NCBI GenBank assembly: GCA_938042195.1
Contig: CALIRQ010000019.1
Span: 1 to 64,000, forward strand
Direction of reading: 5' to 3'
Length of the DNA stretch: 64,000 nt
Source of the DNA: an uncultured archaeon
GTDB lineage: Archaea; Thermoproteota; Bathyarchaeia; 40CM-2-53-6; CALIRQ01
This document shows, one piece after another, positions 1 through 64,000 of this stretch. Numbering within the stretch: position 1 is the first letter of the stretch; each line of letters opens with the position of its first letter. The position numbers and the translations under genes were made by a program. The notes below the pieces were generated by a model. That model was not told the origin of the DNA, did no database searches, and was given only the letters and a program-made list of their open reading frames with translations.

Positions 1-38
1 TCGATGGATGCGAATCGGCCCTCGAAGGGCTCGAGCGA

Positions 39-527
39 TCAGATCGCCCCTATGAGCCTCAAGAGGATCGGGATCACTGTCGCGCCCCATACGATCAGGA
101 TCGTACCTATAGTCCATCTGAAGTTGCTCGATGCCTCCGCCCTCAATTGGCCCATCTCGGATCTCAATTGGCCTAGCTCGGATCTCATCTCGGCCCTCAA
201 TTGGCCTATCTCGGATCTAAGCTGGCCCATCTCGGATCTGAGCGCATGGATCTCCCCCATCACCTCGGCCCTGAGCTGCCCTATCTCGCCTCTAAGCTCG
301 GATCTGATGCCACCGATCTCGCTCATCACCTCGGCCCTGAGGCGTTCCATGTCGGCCCTCAATTCGGCCCTGAGCTCGGCCAAATCCCTCTTCGTCGCAA
401 CATCGGCCATGATCGCGTTTATAATCGCCAGCCTAACGTCTGGGTCCGTGGCCAATAGCTCGGCTATCCTTTTCCTGGCCTTAGGATCCCTTTCGAGCTC
501 CTTTGCAAGCCCCTCTGACAACGACAT
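39..527 (-). CDS. Heptad-repeat coiled-coil protein with C-terminal transmembrane helix
   Basis: Translated ORF shows repeated QLRSEIGQLRAEM-type heptads and a hydrophobic C-terminus (WTIGTILIVWGATVIPILLRLIGAI). Confidence 0.7.
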   Translation of the reverse strand: MSLSEGLAKELERDPKARKRIAELLATDPDVRLAIINAIMADVATKRDLAELRAELRADMERLRAEVMSEIGGIRSELRGEIGQLRAEVMGEIHALRSEMGQLRSEIGQLRAEMRSELGQLRSEMGQLRAEASSNFRWTIGTILIVWGATVIPILLRLIGAI

Positions 528-733
528 CGGGGGTTCCGGCGGATTGTGGCCTCCGCAGCCTATAAAAGGGCTTCGATGCCGGTAAAGGGCCGGCCGCCGA
601 GGGTGATGCGCAAGGGGCTACCGCGCGGCCTGGGGGCCTCGGGAATTGCGCAAAACCCGCTTAAATGGCATAAATCCGGCCATCGGGAACCTTTAATACG
701 ATTCAAGGGGATCGATGGGCGAAAGGGATCCCG

Positions 734-1363
734 GTGAAGGGCTTGGATCCCCTATCGTTCCAACCGATGATCGCCATATGCGGCCTATTATCGGAGGGGC
801 TCTCATCGATCTTCAAGCGAAGGGATAAGGAGGATCGCATCCGGCTCGAGGGCCCGGCGAAGGGGCCATCCGGCCCGGCCCCCACCCTGGATGAATTGAA
901 GCGGGAATTGGCCCTGCCGATGCTCAGGAGGCAGATAGCCTCCTTCGCGGTCGATGCCCTTCGGGATGCCGTTGCCAAGGGGATGGGGGGCCCGGAGCTG
1001 AGGGATCTCCTTAAGCGTTACGAGGAGGAGCTTAGGGCCTTGGACGAGGCCATATACCCGAAGGAGGTGGAGCTCAAGATCCTGGAGCTGGAGGAGGCGA
1101 AGGGGAGGCTGAGGGAGTTCCTGGAGGCGAGGATCGCGGAGATAGATTCCAAGATAGCGGAGCTGAGGAGGTCCTTGGAGCTCGGGACCAAGGCCGAGCT
1201 GGATTTCGAGGCCCCGAGGCCGGAGGATTACGAGGGCAAGGTGAGGGCCCTGATCAAGGACCTCGATAGGAGGGGCGGGGAGCTCGAGAAGGAGCTCGAG
1301 GCCATAAATAAGGAGGTCCTCTCGGCCCTGGAGCGGCTGGAGAGGCTGGGGGCGGAGGGTTGA
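734..1363 (+). CDS. Hypothetical coiled-coil protein
   Basis: Glu/Leu/Arg-rich helical protein ending at rpiA with a short overlap; start uncertain. Confidence 0.6.
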   Translation: MKGLDPLSFQPMIAICGLLSEGLSSIFKRRDKEDRIRLEGPAKGPSGPAPTLDELKRELALPMLRRQIASFAVDALRDAVAKGMGGPELRDLLKRYEEELRALDEAIYPKEVELKILELEEAKGRLREFLEARIAEIDSKIAELRRSLELGTKAELDFEAPRPEDYEGKVRALIKDLDRRGGELEKELEAINKEVLSALERLERLGAEG

Positions 1364-2058
1364 GGGCGGATCGGCTCGAGGCCGCCAAGAGGGCGGCCGC
1401 GGAGAGGGCCTCGGCCTTGGTCCGGAGCGGCCAAGTCGTCGGCCTCGGCAGCGGCAGCACGATGGCGCTGGTCGTTGAGGCGTTGGCCAAGAGGGCCGAG
1501 GGGGAGGGGCTAAGGGCCGAATTCGTGCCGTCCTCGTATCAAATCCAGCTCTTGGCCATCGAGAAGGGGCTGAGGATCGTGGACTTCATGGGGGTCGATG
1601 GGATCGATTTGGCCATAGATGGCGCGGATCAGGTGGATCGGGAGCTGAACCTCGTGAAGGGGGGAGGCGGGGCCCTAACGAGGGAGAAGATAATAGATGC
1701 CTTCGCCTCGGAGCTCGTCGTAGTCGTCGATGAGGGCAAGCTCTCCGATCGGCTGGGGATCGGCCAACCGATACCGATCGAGGTCCTCCCCTTCGCCCTG
1801 CCGTTGGCCATCAGGGAGGTCAAGAGGATCGGGGGTAAGCCGAGCCTGAGGTTTGGGACCGGAAAGGTCGGGCCCGTGGTCACCGATAATGGGGGCTTGA
1901 TCCTCGATGCCGACTTCGGCCCGATAGCCGACCCCAAGCGCCTCGAGGCCGAGCTGAAATCCATACCGGGCGTTGTGGAAACCGGGATATTCGCCGGCAT
2001 GGCCCGAAGGGTCTACGTCGGAAGGGCCGATGGCACCGTGGAGGTCTTGGAGAGATGA
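1360..2058 (+). CDS. rpiA: Ribose-5-phosphate isomerase A
   Basis: Motifs VGLGSGSTMALVVEAL, DGIDLAIDGADQVD, VKGGGGALTREKI. Confidence 0.95.
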   Translation: MRADRLEAAKRAAAERASALVRSGQVVGLGSGSTMALVVEALAKRAEGEGLRAEFVPSSYQIQLLAIEKGLRIVDFMGVDGIDLAIDGADQVDRELNLVKGGGGALTREKIIDAFASELVVVVDEGKLSDRLGIGQPIPIEVLPFALPLAIREVKRIGGKPSLRFGTGKVGPVVTDNGGLILDADFGPIADPKRLEAELKSIPGVVETGIFAGMARRVYVGRADGTVEVLER

Positions 2059-2060
2059 GG

Positions 2061-2191
2061 TGCCGAGGGCGGGATTCCCGGCTTTTTGGCTGTCGAACCC
2101 GCGACCTCTGGATCGCCCAGAGGGGCTCAATCCCTTATGAGTCCAGCGCTTTGGCCCTTTCGGGCTCTGACCGCAGCTGAGCCACCTCGGC
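2061..2191 (-). tRNA. tRNA-Met (CAT, elongator type) with three apparent introns (D-arm, anticodon 37/38, T-loop)
   Basis: Minus strand GCCGAGG...CCTCGGC acceptor. Removing 16, 22 and 17 nt gives a 76-nt cloverleaf: GCCGAGGTGGCTCAGCTGCGGTCAGAGCGCTGGACTCATAATCCAGAGGTCGCGGGTTCGA(A/C)TCCCGCCCTCGGCA. Confidence 0.85.
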
Positions 2192-2319
2192 ATGTTGCCT
2201 CAGCGATGAAGCGGTAAAAAAGTTTAATGGAGAGCGGCGGGCTCCGCGCCCGGGCCATTGGCTTTTTAAATGGATGGCCGAAATCCCAAGGGCGGTGGCG
2301 ATGCCCTTTGGGGCGATAT

Positions 2320-3531
2320 TTGAGGATCGAGGACCTCGACCTGGGGGATAAGGCCGTTTTCCTCAGGGTCGATATAAATTCGCCGATCGATCCCAAGACC
2401 GGCCGCCTCCTCGACGATACCAGGATCAAAGCGATCAAGGGGACTTTGGAAGCCCTCTCGGGATCGAGGGTCGTCATCGGGGCTCATCAGGGCAGGCCCG
2501 GCGACGAGGATTTCACATCCCTTAGGGCCCACGCGGAGCTGATGGAGGATACCATCGGGAGGCGCGTCGAGTTCGTCGAGGATATATTCGGCCCCTTGGC
2601 CAGGAGGGCCATAGGGGAGTTGAAGGCGGGCGATATACTCCTCTTGGAGAACCTGAGGTTCGCCTCCGAGGAGGTCCTGGATGCCCCGCCCGAGGTTCTC
2701 GCCAAGACCCACTTGGTCAGGAACCTGGCCCCGCTCCTCGACGCCTACGTCAACGATGCCTTCGCGACGGCCCATAGGGCCAGCGCCTCCATGGTGGGCT
2801 TCCCGGAGGTGTTGCCCTCGGCGGCCGGGAAGCTGATGGAGAGGGAGTTGGGGGCCTTGGAGGCGATAACCGAATCCCCGAGGAGGCCCTGCGTCTTCCT
2901 CATCGGCGGGGCCAAGGTGGAGGACAAGGTCCCGGTCGTGAGGAGCGCGCTCGAGCGCGGATATGCGGATAAGGTCCTGGTGGGGGGAATTGTCGCGAAG
3001 GTCTTCTTAAGGGCGGCGGGCTTCGCGCTCGGAAATGGGGATGAGGCGGCCCTTTCCAAGAGGGCGGCCCTCGTGGAGATGGCGAAGGGGCTCGTTGGGA
3101 AATGGGGGGATAGGATCGCGATGCCGAGGGATGTCGCCGTGAAGCGCGATGGGGGAAGGGCCGAGGTGCCGATCGAAAGGATGCGCGAGTTCGATTCCTC
3201 GATGGACCTGGGGATGGCGACGATCGAGGAGTATCGCTCCATCATAAGCGGGGCCGGGACGATCGTGGCGAACGGCCCGATGGGGGTCTTCGAGGAGGAG
3301 GGCTTCGCGCTGGGCACCAAGGCCGTATTGGAGGCGATCGCCAACTCCAAGGCCTTCAAGGTGATCGGCGGTGGCCACTTGGCCGCCCTGGCCCAAGAGC
3401 TGGGGATATCGGATAAATTCTCCCACGTGAGCACCGGCGGCGGGGCGCTGCTCAAGCTCCTCTCGGGCGGATCCCTCCCGGCCCTCGAGGCCCTTGAGAG
3501 GGCGGCCGAGAGGTTTCGGCCCAAGGCCTAG
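2320..3531 (+). CDS. pgk: Phosphoglycerate kinase
   Basis: FLRVDINSP, GAHQGRPG, FLIGGAKVEDK, GGGHLAALAQELG motifs; TTG at 2320 is the likely start. Confidence 0.95.
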   Translation: MRIEDLDLGDKAVFLRVDINSPIDPKTGRLLDDTRIKAIKGTLEALSGSRVVIGAHQGRPGDEDFTSLRAHAELMEDTIGRRVEFVEDIFGPLARRAIGELKAGDILLLENLRFASEEVLDAPPEVLAKTHLVRNLAPLLDAYVNDAFATAHRASASMVGFPEVLPSAAGKLMERELGALEAITESPRRPCVFLIGGAKVEDKVPVVRSALERGYADKVLVGGIVAKVFLRAAGFALGNGDEAALSKRAALVEMAKGLVGKWGDRIAMPRDVAVKRDGGRAEVPIERMREFDSSMDLGMATIEEYRSIISGAGTIVANGPMGVFEEEGFALGTKAVLEAIANSKAFKVIGGGHLAALAQELGISDKFSHVSTGGGALLKLLSGGSLPALEALERAAERFRPKA

Positions 3532-3590
3532 CGGATCGATGCCCAGCGCCCCCGATGCCTATTTAACCGCCGGCGATCCATGATCGGCGG

Positions 3591-4547
3591 ATGCGATGGC
3601 ATCGGATGGTGATGGGTGGTTTGAGCCCGGAGGCCATTTCCCCGGATAGGACCAAGGTGGGTTGGATAGGGACCGGGGTGATGGGCAAGCCGATGTGCGG
3701 CCACATCCTAAGGGCCGGTTATCGGGTCATCGTCCATAACAGGACCAAGGCGAAGGCGGAGGAGTTGATCGCGAGGGGCGCCAAATGGGCCGGGAGCCCA
3801 AGGGAGGTGGCCGAGGAGGCCGATGTGATCTTCACGATGGTGGGCTATCCCGAGGACGTTAGGGAGGTATATTTGGGCCCTAACGGCATCTTGGCCGGGG
3901 CCAAGGAGGGCTCGATAATGATCGATATGAGCACCAGCCAACCCTCCTTGGCCGCCGAGATATACTCCAAGGCGAGGGCCATCGGCGCCCACGCCCTGGA
4001 TGCGCCGGTATCGGGCGGCGATATCGGGGCCAAGGAGGCGACCCTTTCCATAATGATCGGGGGGGATAGGGATATCGCGGAGCGCGTCAAGCCCCTTTTC
4101 CAGCTCATGGGGAAGAGCATCAGATATATGGGGCCCGCCGGGTCGGGCCAAAGCACCAAGCTTTGCAATCAAATCCTAATCGCTTCCACGATGATAGGCG
4201 TTGTGGAATGCCTCCTCTACGCCCATAAATCCGGCTTGGACTTGATGGATGTGATAGCGGCCGTTGGGAGCGGCGCGGCCGGGTGCTGGTCGATAAACAA
4301 TCTCGGGCCGAGGATCGTGAGGAGGGATTTCGATCCGGGGTTCATGGTCGAGCATTTCGTCAAGGACATGGGCATAGCCCTGGAGGAGGCGAGGAGGATG
4401 AACTTGGCCCTGCCCGGGCTCGCGATGGCGCATCAATTCTACGTAGCCCTCAAGGCCAAGGGCAAGGGAAGGCTGGGGACGCAGGCGCTCGCGCTGGTCC
4501 TGGAGGAGTTGAACAACGCCAGGATCGAGGGGGGCCCTAATCGCTAG
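3591..4547 (+). CDS. NAD(P)-dependent 3-hydroxyisobutyrate dehydrogenase-family oxidoreductase
   Basis: GWIGTGVMGKPMCGHILRAGY Rossmann motif, DAPVSGGDIGAKEATLSIMIGG. Confidence 0.9.
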   Translation: MRWHRMVMGGLSPEAISPDRTKVGWIGTGVMGKPMCGHILRAGYRVIVHNRTKAKAEELIARGAKWAGSPREVAEEADVIFTMVGYPEDVREVYLGPNGILAGAKEGSIMIDMSTSQPSLAAEIYSKARAIGAHALDAPVSGGDIGAKEATLSIMIGGDRDIAERVKPLFQLMGKSIRYMGPAGSGQSTKLCNQILIASTMIGVVECLLYAHKSGLDLMDVIAAVGSGAAGCWSINNLGPRIVRRDFDPGFMVEHFVKDMGIALEEARRMNLALPGLAMAHQFYVALKAKGKGRLGTQALALVLEELNNARIEGGPNR

Positions 4548-6063
4548 CGACCTCGAGCTGCAGGTTTAGCCTCTTGCACAGCTTCAGGATCCTGTTCTGG
4601 CATTTCTTAAGATAGGCCCTCTTGTATTCGGATGGTATGAAGAGCCTCACCGCCTCCTCGTCGATGTCCACATCGTACTCCGGAACGTGCCTCGATAGGA
4701 TCTTGGCTATCAGGGCCCTGTTCCGATCGCCCCCCTCGCCCGCCGGCCTCTTGATCGGGACTACGAAGGTCCTCTCGCCGAATACGTAGAGCTCGTACTC
4801 CACCTCCCCCGTCATGAAGTTCTTCACGAGGACCGTAGGCCTCGCGAGGTCCCCCCTCCTCAGCCCGGCCGGCACCTTCACCGTCATCTCCAAGGTGTGG
4901 ATCTTGGAAACGATCCCCCCATCCATGAAGATCACCGTATCCACTATCGATGGCAGGACGCCCACGTCGACCTTATTCGCCACCCTTTGGATGGCGTCTA
5001 TCGGGTTCGTCGCGTGGATGACGCCCACCATGCCTATCCCGGCGAACCTCAAGTCGATGAATACCTTGAAATCCTCCTCGTCCCGCATCTCGTCGAATAT
5101 TGTATAATCGGGCCTGCTGAGGAGGAGGACGTCGTGGAGCTCCCCCTCCCTCGAGGCGCTTTTGGAATATTGCGTTATATCCGGCGGGAGCTGGAGGTCC
5201 CTGGGGCTCTCTATGGTCTTCACGACCTTGTTCAAGGACCTATAATGCTCCGCCAGGGCTTGGGCGAAGGTGCTCTTCCCCATCCCCGGCGGGCCCGCTA
5301 TCATTATCCCCTCCGCCCCGCCCTCGAGGCGCTCGACCAGCCTCGGGGGGAGGTTGTAATCCTTCAGCCTCCTCCTCAATATCGGCCTGACGACTGTTAT
5401 CTCGAGGCCATCGGAGAACGGGGGCCTGGTTATGACTATCCTATAGTCCCTGAGCTGCATTATGGTGGCGCCGGGCTTGCTGACCTCTATGAAAGCCTCC
5501 TCGCCCAAGGAGGCGTAAACGTCCTGGGTTATCTGCGATACGATCATCTCCAGGTCCTCCCTCGAAAGCGGATCGCTCCCGAGGTTTTCGAAGAACCATT
5601 TCGATGGCGCCCCCCTCTTCACCCTCGGGGGGACGCCCTCCTTCAGGTGGAGGCTCATGACGTCGCCGGAGAATACCTCCCCGAGCTTCAGGATGCGCTC
5701 CGGCGATTCGTAAACAACCTTCGCCCCCAATGCCTCCGCCAACCTAGCCATTATGGGATCGCAGGTCACTATGGAGGCGTTTAGGGCGAGGGCCATCTCG
5801 CTCAGGGCCCGCCTCATGCCGTTGCCCGCTTGGGCCCCATCGCCCACGTACTCCAGCCCAACGCCCGCCTCGGCGCAAGCGATCCTGAGCTCGTTCAGGC
5901 CCGAGATCCCGGATAGATCCCCCGAATCGCCCTTCGCCTCCAAGCTCGATAGGATGCCCCTGTGGATCAATATCTTGCCCCCTATCTTCCCCTGCCTCAG
6001 CATCCGGGGTACCGCTTTGATCCTTATGGCCGATTCGTCCGGGATATATGCCATAGGAGACAT
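4537..6063 (-). CDS. PIN-domain ATPase (PilT-type ATPase with KH-like C-terminus)
   Basis: N-terminal PIN-like region (VTCDPIMARLAEALGAKVVYE), Walker A GPPGMGKSTFAQAL. Confidence 0.85.
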   Translation of the reverse strand: MSPMAYIPDESAIRIKAVPRMLRQGKIGGKILIHRGILSSLEAKGDSGDLSGISGLNELRIACAEAGVGLEYVGDGAQAGNGMRRALSEMALALNASIVTCDPIMARLAEALGAKVVYESPERILKLGEVFSGDVMSLHLKEGVPPRVKRGAPSKWFFENLGSDPLSREDLEMIVSQITQDVYASLGEEAFIEVSKPGATIMQLRDYRIVITRPPFSDGLEITVVRPILRRRLKDYNLPPRLVERLEGGAEGIMIAGPPGMGKSTFAQALAEHYRSLNKVVKTIESPRDLQLPPDITQYSKSASREGELHDVLLLSRPDYTIFDEMRDEEDFKVFIDLRFAGIGMVGVIHATNPIDAIQRVANKVDVGVLPSIVDTVIFMDGGIVSKIHTLEMTVKVPAGLRRGDLARPTVLVKNFMTGEVEYELYVFGERTFVVPIKRPAGEGGDRNRALIAKILSRHVPEYDVDIDEEAVRLFIPSEYKRAYLKKCQNRILKLCKRLNLQLEVASD

Positions 6064-6152
6064 CCTTTCTGGCTTGCCCGAATCATTGGGCTTGGAGAGC
6101 GAGCTCGGAACTCCCTTATAAACCGCTCCCCTCGCCCCTCGGCCGCCGGGGA

Positions 6153-7856
6153 TTGGAAACCTTTAAGAGGATCCCCATGGATCCCCTTTCAAGAGTTGTT
6201 GGGGATTGGGTGAACGTAAAATCGGTTGATGGAGAGGGGGCCCCCGGATGGGGGCTCCGGAAGTCGGAGCGGTTGATAATATACGATACGACGCTCCGGG
6301 ATGGAAACCAAGCTTTCGCCGTTAATTTCTCCGTGGAGGATAAGCTGAAGATAGCCAGGAAGCTCGACGAATTGGGAGTCGATTACATAGAGGGGGGATG
6401 GCCGAACCCAACGAACCCGAGCGAGCTGGAGTTCTTCAAAAGGGTCAAGCGCGAGGGGCTGAGCGCCAAGGTGGCAGCGTTCGGCATGACGAGAAAGCCC
6501 GGGTCCAAGCCCGAGGGGGATCCGAACCTGAACTCCCTCCTCGAGGCCGAGCCGGATTGCGTCACCATCTTCGGGAAGACTTGGAGGCTCCACGTCGAGA
6601 GGGTCTTGGAAACGACGGCCGAGGAGAACTTGGCCATGATAGCCAGCTCGATTGAGTACATAAAGGCGCACGGCTACGAGGTCATCTACGATGCGGAGCA
6701 CTTCTTCGATGGCTATAAGGACGATCCATATTATGCCATGGAAACGCTGAGGGCCGCCTCCGAGGGCGGGGCGGATCAAATAGTCCTTTGCGATACGAGG
6801 GGGGCGTCCCTGCCGATGGAGGTCTTCAGGGCCACCGAGGGGGTCGCCAAGGAGTTTCGGGATAGCGTGATAGGCATACATGCCCATAACGATAAGGGCT
6901 TGGCTACCGCCAATTCCCTTTTCGCCATTATGGCGGGCGCGAGGCACGTGCAAGGAACCATAAACGGCATAGGAGAGAGGTGCGGCAACGCCGACCTGAT
7001 CGAGGTCCTCGGCAACGCGAAGCTGAGCCTGGGGATGGATTTGGAACTGGACCTCTCGGCCCTCTCCAAGGTATCCAGCTACGTCTACGAGATATCCGGG
7101 CTGAGCCCGAACGATCGCCAGCCCTTCGTTGGAAGATGCGCCTTCGCCCATAAGGGAGGGGTCCACGGCCACGCGGTTTTGAAATGCCCCGAGGCGTACG
7201 AGTTCGTGGATCCGGCCGTCCTCGGCGGGAGCCGGTTCATATTGGTATCCTCCCAAGCCGGGAGGGCCAACCTATTGGCCAAGGCCAAGGAGTTCGGATA
7301 CGACCTCGAGAAGGACGATCCCAGGTTGGCGAAGATCCTCGAGAAGGTCAAGGAGATGGAGGGGGAGGGATATCATTTCGAGAACGCCGATGCCACCCTC
7401 GACCTCGTCTTGGCGAAATGCCTCGGGGCCGATCCGAAGCATTTCGACATAGAGGGTTGGAGGGTCATAGTGAGCGGGGGGAGGGAGGGCGTTTCATCCG
7501 AAAGCACCGTAAAGCTCAGGGTCGATGGGGAGGAGCTCCTGACGGCCTCGGAGGGGAATGGGCCCGTTAACGCCTTCGACCTAGCCCTCAGGAAGGCCTT
7601 GGAATCGAAGTATCGGGAGCTGTCGGGCGTGAGCCTCGCGGGGTATAGGGTCAGGGAGATAGACGTGGAGCAGGGAACCGCCGCGAAGGTCAGGGTCCAT
7701 ATAGAGTTCGAGGCCGATGGCAAGAGGTGGTCCACGGTGGGCGTTTCGACGAATATCCTAGAGGCCAGCAAGGAGGCGCTCGAGGATGGCTACCTCTATT
7801 ACCTATATAGGATTAGGGATAAAAAAGGGATGGGGGAAGGCGTTAGAGCGGTTTAG
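6153..7856 (+). CDS. Citramalate synthase / 2-isopropylmalate synthase family protein
   Basis: YDTTLRDGNQAFAVNFSVEDKLKIARKLDELGVDYIEGGWP and HAHNDKGLATANS motifs; C-terminal allosteric domain. Confidence 0.9.
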   Translation: METFKRIPMDPLSRVVGDWVNVKSVDGEGAPGWGLRKSERLIIYDTTLRDGNQAFAVNFSVEDKLKIARKLDELGVDYIEGGWPNPTNPSELEFFKRVKREGLSAKVAAFGMTRKPGSKPEGDPNLNSLLEAEPDCVTIFGKTWRLHVERVLETTAEENLAMIASSIEYIKAHGYEVIYDAEHFFDGYKDDPYYAMETLRAASEGGADQIVLCDTRGASLPMEVFRATEGVAKEFRDSVIGIHAHNDKGLATANSLFAIMAGARHVQGTINGIGERCGNADLIEVLGNAKLSLGMDLELDLSALSKVSSYVYEISGLSPNDRQPFVGRCAFAHKGGVHGHAVLKCPEAYEFVDPAVLGGSRFILVSSQAGRANLLAKAKEFGYDLEKDDPRLAKILEKVKEMEGEGYHFENADATLDLVLAKCLGADPKHFDIEGWRVIVSGGREGVSSESTVKLRVDGEELLTASEGNGPVNAFDLALRKALESKYRELSGVSLAGYRVREIDVEQGTAAKVRVHIEFEADGKRWSTVGVSTNILEASKEALEDGYLYYLYRIRDKKGMGEGVRAV

Positions 7857-7859
7857 GGA

Positions 7860-9527
7860 TTAATCGCTGGAGCTCTCGCTTTCGCTTTCGCTCTCGCCTT
7901 TGCCCTTGGATGGCGGGGAGGGGGTCTCCTTAGACTTCCCGGCCGCTATGACGTCGTCGATCCTCAATATCATCGAGGCCGCCTCGGTGGCGGATTTGAT
8001 GACCTGCTCCTTAACGACCAATGGCTCGATCACGTTGTTCTTATACATCTCCTCGACCTTTCCGCTGAACGGGTTCACCCCGGCCCACTTCTCGCCCTTC
8101 TCATGGCGGGACCTCAGCTCGACGAGTATATCGATCGGATCCAAGCCCGCGTTCTCCGCCAAGGTTATGGGTATCTCCTCCAGGGCCTCGGCGAATGCCA
8201 TTACGGCGAGCTGTTCCCGCCCGGAGAGGGAGCCGGCGAAGCGCTTGAGCTGAACGGCCACCTCCATCTCCGGGGCTCCGCCGCCCGCGACGATCATCGG
8301 CGTTTGAACGACGTCCCTGACTACCGCCAGCGCGTCGTGTATGCCCCTCTCCACCTCATCGACTATGCGCTCGGCGCCTCCCCTCACCAATATCGTGACG
8401 GACCTCGACTCCTTGCACCCCTCAATGAACGTCATCTTATCGTCAGCGACCTTCCTCTCCTCAACCAGCTTCGCGCTGCCCAAATCCGAGGGCTTCAGGT
8501 CCTCTATGTTCGTTACGATCTTCCCGCCGGTCGCCTTGGCGAGCTTCTCCATATCCGATTGCTTGGCCCTCCTCACGGCCAATATGCCCTTCTTGGCCAG
8601 GAAGTGCTGGGCTATGTCATCGATGCCCTTCTCGCATATAAGGACGTTCGCGCCGGTCGATGCGACCTTCTCCACCATGTTCCTAAGGATCCTTTCCTCC
8701 TCATCGAGGAAGGCCTTCATCTGGTTCGGGTCTTGGATGTTTATCTTCGCATCGAACTCCGTCTTCTCCACCTCCAACGGGCAGTTGAGGAGGGCTATCT
8801 TCGCGTTCTCGATGCGCTTCGGCATCCCGGGATGGACCACCTCCTTGTCGAGCACTATGCCGTCTATCAGCTTGGTATCCGTCACCGAACCCCCGGCCTT
8901 CTTCTCGACCTTTACGTCATCGATGTCCACCTTGTATCCCTCGGGGGTCCTCTGCGCCACCTTCAGTATCGCCTCTACGGCCATGTCGGCTATCAGGTCA
9001 GCGTGCTCAGCGGATGCCTTGCTCGCTTGGGAAACCGCGGCGATCCTCCTCAGGACCGCCTTATCGGTCGGGTTCACATCGATGGCGATCTTCCTGAGAA
9101 CCTCCAAGGACTTCTCGGCCGCCTTGGCGAACCCATCCACTATTATCGTCGGATGGACCTCCTTCTCTATCAAGTCCTCGGCCCTCTCCAGGAGGGCGCC
9201 GGCCAGCACGACCGCCGTAGTCGTCCCATCGCCGACCTCGTCGTCCTGGGCCTTCGCCACCTCGGCCATCATCTTCGCGGCCGGGTGCTGTATGTCCATC
9301 TCCTTCAGCATGACGGCTCCGTCCCCGGTTATGGTGACGTCCCCGAAGCTCGAAACGAGCATCTTGTCCATGCCCCTGGGCCCCAAGGACGACTTGAGGC
9401 TCTCGGCGATTACCCTCGCCGCCATTATGTTGGCCCTTTGGGCATCCCTTCCCCTAGCCCTCGTGGTACCCTCCTTCAATATCAGCACGGGTACCCCTCC
9501 TATGGAGGCGGGCACGGCTTCTGCCAA
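7860..9527 (-). CDS. Thermosome subunit (group II chaperonin)
   Basis: SSLGPRGMDKMLV, DGAVMLKEM, GDGTTTAVVLAG, GGGAPEMEVA motifs. Confidence 0.97.
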   Translation of the reverse strand: MAEAVPASIGGVPVLILKEGTTRARGRDAQRANIMAARVIAESLKSSLGPRGMDKMLVSSFGDVTITGDGAVMLKEMDIQHPAAKMMAEVAKAQDDEVGDGTTTAVVLAGALLERAEDLIEKEVHPTIIVDGFAKAAEKSLEVLRKIAIDVNPTDKAVLRRIAAVSQASKASAEHADLIADMAVEAILKVAQRTPEGYKVDIDDVKVEKKAGGSVTDTKLIDGIVLDKEVVHPGMPKRIENAKIALLNCPLEVEKTEFDAKINIQDPNQMKAFLDEEERILRNMVEKVASTGANVLICEKGIDDIAQHFLAKKGILAVRRAKQSDMEKLAKATGGKIVTNIEDLKPSDLGSAKLVEERKVADDKMTFIEGCKESRSVTILVRGGAERIVDEVERGIHDALAVVRDVVQTPMIVAGGGAPEMEVAVQLKRFAGSLSGREQLAVMAFAEALEEIPITLAENAGLDPIDILVELRSRHEKGEKWAGVNPFSGKVEEMYKNNVIEPLVVKEQVIKSATEAASMILRIDDVIAAGKSKETPSPPSKGKGESESESESSSD

Positions 9528-9671
9528 CTTTGACCACCTCAGGTTTTCCGACCTTTGGAGGAGAAAAAGGCCCGAGATATAAACTTTTTACCTTTCCGAC
9601 CAACCATCTCCGGAAGCCCGCTCGAGCGGCCTCCGCCGCGCCGATTGGAAGTCCCTATGGCCCGGATCGGA

Positions 9672-10082
9672 TCAGGTCGAGATCGGGCCGCAACTGATGA
9701 CCTCGGCCACTCCCTCCCGCTCCAATAAAGCCTTGAGCTCTTCCGGCCCCAAGGGGCATTTGGAAACGTCCATTATGGCGTGCCATTCGGCCGATTCCCC
9801 CCTCCTCAGGGTCCTAGATTGGCTCCAGAGGAGGTCGATGCCCTTCGAGGCCAATATCGCCGCGACGCTCGCGAGCGCCCCGGGCTCATCCCTCAGGCGG
9901 ACCCTCAGCTCCGATAGCTTAGCGCCGTGGTCCGCGAAGGGCAGGACCCTTATCTCCTTGGTCTTCGGCTCCGCGATCAATAGGAACGACATGCCCTCGG
10001 AGAGGCCGAGCATATCCCTTATCGAGGAGGGCAGGAGTATCCTGCCCTTGGAATCCATTCTCACTATCTCGGATACCCTCAT
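9672..10082 (-). CDS. AbrB/SpoVT N-terminal domain fused to ACT domain; putative transcriptional regulator
   Basis: VRMDSKGRILLPSSIRDMLGL (AbrB-like) then LRVRLRDEPGALASVAAILASKGIDLLW (ACT-like); divergent from the his operon. Confidence 0.85.
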   Translation of the reverse strand: MRVSEIVRMDSKGRILLPSSIRDMLGLSEGMSFLLIAEPKTKEIRVLPFADHGAKLSELRVRLRDEPGALASVAAILASKGIDLLWSQSRTLRRGESAEWHAIMDVSKCPLGPEELKALLEREGVAEVISCGPIST

Positions 10083-10119
10083 CTTCCCAACGGGCTTGTG
10101 GGGATAAGTTTATAAATGT

Positions 10120-10149
10120 GAATATTGTGGGCGAGATCCCACAATATTC
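10120..10149. promoter_or_regulatory. Perfect 12-bp inverted repeat GAATATTGTGGG-cgagat-CCCACAATATTC between TATA-like box and hisZ start
   Basis: Read directly. TATA-like tttataaa lies at about 10109-10116 and the ATG at 10155. Confidence 0.8.
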
Positions 10150-10154
10150 CCACC

Positions 10155-11423
10155 ATGGCGAGGGGCTTAATGTTAGGGACCCCGCTCGGGACAAGGGATT
10201 ACGCCCTTGAGGAGGCGGAGGCCTATAGCCGCCTGGAGCGGGAGCTGGAGAGGACGTTCCGGCTTTGGGGATACAGGGAGGTGCGAACCCCTTGCCTCGA
10301 ATCGCTTGAGGTCTTCTCCAAAACCATCGGCCCACGCGCGGTGGATAGGGCGTTCAAGTTCCAAGACTACGATGGGAAGCTCCTAGCATTAAGGGCCGAG
10401 GGGACCGCCCCAACGGCTAGGCTCTTCGCAGCATCGCTACTGAACGGGCCCCGCCCATGTAGGCTGTTCTATATAGCGAAGGCTTTCAGGTTTGCGACGG
10501 ATTTCCCGGGGGATTATAGGGAGTTTTCCCAAGCCGGGGCGGAGCTCATAGGATCCGGGGATCCATCCTCCGATGCCGAGGTCATTGCCCTCTCCATCGA
10601 TGCCTTGGAGGGCCTTGGCCTAGGCCCCAGGGGCCTCAGGGTCGATCTGGGACACGCGAACCTGATCAAGGAAGCGATCTCGAGTTCATTGGGGGAGCCG
10701 GAGAGGGAGCTCGCCCTTGACCTCCTCCGGAGGAGGGATTTGGGCGGGATATTGAACTTGTTCGAGAGGAAGGGCCTATCGCGCGGGGCCTACGATTCGA
10801 TCGCGAGGCTCCTCCGATGCCGGAGGGCCGATGAGTTCTTGGCGATGGATTTCCCGATCGCGAACGAGAGAACGCGCGAGATGCTGAGGGGTTTCTCGAA
10901 GGTGATCGAGGAGGCGGAGGGATACGGCATTGGGGATAGATTGTTCCTGGATTTCTCGCTCATAAGGGATTTAGAATATTATACCGGGGCCGTCTTCGAA
11001 ATATCGATCGAGGGCATTGGGATGCCCGTTGGCGGGGGAGGCAGATATGACGGCCTCGTGGGGAAGTTCTGCGGGACCGATATCCCGGCAGTTGGCTTCG
11101 CGCTGAATATCAATAGGCTTATGGAGGGGGTGGGCCCCGGATCGGTCAAGGGGGATCGCCCAAAGAGGGTCTTGATCAAATCCAGGGATAGGAGGGGGGC
11201 TATTGAGATCGCGAGGGCGTTGAGGGGGAAGGGCTTCGCCGCGGTGGTCTCGCTCGAGAGGAATTGCTCCATGTCCAAGGGGCCGGATTCGGAGGGCTTC
11301 GATTTCCTCATCGTCCCGGGTCCCGGGGGATCCGTGAGGGTCATGGACCTGAGGGATGGCTCGGTTGAGGAATCGACCTTGGAGGGGCTATTGGCGGGGC
11401 TAGGGGGCGGGGGCTTTGAATAG
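10155..11423 (+). CDS. hisZ: ATP phosphoribosyltransferase regulatory subunit HisZ (class II HisRS-like)
   Basis: HisRS-like catalytic fold sequence, first gene of his operon, followed by a short-form HisG. Confidence 0.8.
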   Translation: MARGLMLGTPLGTRDYALEEAEAYSRLERELERTFRLWGYREVRTPCLESLEVFSKTIGPRAVDRAFKFQDYDGKLLALRAEGTAPTARLFAASLLNGPRPCRLFYIAKAFRFATDFPGDYREFSQAGAELIGSGDPSSDAEVIALSIDALEGLGLGPRGLRVDLGHANLIKEAISSSLGEPERELALDLLRRRDLGGILNLFERKGLSRGAYDSIARLLRCRRADEFLAMDFPIANERTREMLRGFSKVIEEAEGYGIGDRLFLDFSLIRDLEYYTGAVFEISIEGIGMPVGGGGRYDGLVGKFCGTDIPAVGFALNINRLMEGVGPGSVKGDRPKRVLIKSRDRRGAIEIARALRGKGFAAVVSLERNCSMSKGPDSEGFDFLIVPGPGGSVRVMDLRDGSVEESTLEGLLAGLGGGGFE

Positions 11424-12090
11424 GAGGATCAGGCTGGCGATACCGAGCAAGGGGAGGTTGCACGGGCCCTCAATCGACATAATGAGTAGGGCCGGGGTGG
11501 AGATTTATCCCAAGGGCAGATCTTATCTTTCCGAAACCTCGGATCCATCCCTCGAGGTCCTCCTCGCTAGGGCTAAGGACGTCCCATTGTATCTCCATTA
11601 CGGCGCGGCCGATTTGGGCATAACGGGATACGATTTGATAGTGGAGAGGGGGGCCGAGCTCTATGAGCTGCTCAGCCTCCCCTATGGGGAATGCAAGCTC
11701 GTGGTGGCGGCGCCCGAAGATTCCGGGATCCGCTCAATAGAGGACGTCAAGCCGGGGAGCGTTGTGGCGACTTCGCATCCCAGGACGGCGAGCAAGTTCT
11801 TTGAAGGATTGAACAAGGATGTGAGGATCCTAGAGCTCGAGGGATCGATCGAGGTGGCCCCGAGGCTGGGCCTCGCGGATCTCGTAGTGGATATATCATC
11901 CAGCGGGGAAACCCTGAGGAGGAATGGATTAAGGGTCATCTGCCCGATCTTGGAATCCACGGCCAAGTTGGCATGTAATAAGGTATCCTATAGGGCCTCG
12001 CAGGATCGCATCGATAGCCTCGTCAAGAGGTTGGAGGAGGCGGTGAGGGTGATGGGCCATGAGGGTCCTCCGCGGCAGGGAGCGGGTTGA
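11416..12090 (+). CDS. hisG: ATP phosphoribosyltransferase catalytic subunit (short form)
   Basis: RLAIPSKGRLHGPS, DLGITGYDLI; 224 aa without the C-terminal regulatory domain. Confidence 0.95.
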   Translation: MNRRIRLAIPSKGRLHGPSIDIMSRAGVEIYPKGRSYLSETSDPSLEVLLARAKDVPLYLHYGAADLGITGYDLIVERGAELYELLSLPYGECKLVVAAPEDSGIRSIEDVKPGSVVATSHPRTASKFFEGLNKDVRILELEGSIEVAPRLGLADLVVDISSSGETLRRNGLRVICPILESTAKLACNKVSYRASQDRIDSLVKRLEEAVRVMGHEGPPRQGAG

Positions 12091-13348
12091 GCGATTCCTC
12101 AGCCGGCTCGAGGGGCGAAGGGGCGAGGAGTTCGAGGAGGTATCGAGGATAGTGGAAGGGATAATAAGGGACGTTAGGAGGTCCGGGGATCGCGCGCTTA
12201 GGAAATATACGAAGAAGTATGATGGCGTAACGCTAGGGGGGTTAAGGGTCAGCCCGAGGGAGCTGAGGCTTTCGCTGAGGAGGCTCGATGCGAAGGGGAT
12301 AAGGGCCCTGAGGGCGGCTAAGCGCAATCTGGAGAGGTTCCACAGGGCACAACTCGGGAAGGGCTTCTCCATAAGGATAGCGAGGGGCGCCGAGATCGGG
12401 CGGATCCCGAGGCCGCTCAAGCGCGTTGGGGGTTATGTCCCAGGCGGGAGGCGCCCGTATCCGTCCTCGCTGCTCATGTGCGCCGTCCCGGCCATTATGG
12501 CGGGCGTTGGGGAGATGGCGGTCTGCACTCCGCCAGGCGAGGGGGGGCGCGTCCACCACGCCGTCTTGGCCGCGGCAGAGATATGCGGCGTTGAGGAGGT
12601 TTACAGCGTAGGGGGCGCCCAAGCGATAGCGGCCTTGGCCTACGGGACGGAAAGCATTGAGAAGGTGGATAAGATAGTCGGCCCCGGGAACATCTACGTA
12701 ACGATCGCGAAGCTCCTCGTCAGGGACGATGTGGCCGTCGATCTCCCGGCCGGGCCCAGCGAGGTAGTGATAATAGCCGATTCAACGGCGAATCCGAAGT
12801 TCATAGCCGCCGATCTATTGGCCCAAGCGGAGCATGGCCCAACGTCCTTGGCCCTATTGTTAACGGATTCCAGGGCCTTGGCGGAGGTCGTTGAGGAGGA
12901 AGTCGAGAGGGAGCTGATGGCGATCGCCTCGGATCGGGCCGCCGCGGAGGCGATCGAGAGGAACGGCGCCATAATCGTACTGGATGGGCTCGAGGAATGC
13001 GCCAAGCTCGCAAACGAGATCGCGCCCGAGCATTTGGAGATAATGGTCAAGAGCCCGAGGGCCCTATTGGGCTTGATTGAGAGCGCGGGCGCCGTTTTCC
13101 TAGGGGATTACTCGCCCGCGGCCCTAGGCGATTATTCCTCGGGCCTTAATCACATATTGCCAACGCGCGGATTCGCCAAGCATTATTCCGGGCTATCGAG
13201 CGAGGACTTCGTGAAATGGCTGAATTATTTGGAATGCTCGAGGGATGGGTTTGAGGCGCTATGTCGGGCCGGGATCGAGCTTGCGGGGATGGAGGGCTTC
13301 GAGCGCCATTCCAGATCCCTGATGGTCAGGCTGGAGGGAGGCCGATGA
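12059..13348 (+). CDS. hisD: Histidinol dehydrogenase
   Basis: VGGYVPGGRRPYPSSLLM, GPSEVVIIAD, LLAQAEHGP, NHILPT motifs. Confidence 0.97.
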   Translation: MRVLRGRERVERFLSRLEGRRGEEFEEVSRIVEGIIRDVRRSGDRALRKYTKKYDGVTLGGLRVSPRELRLSLRRLDAKGIRALRAAKRNLERFHRAQLGKGFSIRIARGAEIGRIPRPLKRVGGYVPGGRRPYPSSLLMCAVPAIMAGVGEMAVCTPPGEGGRVHHAVLAAAEICGVEEVYSVGGAQAIAALAYGTESIEKVDKIVGPGNIYVTIAKLLVRDDVAVDLPAGPSEVVIIADSTANPKFIAADLLAQAEHGPTSLALLLTDSRALAEVVEEEVERELMAIASDRAAAEAIERNGAIIVLDGLEECAKLANEIAPEHLEIMVKSPRALLGLIESAGAVFLGDYSPAALGDYSSGLNHILPTRGFAKHYSGLSSEDFVKWLNYLECSRDGFEALCRAGIELAGMEGFERHSRSLMVRLEGGR

Positions 13349-14493
13349 ACCGCATGATCGATTCGGCTGGGATCGATCTGCCGTATATGGCGAACGGCTT
13401 CGAGCCCTCCAAGATCCAAAGGATAGCCGTGGATTTTGATGGGGTGATATCGAGCGCGAGCAGGCTATTCTACGAGGGGATCTCCCGGACCGTTGAGCAT
13501 TATCATAGGGCCATATTGGGCCTCGAGGGCCCCGCCGGGATTCGATTGGTGAACGATGGGGAGATATCGGCCCTGAAGGGCACGGGGCTCTTCAACAACG
13601 ATTGGGACCTCACCCGCATCCTGATAGCCTATTACCTCGCCTTGGCCTTCAGGGAGCTCGAGGGGGGATCGGGGGGCGGGGGGCCCCTCGATGCGCCCGA
13701 GGGGCTTGGGGATCGCCTCCGCTCCAAGGGAGCGGGTTTGAAGGCGCTGATCGAAGCGAAGAGGAAATTCCCCCTCGAGGCCTTGGCCTCCAAGCTGAAG
13801 GGCGCCGGGCTCGGCGGGATGGATGCCCTCGATGCCGTCGTGGGGTTCGTAATCCCAGGCCAACGATGGGAGGCCTTGCGCGCGATCAGGAGCTTGGTGG
13901 GCTTCGATGGCGAGGGGGAGGACCTCGTAAAGGATCTCTTCGAGGCCATATACCTCGGCGATGATCTCTATCGAAGGTTTTACGGCAGGGAGCCCCCGTT
14001 CGCCTTCCGGGAGGGCCTAATGGCCTTGGAGCGCCCATTGCCCACCGAGGATTCCCTTAGGAGGTTGTCCGCCAAATTCGGAAGGTTGGGCGTATATTCC
14101 GAGCGCTCCAGGGCCCAAGCCGAATACCTTCTGGGGAGGTGGGGGCTCTCCGATGCGTTCGATCTCCGGAGCTCCTTCTTCGTCGAGGATATAGCGGGAT
14201 GCGCGCCATCCGCCAACTCCCCCGGCCCCGCCATGGGGAAGCCCAACCCGGAGCCGTTCCTGAGGTTCTTGGCCCCCTTCGCAGGGGGGCTCGGCGCGAT
14301 CTACGTCGGGGATTCCCTCTCCGACCTATACTTGGTTAGGAACGCGAATGCCTTGGGATGCCGCGGCGTTTGCTTCGCTGGGGCCTTGAGCGATTGCTTG
14401 GATCCGGGTGCCATGGCCATCGCGTTCCGAAGCGAGGGGGCGTCGGCGATCATATGGGATTTGAACCAATTGCCGAAGGTGTTGGGCGCTTGA
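13345..14493 (+). CDS. HAD-superfamily phosphatase inside his operon (candidate histidinol-phosphatase)
   Basis: HAD motifs VDFDGVIS, GKPNPE, VGDSLSD; ATG at 13345 overlaps hisD. Confidence 0.85.
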   Translation: MNRMIDSAGIDLPYMANGFEPSKIQRIAVDFDGVISSASRLFYEGISRTVEHYHRAILGLEGPAGIRLVNDGEISALKGTGLFNNDWDLTRILIAYYLALAFRELEGGSGGGGPLDAPEGLGDRLRSKGAGLKALIEAKRKFPLEALASKLKGAGLGGMDALDAVVGFVIPGQRWEALRAIRSLVGFDGEGEDLVKDLFEAIYLGDDLYRRFYGREPPFAFREGLMALERPLPTEDSLRRLSAKFGRLGVYSERSRAQAEYLLGRWGLSDAFDLRSSFFVEDIAGCAPSANSPGPAMGKPNPEPFLRFLAPFAGGLGAIYVGDSLSDLYLVRNANALGCRGVCFAGALSDCLDPGAMAIAFRSEGASAIIWDLNQLPKVLGA

Positions 14494-15080
14494 GCGGCGA
14501 TGGGAGGCGAAGGGCCAAGATAGAGAGGAGGACCTTGGAGGTCGGCATAATCGGGGAGCTCAACATAGACGGCTCCGGGAGGGCGAAGATATCGACGGGC
14601 GTCCCGTTCTTCGACCACATGCTCGCCACGCTGGCGAAGCACGCCCTATTTGACCTAGAGCTGGTAGCGGAGGGCGATCTGAAGCACCATTTGATCGAGG
14701 AGGTCGGGATCGCCTTGGGATCGGCGCTCGATGCCGCGTTGGGGGATAGGAGGGGGATAAGGAGGTTCGGCTCCGCCCTGATCCCGATGGACGAATCCTT
14801 GGCGAGCGCCGCGGTCGATTTGAGCGGAAGGGGCTCCGCCCACTTGAACCTTGGGCTCCGCAATGCGATCGAGGGCCTCGAGGCGAGGCATTTGGAGCAT
14901 TTCCTAAGATCCCTCGCCGCCTCATCCAGGTCGACGATTCACGTGAACTTGGTATATGGGATTGATGAGCATCACAAGGCCGAATCGGCCATCAAGGCCT
15001 TGGCCAGGGCCCTGAGGGATGCCGTCGAAAGGGAGCGGGGGGCCCCCGAGGAGGTCCCAAGCGTAAAGGGGAGGTTGTGA
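14490..15080 (+). CDS. hisB: Imidazoleglycerol-phosphate dehydratase
   Basis: TGVPFFDHMLATLAKHALFDL, HHLIEEVGIALG, DEHHKAESAIKALA; TTG start overlaps the HAD stop codon. Confidence 0.95.
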   Translation: MSGDGRRRAKIERRTLEVGIIGELNIDGSGRAKISTGVPFFDHMLATLAKHALFDLELVAEGDLKHHLIEEVGIALGSALDAALGDRRGIRRFGSALIPMDESLASAAVDLSGRGSAHLNLGLRNAIEGLEARHLEHFLRSLAASSRSTIHVNLVYGIDEHHKAESAIKALARALRDAVERERGAPEEVPSVKGRL

Positions 15081-15689
15081 TTGCCGACCGTGTTGATAAC
15101 GAATTACGGCGTTGGGAACCTGAGGAGTCTCAGGAGGGGCTTGGAGCGGGCCGGGGCGCGCGTTGCGGTGAGCCTCAGCCCGGGAGAGCTCGAGGCCTCC
15201 GATGCCATCGTCCTGCCGGGGGTCGGGGCCTTCAGGGCGGCGATTGAGGGCCTATGCGCCATAAGGGAGACGTTGATTGCGCAGGTCAAAGGGGGAAAGC
15301 CCCTCCTGGGGATCTGCTTGGGCATGCAACTCCTCCTCTCGAGGAGCCATGAGAACGGCGTTTGGGATGGCCTCGATCTCGTGAGCGGCGAGGCCACGAG
15401 GCTCCCGGGCTCCGTGAAGTTGCCCCATATGGGCTGGGACGAGGTGATCGTTGCCAAGGATTCGGAGATAACGGATGGGATCCCGAGCGGGGCCTTGATG
15501 TACTTCGCGCATTCCTATGCGCCCGAGCACTTGGATCGGTCGGCCGAGGTGGCCCATACGGAGTACGGGAGGAGGTTCGCATCGATAATAGAGCATGGGA
15601 ACATCTTCGGGACGCAATTCCATCCGGAGAAGAGCGGGGGGCTTGGGATAGGGTTGCTGAGGAATTTCGTATCGATCGCGAAGAGGTGA
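15081..15689 (+). CDS. hisH: Imidazole glycerol phosphate synthase subunit HisH
   Basis: NYGVGNLRSLRRGLERAG, LLGICLGMQLLLS, FGTQFHPEKS; TTG start. Confidence 0.96.
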   Translation: MPTVLITNYGVGNLRSLRRGLERAGARVAVSLSPGELEASDAIVLPGVGAFRAAIEGLCAIRETLIAQVKGGKPLLGICLGMQLLLSRSHENGVWDGLDLVSGEATRLPGSVKLPHMGWDEVIVAKDSEITDGIPSGALMYFAHSYAPEHLDRSAEVAHTEYGRRFASIIEHGNIFGTQFHPEKSGGLGIGLLRNFVSIAKR

Positions 15690-15695
15690 TTCGAG

Positions 15696-16412
15696 CTGTA
15701 TATAATACCGGCGGTTGATATAATGGGCGGCAAATGCGTCAGGTTGGTGCGCGGGACCCCCGGCCTGATGAGGAAGTATTACGATGATCCCCTCGAGGCG
15801 GCCAAGCTCTGGGAGGCCAAGGGTGCCGAGTGGATCCACGTCGTTGACCTGGATAGGGCCATGGGGATCGGGGACAATCGCGACAAGGTATACGCCATAT
15901 TGGAGGGGGTCGATTCCAAAATCCAAGTGGGAGGCGGGATAAGGAGCTTCGAGGCGGCCGGCGAGATGCTCGAGAAGGGGGCCTCAAGGGTGGTTGTTGG
16001 AACGAGGGCCGTCAGGGATCCCGATTTCCTGCCGAGCTTGGCGAGGGCCTTCGGGGGCGAAAGGATCGCAGCTGCCGTCGATGTGAAGGGCGGGGCGATC
16101 GCCCTCGAGGGTTGGAGGGAGGTTGCGGGATTGGATCCCCTTCGATTCGTGAAATCCCTCAAGGGCGCGGGCTTCTTGGTCTTGACGTTCGCCGATTACG
16201 ACGGGACCCTTAAGGCCCCGGCCCTCGGGCTCGTTGAGGATATCAAAAGGATCTCCAAGGCCCCCTTGATCGTCGGCGGAGGGGTAAGCGATCTGGAGGG
16301 GCTGAGGGCTTTGGCCAGGATGGGGGTTTGGGGCGCGATAATCGGGAGGGCCCTTTACGAGGGGAGGTTGGATTTCGAAGCCGCCAAGGAGGCGATCGCC
16401 AATGTTGACTAA
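15696..16412 (+). CDS. hisA: HisA (ProFAR isomerase), probable CTG start upstream of annotated ATG
   Basis: In-frame [20 protein letters not shown]; the ATG at 15723 would remove the conserved PAVD strand. SD-like GAGGTGAT at 15683-15690. Confidence 0.9.
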
Positions 16413-17172
16413 GAGGATAATACCGTGCTTGGATGTGAAGGACGGGAAGGTCGTGAAGGGCGTGAGGTTCGAGAACCTGAGGGTCGAGGGCGACCCGGCC
16501 GAGCTCGCGTCGTTCTATGAGGATTCATTGGCCGATGAGCTCGTCTTCTTGGATATAACGGCATCCAAGGAGAAGAGGAGGATATTGATCGATGTGGTCG
16601 AAAGGACGGCCGAGGAGCTCACCATACCGTTCACGGTGGGGGGAGGGATAGGGGATCTTGGAATGATACAGGAGTTGCTATGCGCCGGCGCCGATAAGGT
16701 TTCGCTCAATACGGCCGCTGTAAGGGATCCGGATCTCGTCAGGATCGCGTCCGATAGGTTCGGGAGCCAATGCATAGTGATAGCTATCGATGCCAAGAGG
16801 ATCGGGGGCGGATCGGGGCGGCCCCGATGGGAGGTCTACGTGGAGGGGGGGTCCAAGGGGACCGGCCTCGATGCGATAGAATGGGCCAAGAGGGTCGAGG
16901 GGCTGGGGGCCGGGGAGATCCTCCTGACCAGCATGGATCGGGATGGGACGCAATTGGGCTACGACATAGAGTTGACCAGAGCCGTTTGCGAGGCGGTGAA
17001 CGTGCCCGTCATAGCGAGCGGCGGGGCCGGCTCTCCGGAGCATATATTGGAGGTCTTCGAGAGGGGGCTGGCGGATGCCGCCTTGGCCGCCTCGATATTC
17101 CATAGGGATATCCACCCCATAAGGGAGGTCAAGGAGTTCTTGGCATCGAGGGGGATACCGGTGAGGCTGTGA
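16402..17172 (+). CDS. hisF: Imidazole glycerol phosphate synthase subunit HisF
   Basis: [37 protein letters not shown]. Confidence 0.97.
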
Positions 17173-17173
17173 A

Positions 17174-17830
17174 ATGGGCGGCGGGGCGAGGGTGGAGGGA
17201 AGGAAGGGCTTGATCGATAAGGTGAATTTCGAAAAGATGAATGGCCTAGTGCCCGTGGTTATCCGAGACTTCGATACGGGGGAGATCTTGATGCAGGCCT
17301 TCATGGATCGGGAGGCGCTAAGGCTGACCTTGGAGACGGGATTGATGCATTATTGGAGCAGGACCAAGGGCAGGATTTGGATGAAGGGCGAGGAGAGCGG
17401 AAATACGCAATCCCTCGTAAGCGCGAGGCTGGATTGCGATGGCGATGCGATCCTCTTTTCGGTTAGGCAGAGGGGCGTTTGTTGCCACACGGGCAAGAGC
17501 AGTTGCTTCCACAGGGCCCTAGTGGAGGGGCCCGAGGGCGGAGGCACGGGGGTCCTTGGGGAGGTTTTCCAAGTCATAAAAGGGAGGATAGAGGCGCCGC
17601 GGCCCGGCTCCTACGTATCCAATTTGGTATCCAAAGGGGAGGACTCGATATTGAAGAAGATAGGGGAGGAGGCGGCGGAGCTGATGATATCTGCCAAGGG
17701 GGGCGAGGGAATTGTCCACGAGGCCGCGGACCTACTATTCCACTTGATGATCCTATTGGCGTTCAAGGGAATAGGGCTCGAGAGCGTTTATGCGGAATTG
17801 GAAAGGAGGCGGAGGGGGCGGGGAGGCTAA
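17174..17830 (+). CDS. hisIE: Bifunctional phosphoribosyl-AMP cyclohydrolase / phosphoribosyl-ATP pyrophosphatase
   Basis: MHYWSRTKGRIWMKGEESGNTQ...DCDGDAILFSV, then EDSILKKIGEEAAELMISAKGG. Confidence 0.95.
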   Translation: MGGGARVEGRKGLIDKVNFEKMNGLVPVVIRDFDTGEILMQAFMDREALRLTLETGLMHYWSRTKGRIWMKGEESGNTQSLVSARLDCDGDAILFSVRQRGVCCHTGKSSCFHRALVEGPEGGGTGVLGEVFQVIKGRIEAPRPGSYVSNLVSKGEDSILKKIGEEAAELMISAKGGEGIVHEAADLLFHLMILLAFKGIGLESVYAELERRRRGRGG

Positions 17831-17942
17831 GGGGCGAGGCCCCAAGGATCGCCTCGATCTCCCGTATCCCCGTTCCACTCGGAAACTTATATAATGGCCG
17901 CATTTCCCCAAACATAGCAGAAGCTGGGGCGCGGCGAGCGCG

Positions 17943-18299
17943 TTGGGCAATGAGGACGCCGTAATCGGCCTGTTGAAGAAGATAAACGAGAATCTAGAGG
18001 AGCTCGGCAGGAAGCTGGATAGGATAATAGAGATTCAGGGCTCCTCGAGGACCATCGCCAAGGCCATGACGTCCGGCGAGATGCCGCTCGACGTCGATAC
18101 GCTTCTATCCCTGCCGGATCATCTGAGGAGGACGGCGATGGCCATATGCGCCTTGGGGGAGGCGACCGCCACCCAAGTGGCCGCCGAAACCTCGAGGGCG
18201 AGGGCGGCCGAGAGCGATTACCTCAACCAGCTCGTCTCGCTCGGGCTCCTGAAGAAAAGGAGGAAGGGCAGGGATGTTTACTTCTACATCGAGAGGTGA
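17943..18299 (+). CDS. Winged-HTH DNA-binding protein
   Basis: N-terminal coiled-coil, then LGEATATQVAAETSRARAAESDYLNQLVSLGLLKKRRKGRDVYFYIER wHTH pattern; directly precedes the ParA-like gene. Confidence 0.75.
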   Translation: MGNEDAVIGLLKKINENLEELGRKLDRIIEIQGSSRTIAKAMTSGEMPLDVDTLLSLPDHLRRTAMAICALGEATATQVAAETSRARAAESDYLNQLVSLGLLKKRRKGRDVYFYIER

Positions 18300-18305
18300 A
18301 GGGCG

Positions 18306-19070
18306 GTGAAGGCCATCTCGCTCCACTCCTATAAGGGCGGCACGGGCAAGACCTCGATAGCCGCAAACCTGGCGGCGATATACGCCCGCCTAGGGCACAA
18401 GGTCTGCCTCCTCGATTACGATTTCAGGGCCCCGAGCCTGAGCGTCCTCTTCAAGCCGAACCCGAGGTTTTGGTTGAACGACTACCTGAACGGCCGATGC
18501 GAAGTTGAGGAGGCCTTGGTGGACGTTGGGAAGGGGTTGGGCCTAAGGGGCGCGATCTTCGCCGGGTTCGCCGATCCGAGCACGAAGGCCATCAGGGATA
18601 TGATGACGAAGGATAGGGCTTGGGAGATGGGGGCCCTGCATAGGACCCTCTCGGCCAAGAGGGCCGTGCAAAGGGCCCTGGGGGCGGATTACCTAATATT
18701 CGATACGAGCCCGGGCATACATTATTCATCGGTCAACGCCCTAGCTAGCTCCGATGCGATAGCCCTCGTCATGAAGGGGGATGATTTCGATATCGAGGGG
18801 ACGAAGGAGATGGTGCAAGGGATATATGAGGTCCTCGGTAGGAAGGCGGGGATAATCATGAACAAAATACCGATGGGCCTGATCGGCGAGGGCGAGGAGG
18901 GGTTCGCCAAGGGGATCGAGGATGCGCTCAGGATACCGGTTCTCGGGGTGATACGCTGTTATTGCGAGTTGATGGCCATGGGAGGGCGATCGATATACGC
19001 GCTCGATCGCCCGGATCATCCCTTCTCGAAGGCCCTCGAGGGGCTATCGAAGAGGATAGCCGAGATGTGA
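18306..19070 (+). CDS. ParA/MinD-family P-loop ATPase
   Basis: LHSYKGGTGKTSIAANLAAIYARLGHKVCLLDYDFRAPSL deviant Walker A. Confidence 0.92.
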   Translation: MKAISLHSYKGGTGKTSIAANLAAIYARLGHKVCLLDYDFRAPSLSVLFKPNPRFWLNDYLNGRCEVEEALVDVGKGLGLRGAIFAGFADPSTKAIRDMMTKDRAWEMGALHRTLSAKRAVQRALGADYLIFDTSPGIHYSSVNALASSDAIALVMKGDDFDIEGTKEMVQGIYEVLGRKAGIIMNKIPMGLIGEGEEGFAKGIEDALRIPVLGVIRCYCELMAMGGRSIYALDRPDHPFSKALEGLSKRIAEM

Positions 19071-19086
19071 GCCCAAAGGGCTTGCC

Positions 19087-20058
19087 TCATCCCCTCCCAA
19101 GCTTCCTCTCGTATTCATCCCTCAGCCTTTGATACTCGGAGTCGGTTATCCTCCCGAGGGCCTTAAGCTCCTCGAGCCTCGCAAGCGCCCTAGCCGCCGC
19201 CAGATACTCCCAATCGGGCTTCCCCGCCCGGGCGATCCTGGCCCGCTTCCTCCTGAGGGCCATATAAGCGCCCAGCAGGGCCAAGATCGCCGCCAGCGCT
19301 GCCAAGGCCGCGCCGGGGGTCCGCCACCACGCCTCCTTCACGACCAAGCTCAGCGCCGCGGCCCTGACGATCCCGCCCCCCGATGCCATCGCCGTTATAT
19401 TATACCTACCCGCGGGCGCGTTCGCTGAGCAAATGATCACCAAGAGGACCGAAGAGGGGGGCTGGGCTGGGTTCCTGCTGAACATGAAGGAAACGCCTTC
19501 GGGCAAGCCCTGCAGGCTTAACTCCACGAGGGAGTCGAAGCCATGGAGTGGTTCGATCGAGATCGCGACCTCGGAGGAGCCCCCCTGCTGGACCTCCAAG
19601 ACGGTTGGGCGGGCGGATAACCTGAAATCCGGCTTGAATATGCCGAAGGTGAGCTGAGCCCTCGCCTCCCCGAACCCGATCTTCTCGGCCAATAGATATA
19701 CGGTATAGTTCCCCGATGCGTACTCGCCCCTGAGAGCGAACTCATCCTCGTAGGCCCCATCGGCGCCGGTGAAGAGAAGGGCTATGTGGACCGTGGAGCC
19801 CCTCGGATCCTTCACTTGGAGCGAAACGGAGGCGCTCGGGACGGCCATGCCCCGGAGGGTGGTCACCCTCCCCCTTATCCTAACGATGTGGAGGCCGGAG
19901 CGCAGCTCCGCCTCCGCCGAAAGGGAGGCTTGGATCCCTTGGGCCGAGGCCGGCTCGAGGATTGGGTAAAGGACCAGGGCGGCTATCAGGGCGAGGGCGA
20001 TCGTTCTCCGCAAGCGCCGAGCACCATCCCCCGGCCCTTCTATGGCCGGAGGTTCCAT
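19087..20058 (-). CDS. Membrane-anchored secreted protein with Ig/macroglobulin-like domains and C-terminal SHOCT-like motif
   Basis: N-terminal hydrophobic segment, TM near residue 245, C-terminal LARLEELKALGRITDSEYQRLRDEYERKLG. Confidence 0.7.
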   Translation of the reverse strand: MEPPAIEGPGDGARRLRRTIALALIAALVLYPILEPASAQGIQASLSAEAELRSGLHIVRIRGRVTTLRGMAVPSASVSLQVKDPRGSTVHIALLFTGADGAYEDEFALRGEYASGNYTVYLLAEKIGFGEARAQLTFGIFKPDFRLSARPTVLEVQQGGSSEVAISIEPLHGFDSLVELSLQGLPEGVSFMFSRNPAQPPSSVLLVIICSANAPAGRYNITAMASGGGIVRAAALSLVVKEAWWRTPGAALAALAAILALLGAYMALRRKRARIARAGKPDWEYLAAARALARLEELKALGRITDSEYQRLRDEYERKLGRG

Positions 20059-20189
20059 TTCGCTTTCGCGGCTGGGTTAAAAAAGATGCGCCGAGGTGGG
20101 AGAGGGATTTTTTAAATAGCGACCGTTTTCGCAACGATTACCTCCATCGCTCGACTGGCTCTTGGGGGTTGGATATTCACGAGGATAGG

Positions 20190-21012
20190 CGTGATGTCCA
20201 CCCCTCATGAGAGCACGCCCTCAAGGAGATACGGCGGAGTCGAGAGGGTCCTCCACTACTTGGTCCGAGGGGCTCGTGGAGGGGGATGAGGTCATCCTCT
20301 TCGCCACGGGGGACTCATTTGGAGCGCGCGCTATCCGAGCTCAAGGACCATGGGGTGGACCTCATACATAATCATTGTAACGGGAGGGGGCATGAGGTTA
20401 CTTGAGCGGACATCGCGCGAGGTCCCCCTCCTACGACCCTACAGGGAATCTTTCGCCGAAGGCAGTGGAGCGCCGCGTTCAGAGGCCTGCATTCGCGGCC
20501 ATAAGCGATAGGCAGATGGCACTCCACCCCTTCCTCAGATTCGTCGGAGAGTACAATGGCATCGAGGCTTCGGAATATCACTTCAGGGAGGATAAGGAAG
20601 ATTACCTCCTTTATGTCGGAGTCATGGCCCCGCATAAGGGACCCCACATAGCGATAGATGTGGCGAAGAGCGCGGGGGCAAAGCCGGTCCTAGCGGGGAA
20701 AGTTGAGGCTATCTATTGGGATTATTATTTCGAGAAATGTATCAAGCCTCATCTTGGGGGGCGTAAAGTTCCTCGGGAAGGTTTAGCGAGGCCGAGGATA
20801 GGGCGCTAATGGGAAGGGCCAAATGCGTACTTTTCACATCGATCTACGAGGAGCCCTTCGGCTTGGTCATGGCAGAGGCAATGGCCTGCGGCACACCGGT
20901 AGTCGGCTTCGGGAAGGAAGCGGTTCCGGAGGTGATCGCCGGCAGGGTCTCGGGCTATGTCGTGAATAGCCTCCGCGCCATGCGCAAAGCCGTAAGAGAG
21001 TGGAGTCGATAG
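20190..21012 (+). pseudogene. Decayed GT4-family glycosyltransferase
   Basis: Fragments in different frames: MSTPHESTPSRRYGGVERVLHYLVRG, DEVILFATG, ERALSELKDHGVDLIHNH, DYLLYVGVMAPHKGPHIAIDVAKSAG, YEEPFGLVMAEAMACGTPVVGFGKEAVPEVI. Confidence 0.8.
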
Positions 21013-21223
21013 AGCCTAAAGCTTGCAGGGGCCATGTGGAGAGAGGATTCAATGCGGAGAGAATTGTTGAGGAGTATCTTGGGCCGTATAGGGCATTATT
21101 GCGCGAGCCCCTTCCGAGCCTCGAGGCAAGCGGCAGGGCCCTTGGGGCGGAGATGTCAGCCAAGCCCCAGCGGGCCTATCCGATGGAGGGGCCAAAAGGC
21201 CCGGGGTCCGGTTCAGCGCGCCC

Positions 21224-22774
21224 TTAGCTGAAAAGCCTATCAATCCTCTCCTTAGGCGGCTTGGGCGTCAGGAGGCTGACGAGGAAGTATAGGGCGCCGC
21301 AACCGATGAACGTGGCCAGTTGCCAATACCCCCATCCCCAAGCATTGATCGTATATACGTAATAGCCCCCCAAGGCGCACATCGCCATGCCGTACGCTAT
21401 GCAAGCCATCGCCCCGTACTTGGTTGCCCCCTTCCAATAGAAGGAGACCGCGACGACGAAGAAGAATATGCTCCCCAGCCCGACGGCCGCCCCGGCCATC
21501 AAATAGGCCAATAAGGGCGGCGGGCGCGCGATGGCCCAATAAAGCGGTATGAGGGCGAAGATGGGTATCAGGATCCTCGTCAGCGCCAGCAGGGTCCCCT
21601 TGCTCGCCTTGGGCATATAAATGCCCAGGATGTCCTTCGCAACGTTGCCCGCCATCACCATAACCATCGCGGCGAGCGTCGACAGCGAGGCGGCGAAGAC
21701 CGCCACCAAGTAGAGCGTCGAGAGCGGTACGCCCCCGATGACCATCGCCAGTAGCGGGGCCGCCGCGTCCCTGCCCAAGCCGCTCGGCATCCCGGGGATG
21801 CCGGCCAGCCTCGGCCCGAAATGGGCCCTAGCAGCCAATCCGACTATAAGGTTCGCCCATGGGACGGATCCGCCGATGGCTATAACGGCCATCATTATGG
21901 CGAAATCCCTCTTGGTGAACTTCCTCATCCCGAGGAACCTGGCGACGTTGTGGGGGAAACCTATGGCCATCGTGAAGAACATTATGGCCGTGGCCAATAC
22001 GCCGACCCAATCGGCGGCGAACTGCGCGGCCGGGACCCCGGATAGCTTAGGGTTTACTAGGCCAACCAGCTCCGGGGCCTGCGCCGCCAATCGGGCGTTC
22101 AGGGCCTCGGGGCCGCCCGCGAAGGCGAGGGAGGCTATGCCCAAGGCGAAGCACCCAATCGTCAGCAAAAGGCCCTGAAGGGCCAACGTCCATTGGGTCC
22201 CGGTATAACCCCCGAAGGCCAAATAGATGAAGGCCACGAAGGCGCTCAGGAGCATGCAGACCTCCCAAGGATAGCCCGTTATGGCGTACCAAGCGGTCGC
22301 GCCCGCGGTGTACTGGCCCACGGAATATACCATCAGCAATATTATCATGGCCGCCGCGGCCATGGCTTGGGTCAGCTTGCTATCGAACCTTATGCCTATT
22401 ACGTCGGGCACGGTCGCGGCCCCGAATTTGGCCGAGTAGGCCCTCATCTTAGGGCCCGTTATGAGGGCCGCCGGCGCCAAGCCGAGGAGCGTCCAAACGC
22501 CGGCCAGCCACATCCCGGGCCATCCGAACCAATAGGTGATGCCCATGAGCCCCAAGGAGGCCCAGCCGCTCATCCACGTCGCGCAGAGGGCCAAGCCCGT
22601 TATGACGGGCCCTATATCCCTCCCGCCTACCAGGAAGAGCTCGAAGCTCGAGGAGCGCTTCTTGGCCATGAAGCCGAGCAGTATGCAGGCGATCAAGAAG
22701 CCCGCTAGGGCGAGGGCCCCGCTCACGAAGTACTCGGGCGTGGGCTTCGGCGGATCGGGCCAGCTGGGCGCCAT
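21224..22774 (-). CDS. Sodium:solute symporter (SSS family)
   Basis: Multi-TM protein with an SSS-like core. Confidence 0.9.
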   Translation of the reverse strand: MAPSWPDPPKPTPEYFVSGALALAGFLIACILLGFMAKKRSSSFELFLVGGRDIGPVITGLALCATWMSGWASLGLMGITYWFGWPGMWLAGVWTLLGLAPAALITGPKMRAYSAKFGAATVPDVIGIRFDSKLTQAMAAAAMIILLMVYSVGQYTAGATAWYAITGYPWEVCMLLSAFVAFIYLAFGGYTGTQWTLALQGLLLTIGCFALGIASLAFAGGPEALNARLAAQAPELVGLVNPKLSGVPAAQFAADWVGVLATAIMFFTMAIGFPHNVARFLGMRKFTKRDFAIMMAVIAIGGSVPWANLIVGLAARAHFGPRLAGIPGMPSGLGRDAAAPLLAMVIGGVPLSTLYLVAVFAASLSTLAAMVMVMAGNVAKDILGIYMPKASKGTLLALTRILIPIFALIPLYWAIARPPPLLAYLMAGAAVGLGSIFFFVVAVSFYWKGATKYGAMACIAYGMAMCALGGYYVYTINAWGWGYWQLATFIGCGALYFLVSLLTPKPPKERIDRLFS

Positions 22775-22778
22775 GGCA

Positions 22779-22883
22779 TCATTCCCCCCAATGCCTCAAC
22801 CTCAACCAGGTCCCGATTAGGACCAGTAGGAGGCTACCAATAATGACCGCCATCAGGGCAGTCCAAGCGCTCGGCTCAGCCAT
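22779..22883 (-). CDS. 34-aa single-TM protein upstream of symporter (putative small accessory subunit)
   Basis: Manual translation MAEPSAWTALMAVIIGSLLLVLIGTWLRLRHWGE*; stop is 4 nt from the symporter ATG. Confidence 0.65.
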   Translation of the reverse strand: MAEPSAWTALMAVIIGSLLLVLIGTWLRLRHWGE

Positions 22884-23193
22884 GCCAACAACACCCCCAT
22901 CCTAGCCCGGGCATGGAGCGGGCCGAAGATCCGGTGTCGTTTTGAAGCCGTTCCAAAAGCCGCACCTCCGCCGTTCAGCGCGGGGGTGGGCTCAGCGGAA
23001 GAAGAACGCCGAGCCGAAGGGAGCTATCCCGAACCCCACGCCTCGCGGCAACTTTAATCGAATTGTGCGAGGACCTGTCGATATATAAAACTTGTGCCCT
23101 CGAATGGCAGGGCATGGGAGCCATTAGATTGCCTCCAACCGCCTCTGGGGGCCGAGCGATAGCCCATTGCCAATAATTGGCAATGGATCCATT

Positions 23194-23547
23194 TCACTTG
23201 AGGATCGCCCTGATCGGCCTCAATACCCTCTTCAGGGGATCCAGCATCAAGCCGAATATCTCCAAGGTCACGGTGCCCAGCAGATCCTCATCCTCGGGTT
23301 CGCCCAAGATTACCGGGCTGTGGTATTCCCCGTGGGGCGGGAGCTCTATGATCGCTTCGGAGAGCCGGCGGGATATCGCGGAGCCGTCGGCTAGGATCAG
23401 CTCAACGGTCCTTTTCGGCTCCAAGCCCAAGCGCTCCCATAGGCCGCGCCGGAGGACCGTATAGGTGGCGCCCGAATCGACGAGGAATTTAACCCTCTCC
23501 TCCCTTCCCCTCCACTTCACGAGGCCCTCTATGTAAACAATGCCCAC
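23194..23547 (-). CDS. Retropepsin-like (clan AA) aspartic protease domain protein
   Basis: FLVDSGATYTVL active-site motif, 117 aa. Confidence 0.8.
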   Translation of the reverse strand: MGIVYIEGLVKWRGREERVKFLVDSGATYTVLRRGLWERLGLEPKRTVELILADGSAISRRLSEAIIELPPHGEYHSPVILGEPEDEDLLGTVTLEIFGLMLDPLKRVLRPIRAILK

Positions 23548-23605
23548 AAGGGATTCGCATCCGAATTTGGTAAATAAACCTTTTCAGTTTTTCCGAACCA
23601 AGGCC

Positions 23606-24870
23606 TCAATTGGCGCCCCGGGGCGATGGCAACGTCGATCCGGCGTAGGGCATGAGTATTATCGAGGCATCGCTCCCATGCGCATCGAGGGCCGCCCGGA
23701 GGGCCTCTTCGATCGAGCTCGCAGATTCCAAGAGGCCCTTTCCCCCGAGGTCCTCCGAGATCATCCTCCGGAGTCCCGGGCCAGAGACGGCGACGATTCT
23801 CGCGCGCTTTGCGAGCCGAGCTATCGCGAAGGCCTTATGGCCGCCGAGGGCGAATCCCTCCCTCAGCCTCTCGATTATGTCGTCCGGACAGGAGGCCTCC
23901 ATAATCCATTCCTCGAAGGTTTCATCCCCCAATCCCTCGGGGCACTCCGCTAATAGTATGATCGTCCCCCCATCCTTAACGGCGTATAAGGCATTATCCA
24001 AGGCCTTCTGGGATTTGTAGAGGTTTATGTCCTTCGGGAAGCCCCCGGCCGAGGCTATCACTATATCGGCCCTCCGATCTATCGGGACCTTATACATGAG
24101 GTCGTTTGTTTTAACCGCCGCCCTATGGGCCTTGAAGTCCCCGGCCACTGCTTGGACGATGCCCTTATCCTCATTGAGGACCACATTGAGTATATAATCC
24201 ATGCCCGCGATCCTAGCGCCCTCTTCGATATCATCCCTGACCGGGTTCCCCTCCACGACTCCAGGCTCGGCCCTTGGGAGCGTCATCATGGAGTGATTTT
24301 GCTGTATGGTATCGAAGGATGAAACGCCCGGCAGAAGAGATTTCCCCCCTCCGCTATATCCCGCGAAATAATGTATGTCCACATTAGCTATACCTATCTT
24401 GAAGTCGCAATCGAGAGCTCGCTTGTTTATCGAAACATCCGTACCGCGCCTCGTCCTCCCAACGTATTCTAAATTCGCCTTGTCCTTCGAATCGTGGTTC
24501 ACGACCTTCCTGCCCAGGATCCCCGGGCCGATCAGTTTGTTCATATCCTCGGCCGTTTGTTTCCTATGCATCCCATTTGCAAAAAATATCGTCATATCCA
24601 CATCTCCAACCCCGGCCCCGTTCAGCTCATCGATGACGTGGGGCAGGATTTTATGGCTCGGACAGGGCCTAGTTATATCGCTGACCAAGAGGGCGACCCT
24701 CATGCCCCTCCGGACGAGGTCCCTCAGCTTCCCATGGCCGATGGGCCGTTCGAGCGCGCCCCTCACCTCTTCCGCCTCGCTTTTGGCCGGGAGCTCGGGC
24801 TTGAGTATTGAAATGAGGTCCCTCTTTGGGGATTTAACTCCCCTCTCCCATATTTTAGCCTGACCCTCAC
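23606..24870 (-). CDS. LarA-like nickel-dependent racemase family (DUF2088), apparent 5' frameshift
   Basis: VALLVSDITRPCPSHKILPHV, FANGMHRKQT, HYFAGYSGGGKSLLPGVSS. N-terminal VRVRLKYGRGE lies in another frame from 24870. Confidence 0.8.
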
Positions 24871-25260
24871 CCCATCTCTCCCTCGCTCGCGTATGTGCAG
24901 GTGAAATTTTAAACGATATTTTTGAGAAACCAGCACCCCAGCTGGATTAGAGAGCGCCTCCCGAGGAAGGGACGCTCGTGCTTGGGATGGACCTCGCGTT
25001 GGGATAGATTATAGATGCGCCGAACATTGTCATTTGAGTTTGGGTTTCTCCCCGCCCGCCTCGGGGACGCGATTTTTTATGAATTACCTAGTACGGCTGG
25101 GGCAACGCGCCCTTCGCCTCGCGTTCATCGACCATCGCATGGGCGATTTTCCCCTTGGCTTATGGGGGCGGGAAGGTTTTCAATAGAACGATTTCCAAAT
25201 CATGGGGCATCTTTCGGATGGGCCATTCCAGCTTCGGCCATCCCAATGGGGCCGGGTAGG

Positions 25261-26418
25261 TCATTTCGTCCTTATCTCAACTACGTCTCGATCCATCAAT
25301 ATGTGGGATGGCCCGACCCTCTCGCCCGGATATTTGCTGGATGGCCCCCAAACCCTGGCATATTTGTAATTCTCCAGGAGCGAGGAATGTATCCTCTTGG
25401 CGAGATCCGCGACGCTCGATCCCGCCTTGAGGATGAACGGCTCCCCGCTCGGCTCCCGCTCATTCGGCTCCTTCGTATAAACCCGTATTATGCCCAAGGC
25501 CCTCAACAGCTCCGATCCTATCAGGCCCAGGCCCTCCCCGGTCGAGGCGGAGACCTTGAGCACTGGGATGCCATCCCCGGCCACTTCCTTGAGCCTGGCG
25601 AACTTTTCGGGATCGCCTTCCAAATCGGATTTATTCGCCAATACGAGGCAGGGCTTGTAGATCTTCCGGATGCTCAGCAGGGCGTCCTCTATTTCCTCGA
25701 GGCTCGCATCCCCTTGGATCCTGACGATCACGCCCCTAAGGCCCAGCCCCAGGACCATCTTCTTGACGTCCTCGATCGTACAGCCCACAAGCCTCCCGGA
25801 TGCGATGATCCTCGGCTCCCCGATGCCCTTCGCCCTCTCGACCTCCACGCTGGTCCTTGGGGGGATCGGCGATATCCCGGCGGCATCGAGCTCTCCCAAT
25901 ATCCATTCTAGGTCTTTGGCAGCATCGCCGCTCAGGTCCACCATTATCATTAAGCCATCCGCCCTTCTGATCATATCGATCGCCTCCGGCTCCAATCCGC
26001 CCTCGGTGAGCGCGGGCATCTCGACGAGCTGGAACCTTATGTCCTCGAATCGCATGACTCCGGGCGTTGGGGACCTGGTGGTGAATGGATGGGATGCTAT
26101 CTCCGGCCTCGCGTTCGTCAGGGCCGATAGGAGGAGGCTCTTCCCTACGTTCGTCGGCCCGATGATCAATATCTGGGCGGCCCCCTCCTTCTCCAAAACG
26201 GGCTTGGAGGGACCTTTCCTCCTCTCCTTCCGCTCCTCCAGCTCCGCCTTAAGGGCGGCTATCTTCCTCTTCACCTGGTCCCTCAGCCTCTCGTTGCCCT
26301 TATGCTTCGGTATGGCCGAAAGGAACTCCTGGAGGGCCTTGATCTTCTCCTCCGGATCCTTTATGGCGATTGCCCTCTCCCACTTCGCCTTTGCCTCGGC
26401 GGTGAGGTTGGCCGGCAT
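25261..26418 (-). CDS. OBG/DRG-type GTPase with C-terminal TGS domain
   Basis: GPTNVGKSLLLSALTNA, LANKSDLEG, C-terminal VWGPSSKYPGERVGPSHILMDRDVVEIRTK. Confidence 0.9.
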   Translation of the reverse strand: MPANLTAEAKAKWERAIAIKDPEEKIKALQEFLSAIPKHKGNERLRDQVKRKIAALKAELEERKERRKGPSKPVLEKEGAAQILIIGPTNVGKSLLLSALTNARPEIASHPFTTRSPTPGVMRFEDIRFQLVEMPALTEGGLEPEAIDMIRRADGLMIMVDLSGDAAKDLEWILGELDAAGISPIPPRTSVEVERAKGIGEPRIIASGRLVGCTIEDVKKMVLGLGLRGVIVRIQGDASLEEIEDALLSIRKIYKPCLVLANKSDLEGDPEKFARLKEVAGDGIPVLKVSASTGEGLGLIGSELLRALGIIRVYTKEPNEREPSGEPFILKAGSSVADLAKRIHSSLLENYKYARVWGPSSKYPGERVGPSHILMDRDVVEIRTK

Positions 26419-27068
26419 TCCCGGGGCGCCCCGATGGGTTTTGGAGAGGGGCCTTTTATCCCTGTCTCTCTCCCCTATGGCGGCTCATCTTCCATGCATC
26501 GCCATCCCAGCCCATTTCGGACTAGGATTTTGGAAAATCATCGATCCAGGGCCATCGCTACCCGACCCCAACCAATCCTTATCGCGGCGATGCCTCGCCA
26601 TGGCCAGCCCGCTCTCCAGGCCCAGGAGGCCTTTAGGGGCATAACGATCGCCATGGGCTGAGGCGACCCGCCAGTAGCGTCTCCGCCCATTACGCGCGCC
26701 CACTGGGCTGAATGAGGACCCTCTGTTCGGGATTCAATTGCCCTCGAGCGCGGATTCCCTCCATTTGACGAAACGTATTTACTTACAATATGAATAATGA
26801 GGTGGCCGATTGAAGAGATTCAATGAATGGTGGTTCACGAGGAGAGTCCGAAGTCCAAAAGGCATGGGCTAGCCAAGGCGATGGGAAGTTTGAATTGGGG
26901 CAAACGCTTATCATGACCTGGGTTTGGAAAGGGCCGCCCCGCTGGGGATGAGGGCGCTGAGGAGGTCCCATTTCAATACGTCCTGTCCGTTTGGCGGAAA
27001 AATTGTTGAAGGGAATTGAAAGGAAAATTCACGTTTCAAAATTCCCTTTTCGATGGCGAGAGGAGAGG

Positions 27069-27860
27069 TTAACGGCCGGCCCTGAGGGCCGCCTCTCGCT
27101 CTCGGCATCCCTTAAGGTAGCCCTCGGCGGCCGAGGCCAAGAAATTTGTCACACCTGTGCAAAGATATTGAAAGCCGATCCTACGCCAGCGCTCGTAGGC
27201 GGCCGGATCCCTAGCTATCGTGCCCGCGGCCTTCCCGGCGGCGATGGCCATCCTCCCAATGCGCTCTATGGCGGCCAATACCTCCGGATGCGAGGGCTGG
27301 CCCGGATAGCCCATCGAGGACGAAAGATCCGTCGGGCCGATGAATATGGCGTCTATGCCCTCGACCTTAACTATCTCGGCGGCGTTCCCGAGGGCGTCGG
27401 CCGTCTCCACTTGGACTATCACCAGCGTCTCCTCATTCGCCATCTTGACGTAATCCCCCAGAGGCCGGCCTATGCCGTATCCAGCCGCCCTGACGCCCGC
27501 CAAGCCGCGGCGCCCCATCGGCGGGTACTTCGCCGACCTCACGACGGCCTCCGCCTCCGCCACCGAGTTGACCAATGGGATCTGTATGCCCATGGCGCCC
27601 GCATCCAGATAGCGCAGTATATTCTGCTGCAAGTTCAGGGCGATGCGGACCAGGGGAGTTATGCCAACGGCCTCGGCCGCCCGGATCATATGCTCAACCG
27701 TTTCCAGATCCGGTATCCCATGCTCGGCATCTATTATGGCGAAGTCGAAGCCCAATAGGCCGAGGATCTCGACGGCCGCCGGGGAGGGTATATTGCAAAA
27801 GGCCCCGATGACCGCCTCCCCGCGGCGGAGCTTCTCCTTGACCGGGTTCTTGCGCATCAT
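27069..27860 (-). CDS. HpcH/HpaI family aldolase
   Basis: GAFCNIPSPAAVEILGLLGFDFAIIDAEHGI, VQVETADALGNAAEIVKVEGIDAIFIGPTDLSSSMG. Confidence 0.92.
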   Translation of the reverse strand: MMRKNPVKEKLRRGEAVIGAFCNIPSPAAVEILGLLGFDFAIIDAEHGIPDLETVEHMIRAAEAVGITPLVRIALNLQQNILRYLDAGAMGIQIPLVNSVAEAEAVVRSAKYPPMGRRGLAGVRAAGYGIGRPLGDYVKMANEETLVIVQVETADALGNAAEIVKVEGIDAIFIGPTDLSSSMGYPGQPSHPEVLAAIERIGRMAIAAGKAAGTIARDPAAYERWRRIGFQYLCTGVTNFLASAAEGYLKGCREREAALRAGR

Positions 27861-28001
27861 GCGCCTTCCACCGCAGATCCCAAGCCCGGCTCGGGGATCA
27901 ACGCCCGCGGGCCTTGGGATCGCCCCCTTACTGCCCCTTTGGCCCTTTTAGCATTATCCCTTCCGCGGGAGGATCGACCGGTCCAGCCCGCGATTCCGCC
28001 G

Positions 28002-29147
28002 TCAAGCATATGCGGGCCCATCGATGCCAGGGTGGTCCTCGACGAAGGCCTCGTCGATCTCTATGCCGAGCCCGGGCCCTTCGGGAGGCTCCAGGGAGCC
28101 CTCAACGGCCCTTATGGGGTTCTTCAGGAGGCCCGTTATCAACGGATTATCCCACGAGGGCTCGTATTCGGCGATCAAGGCATTCGGAATGCTGACCAGT
28201 AGATGGAGCGCCGCCGCCATTCCGATGCCGGAGGGATATATATGGGGCGCGAGGGATATGCCCCAAGCATCGGCCATCGCGGCGATCTTCCTGAGTTCGG
28301 TCACGCCCCCCGACTTCGTCACATCGGGTTGGGCTATGTCTATTAGGCCCCATTGGATGAGGGGCTGAAATCCGAATCGTGCGAAGTGGTTCTCCCCGGC
28401 CGCGATCGGGATCCTCGCCCTCTTTGCCAAGGCCCTATATAGGGCGAGCCTGTCGGATGGAAAGGGCTCCTCGAGCCAAGCGACCCCCAGCTCGGCCAAT
28501 CGATCCGCCAGCCCGATCGCGTCCTTCGCCGACGAATAGCGCGAGTTGGCATCGGCCATCAGGTCCACATCATCCCCAAGCGCCTCCCTCGCGGCCCTGA
28601 TTAGCTCCGTATCTTCCTTGACCCCGCGCCCGATCCTGAGTTTAAGGGCCTTGAATCCCTCGCCGACATAGCGGCGCGCCTCCTCCAAGAGCTCATCGAT
28701 CCCCTTCCACCCCAGCGCCAGCCCCCCGACGTAAGCCCTGATCTTGGGGCGGCATTTCCCGCCCAGGAGGTTGTAGAGGGGCTGGCCCAAGGCCTTCCCC
28801 AATAGGTCCCAGAGCGCTATGTCGATCCCGCTGAGGGCTATGACGCCCGCGGAGCCGACGCCATGAGTGGGCGACGCCGGGGAATATTGGTAATAAAGCG
28901 TTTGCCAAATCAACTCGATCTGGAACGGGTCCCTCCCGAGCAAAAGGGGCCTCAGGTTGGCGTTGATAAGCTTCTCGATGACCGTGGGCGATTTCGCGTG
29001 ATGTGCCTCCCCAATGCCGACGAGCCCATTTTCCGTTTCAATCTTCACCAGGACTGCGTCCCTCTTGACGAACCTCCCGAACCCGGCCCTCGCCTCGCCC
29101 TCGATCGGAACCGAGACGGCCCTAGCTACGACTTCGCGTATCTTCAT
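28002..29147 (-). CDS. Mandelate racemase/muconate lactonizing (enolase superfamily) protein
   Basis: ALKLRIGRGVKEDTELIRAAREALGDDVDLMADANSRYSS, WLEEPFPSD, IAQPDVTKSGGVTE. Confidence 0.92.
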   Translation of the reverse strand: MKIREVVARAVSVPIEGEARAGFGRFVKRDAVLVKIETENGLVGIGEAHHAKSPTVIEKLINANLRPLLLGRDPFQIELIWQTLYYQYSPASPTHGVGSAGVIALSGIDIALWDLLGKALGQPLYNLLGGKCRPKIRAYVGGLALGWKGIDELLEEARRYVGEGFKALKLRIGRGVKEDTELIRAAREALGDDVDLMADANSRYSSAKDAIGLADRLAELGVAWLEEPFPSDRLALYRALAKRARIPIAAGENHFARFGFQPLIQWGLIDIAQPDVTKSGGVTELRKIAAMADAWGISLAPHIYPSGIGMAAALHLLVSIPNALIAEYEPSWDNPLITGLLKNPIRAVEGSLEPPEGPGLGIEIDEAFVEDHPGIDGPAYA

Positions 29148-29316
29148 GGGCTCCCTAAGGGATTGTGTATGCTTTTCTTTAATAAATCCGCTCCTAAAAG
29201 GATTCTCTTATAAGGGATTACGCTCGAAAATCGCTCCATTTCGGATTTGAGAGGCCGGTCAAATAGTAATTGTTTTAAAACCATTAGAGGCGGGAGTAGG
29301 TGAACGATTTTGAGGG

Positions 29317-29748
29317 TCATCCTTTCAACTTCTCAAGTATGATTGAAGGGCAGATCTTCTTGACGCCTTCGATCTTGCCAATGCTCTCCGACATGATCTT
29401 GGATAATTCTCTCCCATCCCTAGCCCAGATCTCCGCCATGATCATATGATCTCCTGTGGATGTTGCAACGCGCTTGACCTCCTCTATTTCACAGAGCCTA
29501 TGGGCAACTTCCAAAAGCTTAGATGGATCGACATCGATGCCGACTATAGCAACCGTATTGAAGCCTATTTTGGCCGGATCGATTATCACGGTAAATTTCC
29601 GAATGACTTCCCTCTCCCTAAGCGCCATCACCCTTTTCCTGACGGTGGACTCGTTCAGCCCCAGCTTCCTAGCAATCTCCGTGAATGTGAGGCTTCCATC
29701 GGCTTGTAGGAGCTCGAGGATTTTCAAATCGATTTGATCTACTACCAA
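29317..29748 (-). CDS. Lrp/AsnC family transcriptional regulator
   Basis: VDQIDLKILELLQADGSLTFTEIARKLGLNESTVRKRV HTH; C-terminal RAM domain. Confidence 0.93.
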   Translation of the reverse strand: MVVDQIDLKILELLQADGSLTFTEIARKLGLNESTVRKRVMALREREVIRKFTVIIDPAKIGFNTVAIVGIDVDPSKLLEVAHRLCEIEEVKRVATSTGDHMIMAEIWARDGRELSKIMSESIGKIEGVKKICPSIILEKLKG

Positions 29749-29778
29749 ATCAGTCCGCCTTTAATACTTTTTCATAGA

Positions 29779-29803
29779 TTTTCTTCCGATTTTAGGAAGA
29801 AAA
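29779..29803. promoter_or_regulatory. 9-bp inverted repeat TTTTCTTCC-gatttta-GGAAGAAAA upstream of rubrerythrin, between it and the divergent Lrp gene
   Basis: Read directly; abuts the TATA-like aatttataaa. Confidence 0.6.
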
Positions 29804-29846
29804 ATTTATAAAAAAATAATGATTTATAAATTTTTCGGATCAAGAG

Positions 29847-30359
29847 GTGATGAAAATGAGGAAAATGACTGAGGAAAACTTAAGGAGCGCGTTTTCCGGC
29901 GAGAGCCAAGCTCACATGCGCTATCTCATCTTCGCCAAAAGGGCCGAGGGAGAGGGCTTCCCGAACGTCGCTAGGCTCTTCAGGGCCATAGCCTACGCTG
30001 AGCAGGTGCATGCCTTGAACCATTACGATGTGCTCGGCATGATCCGTAGCTCATCCGAAAACCTCCAAGTGGCAATAGAGGGAGAAAATTACGAAGTGAA
30101 CGAGATGTATCCCGCATTCAAAGCCGTTGCCAAACTTCAAGAGGAAAAGTCTTCACAAAGGGTGATCGAATGGGCGCTTCAAGCAGAGAGGGCACATGCG
30201 GAGATGTATCAGAGGGCGAAACAATCCATAGAAGGCGGGAAGGACGTTAAACTTGGCCCGATTTACGTTTGCGACAAATGTGGCTATACGGTCGAGAACG
30301 AGGCGCCAGCTCGATGTCCATTATGCGGGGCCTCAAGTGAAGAGTTCAGGAAATTCTAG
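29847..30359 (+). CDS. Rubrerythrin
   Basis: Ferritin-like FSGESQAHMRY, C-terminal rubredoxin-like YVCDKCGYTVENEAPARCPLCGA. Confidence 0.96.
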   Translation: MMKMRKMTEENLRSAFSGESQAHMRYLIFAKRAEGEGFPNVARLFRAIAYAEQVHALNHYDVLGMIRSSSENLQVAIEGENYEVNEMYPAFKAVAKLQEEKSSQRVIEWALQAERAHAEMYQRAKQSIEGGKDVKLGPIYVCDKCGYTVENEAPARCPLCGASSEEFRKF

Positions 30360-30473
30360 GGATCCCTTACAACATTTTTTTACATCATCCCTCTTTTTCT
30401 CAGAAATTGATATGCGAATCCCTTAACCTCGCTTAGGAAGAGCCCTGGTCTGTGCCCATTCCCCACGCAATTG

Positions 30474-31859
30474 CTAATAGCCAGCCTTCCTGAGGATCTC
30501 CCTGGCCGCTATTATCCCGGAGGCGGAGGCTTGGACTAGGCCCCTGCTGACCCCAGCCCCATCCCCGATGGCATATAGGCCGCTTATCCTCGTCTCGAGG
30601 CCCTTCGTCAGCTCTAGCCTAGAGCTGTAGAACTTCACCTCCACGCCGTAGAGTAGCGTGTGCTTCGAATAAATCCCCGGGCAGACTTGGTCCATGGCCT
30701 TCAGCATCTCCCTTATGTTCGATAGATGCCTATAGGGCAGGACGAAGCTCAGATCGCCGGGAGTGAAGGACTTCAGGGTCGGCGAAACGGTGTTCCGCTC
30801 TATCCTCTCGGCCGTCGAGCGCCGGCCCATATCCAAGTCCCCCAGCCTTTGAACGAGTATGCCACCTCCCAAGAGGTTCGCCATCTTGGCTATGTACTTC
30901 CCATAGGCTATCGGCTCCTTGAACGGCTCCGTGAAGGACGTGCTCACCAAAACGGCGAAATTCGTATTCCCGGTCTTTCTCCCAGAATAGCTCTGCCCGT
31001 TGACCGTGAGGACGTCATCGTACGACTCCGTTATTACCTCTCCGTTAGGGCAGACGCAGAATACCCTGACTTTGTCGTCGAAGGCCTTGGAATAATAGAT
31101 GAACTTCGGCTCGTAGAGGGCATCGGTCAGCTCCTCCATCACCGGCGCGGGGACCTCTACCCGGACCCCTATATCGACCGGGTTGTTCAGGGTCCTCAGG
31201 CCGAGCCTCTGCATGGTGGATTTGAGCCACTCCGCCCCGATGCGGCCCGGGGCCAAGATTACGTTCCTCCCCATGATCCTCTCCCCATCGATCGTCTCTA
31301 TGCCCTCCACCCTCCCGTTCCTAACCAATACATTCCCGACCTCCGTATCGACCATTATCTCGGCCCTCTCCTTGAGGTGGTCCCTCATTCTCCTCAGCAG
31401 CTTGGGCGCGTTATCGGTCCCTAGGTGGCGGATCTTGCTCGGCAGGAGCTTCAAGCCCGCAAGGGCCGCCCGACGCTCTATATCCTCTATCTTCTCCTCA
31501 TCGGTGCCGTATAGCTCCCTCGGGGCCCCGAACTCTAGGTATACGGAGTCGACGTAATCGATCAGCTCCCTCAGCTCCTCCTCGGAAACGTATTCGCGCA
31601 ACCATCCGCCGACCTCTGTCGAGAGGGTCAGCTTCCCATCGCTGAACGATCCTGCCCCGCCCCATCCGGTCATGAGCGGGCAGGGATCGCATCTGAGGCA
31701 ACCGGTCCCCCTATCCGATTTGCATCTCCTGACCTCTATATCCGGCCCCTTGTCGATCATCAGGACCTTCATGTCGGATTTAAGGGTCAGCTCGTAAGCC
31801 GAGAATATCCCGGCCGGTCCGCATCCGACTATTATCACATCGTAACTCTTTGAGCCCAA
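30474..31859 (-). CDS. FAD-dependent dehydrogenase
   Basis: DVIIVGCGPAGIFSAYEL, GGAGSFSDGKLTLS, LYAIGDGAGVSRGLVQASASGIIAA. Confidence 0.9.
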   Translation of the reverse strand: MGSKSYDVIIVGCGPAGIFSAYELTLKSDMKVLMIDKGPDIEVRRCKSDRGTGCLRCDPCPLMTGWGGAGSFSDGKLTLSTEVGGWLREYVSEEELRELIDYVDSVYLEFGAPRELYGTDEEKIEDIERRAALAGLKLLPSKIRHLGTDNAPKLLRRMRDHLKERAEIMVDTEVGNVLVRNGRVEGIETIDGERIMGRNVILAPGRIGAEWLKSTMQRLGLRTLNNPVDIGVRVEVPAPVMEELTDALYEPKFIYYSKAFDDKVRVFCVCPNGEVITESYDDVLTVNGQSYSGRKTGNTNFAVLVSTSFTEPFKEPIAYGKYIAKMANLLGGGILVQRLGDLDMGRRSTAERIERNTVSPTLKSFTPGDLSFVLPYRHLSNIREMLKAMDQVCPGIYSKHTLLYGVEVKFYSSRLELTKGLETRISGLYAIGDGAGVSRGLVQASASGIIAAREILRKAGY

Positions 31860-31874
31860 GTCCTCCGACCCCCT

Positions 31875-33059
31875 TTAGGAGCCGAATGGCCCCTTTTTAT
31901 GATTTCCTAGGCCCGAGGCCCATCGAAGGGCCCCAGCCAAGAGCAGGGAAACGGCCATTGGGATCGCCGATGCCGCGATGGCGGCCGGTATCCCCCACGC
32001 GATCGCTATGCCCGAGGCGAATAGGGGCCCCATTATAGCCCCCAGGTTCCAAGAGAGCAGGTAAAAGGAATTGGCCCTTACGAGCGATTCCGGGCCGATC
32101 TCGTCGGCTATGATCATCGCCCCGGTCGGGTATATGATCCCATGGGGTATGCCCATCAGGACGAAGGCCATGGCGAAGGCTTGGGGCGATCTTGAGCCCG
32201 ATATAATGTAGGAAAGCGCGATGGCACCGGCCGCGGAGAAGGCCAGCGCCCTATTCTTCCCGATCGAGTAGACCAGCCTGCCTATGAAGAGCCTGCCCAA
32301 GGCCGTCATGGAGAAGTATCCGAAGAATAAGAGGGCCACCTGATCGCTCGCGAAAAATAGGTCCTCCTTGGCATATATGGTGGCATAGGCCAAGAATACG
32401 GAATATATGATCGCGAAGGCCCAGTAGATGCATACGGCCGATATGAAGGCCCCGTTCCCCAATATGCTACCGAGCGAGGACCGCCTCCTCTTCGAGATCG
32501 GCACGGCATCCGAGCCCCTTATCGAAAGCCGCACCAGCGCGATCGCCGCCGCGGGGAATAGGGCGGCTAGGAAGAACGTATTCCTCAACCCCAATCCCGC
32601 TATGGCCAAGCTCCCCATGGCCGGACCGGCCATCATCCCCAAGGCCAACGAGGAGGTATACGCGACTATTGAGGCGTCCCTCTCGCTGGGGGAATTCGAT
32701 GTCATCGAGCATAGGGTCAGGGCCGTGGTGCTGTAAAGGGCGAGGGCAAAACCTTCGAGGGCCCTCGAGGCCATTAGGATGAGGGGGTCCCCGGCCAGGC
32801 CATAGGATATGGGGGCCATCGATATCAGGAGTAGGCTGATGATCAACGAGGACTTCGGGTTCCTCCATTTGGCGATCATCCCAATTATGAGGTTCGATGC
32901 GGCGGACGTCGCGTAGAAGGCCGATATTATCAGGGCTACGTCGGATATGGAGGCCCCCAGCTGCCCCTTGGCGTATATCGCCAAGATTGATGAGGTCATC
33001 TGGAAATATGCCGATATCAGGAGGCCCAGGATCCTGATCGAGGTCATGAGGGCCGGCAT
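31875..33059 (-). CDS. MFS transporter
   Basis: 12-TM-like hydrophobic protein with an MFS-like pattern. Confidence 0.85.
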   Translation of the reverse strand: MPALMTSIRILGLLISAYFQMTSSILAIYAKGQLGASISDVALIISAFYATSAASNLIIGMIAKWRNPKSSLIISLLLISMAPISYGLAGDPLILMASRALEGFALALYSTTALTLCSMTSNSPSERDASIVAYTSSLALGMMAGPAMGSLAIAGLGLRNTFFLAALFPAAAIALVRLSIRGSDAVPISKRRRSSLGSILGNGAFISAVCIYWAFAIIYSVFLAYATIYAKEDLFFASDQVALLFFGYFSMTALGRLFIGRLVYSIGKNRALAFSAAGAIALSYIISGSRSPQAFAMAFVLMGIPHGIIYPTGAMIIADEIGPESLVRANSFYLLSWNLGAIMGPLFASGIAIAWGIPAAIAASAIPMAVSLLLAGALRWASGLGNHKKGPFGS

Positions 33060-33120
33060 TGTCCAATCGCTCCTAGCGCTGTTTCGAGACCCATTCCTCG
33101 CGGGTGGGTTGCGGATGGGG

Positions 33121-33927
33121 CTAATCGCTCCGAATTAAAGCCTTCGCCTTCCCGAGGTAGGTCCCATCGAGCATGTATACGTCCGATCCCCCGAGCTCCA
33201 TGGAGCGGGATCGGAGGATTGGGCCTATGTACTCCCTCTCCCCGAAGTCCTCCCTGTTTATCGATTGCCCGCCTAGGAAGTCGTTAAAGGAGGGCATTAT
33301 CAGGCAATCCAAATCCCCAGCCTTCCCCCGGCCCTCACAGCGCTCCCCGACCCCCTCCCTCAACCTTCCGCGATCGCATTTCCCCCTCACCCACACCTGT
33401 TGAACTATCCTGAACCCCAATGGATCCGAGAGGGATACCGTGGGATGCATATGGGCCATGACTAAGAGGTCGCATTCCAGCAAATCCGGGCCGGGCCAAG
33501 CGTGGCCGTGGAAGAGCCCATACCTGCCCCAGAGCCTCATGCCCGATGCCCCCATCACCCTTATCCCGGAGGGAAGGAGGGGATCGATCCCCCCATCGTG
33601 GTTCCCCGGGACGAGGATCACCTCCCGCACCGAGCGCTTCAGGGCCTCGAAGAACTCCGGGACGTCCCTCCATTCCGCCATCTCGGCCTTCGCGATGGTA
33701 TGCTTAACGTCCCCCAGGAGTATGAGGAGCGAAGGCGAATGGGCCCTTATGAGGCCCAGTACCCTCTCCAGGAACCTCCCGGTTTGTGAGGGTATGTGGA
33801 TCCCTTGCTCCGATAGCGCCATCTCCCATCCTATGTGGAGGTCCGCGATCACGAGAGCCTTCTCCCTCCCCCTAGTAAGCAACAAAGCCGGATGGGGGAA
33901 AAGGGGCATGGCCTTCGATCGATTCAT
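33121..33927 (-). CDS. Metallophosphoesterase
   Basis: VIADLHIGWE, LLGDVKH, VPGNHDGG, LFHGHAWP, VMAHMHP. Confidence 0.93.
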   Translation of the reverse strand: MNRSKAMPLFPHPALLLTRGREKALVIADLHIGWEMALSEQGIHIPSQTGRFLERVLGLIRAHSPSLLILLGDVKHTIAKAEMAEWRDVPEFFEALKRSVREVILVPGNHDGGIDPLLPSGIRVMGASGMRLWGRYGLFHGHAWPGPDLLECDLLVMAHMHPTVSLSDPLGFRIVQQVWVRGKCDRGRLREGVGERCEGRGKAGDLDCLIMPSFNDFLGGQSINREDFGEREYIGPILRSRSMELGGSDVYMLDGTYLGKAKALIRSD

Positions 33928-33996
33928 TCGATTCCCTTTTTCGCCCGCTTTTAGGCTCGTTGGCTCCCAGATTTAAATCTCTGGATCCCAAGCCCA

Positions 33997-34428
33997 TTGG
34001 CGAATATGGGAGCGGCGGATTGGGGGCCCCTGGGGATTCGCGATATGGTGAAGAGGGCGGGCGGGTTGACCGAAGAGGTCAAGGAGGCCCTGAGGAACGC
34101 GTTCCCCAAGGGCTTGGATAGGGCGATGGAAGTGGTCCATAAGGGGGGCGTGAGGAGGATCGTGTTCAAGCCGAGCCGGAGGATCGTTTGGATCGTAAAG
34201 GGCAGGAGTGGAGAATATCAGGTCATTCCGGAGGCGCCCTTTTGCGATTGCAACGATTTCTATTTCAGGGTGATTGGTGGGGAGAAGTCCATTTGCTACC
34301 ATATATTGGCCCAAGCCATATCGGAGGCGCTGGGGCTCTTCGAGGAGGTAGAATTGGGGGATGGGGAGTATGAGGGGATCGTCGGCAGGCATTTGCCAAA
34401 GCCCAGCCCCCGGGAGGAAGGTTTTTAA
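33997..34428 (+). CDS. SWIM zinc-finger protein
   Basis: FCDCNDFYFRVIGGEKSICYHILA (CxCx(n)CxH). Confidence 0.85.
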   Translation: MANMGAADWGPLGIRDMVKRAGGLTEEVKEALRNAFPKGLDRAMEVVHKGGVRRIVFKPSRRIVWIVKGRSGEYQVIPEAPFCDCNDFYFRVIGGEKSICYHILAQAISEALGLFEEVELGDGEYEGIVGRHLPKPSPREEGF

Positions 34429-34469
34429 ATGGTGTGGGGATCGCCGATAGGAAAGGGGGCGCCGCCGAA

Positions 34470-34580
34470 TTGTCGGCCGATGAGTTATACACCCTGATCC
34501 AGATCTTATTGGTCCTGACGGCCTTCATCGCCATGATCCTCGCGTTCATCGAACTGGGCTATGAGGGAGGGGGAGGCTAG
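34470..34580 (+). CDS. 36-aa putative single-TM protein
   Basis: TTG start; translation MSADELYTLIQILLVLTAFIAMILAFIELGYEGGGG*. Confidence 0.4.
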   Translation: MSADELYTLIQILLVLTAFIAMILAFIELGYEGGGG

Positions 34581-34643
34581 GCCGGATTCGGCGAGACCCC
34601 GATGGGCTCTCCCGCAGGGCTCTAACGAACGGGTGGCCCAGCC

Positions 34644-37448
34644 TTGGCATTCGGGCGAGTTTTGGATCTCTTAAGGGGCAAGGGAATAGAGGAGCTGAGC
34701 GAAATTCAATCGCTCTCCATCCCCGAGATCCTCAGCGGTAGCAATGCCCTCCTCATATCCCCCACGGGATCGGGCAAGACCTATGCGGCACTTCTCCCGG
34801 TGCTGGAGCTTTTCCTCAGGGCTAGATCTGAGGGGCGGACCGAAGGCATCTCCATCCTCTACATAACCCCCCTGAGGGCCCTCAACAGGGATCTGCTGAG
34901 AAGGGTTGAGGAGCTGGCGGAGGCCCTGGGAATGGGGGTCAGCGTGAGGCATGGGGATACATCGAAATGGATTAGGCGGGGTCAAGCGCGCAGCCCGCCC
35001 GATATGCTTATAACGACGCCCGAGACCCTGCAGGCCATTTTGCCCGGCAAGGTCATGCGGAGGCATTTGAAGGGCGTCAAATGGACTATAATCGATGAGG
35101 CCCATGAATTAGCCGGCGATAAGAGGGGCGTCCAGCTCTCCGTGGCCCTGGAGAGGCTGGCGAGGCTCGCTGGGGAGTTCCAAAGGATCGCGCTATCGGC
35201 GACGATTGGGGATGCGGAAACGATAGCGAAATTCTTCATCGGCCCCTCGCGACCCCTCAAGATAATCAGGTCATCGGATCTGAGGAGACTCGAGATCTCC
35301 ATAAGGTATCTATCGCCGAGCCGGGAGGATGAGGAGCTCGCCAAGAGGTTCGGGATGTCGCCCGGCGCCGTAGCTAGGGCCCGGGAGGCGATAGAGCTCA
35401 TTAAGGCGCATAGATCCACGATAGTGTTCACGAACACAAGGGAGCACGCGGAGGCCTTGGGGGCCCAGATCAAGATCCTAGAGCCGAATCTCCCGGTGGC
35501 GGTCCATCACGGATCGTTGTCGAAGGAGCTCAGGGAAGAGGTAGAGGGGGCCTTCCTCAAGGGCGACCTGAGGGCCATAATATGCACCTCATCGATGGAG
35601 CTCGGCATAGACGTGGGGAGGGTCGATTTCGTGATCCAGTACCTATCGCCGAGGCAGGCAACGAAGCTGGCCCAAAGGGTTGGGAGGAGCGAGCATAGGA
35701 TCGGGGGCGTCGCGAGGGGATGCATCCTCTCGAATTGGGTCGACGATCTATTGGAATCGATCGTCCTGAAGAAGAGGGCGCTCGATGAGGATTTCGAGAG
35801 GGTGAGGATCCATGAGGGGGCCTTGGACGTCCTCGCCCATCAGGTCATCGGGATCGCGCTGGATTCTGGCGCCATAAGTTTGGAGGAATGCCTCGAGCTC
35901 CTCAGGAGGTCCTATCCGTTCAGAGAGCTGAGCTTAGGGGATCTGGCCTCAGTCGTCGAGGTGCTGGCTAAGGAGGGGATCCTGCGGGCCTCCGATTCCA
36001 GGATCCGGGTCAGATATCCCAGGGCCTTCAGATATTATTACGAGAACCTCTCCATGATACCGGATGCCAAGCGATACATCGTCCACGATTTCTTCAGGGA
36101 TAAGAGGATAGGGACCTTGGATCAGGAATTCGTGGCGCGCAGATGCGAGCCCGGATCCGAGTTCATAATGCATGGATCCACCTGGAGGGTGATCCGGGTG
36201 GATGATGGAAAGGGGGTCGTGGAGGTAGAGGGGGTTCCCCCGAGCCTGAGCGCGATCCCGAGCTGGGAGGGGGAGATGATCCCGGTTGAGCATGAGGTGG
36301 CCAAGGAGGTGGGGAGGCTTAGGGAGGAGGTGCTCCAAGGGGATGGATCCCAGTTGGCGGAGCTCGATGAGGCCGCGAGGGAGGAGGTCATGGACTTCCT
36401 CAAGGCGCATGCCGCTGGGTTCCCAATCCCAACCGATCGGAGGGCCTTCATCGAGCAATACGAGAACTGCATAATATTGCACTCGTGCCTCGGGACCTTG
36501 GCCAACGAGGCTATCGGAATGGGGCTGGCGGCCCTCCTGAGCTCCAAGTACGGATTCAAGGTCATCCATCAATCGGATCCCTATAGGGTGGCCCTGATCG
36601 CCCCGGCCAAGGTGGGCCCGGAGGAGGTCTACAACGAGTTGATGGGGTTGAGTCCGGATTCCTTCCCCGAGGTCGTGGACAGATGCCTAGAGGAAACGGA
36701 TCTCTTGGCTTGGACGATGTGGCATGTGGCGAAGCGCTTCGGGGCCGTGGGGAGGGATGCCGAATACAGCGCCAGCAGGGCCAGGCTCATCGCCAAGGCC
36801 CTAAGGGGCACAGCGATCGAGGAGGAGGCGAAGCGGGAGATATACACGGAGAGGATCGATGTGAAAAGGGCGGAGGAATTCTTGGAGGGGCTGCAGAGGG
36901 GGGAGATCCGCTTGGATTTCATGCCCCAGATCGGTCCGGCGCCCTCCCCCCTCGCCGCGCCGCTCTTGGATAAGATACTGCCGAGGGATTTCCTGAGGGG
37001 CCAAATCCCAACCAATTCCCTCTTGGAGATAGTCAAGCACAGGATCCTCTCGACCAAGGTCAAGCTGGTCTGCATGTTCAAGGGCGATTGGGAGGGGATA
37101 AGGGTGGTCGGGGATTTACCCGAGAGGATAAAATGCCCCTCATGTGGCTCAACGCTAATAGCGCTGACGAACCCGAGAGATGAGGTATTGGCGAAGGCCG
37201 TGAGGAAGAGAATTAGGGGATCCAAGCTATCTCCCGAGGAGGGGGCGGCCCTTAAGAGCGCTTGGCTCAGCGCGAGTTTGATACAAGCTTCTGGGAAGAA
37301 GGCCGCGATAATCCTCAGCGGCTATGGGATAGGCCCAACGACGGCCTCGAGAATCATAAGGAAGCTCTTCAGGAGTGAGGCCGAGATGTACGCGGAGATA
37401 ATAAAGGCGGAGAGGCTCTATGCTAGGACGAGGGCCTTTTGGGGATAA
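34644..37448 (+). CDS. lhr: Lhr-like DEAD/DEAH-box helicase
   Basis: SPTGSGKTYAALLP, TTPETLQ, DEAHELAG, Q-x-x-x-RVGRSEH; zinc-binding CPSCGS. Confidence 0.93.
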   Translation: MAFGRVLDLLRGKGIEELSEIQSLSIPEILSGSNALLISPTGSGKTYAALLPVLELFLRARSEGRTEGISILYITPLRALNRDLLRRVEELAEALGMGVSVRHGDTSKWIRRGQARSPPDMLITTPETLQAILPGKVMRRHLKGVKWTIIDEAHELAGDKRGVQLSVALERLARLAGEFQRIALSATIGDAETIAKFFIGPSRPLKIIRSSDLRRLEISIRYLSPSREDEELAKRFGMSPGAVARAREAIELIKAHRSTIVFTNTREHAEALGAQIKILEPNLPVAVHHGSLSKELREEVEGAFLKGDLRAIICTSSMELGIDVGRVDFVIQYLSPRQATKLAQRVGRSEHRIGGVARGCILSNWVDDLLESIVLKKRALDEDFERVRIHEGALDVLAHQVIGIALDSGAISLEECLELLRRSYPFRELSLGDLASVVEVLAKEGILRASDSRIRVRYPRAFRYYYENLSMIPDAKRYIVHDFFRDKRIGTLDQEFVARRCEPGSEFIMHGSTWRVIRVDDGKGVVEVEGVPPSLSAIPSWEGEMIPVEHEVAKEVGRLREEVLQGDGSQLAELDEAAREEVMDFLKAHAAGFPIPTDRRAFIEQYENCIILHSCLGTLANEAIGMGLAALLSSKYGFKVIHQSDPYRVALIAPAKVGPEEVYNELMGLSPDSFPEVVDRCLEETDLLAWTMWHVAKRFGAVGRDAEYSASRARLIAKALRGTAIEEEAKREIYTERIDVKRAEEFLEGLQRGEIRLDFMPQIGPAPSPLAAPLLDKILPRDFLRGQIPTNSLLEIVKHRILSTKVKLVCMFKGDWEGIRVVGDLPERIKCPSCGSTLIALTNPRDEVLAKAVRKRIRGSKLSPEEGAALKSAWLSASLIQASGKKAAIILSGYGIGPTTASRIIRKLFRSEAEMYAEIIKAERLYARTRAFWG

Positions 37449-37476
37449 GGGGGGCCCTCCCATGCTTTAATAGGAT

Positions 37477-38160
37477 GTGGGCGTCGATCCAATGGGGTTC
37501 GGATCCATGAAGGCTGAGGTGGGATCTTCGGAAGAGGCCGTTTTGAGGAGGACCGCGGAGGCTCTTGAGAGGAGGGAGTTCAAGGCCTTCGTGGCGAGGG
37601 ATCGCAGGGAGGCCTTGAAAAAGGTGCTGGAGCTCATACCGAGAGGGGCGAAGGTGGGGATAGGAGGATCGCTCACCGTGAGGGAGGTTGGGATGCCCGA
37701 GGCCTTGGAGGCGAATGGCTGCACGATCGTCCAGCATTGGATCCCCGGGATATCCCCGGAGAGGGATATGGCTTTGAGGAGAGAGGCGCTCACGACAGAC
37801 TTCTACCTTACGGGCGCCAACGCCATAACCGAGGACGGGTTGGTGGTCAACATGGATGCCGTCGGGAACCGGACGTCGGCGATGGCTTTCGGGCCGTCCA
37901 ACGTGATAATAGTGGCTGGGCTGAATAAAATAGTAAGGAACTTCGATGGGGCGATCGAGAGGATACGCAACGTCGCGGCGCCCTTGAACGCCTCGAGGCT
38001 GAAGAGGAACGTCCCCTGCGCCAAAGAGGGGAAATGCGTGGATGTGAAAGAGGGTTGCGATTCGCCGGAGAGGATATGCAGAGTCATGACCGTACTCGAG
38101 CGGAGGCCCGCGAGGACGAACGTATTCGTCATCCTCATCGGCGAGGCGCTGGGTTGCTAG
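37477..38160 (+). CDS. LUD-domain protein (LutC/YkgG-like)
   Basis: GAKVGIGGSLTVREVGMPEAL, DFYLTGANAITEDGLVVNMDAVGNR. Confidence 0.85.
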   Translation: MGVDPMGFGSMKAEVGSSEEAVLRRTAEALERREFKAFVARDRREALKKVLELIPRGAKVGIGGSLTVREVGMPEALEANGCTIVQHWIPGISPERDMALRREALTTDFYLTGANAITEDGLVVNMDAVGNRTSAMAFGPSNVIIVAGLNKIVRNFDGAIERIRNVAAPLNASRLKRNVPCAKEGKCVDVKEGCDSPERICRVMTVLERRPARTNVFVILIGEALGC

Positions 38161-38187
38161 GCGCGGGCCTCGGGTGATCGTGTCGGT

Positions 38188-39681
38188 TTGCTGAGGGATA
38201 TAGTGAAGCGCATACTCGATGCGAGGAAGGATCTGACGGAGGGGGATTTGATTAAGTTAATAGAGGAAACGAAAGCCGAGGCGGGGGGCCTCCTCTCGGA
38301 CGAGGGGGCGGCTAGGCTCGTTGCCCAGCGCCTCTCCGTAGGCCTCGGGGACGGGGGGCTCAGGAGGGCAGGGATAAAGGACCTGGTCAGCGGGCTGAGG
38401 GACGTTTCGATAGAGGGCGATGTGATCGGCCTCTCCCCGCCAAGGGATTTCAGGAGGAGGGATGGCTCCACGGGTAGGTTATTGAGCCTGATACTGGCCG
38501 ATGAGGGGGGGCAGATAAGGTGCAATGTATGGAATCCACCCGAGGACTTGCTCCGGGACTTCGAGGCCCTTCGAGGCTCCAGGGTCAGGATCGAGCATGG
38601 GTATACCAAGGCCGGTTTGGATGGAAATTTGGAGCTCCATTGCGGGAACGGGAGCAGATTGAAGGTCCTATCAAGGCCCAAGGCACCGAGCCGGGCGGTC
38701 GAGGTCCAATTCAAGAGCATCGGGAAGATCTCGAGCGAGGATAGGATCGTGAGCGTGATAGGGGTTGTGAAAGGGGAGCCAAGGAGCGCCACCTTCAAGA
38801 GGGATGGCGGGGAGGGGTTGGTGCTAAGGGCCTTGATCACCGACGGCAGCGGGGCCTTGCCGTTGGTCATTTGGGACGATTTGGCAAAGGGGTTGAGGGA
38901 TAAGATAAGGGATGGCGTTGGGGTCGAGGTCATCGGGGCAAAGGTTAGGAGGGGGCTGAGCGGGCTCCCCGAACTCCATTTGGACTACGGGGAGGGCATT
39001 AGGGTGTTGGAGGAGGTTCCCCTATCGCTCAAGGAATCCGCCCATAGGGTGTATAAGGTGAGCGAATTGAGGGCGGGCATGAGGGGGATCGACATAGCGC
39101 TCAGGGTGGCGAGGAAGGGGGAGCCGAAGAGGTTGGCGAGGGAGGGGGGCCCCTCGGAGGTCAGGAGGGCGCTATGCTTCGATGAAACGGGCCTGATAAT
39201 GGCGTCGTTCTGGAACGAGAACTCGGCGGCCCTCGAGGGCGTTAAGGAGGGGGATATAGTATATTTGAGGAACGCTGTTTGTAGGGAGAGGCTCGGGGAG
39301 GTACAGCTGAACCTCGGCGGGGAAGGGAGCTTGGTACTCGGCGCTAAGGTCAGGGACCTGCCAACCGCCCCCAGGATCACTAAGCTCGCCGCGATATCCG
39401 GCGCCAAGGGCCCGGTGGCGGTCGAGGGCATCATAGTGGATGGCCCGTCCACCAGCGAGGTGCGGACCGCCGATGGGAGGTCCGTGGAGTTGACGGCGCT
39501 TCTGCTCGACGATGGATCCGCGATCACGAGGGTGGCGTTCTGGAGGGATTCATCCAAGATGGCGAGGGGATTGGAGCCGGGCTCGAGGGTGAGGATAATC
39601 GGGCTCAGGCCCAGGGCCAGGCTGGATGGCTCCTATGAGCTCTCATCCTTGGATTCGCTGACCAAGATAGAGATCTTATAG
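38188..39681 (+). CDS. Multi-OB-fold single-strand DNA-binding (RPA-like) protein
   Basis: Repeated OB-fold patterns (ILADEGGQIRCNVWNPPEDLL, LITDGSGALPLVIWDDLAK, LLLDDGSAITRVAFWRDSS). Confidence 0.88.
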   Translation: MLRDIVKRILDARKDLTEGDLIKLIEETKAEAGGLLSDEGAARLVAQRLSVGLGDGGLRRAGIKDLVSGLRDVSIEGDVIGLSPPRDFRRRDGSTGRLLSLILADEGGQIRCNVWNPPEDLLRDFEALRGSRVRIEHGYTKAGLDGNLELHCGNGSRLKVLSRPKAPSRAVEVQFKSIGKISSEDRIVSVIGVVKGEPRSATFKRDGGEGLVLRALITDGSGALPLVIWDDLAKGLRDKIRDGVGVEVIGAKVRRGLSGLPELHLDYGEGIRVLEEVPLSLKESAHRVYKVSELRAGMRGIDIALRVARKGEPKRLAREGGPSEVRRALCFDETGLIMASFWNENSAALEGVKEGDIVYLRNAVCRERLGEVQLNLGGEGSLVLGAKVRDLPTAPRITKLAAISGAKGPVAVEGIIVDGPSTSEVRTADGRSVELTALLLDDGSAITRVAFWRDSSKMARGLEPGSRVRIIGLRPRARLDGSYELSSLDSLTKIEIL

Positions 39682-39810
39682 GGCATCGGGGCCCCGAATC
39701 GGGGCGATTATAACGCCGTAGCCTCCTGGGGGGCGACCCCATTTGAACTCCGGATGGGCTCGGGTCGACGAAAGGGGCTCGTTGGATCGGCCCGCGCTCC
39801 GGATCCGGAT

Positions 39811-40608
39811 TTAGGCGGCGTAAAGCGCTAGAGCCCAAACGGGGATCGCTATCGAGGCCCAAAGCCATGGCTTCCACTCGAATACCTTGCTCCCATCGAA
39901 AACCCCGAGGGGCAAAAGGTTGAACGCCGCCAACCATAGATTCGCCCGAAATCCCATCTCCCCGATCAAATGGACCATTCCCACGCCACCGCTCAAAAAG
40001 CCGAGGGGCAGGAAAAGGATCGCGATCGATATGTTCGCCAGCGGTCCGGAGAGCGATATGATGGCGCCCTCTCTCTTCGCGAGGATCGGGGGGCCCATCA
40101 GGCCTAAAGGCGTTATGTAAACCGCTCCAGGGGCGGCGAAGACGAACCTCCCCATGCTCACCAAGGCCAATAGGAGCGCTAGGAGAAGCCCGAGCCTCCA
40201 TAGCCTAAATTCGGCCCAGCACCCGAACCTCTGCGCAACGAATTTATGGGACAGCTCATGCGCCAGGAATCCGGCTCCAACAGTCGCCAAGGATGTCGCG
40301 AAGAATATCGGGAACGCCTTCGCATCCCACAGCGCCCTCGACGAGAAGCAGAACCCTATGACAGCCCAAGCCACCAAGAGGTGCTTGACCTCGGTCGACC
40401 CGAAGCCTTTGAAAAAATGCCGGGCCCGGGGGCGGGCGATCGGCCTCTCTCGGCGCGGCGCGCGCACTTTGGCCAAGCCGGGGCATTCATGCGACTCGGG
40501 GAGCCTATGTTCAACGCAAAAATATCCACCGCAGTATGAGCAAAGGAAGGGCAGCTCGGCCCTGGCGCCGCATTTCGTGCATTTAGCCATTTCGTGAAGG
40601 CCCGCCAA
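39811..40608 (-). CDS. AN1-type zinc finger fused to site-2-protease-like (M50) membrane metalloprotease
   Basis: CTKCGARAELPFLCSYCGGYFCVEHRLPESHECPG; HELSHKFVAQRFG HExxH. Confidence 0.88.
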   Translation of the reverse strand: MAGLHEMAKCTKCGARAELPFLCSYCGGYFCVEHRLPESHECPGLAKVRAPRRERPIARPRARHFFKGFGSTEVKHLLVAWAVIGFCFSSRALWDAKAFPIFFATSLATVGAGFLAHELSHKFVAQRFGCWAEFRLWRLGLLLALLLALVSMGRFVFAAPGAVYITPLGLMGPPILAKREGAIISLSGPLANISIAILFLPLGFLSGGVGMVHLIGEMGFRANLWLAAFNLLPLGVFDGSKVFEWKPWLWASIAIPVWALALYAA

Positions 40609-40629
40609 GTTTAGGTCAATGGGCTATAT

Positions 40630-41289
40630 CTAAACCTTTTGAGCCGATGCGAGCTCCATCCCCCTCCTGAAGGCCTCCAAGTTCAGTCCAAGCGAGCTCT
40701 TAGGGACCGATGCCGCGATCCCCTTCTCGAACGCCTCAGGGGGGATCGGGAGGGGCCCGAGGCCGGCCAAGGCCCCCAAAATCACCATGTTCTGGGCCTT
40801 CGCGGAGCCGCAGCGCCTCGCCAAGGCGAAGGCATCGATCGCCAGGACACGAGCGCAGAACCTCTCGAGCGTTTCGATTATCTCCTCCAACTCGGGATAC
40901 CTAGGGCCCTTTAGGAGGGCCGTCGTCGGGATTATGCTCTTGGTGTTCAAAAGGACCAGTGTCCGCTCGTTCGAGAACGGCAGGGCCCTGAGGGCCTCGA
41001 GGGGCTCCAAGCCGACGATGACGTCGGCCCCACCCTCGGGTATGGTGGGGGAATATATTCTCCCGCCGATCCTGACCTGGGAGATCACGGAGCCGCCCCT
41101 TTGGGCCATGCCGTGGATCTCGCTGACCGAGACGTCGAGGTCGCTCATCAAGGCGGCGTTCGCCAACGCCGTGGCGAAGAGGATTACGCCTTGGCCCCCG
41201 ACGCCCGCTATGACTACGTTCTTAGTTTTCATCGCCCGACGCCCTAATTGCCCCTTGTGGGCATATCTTAGCGCAGAATCCGCAGCCAT
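40630..41289 (-). CDS. iorB: Indolepyruvate:ferredoxin oxidoreductase beta subunit
   Basis: VVIAGVGGQGVILFATALANAALM; adjacent to iorA. Confidence 0.93.
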   Translation of the reverse strand: MAADSALRYAHKGQLGRRAMKTKNVVIAGVGGQGVILFATALANAALMSDLDVSVSEIHGMAQRGGSVISQVRIGGRIYSPTIPEGGADVIVGLEPLEALRALPFSNERTLVLLNTKSIIPTTALLKGPRYPELEEIIETLERFCARVLAIDAFALARRCGSAKAQNMVILGALAGLGPLPIPPEAFEKGIAASVPKSSLGLNLEAFRRGMELASAQKV

Positions 41290-43090
41290 TGCAAAGCGAG
41301 GGGTCGATGGAGGGCTTTCCCCCCTCGAGCGTTATAGCGGGGCACCCGAAGCGGTTGAGGCATAGGAGGCAACGAGTGCATTTGGCCTCATCGATGATAT
41401 ATGGGGACCTCGCCCCCTCAGCCCTCCTAGCCTCCAGGATGGCGCATTCCCTCCTGAGGATGACGACCGAGGGGCCCTCAAACGCCATCGCCTCCCTCAT
41501 GGCCCCGATGGTGGATTTCAGATCGAAGGGATCGATCACCCTGACGAACTCTACCCCACAACCCTTCGCCACCTCCTCTATAAGGATCCTCTTCGACGGC
41601 CTGCCGAGCGAATCGAGGCCCGAGCCGGGGTGGGGCTGGAAGTTGGTCATCGCCGTCGTCATATTATCCAGCACGACGTAGACGAACCTGTGGCGATTGT
41701 AGACGGCGTTTATCAAGGCTGGGATCGAGGCGTGGAAGAACGTCGAATCCCCTACGATCCCGACGACGGGCTTCCCCGTGGCCTTGCTCACCCCAGCCGA
41801 TATCCCGGCGCTCGCGCCCATGCAAAGGAGGACGTCGCCAACGGATAGCGGGGGCAACGAGCCCAAGGCATAGCAACCTATATCGGTGATGAATATAGCA
41901 TCGCCAATGCCCGAAGCCTTTATGGCATAGAATGAGGCCCTATGGGGGCACCCGGGGCATAGGACCGGCGGCCTAGCGGGGATTTCCAAAGGGATCCTCG
42001 AGGCCTCGGGGTTCTCGAACCTGATCCCCGGGTCCTTCCCAAGGGCCCCAGATATCGCCAAGGCCACTTGCTTGATGGAGAGCTCCCCATGCCTGGGCAG
42101 GCGGAGCTCCTCCTTGCCGAGGATCTTGGTCCCAATGGAATGCTTGTTCGCCAAGGCCCTGATCCCCATCTCCAAGAGGGGCTCCAGCTCCTCTATCACC
42201 AAAACGGTGTCGTGATCGGCTAAGAACTTCAGGACCTTCCCTTCCGGCAGGGGATGTATCATCCCGATCTTCAGGACCGAGGCATTAGCCCCAATCGCCT
42301 CGATCGCATCCATGACGTAATTGAAGGCGTTCCCGGAGGTGATCACGCCCAACTCCCCATCCCCAAGCCTCCTGTTATAAGGAGAGGCATCCGAGATCCT
42401 CTTCGCCGCTTCCATCCTCTCCAATAGGGCCGCGTGCCTTACCCTGGCGTTCGAGGGCACCATGACGAACCTTCCATAATCCCTCTCGAACTCCGCCTTT
42501 CTGGGCCTCCCGACCTCCCCCAAGACCACGGGCCTCCTGCTATGGCTCAACCTAGTGACCGATCTGTACAATATGGGCAGCTCCAGCTCCTCCGAAACCC
42601 AGTAGGCATCGAGCACCATATCCTTTGCCTCTTGGGGGTCGGAGGGCTCCAGGCATGGGATGTTGGCCATCAGCGCATAGTAGCGGTTGTCCTGCTCGTT
42701 CTGCGAGCTGTAGCAGTTTGGATCGTCCGCGGTTATGATCAACATGCCGCCCCTGATTCCCAAGTAGCCGAGGGTCATGAGGGCATCCGCTGCCACATTG
42801 AGGCCGACCATCTTCATCGAGGTCGATGACCTAAGGCCGGAGATCGATGCCCCGGCAGCGACCTCCAAGGCCACCTTCTCGTTCGTGGAATACTCCACGT
42901 AGATGCCGACCTCCTCGGCGATGGCCGCTAAGCTATCCAATATCTCGGATGCTGGGGTTCCGGGATAGGTCGTCGCGACGCTGACGCCCCCTTCGATGAT
43001 CCCCCTAGCGATGGCCTCGTTCCCGAGCAGGAGGTGCTTGGAGCCGGGCTTCCCCTCAGCCAGCACCTTTGGGTTCGCCAACGTTGGCAC
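41222..43090 (-). CDS. iorA: Indolepyruvate:ferredoxin oxidoreductase alpha subunit
   Basis: TYPGTPASEILDSL, CPGCPHRASFYAIK, C-terminal 4Fe-4S motifs; likely GTG start at 43090. Confidence 0.95.
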   Translation of the reverse strand: MPTLANPKVLAEGKPGSKHLLLGNEAIARGIIEGGVSVATTYPGTPASEILDSLAAIAEEVGIYVEYSTNEKVALEVAAGASISGLRSSTSMKMVGLNVAADALMTLGYLGIRGGMLIITADDPNCYSSQNEQDNRYYALMANIPCLEPSDPQEAKDMVLDAYWVSEELELPILYRSVTRLSHSRRPVVLGEVGRPRKAEFERDYGRFVMVPSNARVRHAALLERMEAAKRISDASPYNRRLGDGELGVITSGNAFNYVMDAIEAIGANASVLKIGMIHPLPEGKVLKFLADHDTVLVIEELEPLLEMGIRALANKHSIGTKILGKEELRLPRHGELSIKQVALAISGALGKDPGIRFENPEASRIPLEIPARPPVLCPGCPHRASFYAIKASGIGDAIFITDIGCYALGSLPPLSVGDVLLCMGASAGISAGVSKATGKPVVGIVGDSTFFHASIPALINAVYNRHRFVYVVLDNMTTAMTNFQPHPGSGLDSLGRPSKRILIEEVAKGCGVEFVRVIDPFDLKSTIGAMREAMAFEGPSVVILRRECAILEARRAEGARSPYIIDEAKCTRCLLCLNRFGCPAITLEGGKPSIDPSLCNGCGFCAKICPQGAIRASGDEN

Positions 43091-43191
43091 CCTTTTTTGG
43101 AGCTCTGGGGCTGTGGGTCGGGGGCGTTGGATATAAACGATGCGATACCGTAAGCGAGGGGCATGCGGCCGGCTAATCCATAATGCCCCTT

Positions 43192-43461
43192 TCACTTCTT
43201 GATCAGGATCTCTATGACCGATGTGTTGGACTTGGTCCCATCCGGGAAAGTTATGTCCTCGGATCCTATTTTGATGGATTCTATTTTTATGTCCTTTACG
43301 AAGGCCCTTCTCAGGGTCTCGACGGCGTCGACGGCCTTTGATATCGCTTGCCCCCTAGCCCTCACGGTCAATTCCTTTGCGCCAGAGTTGAGTATGGTGA
43401 CGCAGGCAACCACGTAGTTCATAGTTGGCTTCTTGCCAACCTTCACGATGTTCTCGACCAT
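43192..43461 (-). CDS. albA: Alba-family DNA/RNA-binding protein
   Basis: VGKKPTMNYVVACVTILNSGAKELTVRARGQAISKAVDAVETL. Confidence 0.96.
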   Translation of the reverse strand: MVENIVKVGKKPTMNYVVACVTILNSGAKELTVRARGQAISKAVDAVETLRRAFVKDIKIESIKIGSEDITFPDGTKSNTSVIEILIKK

Positions 43462-43551
43462 CCCAAAACCCCTTCGATCCCGTTTTCAGCGCGCTATTTT
43501 AAAAGGATGTGCCATCCTTACGTGCGGGGGCCTTTAGGCGCGGGGATTTCG

Positions 43552-43716
43552 CTAAGGCATTAGGATGGATATCAAGCTGAGGGCTATAAGGGCCCCGGCG
43601 ATTATCAAGACCATCTCCGGCCTTATCTTTATCCCGGGGCTCTCATCCTCGAAGAACCTCAGCAAACCGGCGCTCGTCGCCGGCATTCGGGCCGATTCCT
43701 CCCTCCTCTTGCTCAC
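43552..43716 (-). CDS. Sec61-beta / SecG-like protein translocase subunit (54 aa)
   Basis: Manual translation MSKRREESARMPATSAGLLRFFEDESPGIKIRPEMVLIIAGALIALSLISILMP*; GTG start; absent from the supplied ORF list. Confidence 0.85.
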   Translation of the reverse strand: MSKRREESARMPATSAGLLRFFEDESPGIKIRPEMVLIIAGALIALSLISILMP

Positions 43717-43808
43717 GGCAGTTCCCCCTCTTCAGGGTTCCCAGGAGCATGTTAAAGCTTTTCGCTCGGCCCATTTTTGGGGATCGAAGTCCGATAAAGA
43801 CCTTCCCT

Positions 43809-45153
43809 TTATCGGATCCTTATATATTCATAGGCCTCCCTAAGGCTCTCGAAGGCGAAGCGTACCTTCTGGAAGCCCTTGCGGAACTCTATCACGTCTT
43901 CCCTGACCCTCTCCGGAGGCTCCTTCTTGATGACCACCCTCGCGATCAAATCGGCGATCTCCGTCATCTCCGGCTCCCTCATCCCCAGCCTCGTGCACTC
44001 CGAGGTCCCGAGCCTGATCCCGCCTGGGGCCTCGAAATGGCGGCCCAGCTTTATATCGTAGGGCAGGAGGTTCCTGTTCAGGATTATGTTCGCCCTCTCC
44101 AGGTCCTTCTCGATGGTCCTTCCATCCCCATATTCGGAGATATCCACTATCAGGACGTGAGATTCGGTGAACCCCTTCTTCTCCCCAAGGACCTTGAACC
44201 CCCTTTCGTAAAGCGCTTGGCCCAGGGCCTTCGAGTTCCTGACTATTTGCTCGGCGTACGCCTTCCCAAATTCCAACATCTCGGCGAAGGCTATCGCCTT
44301 GCCAGCCACGTGGTGGAGGTGGTGATTGCTGACGTTCCCCGGGAAAACCGCCCTCTTGATCCTCTCGGAGAATCTTTCCCAAGATAGCACGATACCTCCT
44401 TGGGGCCCCGGGATCGTCTTATGTGTGCTCGCCGTCATTACATCCGCCCCCTCCCTCATGGGATCCTGGAATTGCCCCCCGGCTATCAGGCCGGCGACGT
44501 GGGCCGCGTCGTAGCATATGATCGCCCCGCAATCGTGGAGGGGTCCTTGGAGATCGGCGACCGGATGCGGAAACGGGAGTACGGAGCCGCCGAACATCGC
44601 CAACTTCGGAGCCCTGCCGCGCTCCGATAATTCCTTCAGGAATTTGGCCGTGGCCTCCACATCGATATTCATCTCCTCCACATCAAACGGGAAGTATTCG
44701 ACCTCCAGCCCCCGGACGGATCCCGCCGTCCCGCCTATCTTCTTCCTCCCCATGCTTATGTGGCCGCCGTTCGGTATCGATAGCGCCATCATCGTATCCC
44801 CCGGCTCCGTGAAGGCCGTGTATACCACCAAGTTGGCGCATACGCCCGATGTGGGCCGGACGTCGGCGAACTCCGCCCTGAAGAGCTCCTTCGCCAGCTC
44901 AATGCAGAGGAGCTCGACTTGGTCTATATACGCGCAACCCGCGTAGACGCGCTCTCCGGGCCATCCCAACCGGGATCCGTCATCGGACCCTTTCGGCGTA
45001 TCTATTCCCGAAGTCGCTCATCAAGGCCTCGCGGACCGCGGGCGATGGAACGTTCTCGGAAGCGATTAAGGGTATGCTCTGGGAGAACCACTTATGGTGT
45101 TCCCCTAGCAACTCGAAAACCCTTTCATAATAATCCCTTGGCTTCATCGCCAT
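43809..45153 (-). CDS. glyA: Serine hydroxymethyltransferase, interrupted by candidate 25-nt BHB intron at 44967-44991
   Basis: Exon 1 ...SIPLIASENVPSPAVREALMSDFGNRYAE; exon 2 GWPGERVYAGCAYIDQVELLC...; lysine motif TASTHKTIPGPQGG. Confidence 0.9.
44967..44991 (-). other. Candidate archaeal mRNA intron (BHB type) in glyA
   Basis: TACGCCGAA^AGGGTCCGATGACGGATCCCGGTTG^GGATGGCCC. Central helix GCCG:CGGT, bulges AA^A and TG^G, 7-bp inner helix GGGTCCG:CGGATCC with loop ATGA. Excision restores NRYAEGWPGERV. Confidence 0.8.
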
Positions 45154-45245
45154 CCTCGGGCCTAGAGCTTGCCGCCCGCCCATTTAAAACGGTTCCGCTG
45201 GGGTGGCCTCGGGCTTAGGGGGAGTTATCGAGCCGGGTATTGTGG

Positions 45246-45361
45246 TGGGGCGAGTGGGAATTTCATGATCCTTCCGATCATTTTGAACCCACGACCTCCG
45301 GCTCTCGCGCCCTCCGCGGGTCCCGAGACCGGAATCGTAGACCAAGCTGGACCATCGCCCC
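45246..45361 (-). tRNA. tRNA-Pro (CGG) with two introns (anticodon about 37/38, and T-loop); CCA encoded at 45243-45245
   Basis: GGGGCGA/TCGCCCC acceptor, TGATT-type D arm, anticodon loop CTCGGGA after removing about 18 nt; T-loop intron ATGATCGGAAGGATCATGAAAT (22 nt) in a perfect BHB. Confidence 0.85.
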
Positions 45362-45463
45362 ACTGGACCGGCCCAACATTCGCTCCCGCTTTAGGAGCTA
45401 AAATAGTTTGAGATAGCCCTTTATAAACACCTTCTACTCTAAAAAAATCGATTACTCATCCCG

Positions 45464-47749
45464 GTGGCCCTTTTGGCGATGGGGCAGGATTCCCAAGTGC
45501 TCGAGGCGGCGGCATCCCCGGTAAGGCTCCAAATACTCAAGTTGTTATCCAGTAAGGGCCCGATGCCCTATTCGGAGATAATGTTCTCGCTCAAGTTCAA
45601 TCCCACGAGGGATGCGGGGAAATTCGTCTATCATTTGAAGAGCTTGACGAACGCCGGGTTGCTCAGGCTAGATAAGGAGTCGAAGAGATATGAGGTCACG
45701 GAGCTCGGGAGGATGGTCGTTGAGTTCGCGAGGGACATAGGTGGATATCTCCTAGCCAAGAGCGGGAGGCTCTTCGTCAGGACCTCGGATCTGGCAATTG
45801 AGGAGTTCGAGAGGGATAGGATCGTCAGGGCGCTCGTCGAAGAGGCGAACGTGCCATTGAAGGTGGCGCGGGATATCGCCGAGGAGGCCGAGGAGCGCCT
45901 GCTGAGCTCCAAGACGACCTATTTGACGGCACCCCTGATAAGGGAGTTCATCAACGCCATACTCATAGAGAAAGGGCTTGAGGAGTATAGGCATAAGCTG
46001 ACCAGGCTCGGGATGCCCGTCTTCGATGTCACCCGCCTGATGATGGGGCCGGGCTCCCCGCAGAGCGTAGGGGGCGTTAAGGAAAGGGCAGGGAATCGCG
46101 TCATGGAGGAATATACCCTGCTGAGCGCCCTCCCGAGAGCGGTCGCCGATTCGCATCTTTCGGGCAACATACACTTGGATTGCCTCGGGGATTGGATCCT
46201 GAGGCCGGAGGAGTTCGCGGGGGATTTGAGGACCTTCCTCAGGCTGGGGCTGCCGTTCGCGAAGCCCCCCAAGGATTTCGGCTCAGCGCTCCAAATGATC
46301 GCCGCCCTGGCTAGGGCATCCTCTGAGGAGGTCTCTAGGGAGGTCTTCTTCCCCATGTTCAACGTCTTCATGGCCCCCTTCGCCGAGGAGGTTTCGGATG
46401 AGGACTTGGAGGAGGCGCTTTACTTCTTCATCAACGGCCTGAGGTGGGATTTATTCTCCCCGAGGACTAAGATCTCATTCGGATTGGATCTCTCCATCCC
46501 CCCCTTCTTGATGGATGTCGAGGCGATAGGGCCGGGGGGGCGGGCATCCGGCCAATATTCGGATTATAGGAGGGGGGCCCAGCTTATATTCGAGCGCCTC
46601 TTGGCGAGCCTCGCCAAGTCCTCTCAGCATAGGCCGGCCTTCATCCCGCGCTTCGTTATTAGCATCAGGCAATCCGACCTAAAGAGCGCGCGCTCAAGGG
46701 AGTTGTTGGCGAAGGCCTTGGATTTATCCAATAAGTACGGGCTGTTGTATTTCTCGATCTCCCCGGATGGCGAGCGCCTATCGAGGATGCCCTCAGGGTC
46801 GAGGCTCATCGATGATTGGAGCGGGGATTGGGAGCTGGATTGCCTTAAGTCCGGGGTAATTGGCTCGGCCTTCATAAATCTGCCCAGGATAGCCTACGAG
46901 GCGAGGGGCAATGACGAGAGGTTCCTCGACCTTTTATCGGATAGGTTCAAGGAGTGCGCGGAGGCCCTGAAGATAAAGGGCGATGGTATAGGGAGGAGGT
47001 GCAAGGAAAGGCTCTTCCCATTATTGGCCGGCAAGATGCGGAACTTCGCCATGGAGGGCGGAGCCCATCTCGTGGGCCTCATCGGGTTGTATGAGGCGAT
47101 CAAAGCCCATACGGGCTCCGCGATCCCGAAGGATAGGAACTCCATGAAATTCGCGATTAAGGTCTTGGAGCACCTCAAGGGCCTATCCAAGAGCTGTTCG
47201 GAGGAGCTTGAGCTGAGGATCTCGATCGCACAAAGGGGTTGCCCTGATGCGGGCTCGAGGTTGGCGAAGCTGGACGTGAACTCCTATGGGATTTCGGCGA
47301 TGAGCCACGAGGGGCCGAAAAAGCATCCGAAGTATACCGACGTCCCCACGCTGCCCTTGACCTTGAGGATCCCGCTCAAGGAGAGGGCGGAATCGGAGGC
47401 GATTTTCCAAAAGGCCTTGCCCGGGGGGCATTTCCTCCAAATATGCTTGGATCCCGAGGAGAGGGGAACCAAGGGGTTTTGCGGCTTCGTTGAAAGCTCC
47501 GCAGGGCTCGATCTGAGGTTCTTCGCCTTCGGGAGGGCCCTGACCTATTGCAAGGCGTGCGCCAAGTCCTTCCTGGGGATCTTCTCCAGATGCCCCGCTT
47601 GCGAGGGCGGGGATGTGGAGGCGTTCGCAATGGAATCGAGCGAATATATCCCGTTGAGGCTTTGGAACGAGGCCACGAGGAGGGAGCTCGGGAGGAGGGT
47701 CCTGTATTCGCTCTCCGGGACTGGTAGGGAGGGCGAGGGCTCAGGATAA
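45464..47749 (+). CDS. NrdD-like protein with N-terminal ArsR-type HTH and ATP-cone; apparently catalytically inactive
   Basis: HTH VRLQILKLLSSKGPMPYSEIMFSLK; ATP-cone EFERDRIVRALVEEANVPLKVARDIAEEAEERL; NrdD core INLPRIAYEA; zinc site CKAC...CPAC. Confidence 0.85.
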   Translation: MALLAMGQDSQVLEAAASPVRLQILKLLSSKGPMPYSEIMFSLKFNPTRDAGKFVYHLKSLTNAGLLRLDKESKRYEVTELGRMVVEFARDIGGYLLAKSGRLFVRTSDLAIEEFERDRIVRALVEEANVPLKVARDIAEEAEERLLSSKTTYLTAPLIREFINAILIEKGLEEYRHKLTRLGMPVFDVTRLMMGPGSPQSVGGVKERAGNRVMEEYTLLSALPRAVADSHLSGNIHLDCLGDWILRPEEFAGDLRTFLRLGLPFAKPPKDFGSALQMIAALARASSEEVSREVFFPMFNVFMAPFAEEVSDEDLEEALYFFINGLRWDLFSPRTKISFGLDLSIPPFLMDVEAIGPGGRASGQYSDYRRGAQLIFERLLASLAKSSQHRPAFIPRFVISIRQSDLKSARSRELLAKALDLSNKYGLLYFSISPDGERLSRMPSGSRLIDDWSGDWELDCLKSGVIGSAFINLPRIAYEARGNDERFLDLLSDRFKECAEALKIKGDGIGRRCKERLFPLLAGKMRNFAMEGGAHLVGLIGLYEAIKAHTGSAIPKDRNSMKFAIKVLEHLKGLSKSCSEELELRISIAQRGCPDAGSRLAKLDVNSYGISAMSHEGPKKHPKYTDVPTLPLTLRIPLKERAESEAIFQKALPGGHFLQICLDPEERGTKGFCGFVESSAGLDLRFFAFGRALTYCKACAKSFLGIFSRCPACEGGDVEAFAMESSEYIPLRLWNEATRRELGRRVLYSLSGTGREGEGSG

Positions 47750-47785
47750 GGCTTGGGGATTTCGGTTGGCAAGAGACGAAAGGGC

Positions 47786-48385
47786 TTAATCTATCCTTAT
47801 CTCCTTGCCCTTCGGCCTCGTCACCTTCTTCTTCAGCGCGACCTCCAGGACCCCGTTCTTATAGCTGGCCTTGGCGCTATCCGGATCCACGGGCTCGGGC
47901 AGATCGAGCTCCTTGTAGTATTTGCGCTTCTCTGAGTCAACCGATATCACCAAGGAGTTCTCAGCGCATTCCAATTTTATGTCGTCCTTCTCCACCCCAG
48001 GGACCTCGGCGACCACCTTTATGACGTCGTCCTCGACTATCGTATCGACCAGCGGCTCCCTCTCCTCCTTCACCTCGAAGGCAGCCCTGCCCGGGAAGGC
48101 CCCCGCCCTAGGCCTCACATTACCAAACTCCCTTACTATCGGCTTCCCATCCGGGCCCATGGTGACCGAATAGCCATATACGAAGGGGCCGGCCTCGCGG
48201 ACCGTGGTGCCATCCGGGAGCTTGCGCTCCCTTATCAGATCCCTCGGGACCTGTTCCCAGATCTCCTTGAACATATCCTCGAATAACCTGTTCATCTCCT
48301 CAAATATATCCCCCCCGAATCCGAAGAAAGGGGATCTTCTACGCCACATCCTAAACCAATCCGGGAAGTCCTCCCACCAAGACAA
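47786..48385 (-). CDS. Hsp20/alpha-crystallin small heat-shock protein
   Basis: IKVVAEVPGVEKDDIKLECAENSLVISVD...YKNGVLEVALKK. Confidence 0.93.
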   Translation of the reverse strand: MSWWEDFPDWFRMWRRRSPFFGFGGDIFEEMNRLFEDMFKEIWEQVPRDLIRERKLPDGTTVREAGPFVYGYSVTMGPDGKPIVREFGNVRPRAGAFPGRAAFEVKEEREPLVDTIVEDDVIKVVAEVPGVEKDDIKLECAENSLVISVDSEKRKYYKELDLPEPVDPDSAKASYKNGVLEVALKKKVTRPKGKEIRID

Positions 48386-48594
48386 AGTCCTTCCCCCCGA
48401 TTTGGGTTCGCGAACTCCCCTTTTAAATTTTTAGGGGCTCCCTAATGAAAGCGTTGGAGCCATAGGCTAGGCCGGCCTTGGAATCCTAGTTTCCTCGGCT
48501 TGCTTAATCGAGTTCCCCATCAGGGCGTTTACATCTCTTCATGAATTGGCGAGGATTTTAGGGAGCCATATCCCGATAAGCTTGGATTGTTCAG

Positions 48595-48906
48595 TTAAAG
48601 GGCGTAGATGTCCCCCTTCTCGTCGACCTTGAGGTCTATCTTCGTCAAGCCCTCATTTAGCTCGAATAGGGAACTATGCGCGTAGACGGAGCCATCGCCG
48701 ACGTTGAAGAGGGAGAGGTGGCATTCGCAAAGGAACTTATTGATCTCCTCATCCCATTCGATATTACCCTGCTCGTGCGGGCAAATGGCTATGTAGGCAA
48801 CGAGTTTATCGTCCTTGGTCCGAACCAAAAGCGCCTTCTTGCCCTTATAATCGAATGTGATGGATTTCCCTCGCTCAATATCCCTCAAATTCGCTATTTT
48901 TTGCAT
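48595..48906 (-). CDS. Rieske-type [2Fe-2S] ferredoxin
   Basis: CPHEQGNIEWDEEINKFLCECH (CxH...CxxH); likely start at 48906. Confidence 0.85.
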   Translation of the reverse strand: MQKIANLRDIERGKSITFDYKGKKALLVRTKDDKLVAYIAICPHEQGNIEWDEEINKFLCECHLSLFNVGDGSVYAHSSLFELNEGLTKIDLKVDEKGDIYAL

Positions 48907-49089
48907 AGGCCGATCCCCCGTTTGATATATAGCCCTTCGTTTGGCATATAAATCTTCCAGATCATATAAGGAAGTTTCGCAATCGTTCGCTAGCCCATGG
49001 CCTTCGAGGATGGAGCCCCTCACTATGGATCCCAACGCTATTGGCCTCCATTAGTCAAAGCCCATAGGCTTCCAATAGCGGAATCCCTT

Positions 49090-49509
49090 TCAGGGGGCGA
49101 TCTTCGCCAGAAGATGGCCTCGGCCTAGGCCCCCCTTATTCGGCATGGGCTGGCTCGGGAGGGGACCCGCGCGCCTCCTCGATTCCCCCAAACGAGGATC
49201 CCCTTGCTCTCGATCCCCCTTCATCGCGCCGACCTCCTTCAACTTCGCATATTCTGATTCCGTATAGATCAAAATCTCGGCTTGGGGGATCTCTAGGGCA
49301 TCCCAGCATATGCCATAATCGCCCTCTCTTTTGGGATCCTCGTAAACTATTACGAGGTCCACATCGCTGGCGGCCGTATTCCTCCTCTCGGCATAGGATT
49401 CGAACAGGATTACTGCTTTTAAAGGCAGCGATCTCGAGATCGCCTCCGCCCAATTCCTGATCCGCTCGATCAGCTCCTCCAGATTAAACTCTGGATAGCA
49501 AACCCTCAC
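49090..49509 (-). CDS. MNT-type nucleotidyltransferase domain protein
   Basis: LFESYAERRNTAASDVDLVIVYED; next to HEPN gene; start uncertain. Confidence 0.75.
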   Translation of the reverse strand: MRVCYPEFNLEELIERIRNWAEAISRSLPLKAVILFESYAERRNTAASDVDLVIVYEDPKREGDYGICWDALEIPQAEILIYTESEYAKLKEVGAMKGDREQGDPRLGESRRRAGPLPSQPMPNKGGLGRGHLLAKIAP

Positions 49510-49852
49510 AGTATTCGACGATCCTCCTCGCAAATCCCACAAGCCTTTCGGCATCCCCCTCCGGGTGGACGTTCGGATATCTCGTGGGGACATATGCCCT
49601 ATCCAGTTCCTTCGCCATATCGATCATGGTCTTCTCGGGCTCGAGCCCCTTCGGCAACCTTCGCAATAGGCCCGCGACCGAATTACCGAAGGCCTCCGCC
49701 CCCAACTTCTGGAAGACCGCTTTGACGGCCTTCTCCGATGCTTGTTGGGAGAGGAAGCAACTCCATTCGTAAAATCCGCCCCTCAATTCATACTCAGCGT
49801 TTTCTAAATCCCTTTTGGCCTGTTTAATCCAATCCGCGCTCCTCTCGACCAT
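49484..49852 (-). CDS. HEPN-domain protein
   Basis: WSCFLSQQASEKAVKAVFQKLG, YVPTRYPNVHPEGD. Confidence 0.85.
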   Translation of the reverse strand: MVERSADWIKQAKRDLENAEYELRGGFYEWSCFLSQQASEKAVKAVFQKLGAEAFGNSVAGLLRRLPKGLEPEKTMIDMAKELDRAYVPTRYPNVHPEGDAERLVGFARRIVEYCEGLLSRV

Positions 49853-50041
49853 CCGCCCATCGATCCCCCGAGATCCCCAGCCCCGCGCGGAGATGGCCCG
49901 CTCGATGGAGCGGGCTGGAGCTTATTAAAATCCATTGAGGTTCCCCATCCCGCGGTTGAGGGCATCGGCCCCTCACGCTCGCCCCCTTGGAGAGTGAAAT
50001 GTCCATCTAGCCTCTCCTCTGCCTCCACACCAATGCCCTTT

Positions 50042-50965
50042 TTAGATGGCCCCCAAGACCGAGGCCAAGAGGAACATCCTTACCATCAGGCCATAGCGGA
50101 CCTGTTTAAAGTACTTGGCTTGCGGGATCCTATCCACATCGTAATCCACCTCATCGACCCTAGGCAAAGGATGCATAACTATTCCCGTCGGCTTCAATCG
50201 GCTCAACATGGCACTCGTCAGCCGATAGGATCCCTTGACCTCCTCATACTCGGCCGGGTCCGCGAACCTCTCCTTTTGAATCCTCGTAACGTATAGGACG
50301 TCAAGCTCCGGCAGGATCCCCGCCAAGTCGTCCGTCTCCACGACATCCACCCGGCCCCTTATCCCGGCCAGGACCTCCTTCCGCATCCTTAGGATCTCCG
50401 GGGAAACCAAGTACAGCTTAATGTCGTAAAGCGAGAGGGCGTAGGCCAAGGAATGGACCGTTCTGCCATATCTCAAGTCCCCAACCAGGGCTACCTTGAG
50501 GCCATCTATGCGGCCCAATTCCCTCCTTATAGTATATAGGTCCAAGAGGGCTTGGGTTGGATGCTCCTCAGCCCCGGAGCCGGCGTTTATCACGGGCACG
50601 CTCGCGAACTCCGCCGCCAACCTAGCGGCGCCCTCCAATGGATGCCTCACCACGAGCACGTCCGCGTAATTCTCCACGACCCTCACGGTATCGGCCAAAT
50701 TTTCGCCCTTCTCCACGGAGGTCCCCATGGGCCCGGCGAACCCTATGACGCTGCCGCCGAGCTTGTACATGGCCGATTCGAAGCTCAGCTTCGTTCGGGT
50801 GCTCGGCTCGAAGAACAGCGCGGCCATTATCCTCCCATCGAGCATATCTGAGCCCTTATCAGCCAATGGCTCGAAGGCATCGGTGAGCCTCAGGATCTCA
50901 TCGATCTCCTCGCGCTTGAGGTCCTTTATGGATATTATATCCCTCCCAGCCAAGAAGGACGGCAT
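50042..50965 (-). CDS. pyrB: Aspartate carbamoyltransferase catalytic subunit
   Basis: FFEPSTRTKLSFESAM, HPTQALLDLYTI, MHPLPRVDEVDYDVD; likely start at 50965. Confidence 0.95.
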   Translation of the reverse strand: MPSFLAGRDIISIKDLKREEIDEILRLTDAFEPLADKGSDMLDGRIMAALFFEPSTRTKLSFESAMYKLGGSVIGFAGPMGTSVEKGENLADTVRVVENYADVLVVRHPLEGAARLAAEFASVPVINAGSGAEEHPTQALLDLYTIRRELGRIDGLKVALVGDLRYGRTVHSLAYALSLYDIKLYLVSPEILRMRKEVLAGIRGRVDVVETDDLAGILPELDVLYVTRIQKERFADPAEYEEVKGSYRLTSAMLSRLKPTGIVMHPLPRVDEVDYDVDRIPQAKYFKQVRYGLMVRMFLLASVLGAI

Positions 50966-51102
50966 CCGCGCAACTCCCCAACGAATCATTGGGTGGTTTG
51001 GCAAATTTGAACCTTCCGGAGTCCCGAGAGGACGGCCTCGTGATGGCCGGCGCGGCAAAGGGTTAAGAGCGGGGAGGCGCTCTTGGGGATAGCTCGAGGG
51101 GA

Positions 51103-51663
51103 TTGGCCATGGGGATTATAAAGAGCGATTCGGCCGAAATGGAGGGGCTCGTTCAGGTCGCGAACCTTATGGCGATATCCGCTAGGACCGCGCCGAAGGC
51201 CCATGGAGCCGATGATATATCTGTTCTGATCCTAACGGGCGCCGAGAAGGATGCTTTAGCCGATGAGATGGCGAAGATAGGGGATGAAAAGGGGGTGCCG
51301 ACTTGGAAGAGGGATGCCGAGAACGTCAGGAACTCAGCCGCCGTCGTATTGGTGGGAGTCAACGGTCTCAAGAGCGTGGGGCTGAATTGCGGCGGTTGCG
51401 GATTCAAGGACTGCGGCGAATACGAGAGGGCTAAAAAGATGATGGGCCCTGATTATGAGGGCCCTAATTGCATATTCAAGGCAATAGATCTAGGGATAGC
51501 GATTTGTTCATCAGCAAAGATGGCGAGCATTATGAACGTCGACAACAGGATAATGTATCGGACGGGCGTCGCCGCGAGGAGGCTTGGGTTGTCCCGGGAT
51601 AGCTTGGTCCTAGGGATCCCGATATCCGCAAAGGGGAAGAACATATACTTCGATAGGAAGTAA
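51103..51663 (+). CDS. DUF2148 ferredoxin-domain protein
   Basis: Conserved Cys pattern GLNCGGCGFKDCGEYERAKK, APKAHGADDISVLILTG. Confidence 0.8.
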   Translation: MAMGIIKSDSAEMEGLVQVANLMAISARTAPKAHGADDISVLILTGAEKDALADEMAKIGDEKGVPTWKRDAENVRNSAAVVLVGVNGLKSVGLNCGGCGFKDCGEYERAKKMMGPDYEGPNCIFKAIDLGIAICSSAKMASIMNVDNRIMYRTGVAARRLGLSRDSLVLGIPISAKGKNIYFDRK

Positions 51664-51678
51664 GGGGACCAGCCCCTT

Positions 51679-52800
51679 TCATGCGGCCATCTCCTTGGCC
51701 GCGGAGAGTGAGGAGGCCACCCTAGTGAGTAGGAGATCAACGTTGCCGCCGAACTTGGCGCTGATGGGGATTATCTCCCGCCCAGGCAACAATTCCTTAA
51801 TCAAGCCCAAGGCCTTCTTCAAGCCCCTCTCCGACAAAAGATCAATTTTATTGGCGCAGACTATCGTGGGGGACCTTACCCCGAGCTTCCTCAGGATTTC
51901 ATCCGAATAGGAGGCCTTCCTGATAAGGGTCTGGGGATCCTCGCTGGCATCGAGGAAGAGCAGTATCGCATCGGCGCTGGAGATTTCGCTTAAAGTGGAA
52001 TGGAACGCGTCCAATATTATGGGATGCATATCCTCTACGAACCCTATCGAGTCCACAAGTATGAATTCCGATTTCCCTCCTCCGCCGCAATGCTCCACCC
52101 TCCTGGCGAACGTGGAGAGGGTCGTGAAGGGCCCTACGCCGACGCTCTTGGATTCGCGGGCGACCAAGTTGAAGAATGTGGTCTTCCCGGATTGCGTATA
52201 GCCCGTGAGGACAACGATCGGGAAGCCCAGCTCGCGCCTCCTGATCCTGAGGGCATCCTTCCTCCTCTCTATGGCCTCCAGAGCCTTCTTCAGCCTGCTG
52301 ATCCTCCGCCTAGCCGCGCGCTCGTATTCCTTGAAGGGATAATCCCCGGGCCCGCTCCAGCCGACCTGCTCGCCCAATATGCCCTCCAGCCTCAGGTACT
52401 CCCTCCCCCAAGAGAACGTATACCTCAGCCTAGCGAGTTGGATCTGGAGCTGGGCCTCCTTCGTCATGGCCCTCTCCTTGAAGAGCTCGAGTATGAGCAT
52501 GTTCCTGTCGATGACCTTAACGTCTCCGCCCAACTCCCTCGAGATCTTGAAGGCTTGAGAGCCCGAAAGGCCGTTGGCGAATATCACCGATTCGGCCATC
52601 CTCCCTTCGACGAGCCACTTCAGCTCCTCCATCTTCCCCCTGCCTATGCAGAAGGAGGCGTGGGGGGCCCTTCGCCTTTGTGAAACCACCCCCACGACCT
52701 CATATCCAAGGCTCGAGGCCATCGATACGACCTCGTCGATCCTACTGGGCTTCCCAAGGATCCTGCATTCCACGACTACTGCCCTCATCCACTCGCTCAC
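51679..52800 (-). CDS. hflX: HflX-type GTPase
   Basis: GRGKMEELKWLV, VLTGYTQSGKTTFFNLVA, LVDSIGFVEDMHPIILDAFHSTL. Confidence 0.93.
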   Translation of the reverse strand: MSEWMRAVVVECRILGKPSRIDEVVSMASSLGYEVVGVVSQRRRAPHASFCIGRGKMEELKWLVEGRMAESVIFANGLSGSQAFKISRELGGDVKVIDRNMLILELFKERAMTKEAQLQIQLARLRYTFSWGREYLRLEGILGEQVGWSGPGDYPFKEYERAARRRISRLKKALEAIERRKDALRIRRRELGFPIVVLTGYTQSGKTTFFNLVARESKSVGVGPFTTLSTFARRVEHCGGGGKSEFILVDSIGFVEDMHPIILDAFHSTLSEISSADAILLFLDASEDPQTLIRKASYSDEILRKLGVRSPTIVCANKIDLLSERGLKKALGLIKELLPGREIIPISAKFGGNVDLLLTRVASSLSAAKEMAA

Positions 52801-52818
52801 CCCTATGGGGCGGCGCGC

Positions 52819-54015
52819 TCAGATGCTCAGGGTGGCCAATTTGAAGAGCCTCTCGAAGGCCTTGAGGAGCCATTGAATGCTGACCCCCGGGGCCGGCGCC
52901 ATGCAGAGGAGCGCTATGCCCGCTATCAAAAGCGAGAGTATCTTCCTCCAGACCGTTAGCTCCGATACGTCATCCAAGGGGCCGATGTGCTTCACGAAGG
53001 AGAAGTAGATCATGAATATGGCCATGAACCACCAGCCCAAGGCCAGAGTGACCAATGCGCCAAATATGGAAAGGGCCCTATGGCTCCTCTCCCCGAATAT
53101 CGCCCTAGCTATGTGGCCCCCGTCCAGCATCCCGACCGGCATGAGGTTCAGCGTAGTGACCAGCATCCCGACCCAAGATGCGAACGCGACCGGATGAAGG
53201 AGTATCACGGTCCCCCCCTCGGATGGGATTCCCATGAGGTGCGTCATGAGCCTGAATATTAGGGGAGGGGATATGGGTATCGTGCCGGGAGGGATCTGGC
53301 TCACCTCCACTATGTAGGACAGCTTCAAGCCTATCGCCGCGGCCGGCACCAAGGCCAAGAATCCGGCGATTGGGCCAGCCGCGCCCAAATCGAAGAGCGC
53401 GTCCCTATTCGGGGCGGGCACCTTGGTCCTTATGATGGCCCCAAAGGTTCCTATGAAGGATGGGAATGGTATGAAATACGGGAGGGTCGATTCAACCCCT
53501 CTCCTATTGGCGATGAATTTATGCCCCAATTCGTGGAGGCCTAATATCGACAATAGGGCCGCGGAGAAGGAGAGCGCGCCCTGAATGGGGTTTAGGCTCA
53601 ACCCATGCCTGACCAATACGAGGGACATCTCATAGCCAGCGTAGGCGGTCGTCCCTATAGTGAGGAGGAATAGGAGGAGGTTCCAAATAGGCTTAGATGG
53701 CGGCAATGAGGGCCTCGGCACAACGACCATCAGGAGCCTATCCCCCCTCGATCTAAGGAAGGGCATATAGCCCAAGCCCGCTAAATCCCTCTCCGTTTTC
53801 AGGAAAGATTCCTTGACGTCGGCGGAGCTCACGAGGAATCGCGCGCTTCCCTCCTCAACCCAAGCGTCCTCTATATGGAAATACGCCTCCACGATCCTCC
53901 TGATCTCCCCGTAATCTGGCGAGAACGGCGCTCCTCCGAACGACATGGCCCCATTGCCCGAGTGAGGCCCGATGCCCCCTTGGATCCCTATCCAGCCTCC
54001 ATCGCGCGTTGGCAT
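52819..54015 (-). CDS. Site-2 protease family (M50) membrane protein
   Basis: LGLHELGHKFIANRRGVE HExxH, NLMPVGMLDGGHIARAI. Confidence 0.93.
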   Translation of the reverse strand: MPTRDGGWIGIQGGIGPHSGNGAMSFGGAPFSPDYGEIRRIVEAYFHIEDAWVEEGSARFLVSSADVKESFLKTERDLAGLGYMPFLRSRGDRLLMVVVPRPSLPPSKPIWNLLLFLLTIGTTAYAGYEMSLVLVRHGLSLNPIQGALSFSAALLSILGLHELGHKFIANRRGVESTLPYFIPFPSFIGTFGAIIRTKVPAPNRDALFDLGAAGPIAGFLALVPAAAIGLKLSYIVEVSQIPPGTIPISPPLIFRLMTHLMGIPSEGGTVILLHPVAFASWVGMLVTTLNLMPVGMLDGGHIARAIFGERSHRALSIFGALVTLALGWWFMAIFMIYFSFVKHIGPLDDVSELTVWRKILSLLIAGIALLCMAPAPGVSIQWLLKAFERLFKLATLSI

Positions 54016-54083
54016 ATAAATGGTTCCGATCCCTCCGAGCGGGTTCGACCTTTCAAGGTTCGTAAAGGAATGCGTGGGATGGC

Positions 54084-57000
54084 CTATAAAAACTGCGCTA
54101 AATTAGTCTGCCTTCCCCTGATCTCCGCGAGGCCCGAGGGGAAGAGGGAGTTTATCTCCTCCCTTATGAGCTTCAGACGCTGCTCGTAGTAACCTCCCAG
54201 CCCATACTTCCCCACTAGTTCCTCGGCCTTCGCCAAGTATTTCTCCATCGTCCCCTTATAAACCGTCAAGGAGAGCTTGCCCCCGCATCTGATGCAAACC
54301 CCCCTGAGGGGAATCCTCCTGAATTTGGAATTGCATTTCAAGCACCTGAATTTCTGCCCGGAGAACGCCTTCAGATTTCCGACCATGTCCCGTAGGAGGT
54401 GCGTGGAGAGTATCTTGCCGACAACGGCCCTTGAGTCGACGGCCCTCACGGCCTCGGCGATCCTCAATTGCTCCTCGATCTTTTCAAACATCGTTTCGAG
54501 CGTTTTATACCTGCTCTCGAGATTGCCCGCGTTTATATCGCTGGTCCAGTGCGTGAAGGGTAGGGGGGAGAAGGGATTGCCGCCCTCGATCCTGTGGAGG
54601 ACCGTCTCGATCATATCCCCAACGACCTTTGGATCGGACTTCCTCAGGGTTTCCTCGTAGAACCTCAGGGGAAAGCCTTGCGACTCCATATTATAGGCTT
54701 GCCTTGCGATCTCGGAGGGATTTATTATCACGCTCAATAGCAACGGGGCGTCCATAAGCCCGCCTATCTTCGAAGGCAAGAAGGATCTGGAGAAGTTCAA
54801 GAATACGTCCAAGGCTAGGGATACGCTATCCTCATCGCCATCGCAATCTCGCCTCTTGGCCGCGTGCCAGAAGGGGTGCGCGAAGCAAACGGAGGCTTCG
54901 GTGAAGCCTATGATCCTCCCAACGATCCCAACGGAGGTATGGGGGGAGAGGCCTATTACCAAATGCCCCACGAGATCCCCCCTTTCCTTCGCCCGATAAT
55001 AGGGGGGGAGGCCATAGAACTTCTCCAAGAGCTCATCGATGAAGCCCGCGACTTTTAGGAGGTAATCGGCGCATTTGATGGGGATTATTATATCATGGAC
55101 CTTCAGGGGGCAGAGCTGATCCGCATCCTCCAATCTATCGCATCTTGCATCGCAATCGTAGCCCAGCTCCCTCAGCTTCTCCACGGGCGTCCCTATCTCC
55201 TTTGGCTTGAAGTGGGTCAATGGCGCGTTTGTGACGTCGAACCTTATGGTGCCATCCTTATATACGGATAGGCCGTATTTGCTCCTCAAAATGCCCTTCT
55301 CCAACGGCTCCGGGACCTTCTCCCTGCTCGAGAGTCCCTTGACCCCTTTCACCACCTCGGGCAGATCGGCCATCCCCAGCCTCTTTAGCGCCCCGTGGAG
55401 CATCCCCTTGAGGTCGACCGAATATAGCTGATGCGGGATGGCCTCGGATTTGCAATGCTCGCAATATCCCCCCTTTAAGGCCCTCCCGCACCTCCTACAG
55501 ACATACTCAGCATTCGTCGACCCGCCGCATTCGGGACAACGCGTTTGAAAGGTGAGGGCCCCGCAGGAGCCGCAGCGCCTCCTCCCGAGCTCCACCGATA
55601 TGGAGCCGAAGGATTCCGCCGCTTGTACCACATCCCTCTTCGGACCGCCGTAGGTCCCAACCGGGAAGATGCAATGCACTAGGGGCTTCATCTCCCTCCT
55701 ATCCGCCTTCTCAGGCCTCCCCATTCTAGCTCCGATGAAGCCGAAGGCCTTCGGGATTATCTCGATGCCGGAGATCCTCTTTATGATCTCTATTGTGGGA
55801 AGCCCGGGGGGAATCTCCAAATCCCCCTCCCCTAAGGCCAAGCAAGCGGACAGGATTGGAGATTCCTCACCAATGGATATACTCCCCCCAATCACCTTAT
55901 GGGGGATGCAAAGCGTTTCCAAGATTCCCTTTAGCCTCGCGTCCAACTTTGCCGTGATTTCTTCCCCGCCCTCGGAGGAGGCCAACAATCCGCGCCTCAA
56001 ATAGGCGAAGTCCTCCGGGCTTATGTGATCCCAGAAGTACACGTATTTTGGGTGTAGGGGTATCTTTAATCGCCTCGAGATCTGGAGGGCCTCTTCGGGG
56101 CTGGGCTTGTGGCCGAGCGGATCGATGATGAATGCTCGCAACCTTTGGGCATCCAGCCCGGGGCATTCTATCGACCCCCTGTCCTTGAGGGCCTTCGCCA
56201 ATATCTTCGCCCACCATTCCTCAACGAAGCCAGAAGGGAAGAGCGGCCTATTATTTTCGAGGAACTCCCCGAAGCCAATGAGAATATCCCCCAAGAAGAG
56301 GATCGAATCTATCGAGTCGAGCAACTCCCCGGCGGTGCGGGGATCCTCGAGCCTGACGACCGAGCCATCCTTGAGCTTGACCACGGGGGGCTCTATTGAA
56401 TCCACCGGCTGCGCGACCCCGGCCTTACCGGGGAGCTCGAGCTTCAGCTGCGTCCCGATGGCTACGAACTTCCTCAGGGCTATCATGGTTGAGGGGTGTA
56501 TGCCAACCGCCGCGAGCCCCGTATTCCTAGCCCTCCCATACCTCAACCTGAAGCCGCCCTTGGCGCCAGGGAAGGAGAATATCGGCCTGCCGGCTATGAC
56601 GTCCTCCATATACATGAACTCCCTTCGCTCCCTCTCCTCCCCCTCCTCCGCCCTTATCCCCCTCAGCCAATCCCAGCCCCTGATCCCCAGCTTATCCACT
56701 ATCCTCAGGATCTTCGCCTTCCTGCCGATCAGACCGTCGTTAACTACCCGAAGCGCTCCTCCCCTGAGCCTATTGGTCTCTATCCTAGGCAAATTCCTAT
56801 AGAAGGAGACCTCGATCGGATCGGTTTCACCCCCGGTCACCTCCACTGGGAGATGCATAATTGCATGGAAGAGCTCCTCATCGGAAACCCTGAATTGAAA
56901 TCTCCCGACCTCCCTCTCGTAAAGCCTGAGCTCCTCCACGAACCTCCTAGCCTCCTGCTCGGTCGCCCTGTACCTAGAGAGGCCGAGCAGGCGCCTCACG

Positions 57001-57479
57001 TAATCCGCTACGACTAGTATCAAGCCCATATCGGTGCCGCCGGCGGATCTTATCGGGCCCGAGAAGTATAACGCGAGATACTTCGTACCATCGCTGTTCT
57101 CCTTCTCCCTTACCCCCGATATTCCTTCTATGGGGGCTATGGTGACGCCTTCCCCAAAGATCGCGAGGGCCGTCCTTACGGCTTGCTCCGCTATCTCCTC
57201 CGCGGAGGATCCGAATCCCCCATAGACGATCTCCTCCGCTATCTTGAAGGCGATCTCCTCCCTAGGGAGGAGGGCTGAAAGCTCCCTGATCCTAAAGGCT
57301 ATATTTGGAGGGCCAACCGATTTCTCAACCCTCTCCGCCAGATCCCTTGAAAATTCGACCTCGATCTTGGTTGATGGATCAAGGCCCTTTGCCCTCGCCC
57401 TATTGGATAATTCGGCCAGCTCATTCAATTTCGCCTCGATCTCCGAAAACCTTTCAAAATACGGGAGGGCTTTCCCCAA
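54084..57479 (-). CDS. polC: DNA polymerase D large subunit DP2 (no intein seen)
   Basis: GVTIAPIEGISGVREKENSDGTKYLALYFSGPIRSAGGTD, FCHPF-like FAHPFWHAAKRRDCDGDEDSV; zinc motifs. Confidence 0.96.
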   Translation of the reverse strand: MGKALPYFERFSEIEAKLNELAELSNRARAKGLDPSTKIEVEFSRDLAERVEKSVGPPNIAFRIRELSALLPREEIAFKIAEEIVYGGFGSSAEEIAEQAVRTALAIFGEGVTIAPIEGISGVREKENSDGTKYLALYFSGPIRSAGGTDMGLILVVADYVRRLLGLSRYRATEQEARRFVEELRLYEREVGRFQFRVSDEELFHAIMHLPVEVTGGETDPIEVSFYRNLPRIETNRLRGGALRVVNDGLIGRKAKILRIVDKLGIRGWDWLRGIRAEEGEERERREFMYMEDVIAGRPIFSFPGAKGGFRLRYGRARNTGLAAVGIHPSTMIALRKFVAIGTQLKLELPGKAGVAQPVDSIEPPVVKLKDGSVVRLEDPRTAGELLDSIDSILFLGDILIGFGEFLENNRPLFPSGFVEEWWAKILAKALKDRGSIECPGLDAQRLRAFIIDPLGHKPSPEEALQISRRLKIPLHPKYVYFWDHISPEDFAYLRRGLLASSEGGEEITAKLDARLKGILETLCIPHKVIGGSISIGEESPILSACLALGEGDLEIPPGLPTIEIIKRISGIEIIPKAFGFIGARMGRPEKADRREMKPLVHCIFPVGTYGGPKRDVVQAAESFGSISVELGRRRCGSCGALTFQTRCPECGGSTNAEYVCRRCGRALKGGYCEHCKSEAIPHQLYSVDLKGMLHGALKRLGMADLPEVVKGVKGLSSREKVPEPLEKGILRSKYGLSVYKDGTIRFDVTNAPLTHFKPKEIGTPVEKLRELGYDCDARCDRLEDADQLCPLKVHDIIIPIKCADYLLKVAGFIDELLEKFYGLPPYYRAKERGDLVGHLVIGLSPHTSVGIVGRIIGFTEASVCFAHPFWHAAKRRDCDGDEDSVSLALDVFLNFSRSFLPSKIGGLMDAPLLLSVIINPSEIARQAYNMESQGFPLRFYEETLRKSDPKVVGDMIETVLHRIEGGNPFSPLPFTHWTSDINAGNLESRYKTLETMFEKIEEQLRIAEAVRAVDSRAVVGKILSTHLLRDMVGNLKAFSGQKFRCLKCNSKFRRIPLRGVCIRCGGKLSLTVYKGTMEKYLAKAEELVGKYGLGGYYEQRLKLIREEINSLFPSGLAEIRGRQTNLAQFL

Positions 57480-57500
57480 GCGTCGGCCTCCACCGATCCA

Positions 57501-57740
57501 TTAGGAGGAGTGTTTATCGACGAATTTGCAATAGATGTCAACCATTTGTTCGGAGGGGCCCATCTCAAACTCCTCCTTGATCCGTCCTAGCTCGCAATCC
57601 TTATTCCCGCATTGGACCTCCGCAAGCCCGGGCTCCTTTACGGTTACCCTTATGGATTCCTCCCCACAAAGGGGGCATAGGAAGACCTTCGGAATCTTCC
57701 TCCTCACTATTTTTATTACCCGCCTCCTCCGACGACCCAA
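57501..57740 (-). CDS. Elf1-like transcription elongation zinc-ribbon protein
   Basis: RRRVIKIVRRKIPKVFLCPLCGEESIRV...VQCGNKDC. Confidence 0.85.
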   Translation of the reverse strand: MGRRRRRVIKIVRRKIPKVFLCPLCGEESIRVTVKEPGLAEVQCGNKDCELGRIKEEFEMGPSEQMVDIYCKFVDKHSS

Positions 57741-57797
57741 GGGAGATCCGTTTTATCATCCCCCAGCGAGCTATTATAAGCTTCCGTAGGGATTATA

Positions 57798-58313
57798 GTG
57801 ATACAAAATCGTATTCAGAACGAGGGCCGTCCGATGGAAAAGAATGGGGAGCTTGAGGAGGCGAAGGAATGGCTAAAATGGGCTTTGAATGATCCGATAG
57901 CGAGGATTCTCCTAGAGAATAGCAATTTGACAAAAAAACAATACGAAAACCTATTGATAGGCTCATTTCGAGAGAAATTCATCCAAGGGAGGATGGGGTT
58001 CGGGAGTAAGCTGCGCCTGAAGGGAATGAAGGTGAGTAGGGGTGCCTTTTATAGGACCTTGAGGCAGGCCAGGAGGAACGTGCTCAGCTCCATATACACC
58101 ATATTCCTGCTTGGCTACGTGGGGCTTTTCGATAGCCCGAGATTGGAGCCGTTCATAGAGGTTTCAAATGCAATAAAGGATCTATCCGAAAGGCTGAGAG
58201 GATTTGAGGATGATTTAGAATCCCTAGAGAATATGAGGAAATGTCTGGAGGAGAATTTGAGGAATCTATTGAAAAACGTCCAAAGGGAGCGCGCCGAGGG
58301 CTTAATCGATTGA
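57798..58313 (+). CDS. Conserved-looking hypothetical basic protein next to putative origin
   Basis: 171-aa ORF with coherent composition; C-terminal coiled coil. Confidence 0.7.
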   Translation: MIQNRIQNEGRPMEKNGELEEAKEWLKWALNDPIARILLENSNLTKKQYENLLIGSFREKFIQGRMGFGSKLRLKGMKVSRGAFYRTLRQARRNVLSSIYTIFLLGYVGLFDSPRLEPFIEVSNAIKDLSERLRGFEDDLESLENMRKCLEENLRNLLKNVQRERAEGLID

Positions 58314-58742
58314 ACCGATCCTCAGCCTAGGATTGGTGGTATTCAAGGCGTAGCGCCATTCCGAGGGCGAGCCGATCCTATTCAAGAAGCCGGCCTCGGA
58401 TAGTCTGAGGAGATAGGTGGAAACCGTGCTGAGCCCTATTTCTTCCCCATAGATCTCCTCATAAATCCTTCGAAGCTCGTTTGAGGAGAAGGACCTATCG
58501 CTGAGCTCGTGGAGTATCACCTGCTTTACGCGCTCGAATTTATTCCTTGGTTGGAGGAGGGGGGTTGCGGGCCTAGGGGAGGGCTGAGACCCTCCCATCA
58601 GCTCCACGTAATCCAACAACCTGCTTATGGCTTCGCGGGAGATCCTCCCCTCGATGGCCAAGGTATGCTTGTTACCCTCCCCATCGACGAACTCTATTTT
58701 GACCTTCCTGGGGGGCAACCCTCTCCCCGCAAAGGACTTCAC
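58302..58742 (-). CDS. Winged-HTH regulator
   Basis: SSNELRRIYEEIYGEEIGLSTVSTYLLRLSEAGFLNRIG. Confidence 0.8.
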   Translation of the reverse strand: MKSFAGRGLPPRKVKIEFVDGEGNKHTLAIEGRISREAISRLLDYVELMGGSQPSPRPATPLLQPRNKFERVKQVILHELSDRSFSSNELRRIYEEIYGEEIGLSTVSTYLLRLSEAGFLNRIGSPSEWRYALNTTNPRLRIGSID

Positions 58743-59211
58743 AATTCACAAATTTAAATCTACCATAAATTTTTGTGAATAGTCAGATATGATGCGTTCA
58801 CAAAAAGACATCATTCTTGGAAAGGCTCCAAGCGAAAAAGGAAGGCTGCAGTGGAAATGAAGGGGTTAGCGCCCGTTTCACAGAAAGTGAAGAAAAAATG
58901 AGGGGGAGAATTTCTGATGATGGTTTTTCCTCCGGAATGGACCAAAAGGGTGAATGGGCTTTGCGAACCCCCACCCCTCCCTTTCCAATAGATTTCGAGG
59001 GGGATCGGAGGGGGACAATAGGGGAGAAAAGAAAAATAAAGAATATTGATTAAAAAAATGTATGAAAAGGGATATTTTTCTTCCTCTCCTTGAATTCAAG
59101 GGAGATTTTTAAAAAAGGAAAGAAAATAAATTTCAAAAAGGGAGAACTCCAAAGGAAAAAATGGGGTGGGGGTGGGGCTATTTTTTTCTATTTTCTACTC
59201 TATTTCATTGT
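58743..59211. other. Candidate replication origin (AT-rich, ORB-like repeats) upstream of cdc6
   Basis: Same-orientation repeats: 58826-58845 CTCCAAGCGAAAAAGGAAGG; 58846-58867 CTGCAGTGGAAATGAAGGGGTT; 58930-58952 CTCCGGAATGGACCAAAAGGGTG; 58981-59004 CTTTCCAATAGATTTCGAGGGGGA; 59147-59166 CTCCAAAGGAAAAAATGGGG. Confidence 0.6.
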
Positions 59212-60510
59212 ATGGGAAATCCTTTTTCCTCTACTGGAAGGGATGGGTATTCCGCTGGGGTGGGAGGATTGTCGGCGAAGGATGCCTTGGACTCCCTTTT
59301 TTCCAGATACCTCTCCGGCTCTAGGATATTCGTGAATAGGGATGTTTTAAAGCATGATTATATCCCCGACAATCTCCCCCATCGCGGGGAACAAATCCAA
59401 AAATTGGGCGGCATCTTGGCCCCCGCTCTGAACAAATCCAAGATATCCAACGCATTCATCTATGGCAAGACCGGGACAGGGAAGACCGCCGTAACAAAAT
59501 TCGTCCTTTCTAGATTCGAGGGTAAGGCGAGGGAGATCAATGCCCCGCTCGACGTTTGCTACGTTAACTGCCGCCTCTCCGGGACCAATTATAGGGTCTT
59601 GGCCTCAATTTGCAAATCTGTGGGGATGGAGGTCCCCTTCACGGGTTTGGCTACTGGGGAATTATTGGACCGATTCAAGAACTTCATCAACCTCCACAAC
59701 TCCATAATAATAGTCGCCCTTGATGAGATGGACGCGCTCGTAAGGGATAGGGGAGATGACGACCTCCTCTACGAGCTCACTAGGATCAATGAGGGGCTGA
59801 GGAACGGTTGGGTGGCCCTCGTGGGCATTACGAACGACGTGAACTTCAAGGAGTTCCTGGACCCGAGAGTTTTGAGTAGCTTGAGCGAAGAGGAGGTGGT
59901 CTTCAAACCATACTTGGCTAATGAGCTCTTCGATATACTCCAAGAAAGGGCGGAGATGGCCTTCATCAAGGGCGTGGTGGAGGAGGGGACCATAAGGCTC
60001 TGCGCCGCGCTGGCGGCCGGCGAGCATGGGGATGCCAGGAGGGCCCTCGACCTCCTCAGGGTGGCGGGCGAATTGGCGGAGAGGCTTGGCAGGGATAAGG
60101 TCGATGAGGAACTGGTCAGATTGGCCCAGCAGAAGGTGGAGCATGATAGGATGACGGAGATACTGAAATCCCTGCCCATACATTCCAAGCTGGTCCTAAT
60201 GAGCGTCTTCATCCTGAACACCAAACTCGAGGTTAACGGCGCCATCACCGGCGACGTTTATAACGTCTATTCGGAACTATGCCAAAAGACGTCCTTGGAG
60301 CCCCTAACCCAGAGGAGGGTCAGCGGCCTAATAAATGAACTCGACGTCTTGGGCATATTGAACGCTAGGGTCGTCAGCTTCGGTAGATATGGGAGGACGA
60401 AGAAGATACGCCTCGGCGTCCCCGAAAGGGTTATAATGGAGATACTATCCGAAGATGAAATAGTTGGGAGGCTATTCAGCTTCTCCCCCACGTCGGTCAG
60501 GAAGAAGTGA
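59212..60510 (+). CDS. cdc6: Orc1/Cdc6 replication initiator
   Basis: AFIYGKTGTGKTAVTKFVL, VALDEMDALV, C-terminal wHTH; ATG at 59212. Confidence 0.95.
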   Translation: MGNPFSSTGRDGYSAGVGGLSAKDALDSLFSRYLSGSRIFVNRDVLKHDYIPDNLPHRGEQIQKLGGILAPALNKSKISNAFIYGKTGTGKTAVTKFVLSRFEGKAREINAPLDVCYVNCRLSGTNYRVLASICKSVGMEVPFTGLATGELLDRFKNFINLHNSIIIVALDEMDALVRDRGDDDLLYELTRINEGLRNGWVALVGITNDVNFKEFLDPRVLSSLSEEEVVFKPYLANELFDILQERAEMAFIKGVVEEGTIRLCAALAAGEHGDARRALDLLRVAGELAERLGRDKVDEELVRLAQQKVEHDRMTEILKSLPIHSKLVLMSVFILNTKLEVNGAITGDVYNVYSELCQKTSLEPLTQRRVSGLINELDVLGILNARVVSFGRYGRTKKIRLGVPERVIMEILSEDEIVGRLFSFSPTSVRKK

Positions 60511-61063
60511 GCCCCGACCGGTCGTTTCCATAGGCGTGGCATCCGGGAGCTTCAAATCCAAATCCCGGAGCGAGACAACCCTCCTAGTTGCGACCACTCT
60601 CGCCAATTTCAGGATAAGAAGGATCGCAATCGCGAGGATAACGGTCGACGGGATGGATTCCACGGAGAAGCTGCTCGAGGCCTTGGGCTCTGCCAAGGCC
60701 GATGCGATCCTACTGGATGGGATATGCCACGCTGGGTTCAATATATTGGATCCGAAATCGATCTCGAGATCCACTGGCATCCCGGTCATAATAATCTCCG
60801 AGGAGAAGCCCGATATGGCATCCGTAAGGAGCGCCTTGGAGAAGCACTTTCCGGATTGGAGGGAGCGCTGGAAGATAATCCGGAGGAGCGGGATGCCCAT
60901 CCCCCTAGGGTTGGGGGAGGCCACCGTCTACTTCAAGGCCATCGGCATGAGCGCGGCTTCCGCGAAGGCGCTCATAAGATATCTTTCGGTAAATTCGAAA
61001 TTCCCAGAGCCAATAAGGGTATCAAAATTGATCGCTAGGGGGTTGACCTCCCCCAAGCAATGA
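60464..61063 (+). CDS. DUF99 family protein (endonuclease V-related)
   Basis: VDGMDSTEKLLEALGSAKADAILLDGICHAGFNILDPKSISRSTGIPVIII; true start unclear, probably after about 60500. Confidence 0.8.
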   Translation: MGGYSASPPRRSGRSEPRPVVSIGVASGSFKSKSRSETTLLVATTLANFRIRRIAIARITVDGMDSTEKLLEALGSAKADAILLDGICHAGFNILDPKSISRSTGIPVIIISEEKPDMASVRSALEKHFPDWRERWKIIRRSGMPIPLGLGEATVYFKAIGMSAASAKALIRYLSVNSKFPEPIRVSKLIARGLTSPKQ

Positions 61064-61558
61064 GGTCATCAGCCTCCCAAGGTCCACCTCCGCCCTCGCC
61101 CTCCACCCCAGGGAGAGAAGCCCCTCCTCCTCGGCTATATAGCCACTCCTTTCATAAATGTCCAACAGCGTCATCGCCTTCCATCTCCCGAGCTTCTCAC
61201 TCAACAATTCCTCAACCTCCTTCCTCAGGGCCTTTCCCTGCTTCGATATTATGTAGGCGATTGTTATCGCCAACCCGGCCAAATTATCTATTCGCCAGCC
61301 CATCATCTTGGCCTCCACAGGCTTAATCGTCCCCTTCAATACCACAAAGAAGCGCGAGGAGCCCTCCTCCCCTTCCCCCACCTCTTTGACCTCTAAATCG
61401 ATCGCCTCCAATATCTCATTCAATTGCTCCAATACCTCCTTATAGTCCTCCCCAACCCTAGACTTCAATTCCCAAGACTTGGCCCCGGGTAGCCTTCCCC
61501 TCTTGAAGAGTAGCAAATGGGCGGCCCTTTTCAGCCGATCCCCATAAAACCTCCTCAT
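61022..61558 (-). CDS. Unknown protein, third gene of SMC operon, possible wHTH accessory subunit
   Basis: MRRFYGDRLKRAAHLLLFKRGRLPGAKSWELK...; ATGA overlap with the upstream gene; helical C-terminus. Confidence 0.7.
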   Translation of the reverse strand: MRRFYGDRLKRAAHLLLFKRGRLPGAKSWELKSRVGEDYKEVLEQLNEILEAIDLEVKEVGEGEEGSSRFFVVLKGTIKPVEAKMMGWRIDNLAGLAITIAYIISKQGKALRKEVEELLSEKLGRWKAMTLLDIYERSGYIAEEEGLLSLGWRARAEVDLGRLMTSLLGGGQPPSDQF

Positions 61559-62328
61559 CCCGAACCGCCCTTTATGGCCTCCTCCGATATCGATATCGGA
61601 ACGCTCACCCCAATCCTCCCTCCTCCCGCGCGCCCGCCTCTCAACGAAATCTCCAAATCCTCGCCGAATCCCTCGAGTCCCACGAACCCATAGCTGATTA
61701 GGAAGCTCGCGTAATACGCCCTCTCCACGGCCTCCCTTAACGATGGCGCCCGAACGAAGTCCCAATACCTCAAGCGCCCTTCCTTGCTCCTCTTCACGAT
61801 CTCCTCGAAATACTCCCTCATCTTTTTCATGAAATCCCCTCGCGCTATCCCAATCCTTTCCAGATGGGCCTCGTCAACCCCCTCGGGAGGCATCCCGCCC
61901 TTTCTCTCGATCCTCCTCCGCCTCTCGTCATATGGCTTGAGGCCGCTCCAATAGGAAAGCCCCGCTTGAACACCCTCCAACGTGAGCCCCTCGAGCTCCA
62001 CGATGGGGTGCCAAGATCTAAGGAAGGCCTTCGCCAAATCCTCGGGGGAAAGCCTTTCCATGACGCCCTTTAACGCCCCCGGTGATGAATAAAGGGAGCT
62101 CGATTGGAACTTGAGCTGAATCCCTTGGAGGCTCAGGACCCTCGAGATCGCATTCAGGACCTTGGCGTCCAAGCAATGATCCTCTAAGCTGGACAATCTC
62201 GGATGGATCTCCCTCACCTTGTTCAAAACCCTTCTTACATCGAATAGGAATGGGTCTATTGCCCTCTTCTCAACGAGTTCGCAATCCCTCAATATCTCTA
62301 ACAATCCCTTCCTCGATAGCGCTCCCAT
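61555..62328 (-). CDS. Unknown protein, second gene of SMC operon, possible kleisin-like subunit
   Basis: MGALSRKGLLEILRDCELVEKRAIDPFLFDVRRVLNKVREIHPRL...; overlaps the SMC 3' end. Confidence 0.7.
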   Translation of the reverse strand: MGALSRKGLLEILRDCELVEKRAIDPFLFDVRRVLNKVREIHPRLSSLEDHCLDAKVLNAISRVLSLQGIQLKFQSSSLYSSPGALKGVMERLSPEDLAKAFLRSWHPIVELEGLTLEGVQAGLSYWSGLKPYDERRRRIERKGGMPPEGVDEAHLERIGIARGDFMKKMREYFEEIVKRSKEGRLRYWDFVRAPSLREAVERAYYASFLISYGFVGLEGFGEDLEISLRGGRAGGGRIGVSVPISISEEAIKGGSG

Positions 62329-63997
62329 CGCCCTCCATCTCCTCCAATATTCCCACCCTCGAAACCCCGCCCACGTTTTGGACTACTATTACATGTGCAT
62401 CTCCATCCACTCCCACTTGACCCGGCGTGATGACGATGTATTGAACGCCCTGAAGCCCCCTCAAGCTGGAAACTATCAATTTCGAAACCTCCTCCCTATT
62501 CCTCGGATCGAGGTGGACGTCGAACTCATCTATTCCCCTGAACGGGGATCTTATGTGCTGTTGAAGGGCCAAGAGGAACGATATGAGGGCCAAGCTCCTC
62601 TCCCCCCCGCTTTGGGTTAGGGAATCCAACGGCGTCGGCCTCACGCCCCTGAAGCCGGCGCTTATCTCCAATCCCGCCCCCTCTATATCCTCACCCTCAA
62701 CTAACCTCACCCTTCCATTACCATTCACCCTTTGCAGCAATTCGTCATACCTCTTGCTGAGGGTCGATATGAAATCCTCCACTATGGACCTCCACCTCTC
62801 CTCGCGCCGCTTCAATTCAGCCTCCAATTCCCTCTTGCCTTGATAAAGGCGCTCGGCCCTCTCCTTCAACGCCTCGAACTCGGTCGAGTAGGATTCGTAG
62901 GCCCTTTTAACATCCTCGGAGACGTCCTTCAGAGGCTTCAGCCTTTCCTCCACTGCGCTGATATCGGAGACTATCTCGATGTACCGCCTCGGGTTCAAAA
63001 ATTCCTCCCCGAGTCCCTTAGCCTCCTCCAACAACGGTCCCAGCTCCCCCTCCTCCCCCTTTAATTGCAACTCCAAATCCCTTATCTCCCGGCTAACCAT
63101 ATCCCTCCTGAACCTTAGGATCCCCAGCTGTACCTTGAGATCCACAAGCCTCTCGAGGCCAGCGGCCCATTCCCCTTCCACACCCTCCGCCTGGGACTCC
63201 AGCCGCGCCCTCCGATTCAGGAGCCCCTCCAACTCGGCCCTCAGGAGCTCCAGCAATCTCCGGCGATCATCCCTGCGGGATCTGAGGGAGTCGATGTATC
63301 GCCCAATGAGCCCTGCCGACGGATCCCCATACATACCCCCCAGGATCGCCAAGCCCTCCTCCACCTCTCTGATCGAGTTCTCCGCCCATTCTAACTCCTT
63401 TGATAATTCCCCCTCCCGCCTCGAGGTCCACATCAAATCCCTTCTCAGAACCCCCCTCCCCTCCCTTAGGGAATCCATCTTGACCTCTAGCGATGCGAGA
63501 TCCCTCTCCAGTCCAATTATATCGCCCTCAATCCCCTCCAACTCGGCCCTCTTAGCTTGGATCCCCTCCTCCAACCTCCTCATCGAGACCCTTTTCTTTG
63601 CGATCCTAGACCAGATCAGCTCCCTCTTCAGATCCATCAGCCTGCCCTCGAGCTCCCTCTTCATAAGGTATCTTTGATACTCCCTCCTCCAATATTCGTA
63701 TGTCTCCTCCGCGGATTGCAAAACCCTCACGAGCTCCTCCTCCTCGCTCTCAATCGTCCTAAGCCTTCTCAGGGCCTCCATGACATCGGATCTATAGGAT
63801 TGGAACCCTATGGCCTCCTCCAACATCCGCAGCTTTTCCTGGGGGCTCGTCGAGCCGAATTTGGCGACCATCAATTGTTGCATTATTATGAGCATGTTGT
63901 TCGGATTCAGGCCGAACCTCTCCAGGGCTCCGACTACGACCTCCTTCGGCACGGGCCTATCCTCTAGGAGATAGGAATAATCCCCATTACTCCTCAA
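62270..63997 (-). CDS. SMC-family ATPase, Smc5/6-like (5' end beyond window)
   Basis: Long coiled coil, TQSGGERSLALISFLLALQQHIRSPFRGIDEFDVHLDPRNREEV signature/Walker B; N-side NNMLIIMQQLMVAKFGSTSPQEKLRMLEEAIG. Confidence 0.9.
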   Translation of the reverse strand: MRSNGDYSYLLEDRPVPKEVVVGALERFGLNPNNMLIIMQQLMVAKFGSTSPQEKLRMLEEAIGFQSYRSDVMEALRRLRTIESEEEELVRVLQSAEETYEYWRREYQRYLMKRELEGRLMDLKRELIWSRIAKKRVSMRRLEEGIQAKRAELEGIEGDIIGLERDLASLEVKMDSLREGRGVLRRDLMWTSRREGELSKELEWAENSIREVEEGLAILGGMYGDPSAGLIGRYIDSLRSRRDDRRRLLELLRAELEGLLNRRARLESQAEGVEGEWAAGLERLVDLKVQLGILRFRRDMVSREIRDLELQLKGEEGELGPLLEEAKGLGEEFLNPRRYIEIVSDISAVEERLKPLKDVSEDVKRAYESYSTEFEALKERAERLYQGKRELEAELKRREERWRSIVEDFISTLSKRYDELLQRVNGNGRVRLVEGEDIEGAGLEISAGFRGVRPTPLDSLTQSGGERSLALISFLLALQQHIRSPFRGIDEFDVHLDPRNREEVSKLIVSSLRGLQGVQYIVITPGQVGVDGDAHVIVVQNVGGVSRVGILEEMEGDGSAIEEGIVRDIEGLRTR

Positions 63998-64000
63998 AAC

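Follow-up and report, generated by a model that had tools for sequence, protein, structure and literature searches.

Here, we propose that the AT-rich region between a divergent winged-helix (wH) gene and orc1/cdc6 is very probably the oriC-type origin of the chromosome of this uncultured Thermoproteota archaeon, equipped with an accessory module. The region belongs to a window (the whole stretch of DNA analysed) that comprises bases 1-64000 of a 96,444-bp contig, from a 1.27-Mb genome bin with two same-genus relatives in our comparison set. In the explanation that we favour, and which as a whole we hold with high confidence, Orc1-1, the product of the adjacent cdc6, would bind two outward-facing ORBs, B and C, on either side of an AT-rich unwinding element at which MCM would be loaded as at Sulfolobus oriC1. 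The strongest ORB, A, lies about 105 bp beyond B in the wH gene's promoter region and is phase-locked to a palindromic TTCAC-N5-GTGAA box, with which it forms a composite. A second DNA-binding protein, for which the wH protein is the first candidate, may occupy the boxes beside Orc1-1 and tune initiation, wH transcription or both.

The original prediction, a candidate cdc6-adjacent oriC with ORBs, is supported by the Orc1-1 type of the initiator, the ranking of the ORBs, the duplex unwinding element (DUE), conservation, the matching core of Sulfolobales oriC1 and the keto skew of a relative. It had overlooked the inverted ORB, the second box system and the presence of the divergent gene in a conserved locus. 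We infer origin activity from the computed elements, their positions and conservation, and the relative's skew. The region has what characterises archaeal ORB-type oriCs: adjacency to cdc6, several ORBs including an inverted one, and an AT-rich DUE between inverted ORBs.

The probable origin core and its initiator

The features of the locus are as follows.

54084-57479: PolD DP2 gene
Between the PolD DP2 gene and the unnamed 171-aa gene: Elf1
57798-58313: unnamed 171-aa gene, convergent with the wH gene, no Pfam/NCBIfam family
58302-58718, minus strand: divergent wH gene, 146 aa, start TTG 58718 by homology
58738, 58745, 58774 and 58797: four TTCACA/TGTGAA boxes (within 58738..58802), on both sides of the wH TATA-like element
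58750-58759: TATA-like element of the wH gene, AAATTTAAAT
58847-58866, plus strand: ORB A, TGCAGTGGAAATGAAGGGGT, 29.5 bits, rank 1 in the 96-kb contig
58877-58891: palindromic second box, TTCACAGAAAGTGAA, 10 bp after ORB A
58973-58992, minus strand: ORB B (inverted), TCTATTGGAAAGGGAGGGGT, 18.5 bits, rank 3 in the 96-kb contig
59027-59146: candidate DUE between B and C, 23% GC
59148-59167, plus strand: ORB C, TCCAAAGGAAAAAATGGGGT, 26.4 bits, rank 2 in the 96-kb contig
59269-60510, plus strand: orc1/cdc6, Orc1-1 type, start TTG 59269 by homology
After cdc6: endonuclease dU gene

With both starts set by homology, the true gap between the wH gene and cdc6 is 58719-59268. The PolD DP2 gene does lie about 1.3 kb away, as first described, and no RNA family (Rfam) was found in the window. 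A recognisable homologue of the 171-aa gene also stands upstream of the origin in G040, a genome without the wH gene, and for this reason the 171-aa gene may be another conserved origin neighbour.

The original prediction had counted four or five elements in the same orientation; only three ORBs rise above background, and one of these is inverted. Its best element, placed at 58846, is real (at 58847) and is the present ORB A, with 1 mismatch to the published common ORB motif, TCCA[CG]T[TG]GAAA[TC][GA]AAGGGGT (PMC4164010). The three best matches to that motif in the 64-kb window all fall inside the 469 bp (A with 1 mismatch, B and C with 4 each), and ORB A is the sole match with 3 mismatches or fewer in the 1.27-Mb genome. 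The bit scores come from a matrix of 70 ORBs of relatives, the window's genus excluded; the next-best sites in the 96 kb reach 11.5 bits (overlapping ORB B) and 9.2 bits. It is hardly credible that this is an ordinary promoter region in which ORB-like words arose by chance: some of the ORBs are degenerate, B and C in particular being 4 mismatches from the published motif, but the top three sites of 96 kb are A, C and B, no site of at least 17 bits was found in 289 kb of non-origin DNA, and the ORBs are conserved across classes. In a sister species (Cdc6 94% identical), ORB A lies inside a run of identical bases, ORB C and the TTCACA sites are kept, and the DNA between the conserved sites has diverged; ORB B is a weak match in both species. 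The short element CCTTGAATTCAAGG, which had been placed at 59089, is present and starts at 59088; we rejected it as an origin element, as it is not conserved in the sister species.

The description of 58743-59211 as AT-rich in a GC-rich genome holds (the contig is 58% GC), and no 120 bp of the 96-kb contig are poorer in GC than 59027-59146; the candidate DUE region is also the second least stable 100 bp. Since the lowest-GC stretch sits between B and C both here and in most relatives, B-C is likely the unwinding interval. The order A(+) B(-) DUE C(+) cdc6 recurs across the class, with A and B spaced by 126 bp here and by 122-124 bp in other members of the window's order in which all the ORBs were found; in the order, B(-) and C(+) are about 170-207 bp apart. 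The A-B-C-cdc6 order is also found in families f24, f25, f40 and f29 of other classes, with different A-B spacings. Family f48 has a different origin layout, in which three tandem same-orientation ORB variants (TCCAGTGGAAGTGATGGTGT) precede cdc6 and TTCAC boxes are absent (L331, L332).

The cdc6 product carries the Pfam domains Cdc6_C, Cdc6_lid and AAA and matches the NCBIfam ORC1-type family. Its nearest relatives in a PDB search are Sulfolobus Orc1-1 (2qby_A, E 6e-118) and Aeropyrum ORC1 (2v1u_A, E 5e-112), both of which have had their structures solved with origin DNA (PMC5333045). The C-terminal wH motif RRVSxxIxELDxxGI and the wing GRYGKT are conserved. The phylum set includes Sulfolobales-like genomes, whose Orc1-1 is 75% identical to that of S. 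solfataricus, and an apparent N. maritimus, which places the archaeon in Thermoproteota as GTDB defines the phylum. The genome encodes two more Cdc6 paralogues (G000:C7:7912-8940 and G000:C9:127520-128599; L025, L026), and no ORBs were found near either. They are possibly regulators or the initiators of other origins, and because they exist, further origins elsewhere in the genome are possible.

The original prediction had proposed repeat conservation and nucleotide skew as checks, and both have now been run. The repeats are conserved in relatives. GC skew is flat, with no clear inflection, in the contigs of four genomes, the window's own among them (G000, G001, G003, G006). One complete genome from the class (G110, 2.15 Mb) was covered by 40 evenly spaced 20-kb samples amounting to 37% of its length. 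Its only three-ORB cluster lies at 1747.7-1748.1 kb, and the cumulative keto and TA skews both reach their minima in the sample ending at 1742 kb. The keto-skew maximum, at 665 kb, is almost exactly half a genome away from that minimum. When the genome is split at the ORB locus, the keto contrast ranks first among 40 positions and the TA and purine contrasts second; GC skew alone did not single out the locus (rank 23 of 40).

The TTCACA boxes and the wH gene

The palindrome at 58877-58891, TTCACAGAAAGTGAA, was correctly reported in the original prediction and is the genome's single TTCAC-N5-GTGAA (0.01 expected per window). Together, the five TTCACA sites at 58738-58877 are packed more densely than any others in the 96-kb contig. 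We masked the ORBs and counted hexamers in the 340 bp that precede the wH gene in each of 31 genomes: TTCACA/TGTGAA showed the strongest enrichment (115 observed vs 8.2 expected) and occurs in 30 of the 31. The boxes are limited to the 0-400 bp that separate the wH gene from ORB B, with a peak in the first 100 bp upstream of the wH gene. In the window's order, 24 distinct sites have TTCAC-N5-GTGAA or a close variant after ORB A; the gap is 10-11 bp at 22 of them and 8 and 16 bp at the other two. Most members of other orders of the class have a half-site 6 bp after ORB A, and most Nitrosopumilus-like genomes have TTCACA/TTAACA 12-13 bp after ORB A. Such fixed phasing of ORB A and box suggests that two proteins bind next to each other.

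The boxes themselves belong to the origin, because origins that lack the wH gene keep them and the wH promoters of f25 and f40 do not have them. The cdc6-side origins of f25, f29 and f40 keep them (116 observed vs 23 expected, 14 genomes); at the wH promoters of f25 and f40 they occur at chance, and two of four f29 wH promoters hold several. We thus rejected the notion that they are purely a wH promoter element. Box counts are at background in lineages that lack the gene, Sulfolobales among them. We found no description of a TTCACA box or of the wH gene at origins in the open-access literature that our search covered, and the accessory box module is apparently unreported.

The wH protein combines a beta-hairpin/helix domain at its N terminus with a wH at its C terminus (AlphaFold, pLDDT 90-94 for the wH). 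No Pfam or NCBIfam family matches it above the curated cut-off, the weak matches being to Penicillinase_R, MCM_C and FUR, and a fold search with the wH model returned generic wH folds, none at E <= 0.001. The gene is present in 100 of 150 class genomes and in 184 of 300 phylum genomes, as a rule in one copy, and Heimdallarchaeota carry a divergent form.

With few exceptions, wH genes of the window's class have an upstream ORB, as do those of f19, f20, f24, f28, f33, f41, f45, f46, one f51 genome and Heimdallarchaeota; none was found in that position in f25, f29, f40 or f48. In f25, f29 and f40 the wH gene is off the origin; where both can be placed, the distance ranges from 20 kb to hundreds of kb. 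The f4 genomes keep ORBs and wH gene together, with cdc6 about 3 kb off. In f3, ORB A and the palindrome accompany the wH gene at a distance of 4-6 kb from cdc6, several of these genomes leaving B and C at cdc6. The f20 origin is unlinked from its initiator gene: in G120, an ORB trio lies with the wH gene (L235, C6:98-107 kb), and cdc6 (L274, C6:48-56 kb), with no ORB nearby, is 50 kb away. Heimdallarchaeota loci (L001, L002, L007 and others) show an inverted ORB pair beside the wH-family gene about 3.6 kb upstream of cdc6 and a single near-perfect ORB about 1.24 kb upstream of cdc6; the inverted pair next to that gene suggests an origin separated from cdc6. At L001, tandem AGTCTAATA-like repeats take the place of the TTCAC boxes.

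In light of the boxes being origin elements, what might bind them? By co-occurrence, the wH protein is a candidate. It may bind the TTCACA boxes by ORB A, repress its own promoter and modulate Orc1-1/MCM as a functional counterpart of UBP, which acts at the Sulfolobus ucm, a reading that we entertain seriously while placing it somewhat short of even. The boxes flank the wH TATA-like element and crowd towards the wH start, the wH gene retains an upstream ORB, at about 120-220 bp, even with cdc6 3 kb (f4) or 50 kb (G120) off, and lineages without the gene, Sulfolobales included, have background box counts. Nor is a second Cdc6 likely to be needed, as boxes are also present in members of the order in which we detected just one Cdc6 (G003, G006, G011). 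Against the wH protein, in f25 and f40 it is the origin that keeps the boxes and the remote wH promoter that lacks them, boxes are missing from G039 and f48, which carry the wH gene, and Heimdallarchaeota lack TTCAC boxes at theirs.

The migration of ORB A and the palindrome with the wH gene in f3, several of whose genomes keep B and C at cdc6, would also suit a different division of the region, in which ORB A and the boxes are solely a regulatory element of the wH gene, with Orc1-1 and a repressor acting as transcription factors, and the origin is B-DUE-C alone. Sulfolobales do manage without ORB A. We nonetheless think this unlikely, as f25, f29 and f40 keep A and the boxes at the origin after the wH gene has left, and within the window's order the distance from A to B hardly varies (122-126 bp). 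A role in chromosome segregation, with the boxes as a centromere-like or nucleoid-protein site beside the origin, appears improbable. Short repeats clustered beside oriC would fit it, as would a small wH protein, and the fold search lists the centromere-binding AspA, but among many generic wH matches, none with E <= 0.001.

Comparison with known origins

Among the nearest described systems is Sulfolobus oriC1 (ORB3-DUE-ORB2-ORB1), which is likewise cdc6-adjacent, has outward-pointing inverted ORBs around an AT-rich DUE and is served by an orthologous Orc1-1; its ORB3-DUE-ORB2 core is needed in vivo (PMC12141716). It differs in having the tandem ORB1 beyond C, which is missing here, whereas the present region has the extra ORB A beyond B. 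Across Sulfolobales we find B(-)-DUE-C(+), in agreement with that core and with their minus-strand ORB as the counterpart of ORB B, and a tandem ORB before cdc6, with no ORB A, no TTCACA boxes and no wH gene. Like the UBP-ucm system (PMC12141716), the boxes constitute a second conserved origin motif besides the ORBs, presumably with its own binding protein. However, they lie outside the DUE beside ORB A, and their sequence and candidate protein (wH) differ; the ucm (ATTATACAAAC) has no match with up to 2 mismatches in the region. In haloarchaeal oriC1, also cdc6-linked and AT-rich between two inverted ORBs with an extra repeat, the accessory element is a G-rich repeat that tunes firing (PMC3936714), in contrast to the TTCAC palindrome here, and no wH gene is described there.

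The Nitrosopumilus type of origin has the wH gene, A-position ORBs, an AT-rich stretch and cdc6 in the same order, and differs in that ORB A is doubled and the boxes have drifted to TTAAC. It is represented here by G139, apparently a Nitrosopumilus, which we take to be N. maritimus SCM1. A single mapped origin has been reported for N. maritimus (PMC4010727).

Implications for archaeal replication

To our knowledge, hardly any replication origins have been described from uncultured TACK and Asgard archaea. Our findings define an origin layout that is conserved across an entire class. They add a second system of boxes and an unnamed wH gene, which remains close to ORBs even in some lineages in which cdc6 does not. 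In a 2025 study of UBP, it was asked explicitly whether divergent archaea have analogous origin proteins (PMC12141716), and the wH gene and boxes offer a testable candidate gene and site for that question. In metagenome bins, the wH gene and the ORB/box composite may serve as practical origin markers. More broadly, and as a tentative proposal that we consider possible without leaning towards it, most Thermoproteota other than the Sulfolobales-like lineages, along with Heimdallarchaeota, may have an unrecognised origin-linked wH protein that works with Orc1-1 through the composite of ORB and TTCACA box. If this is true, the wH protein would be a second general origin factor of those Thermoproteota and of Heimdallarchaeota.
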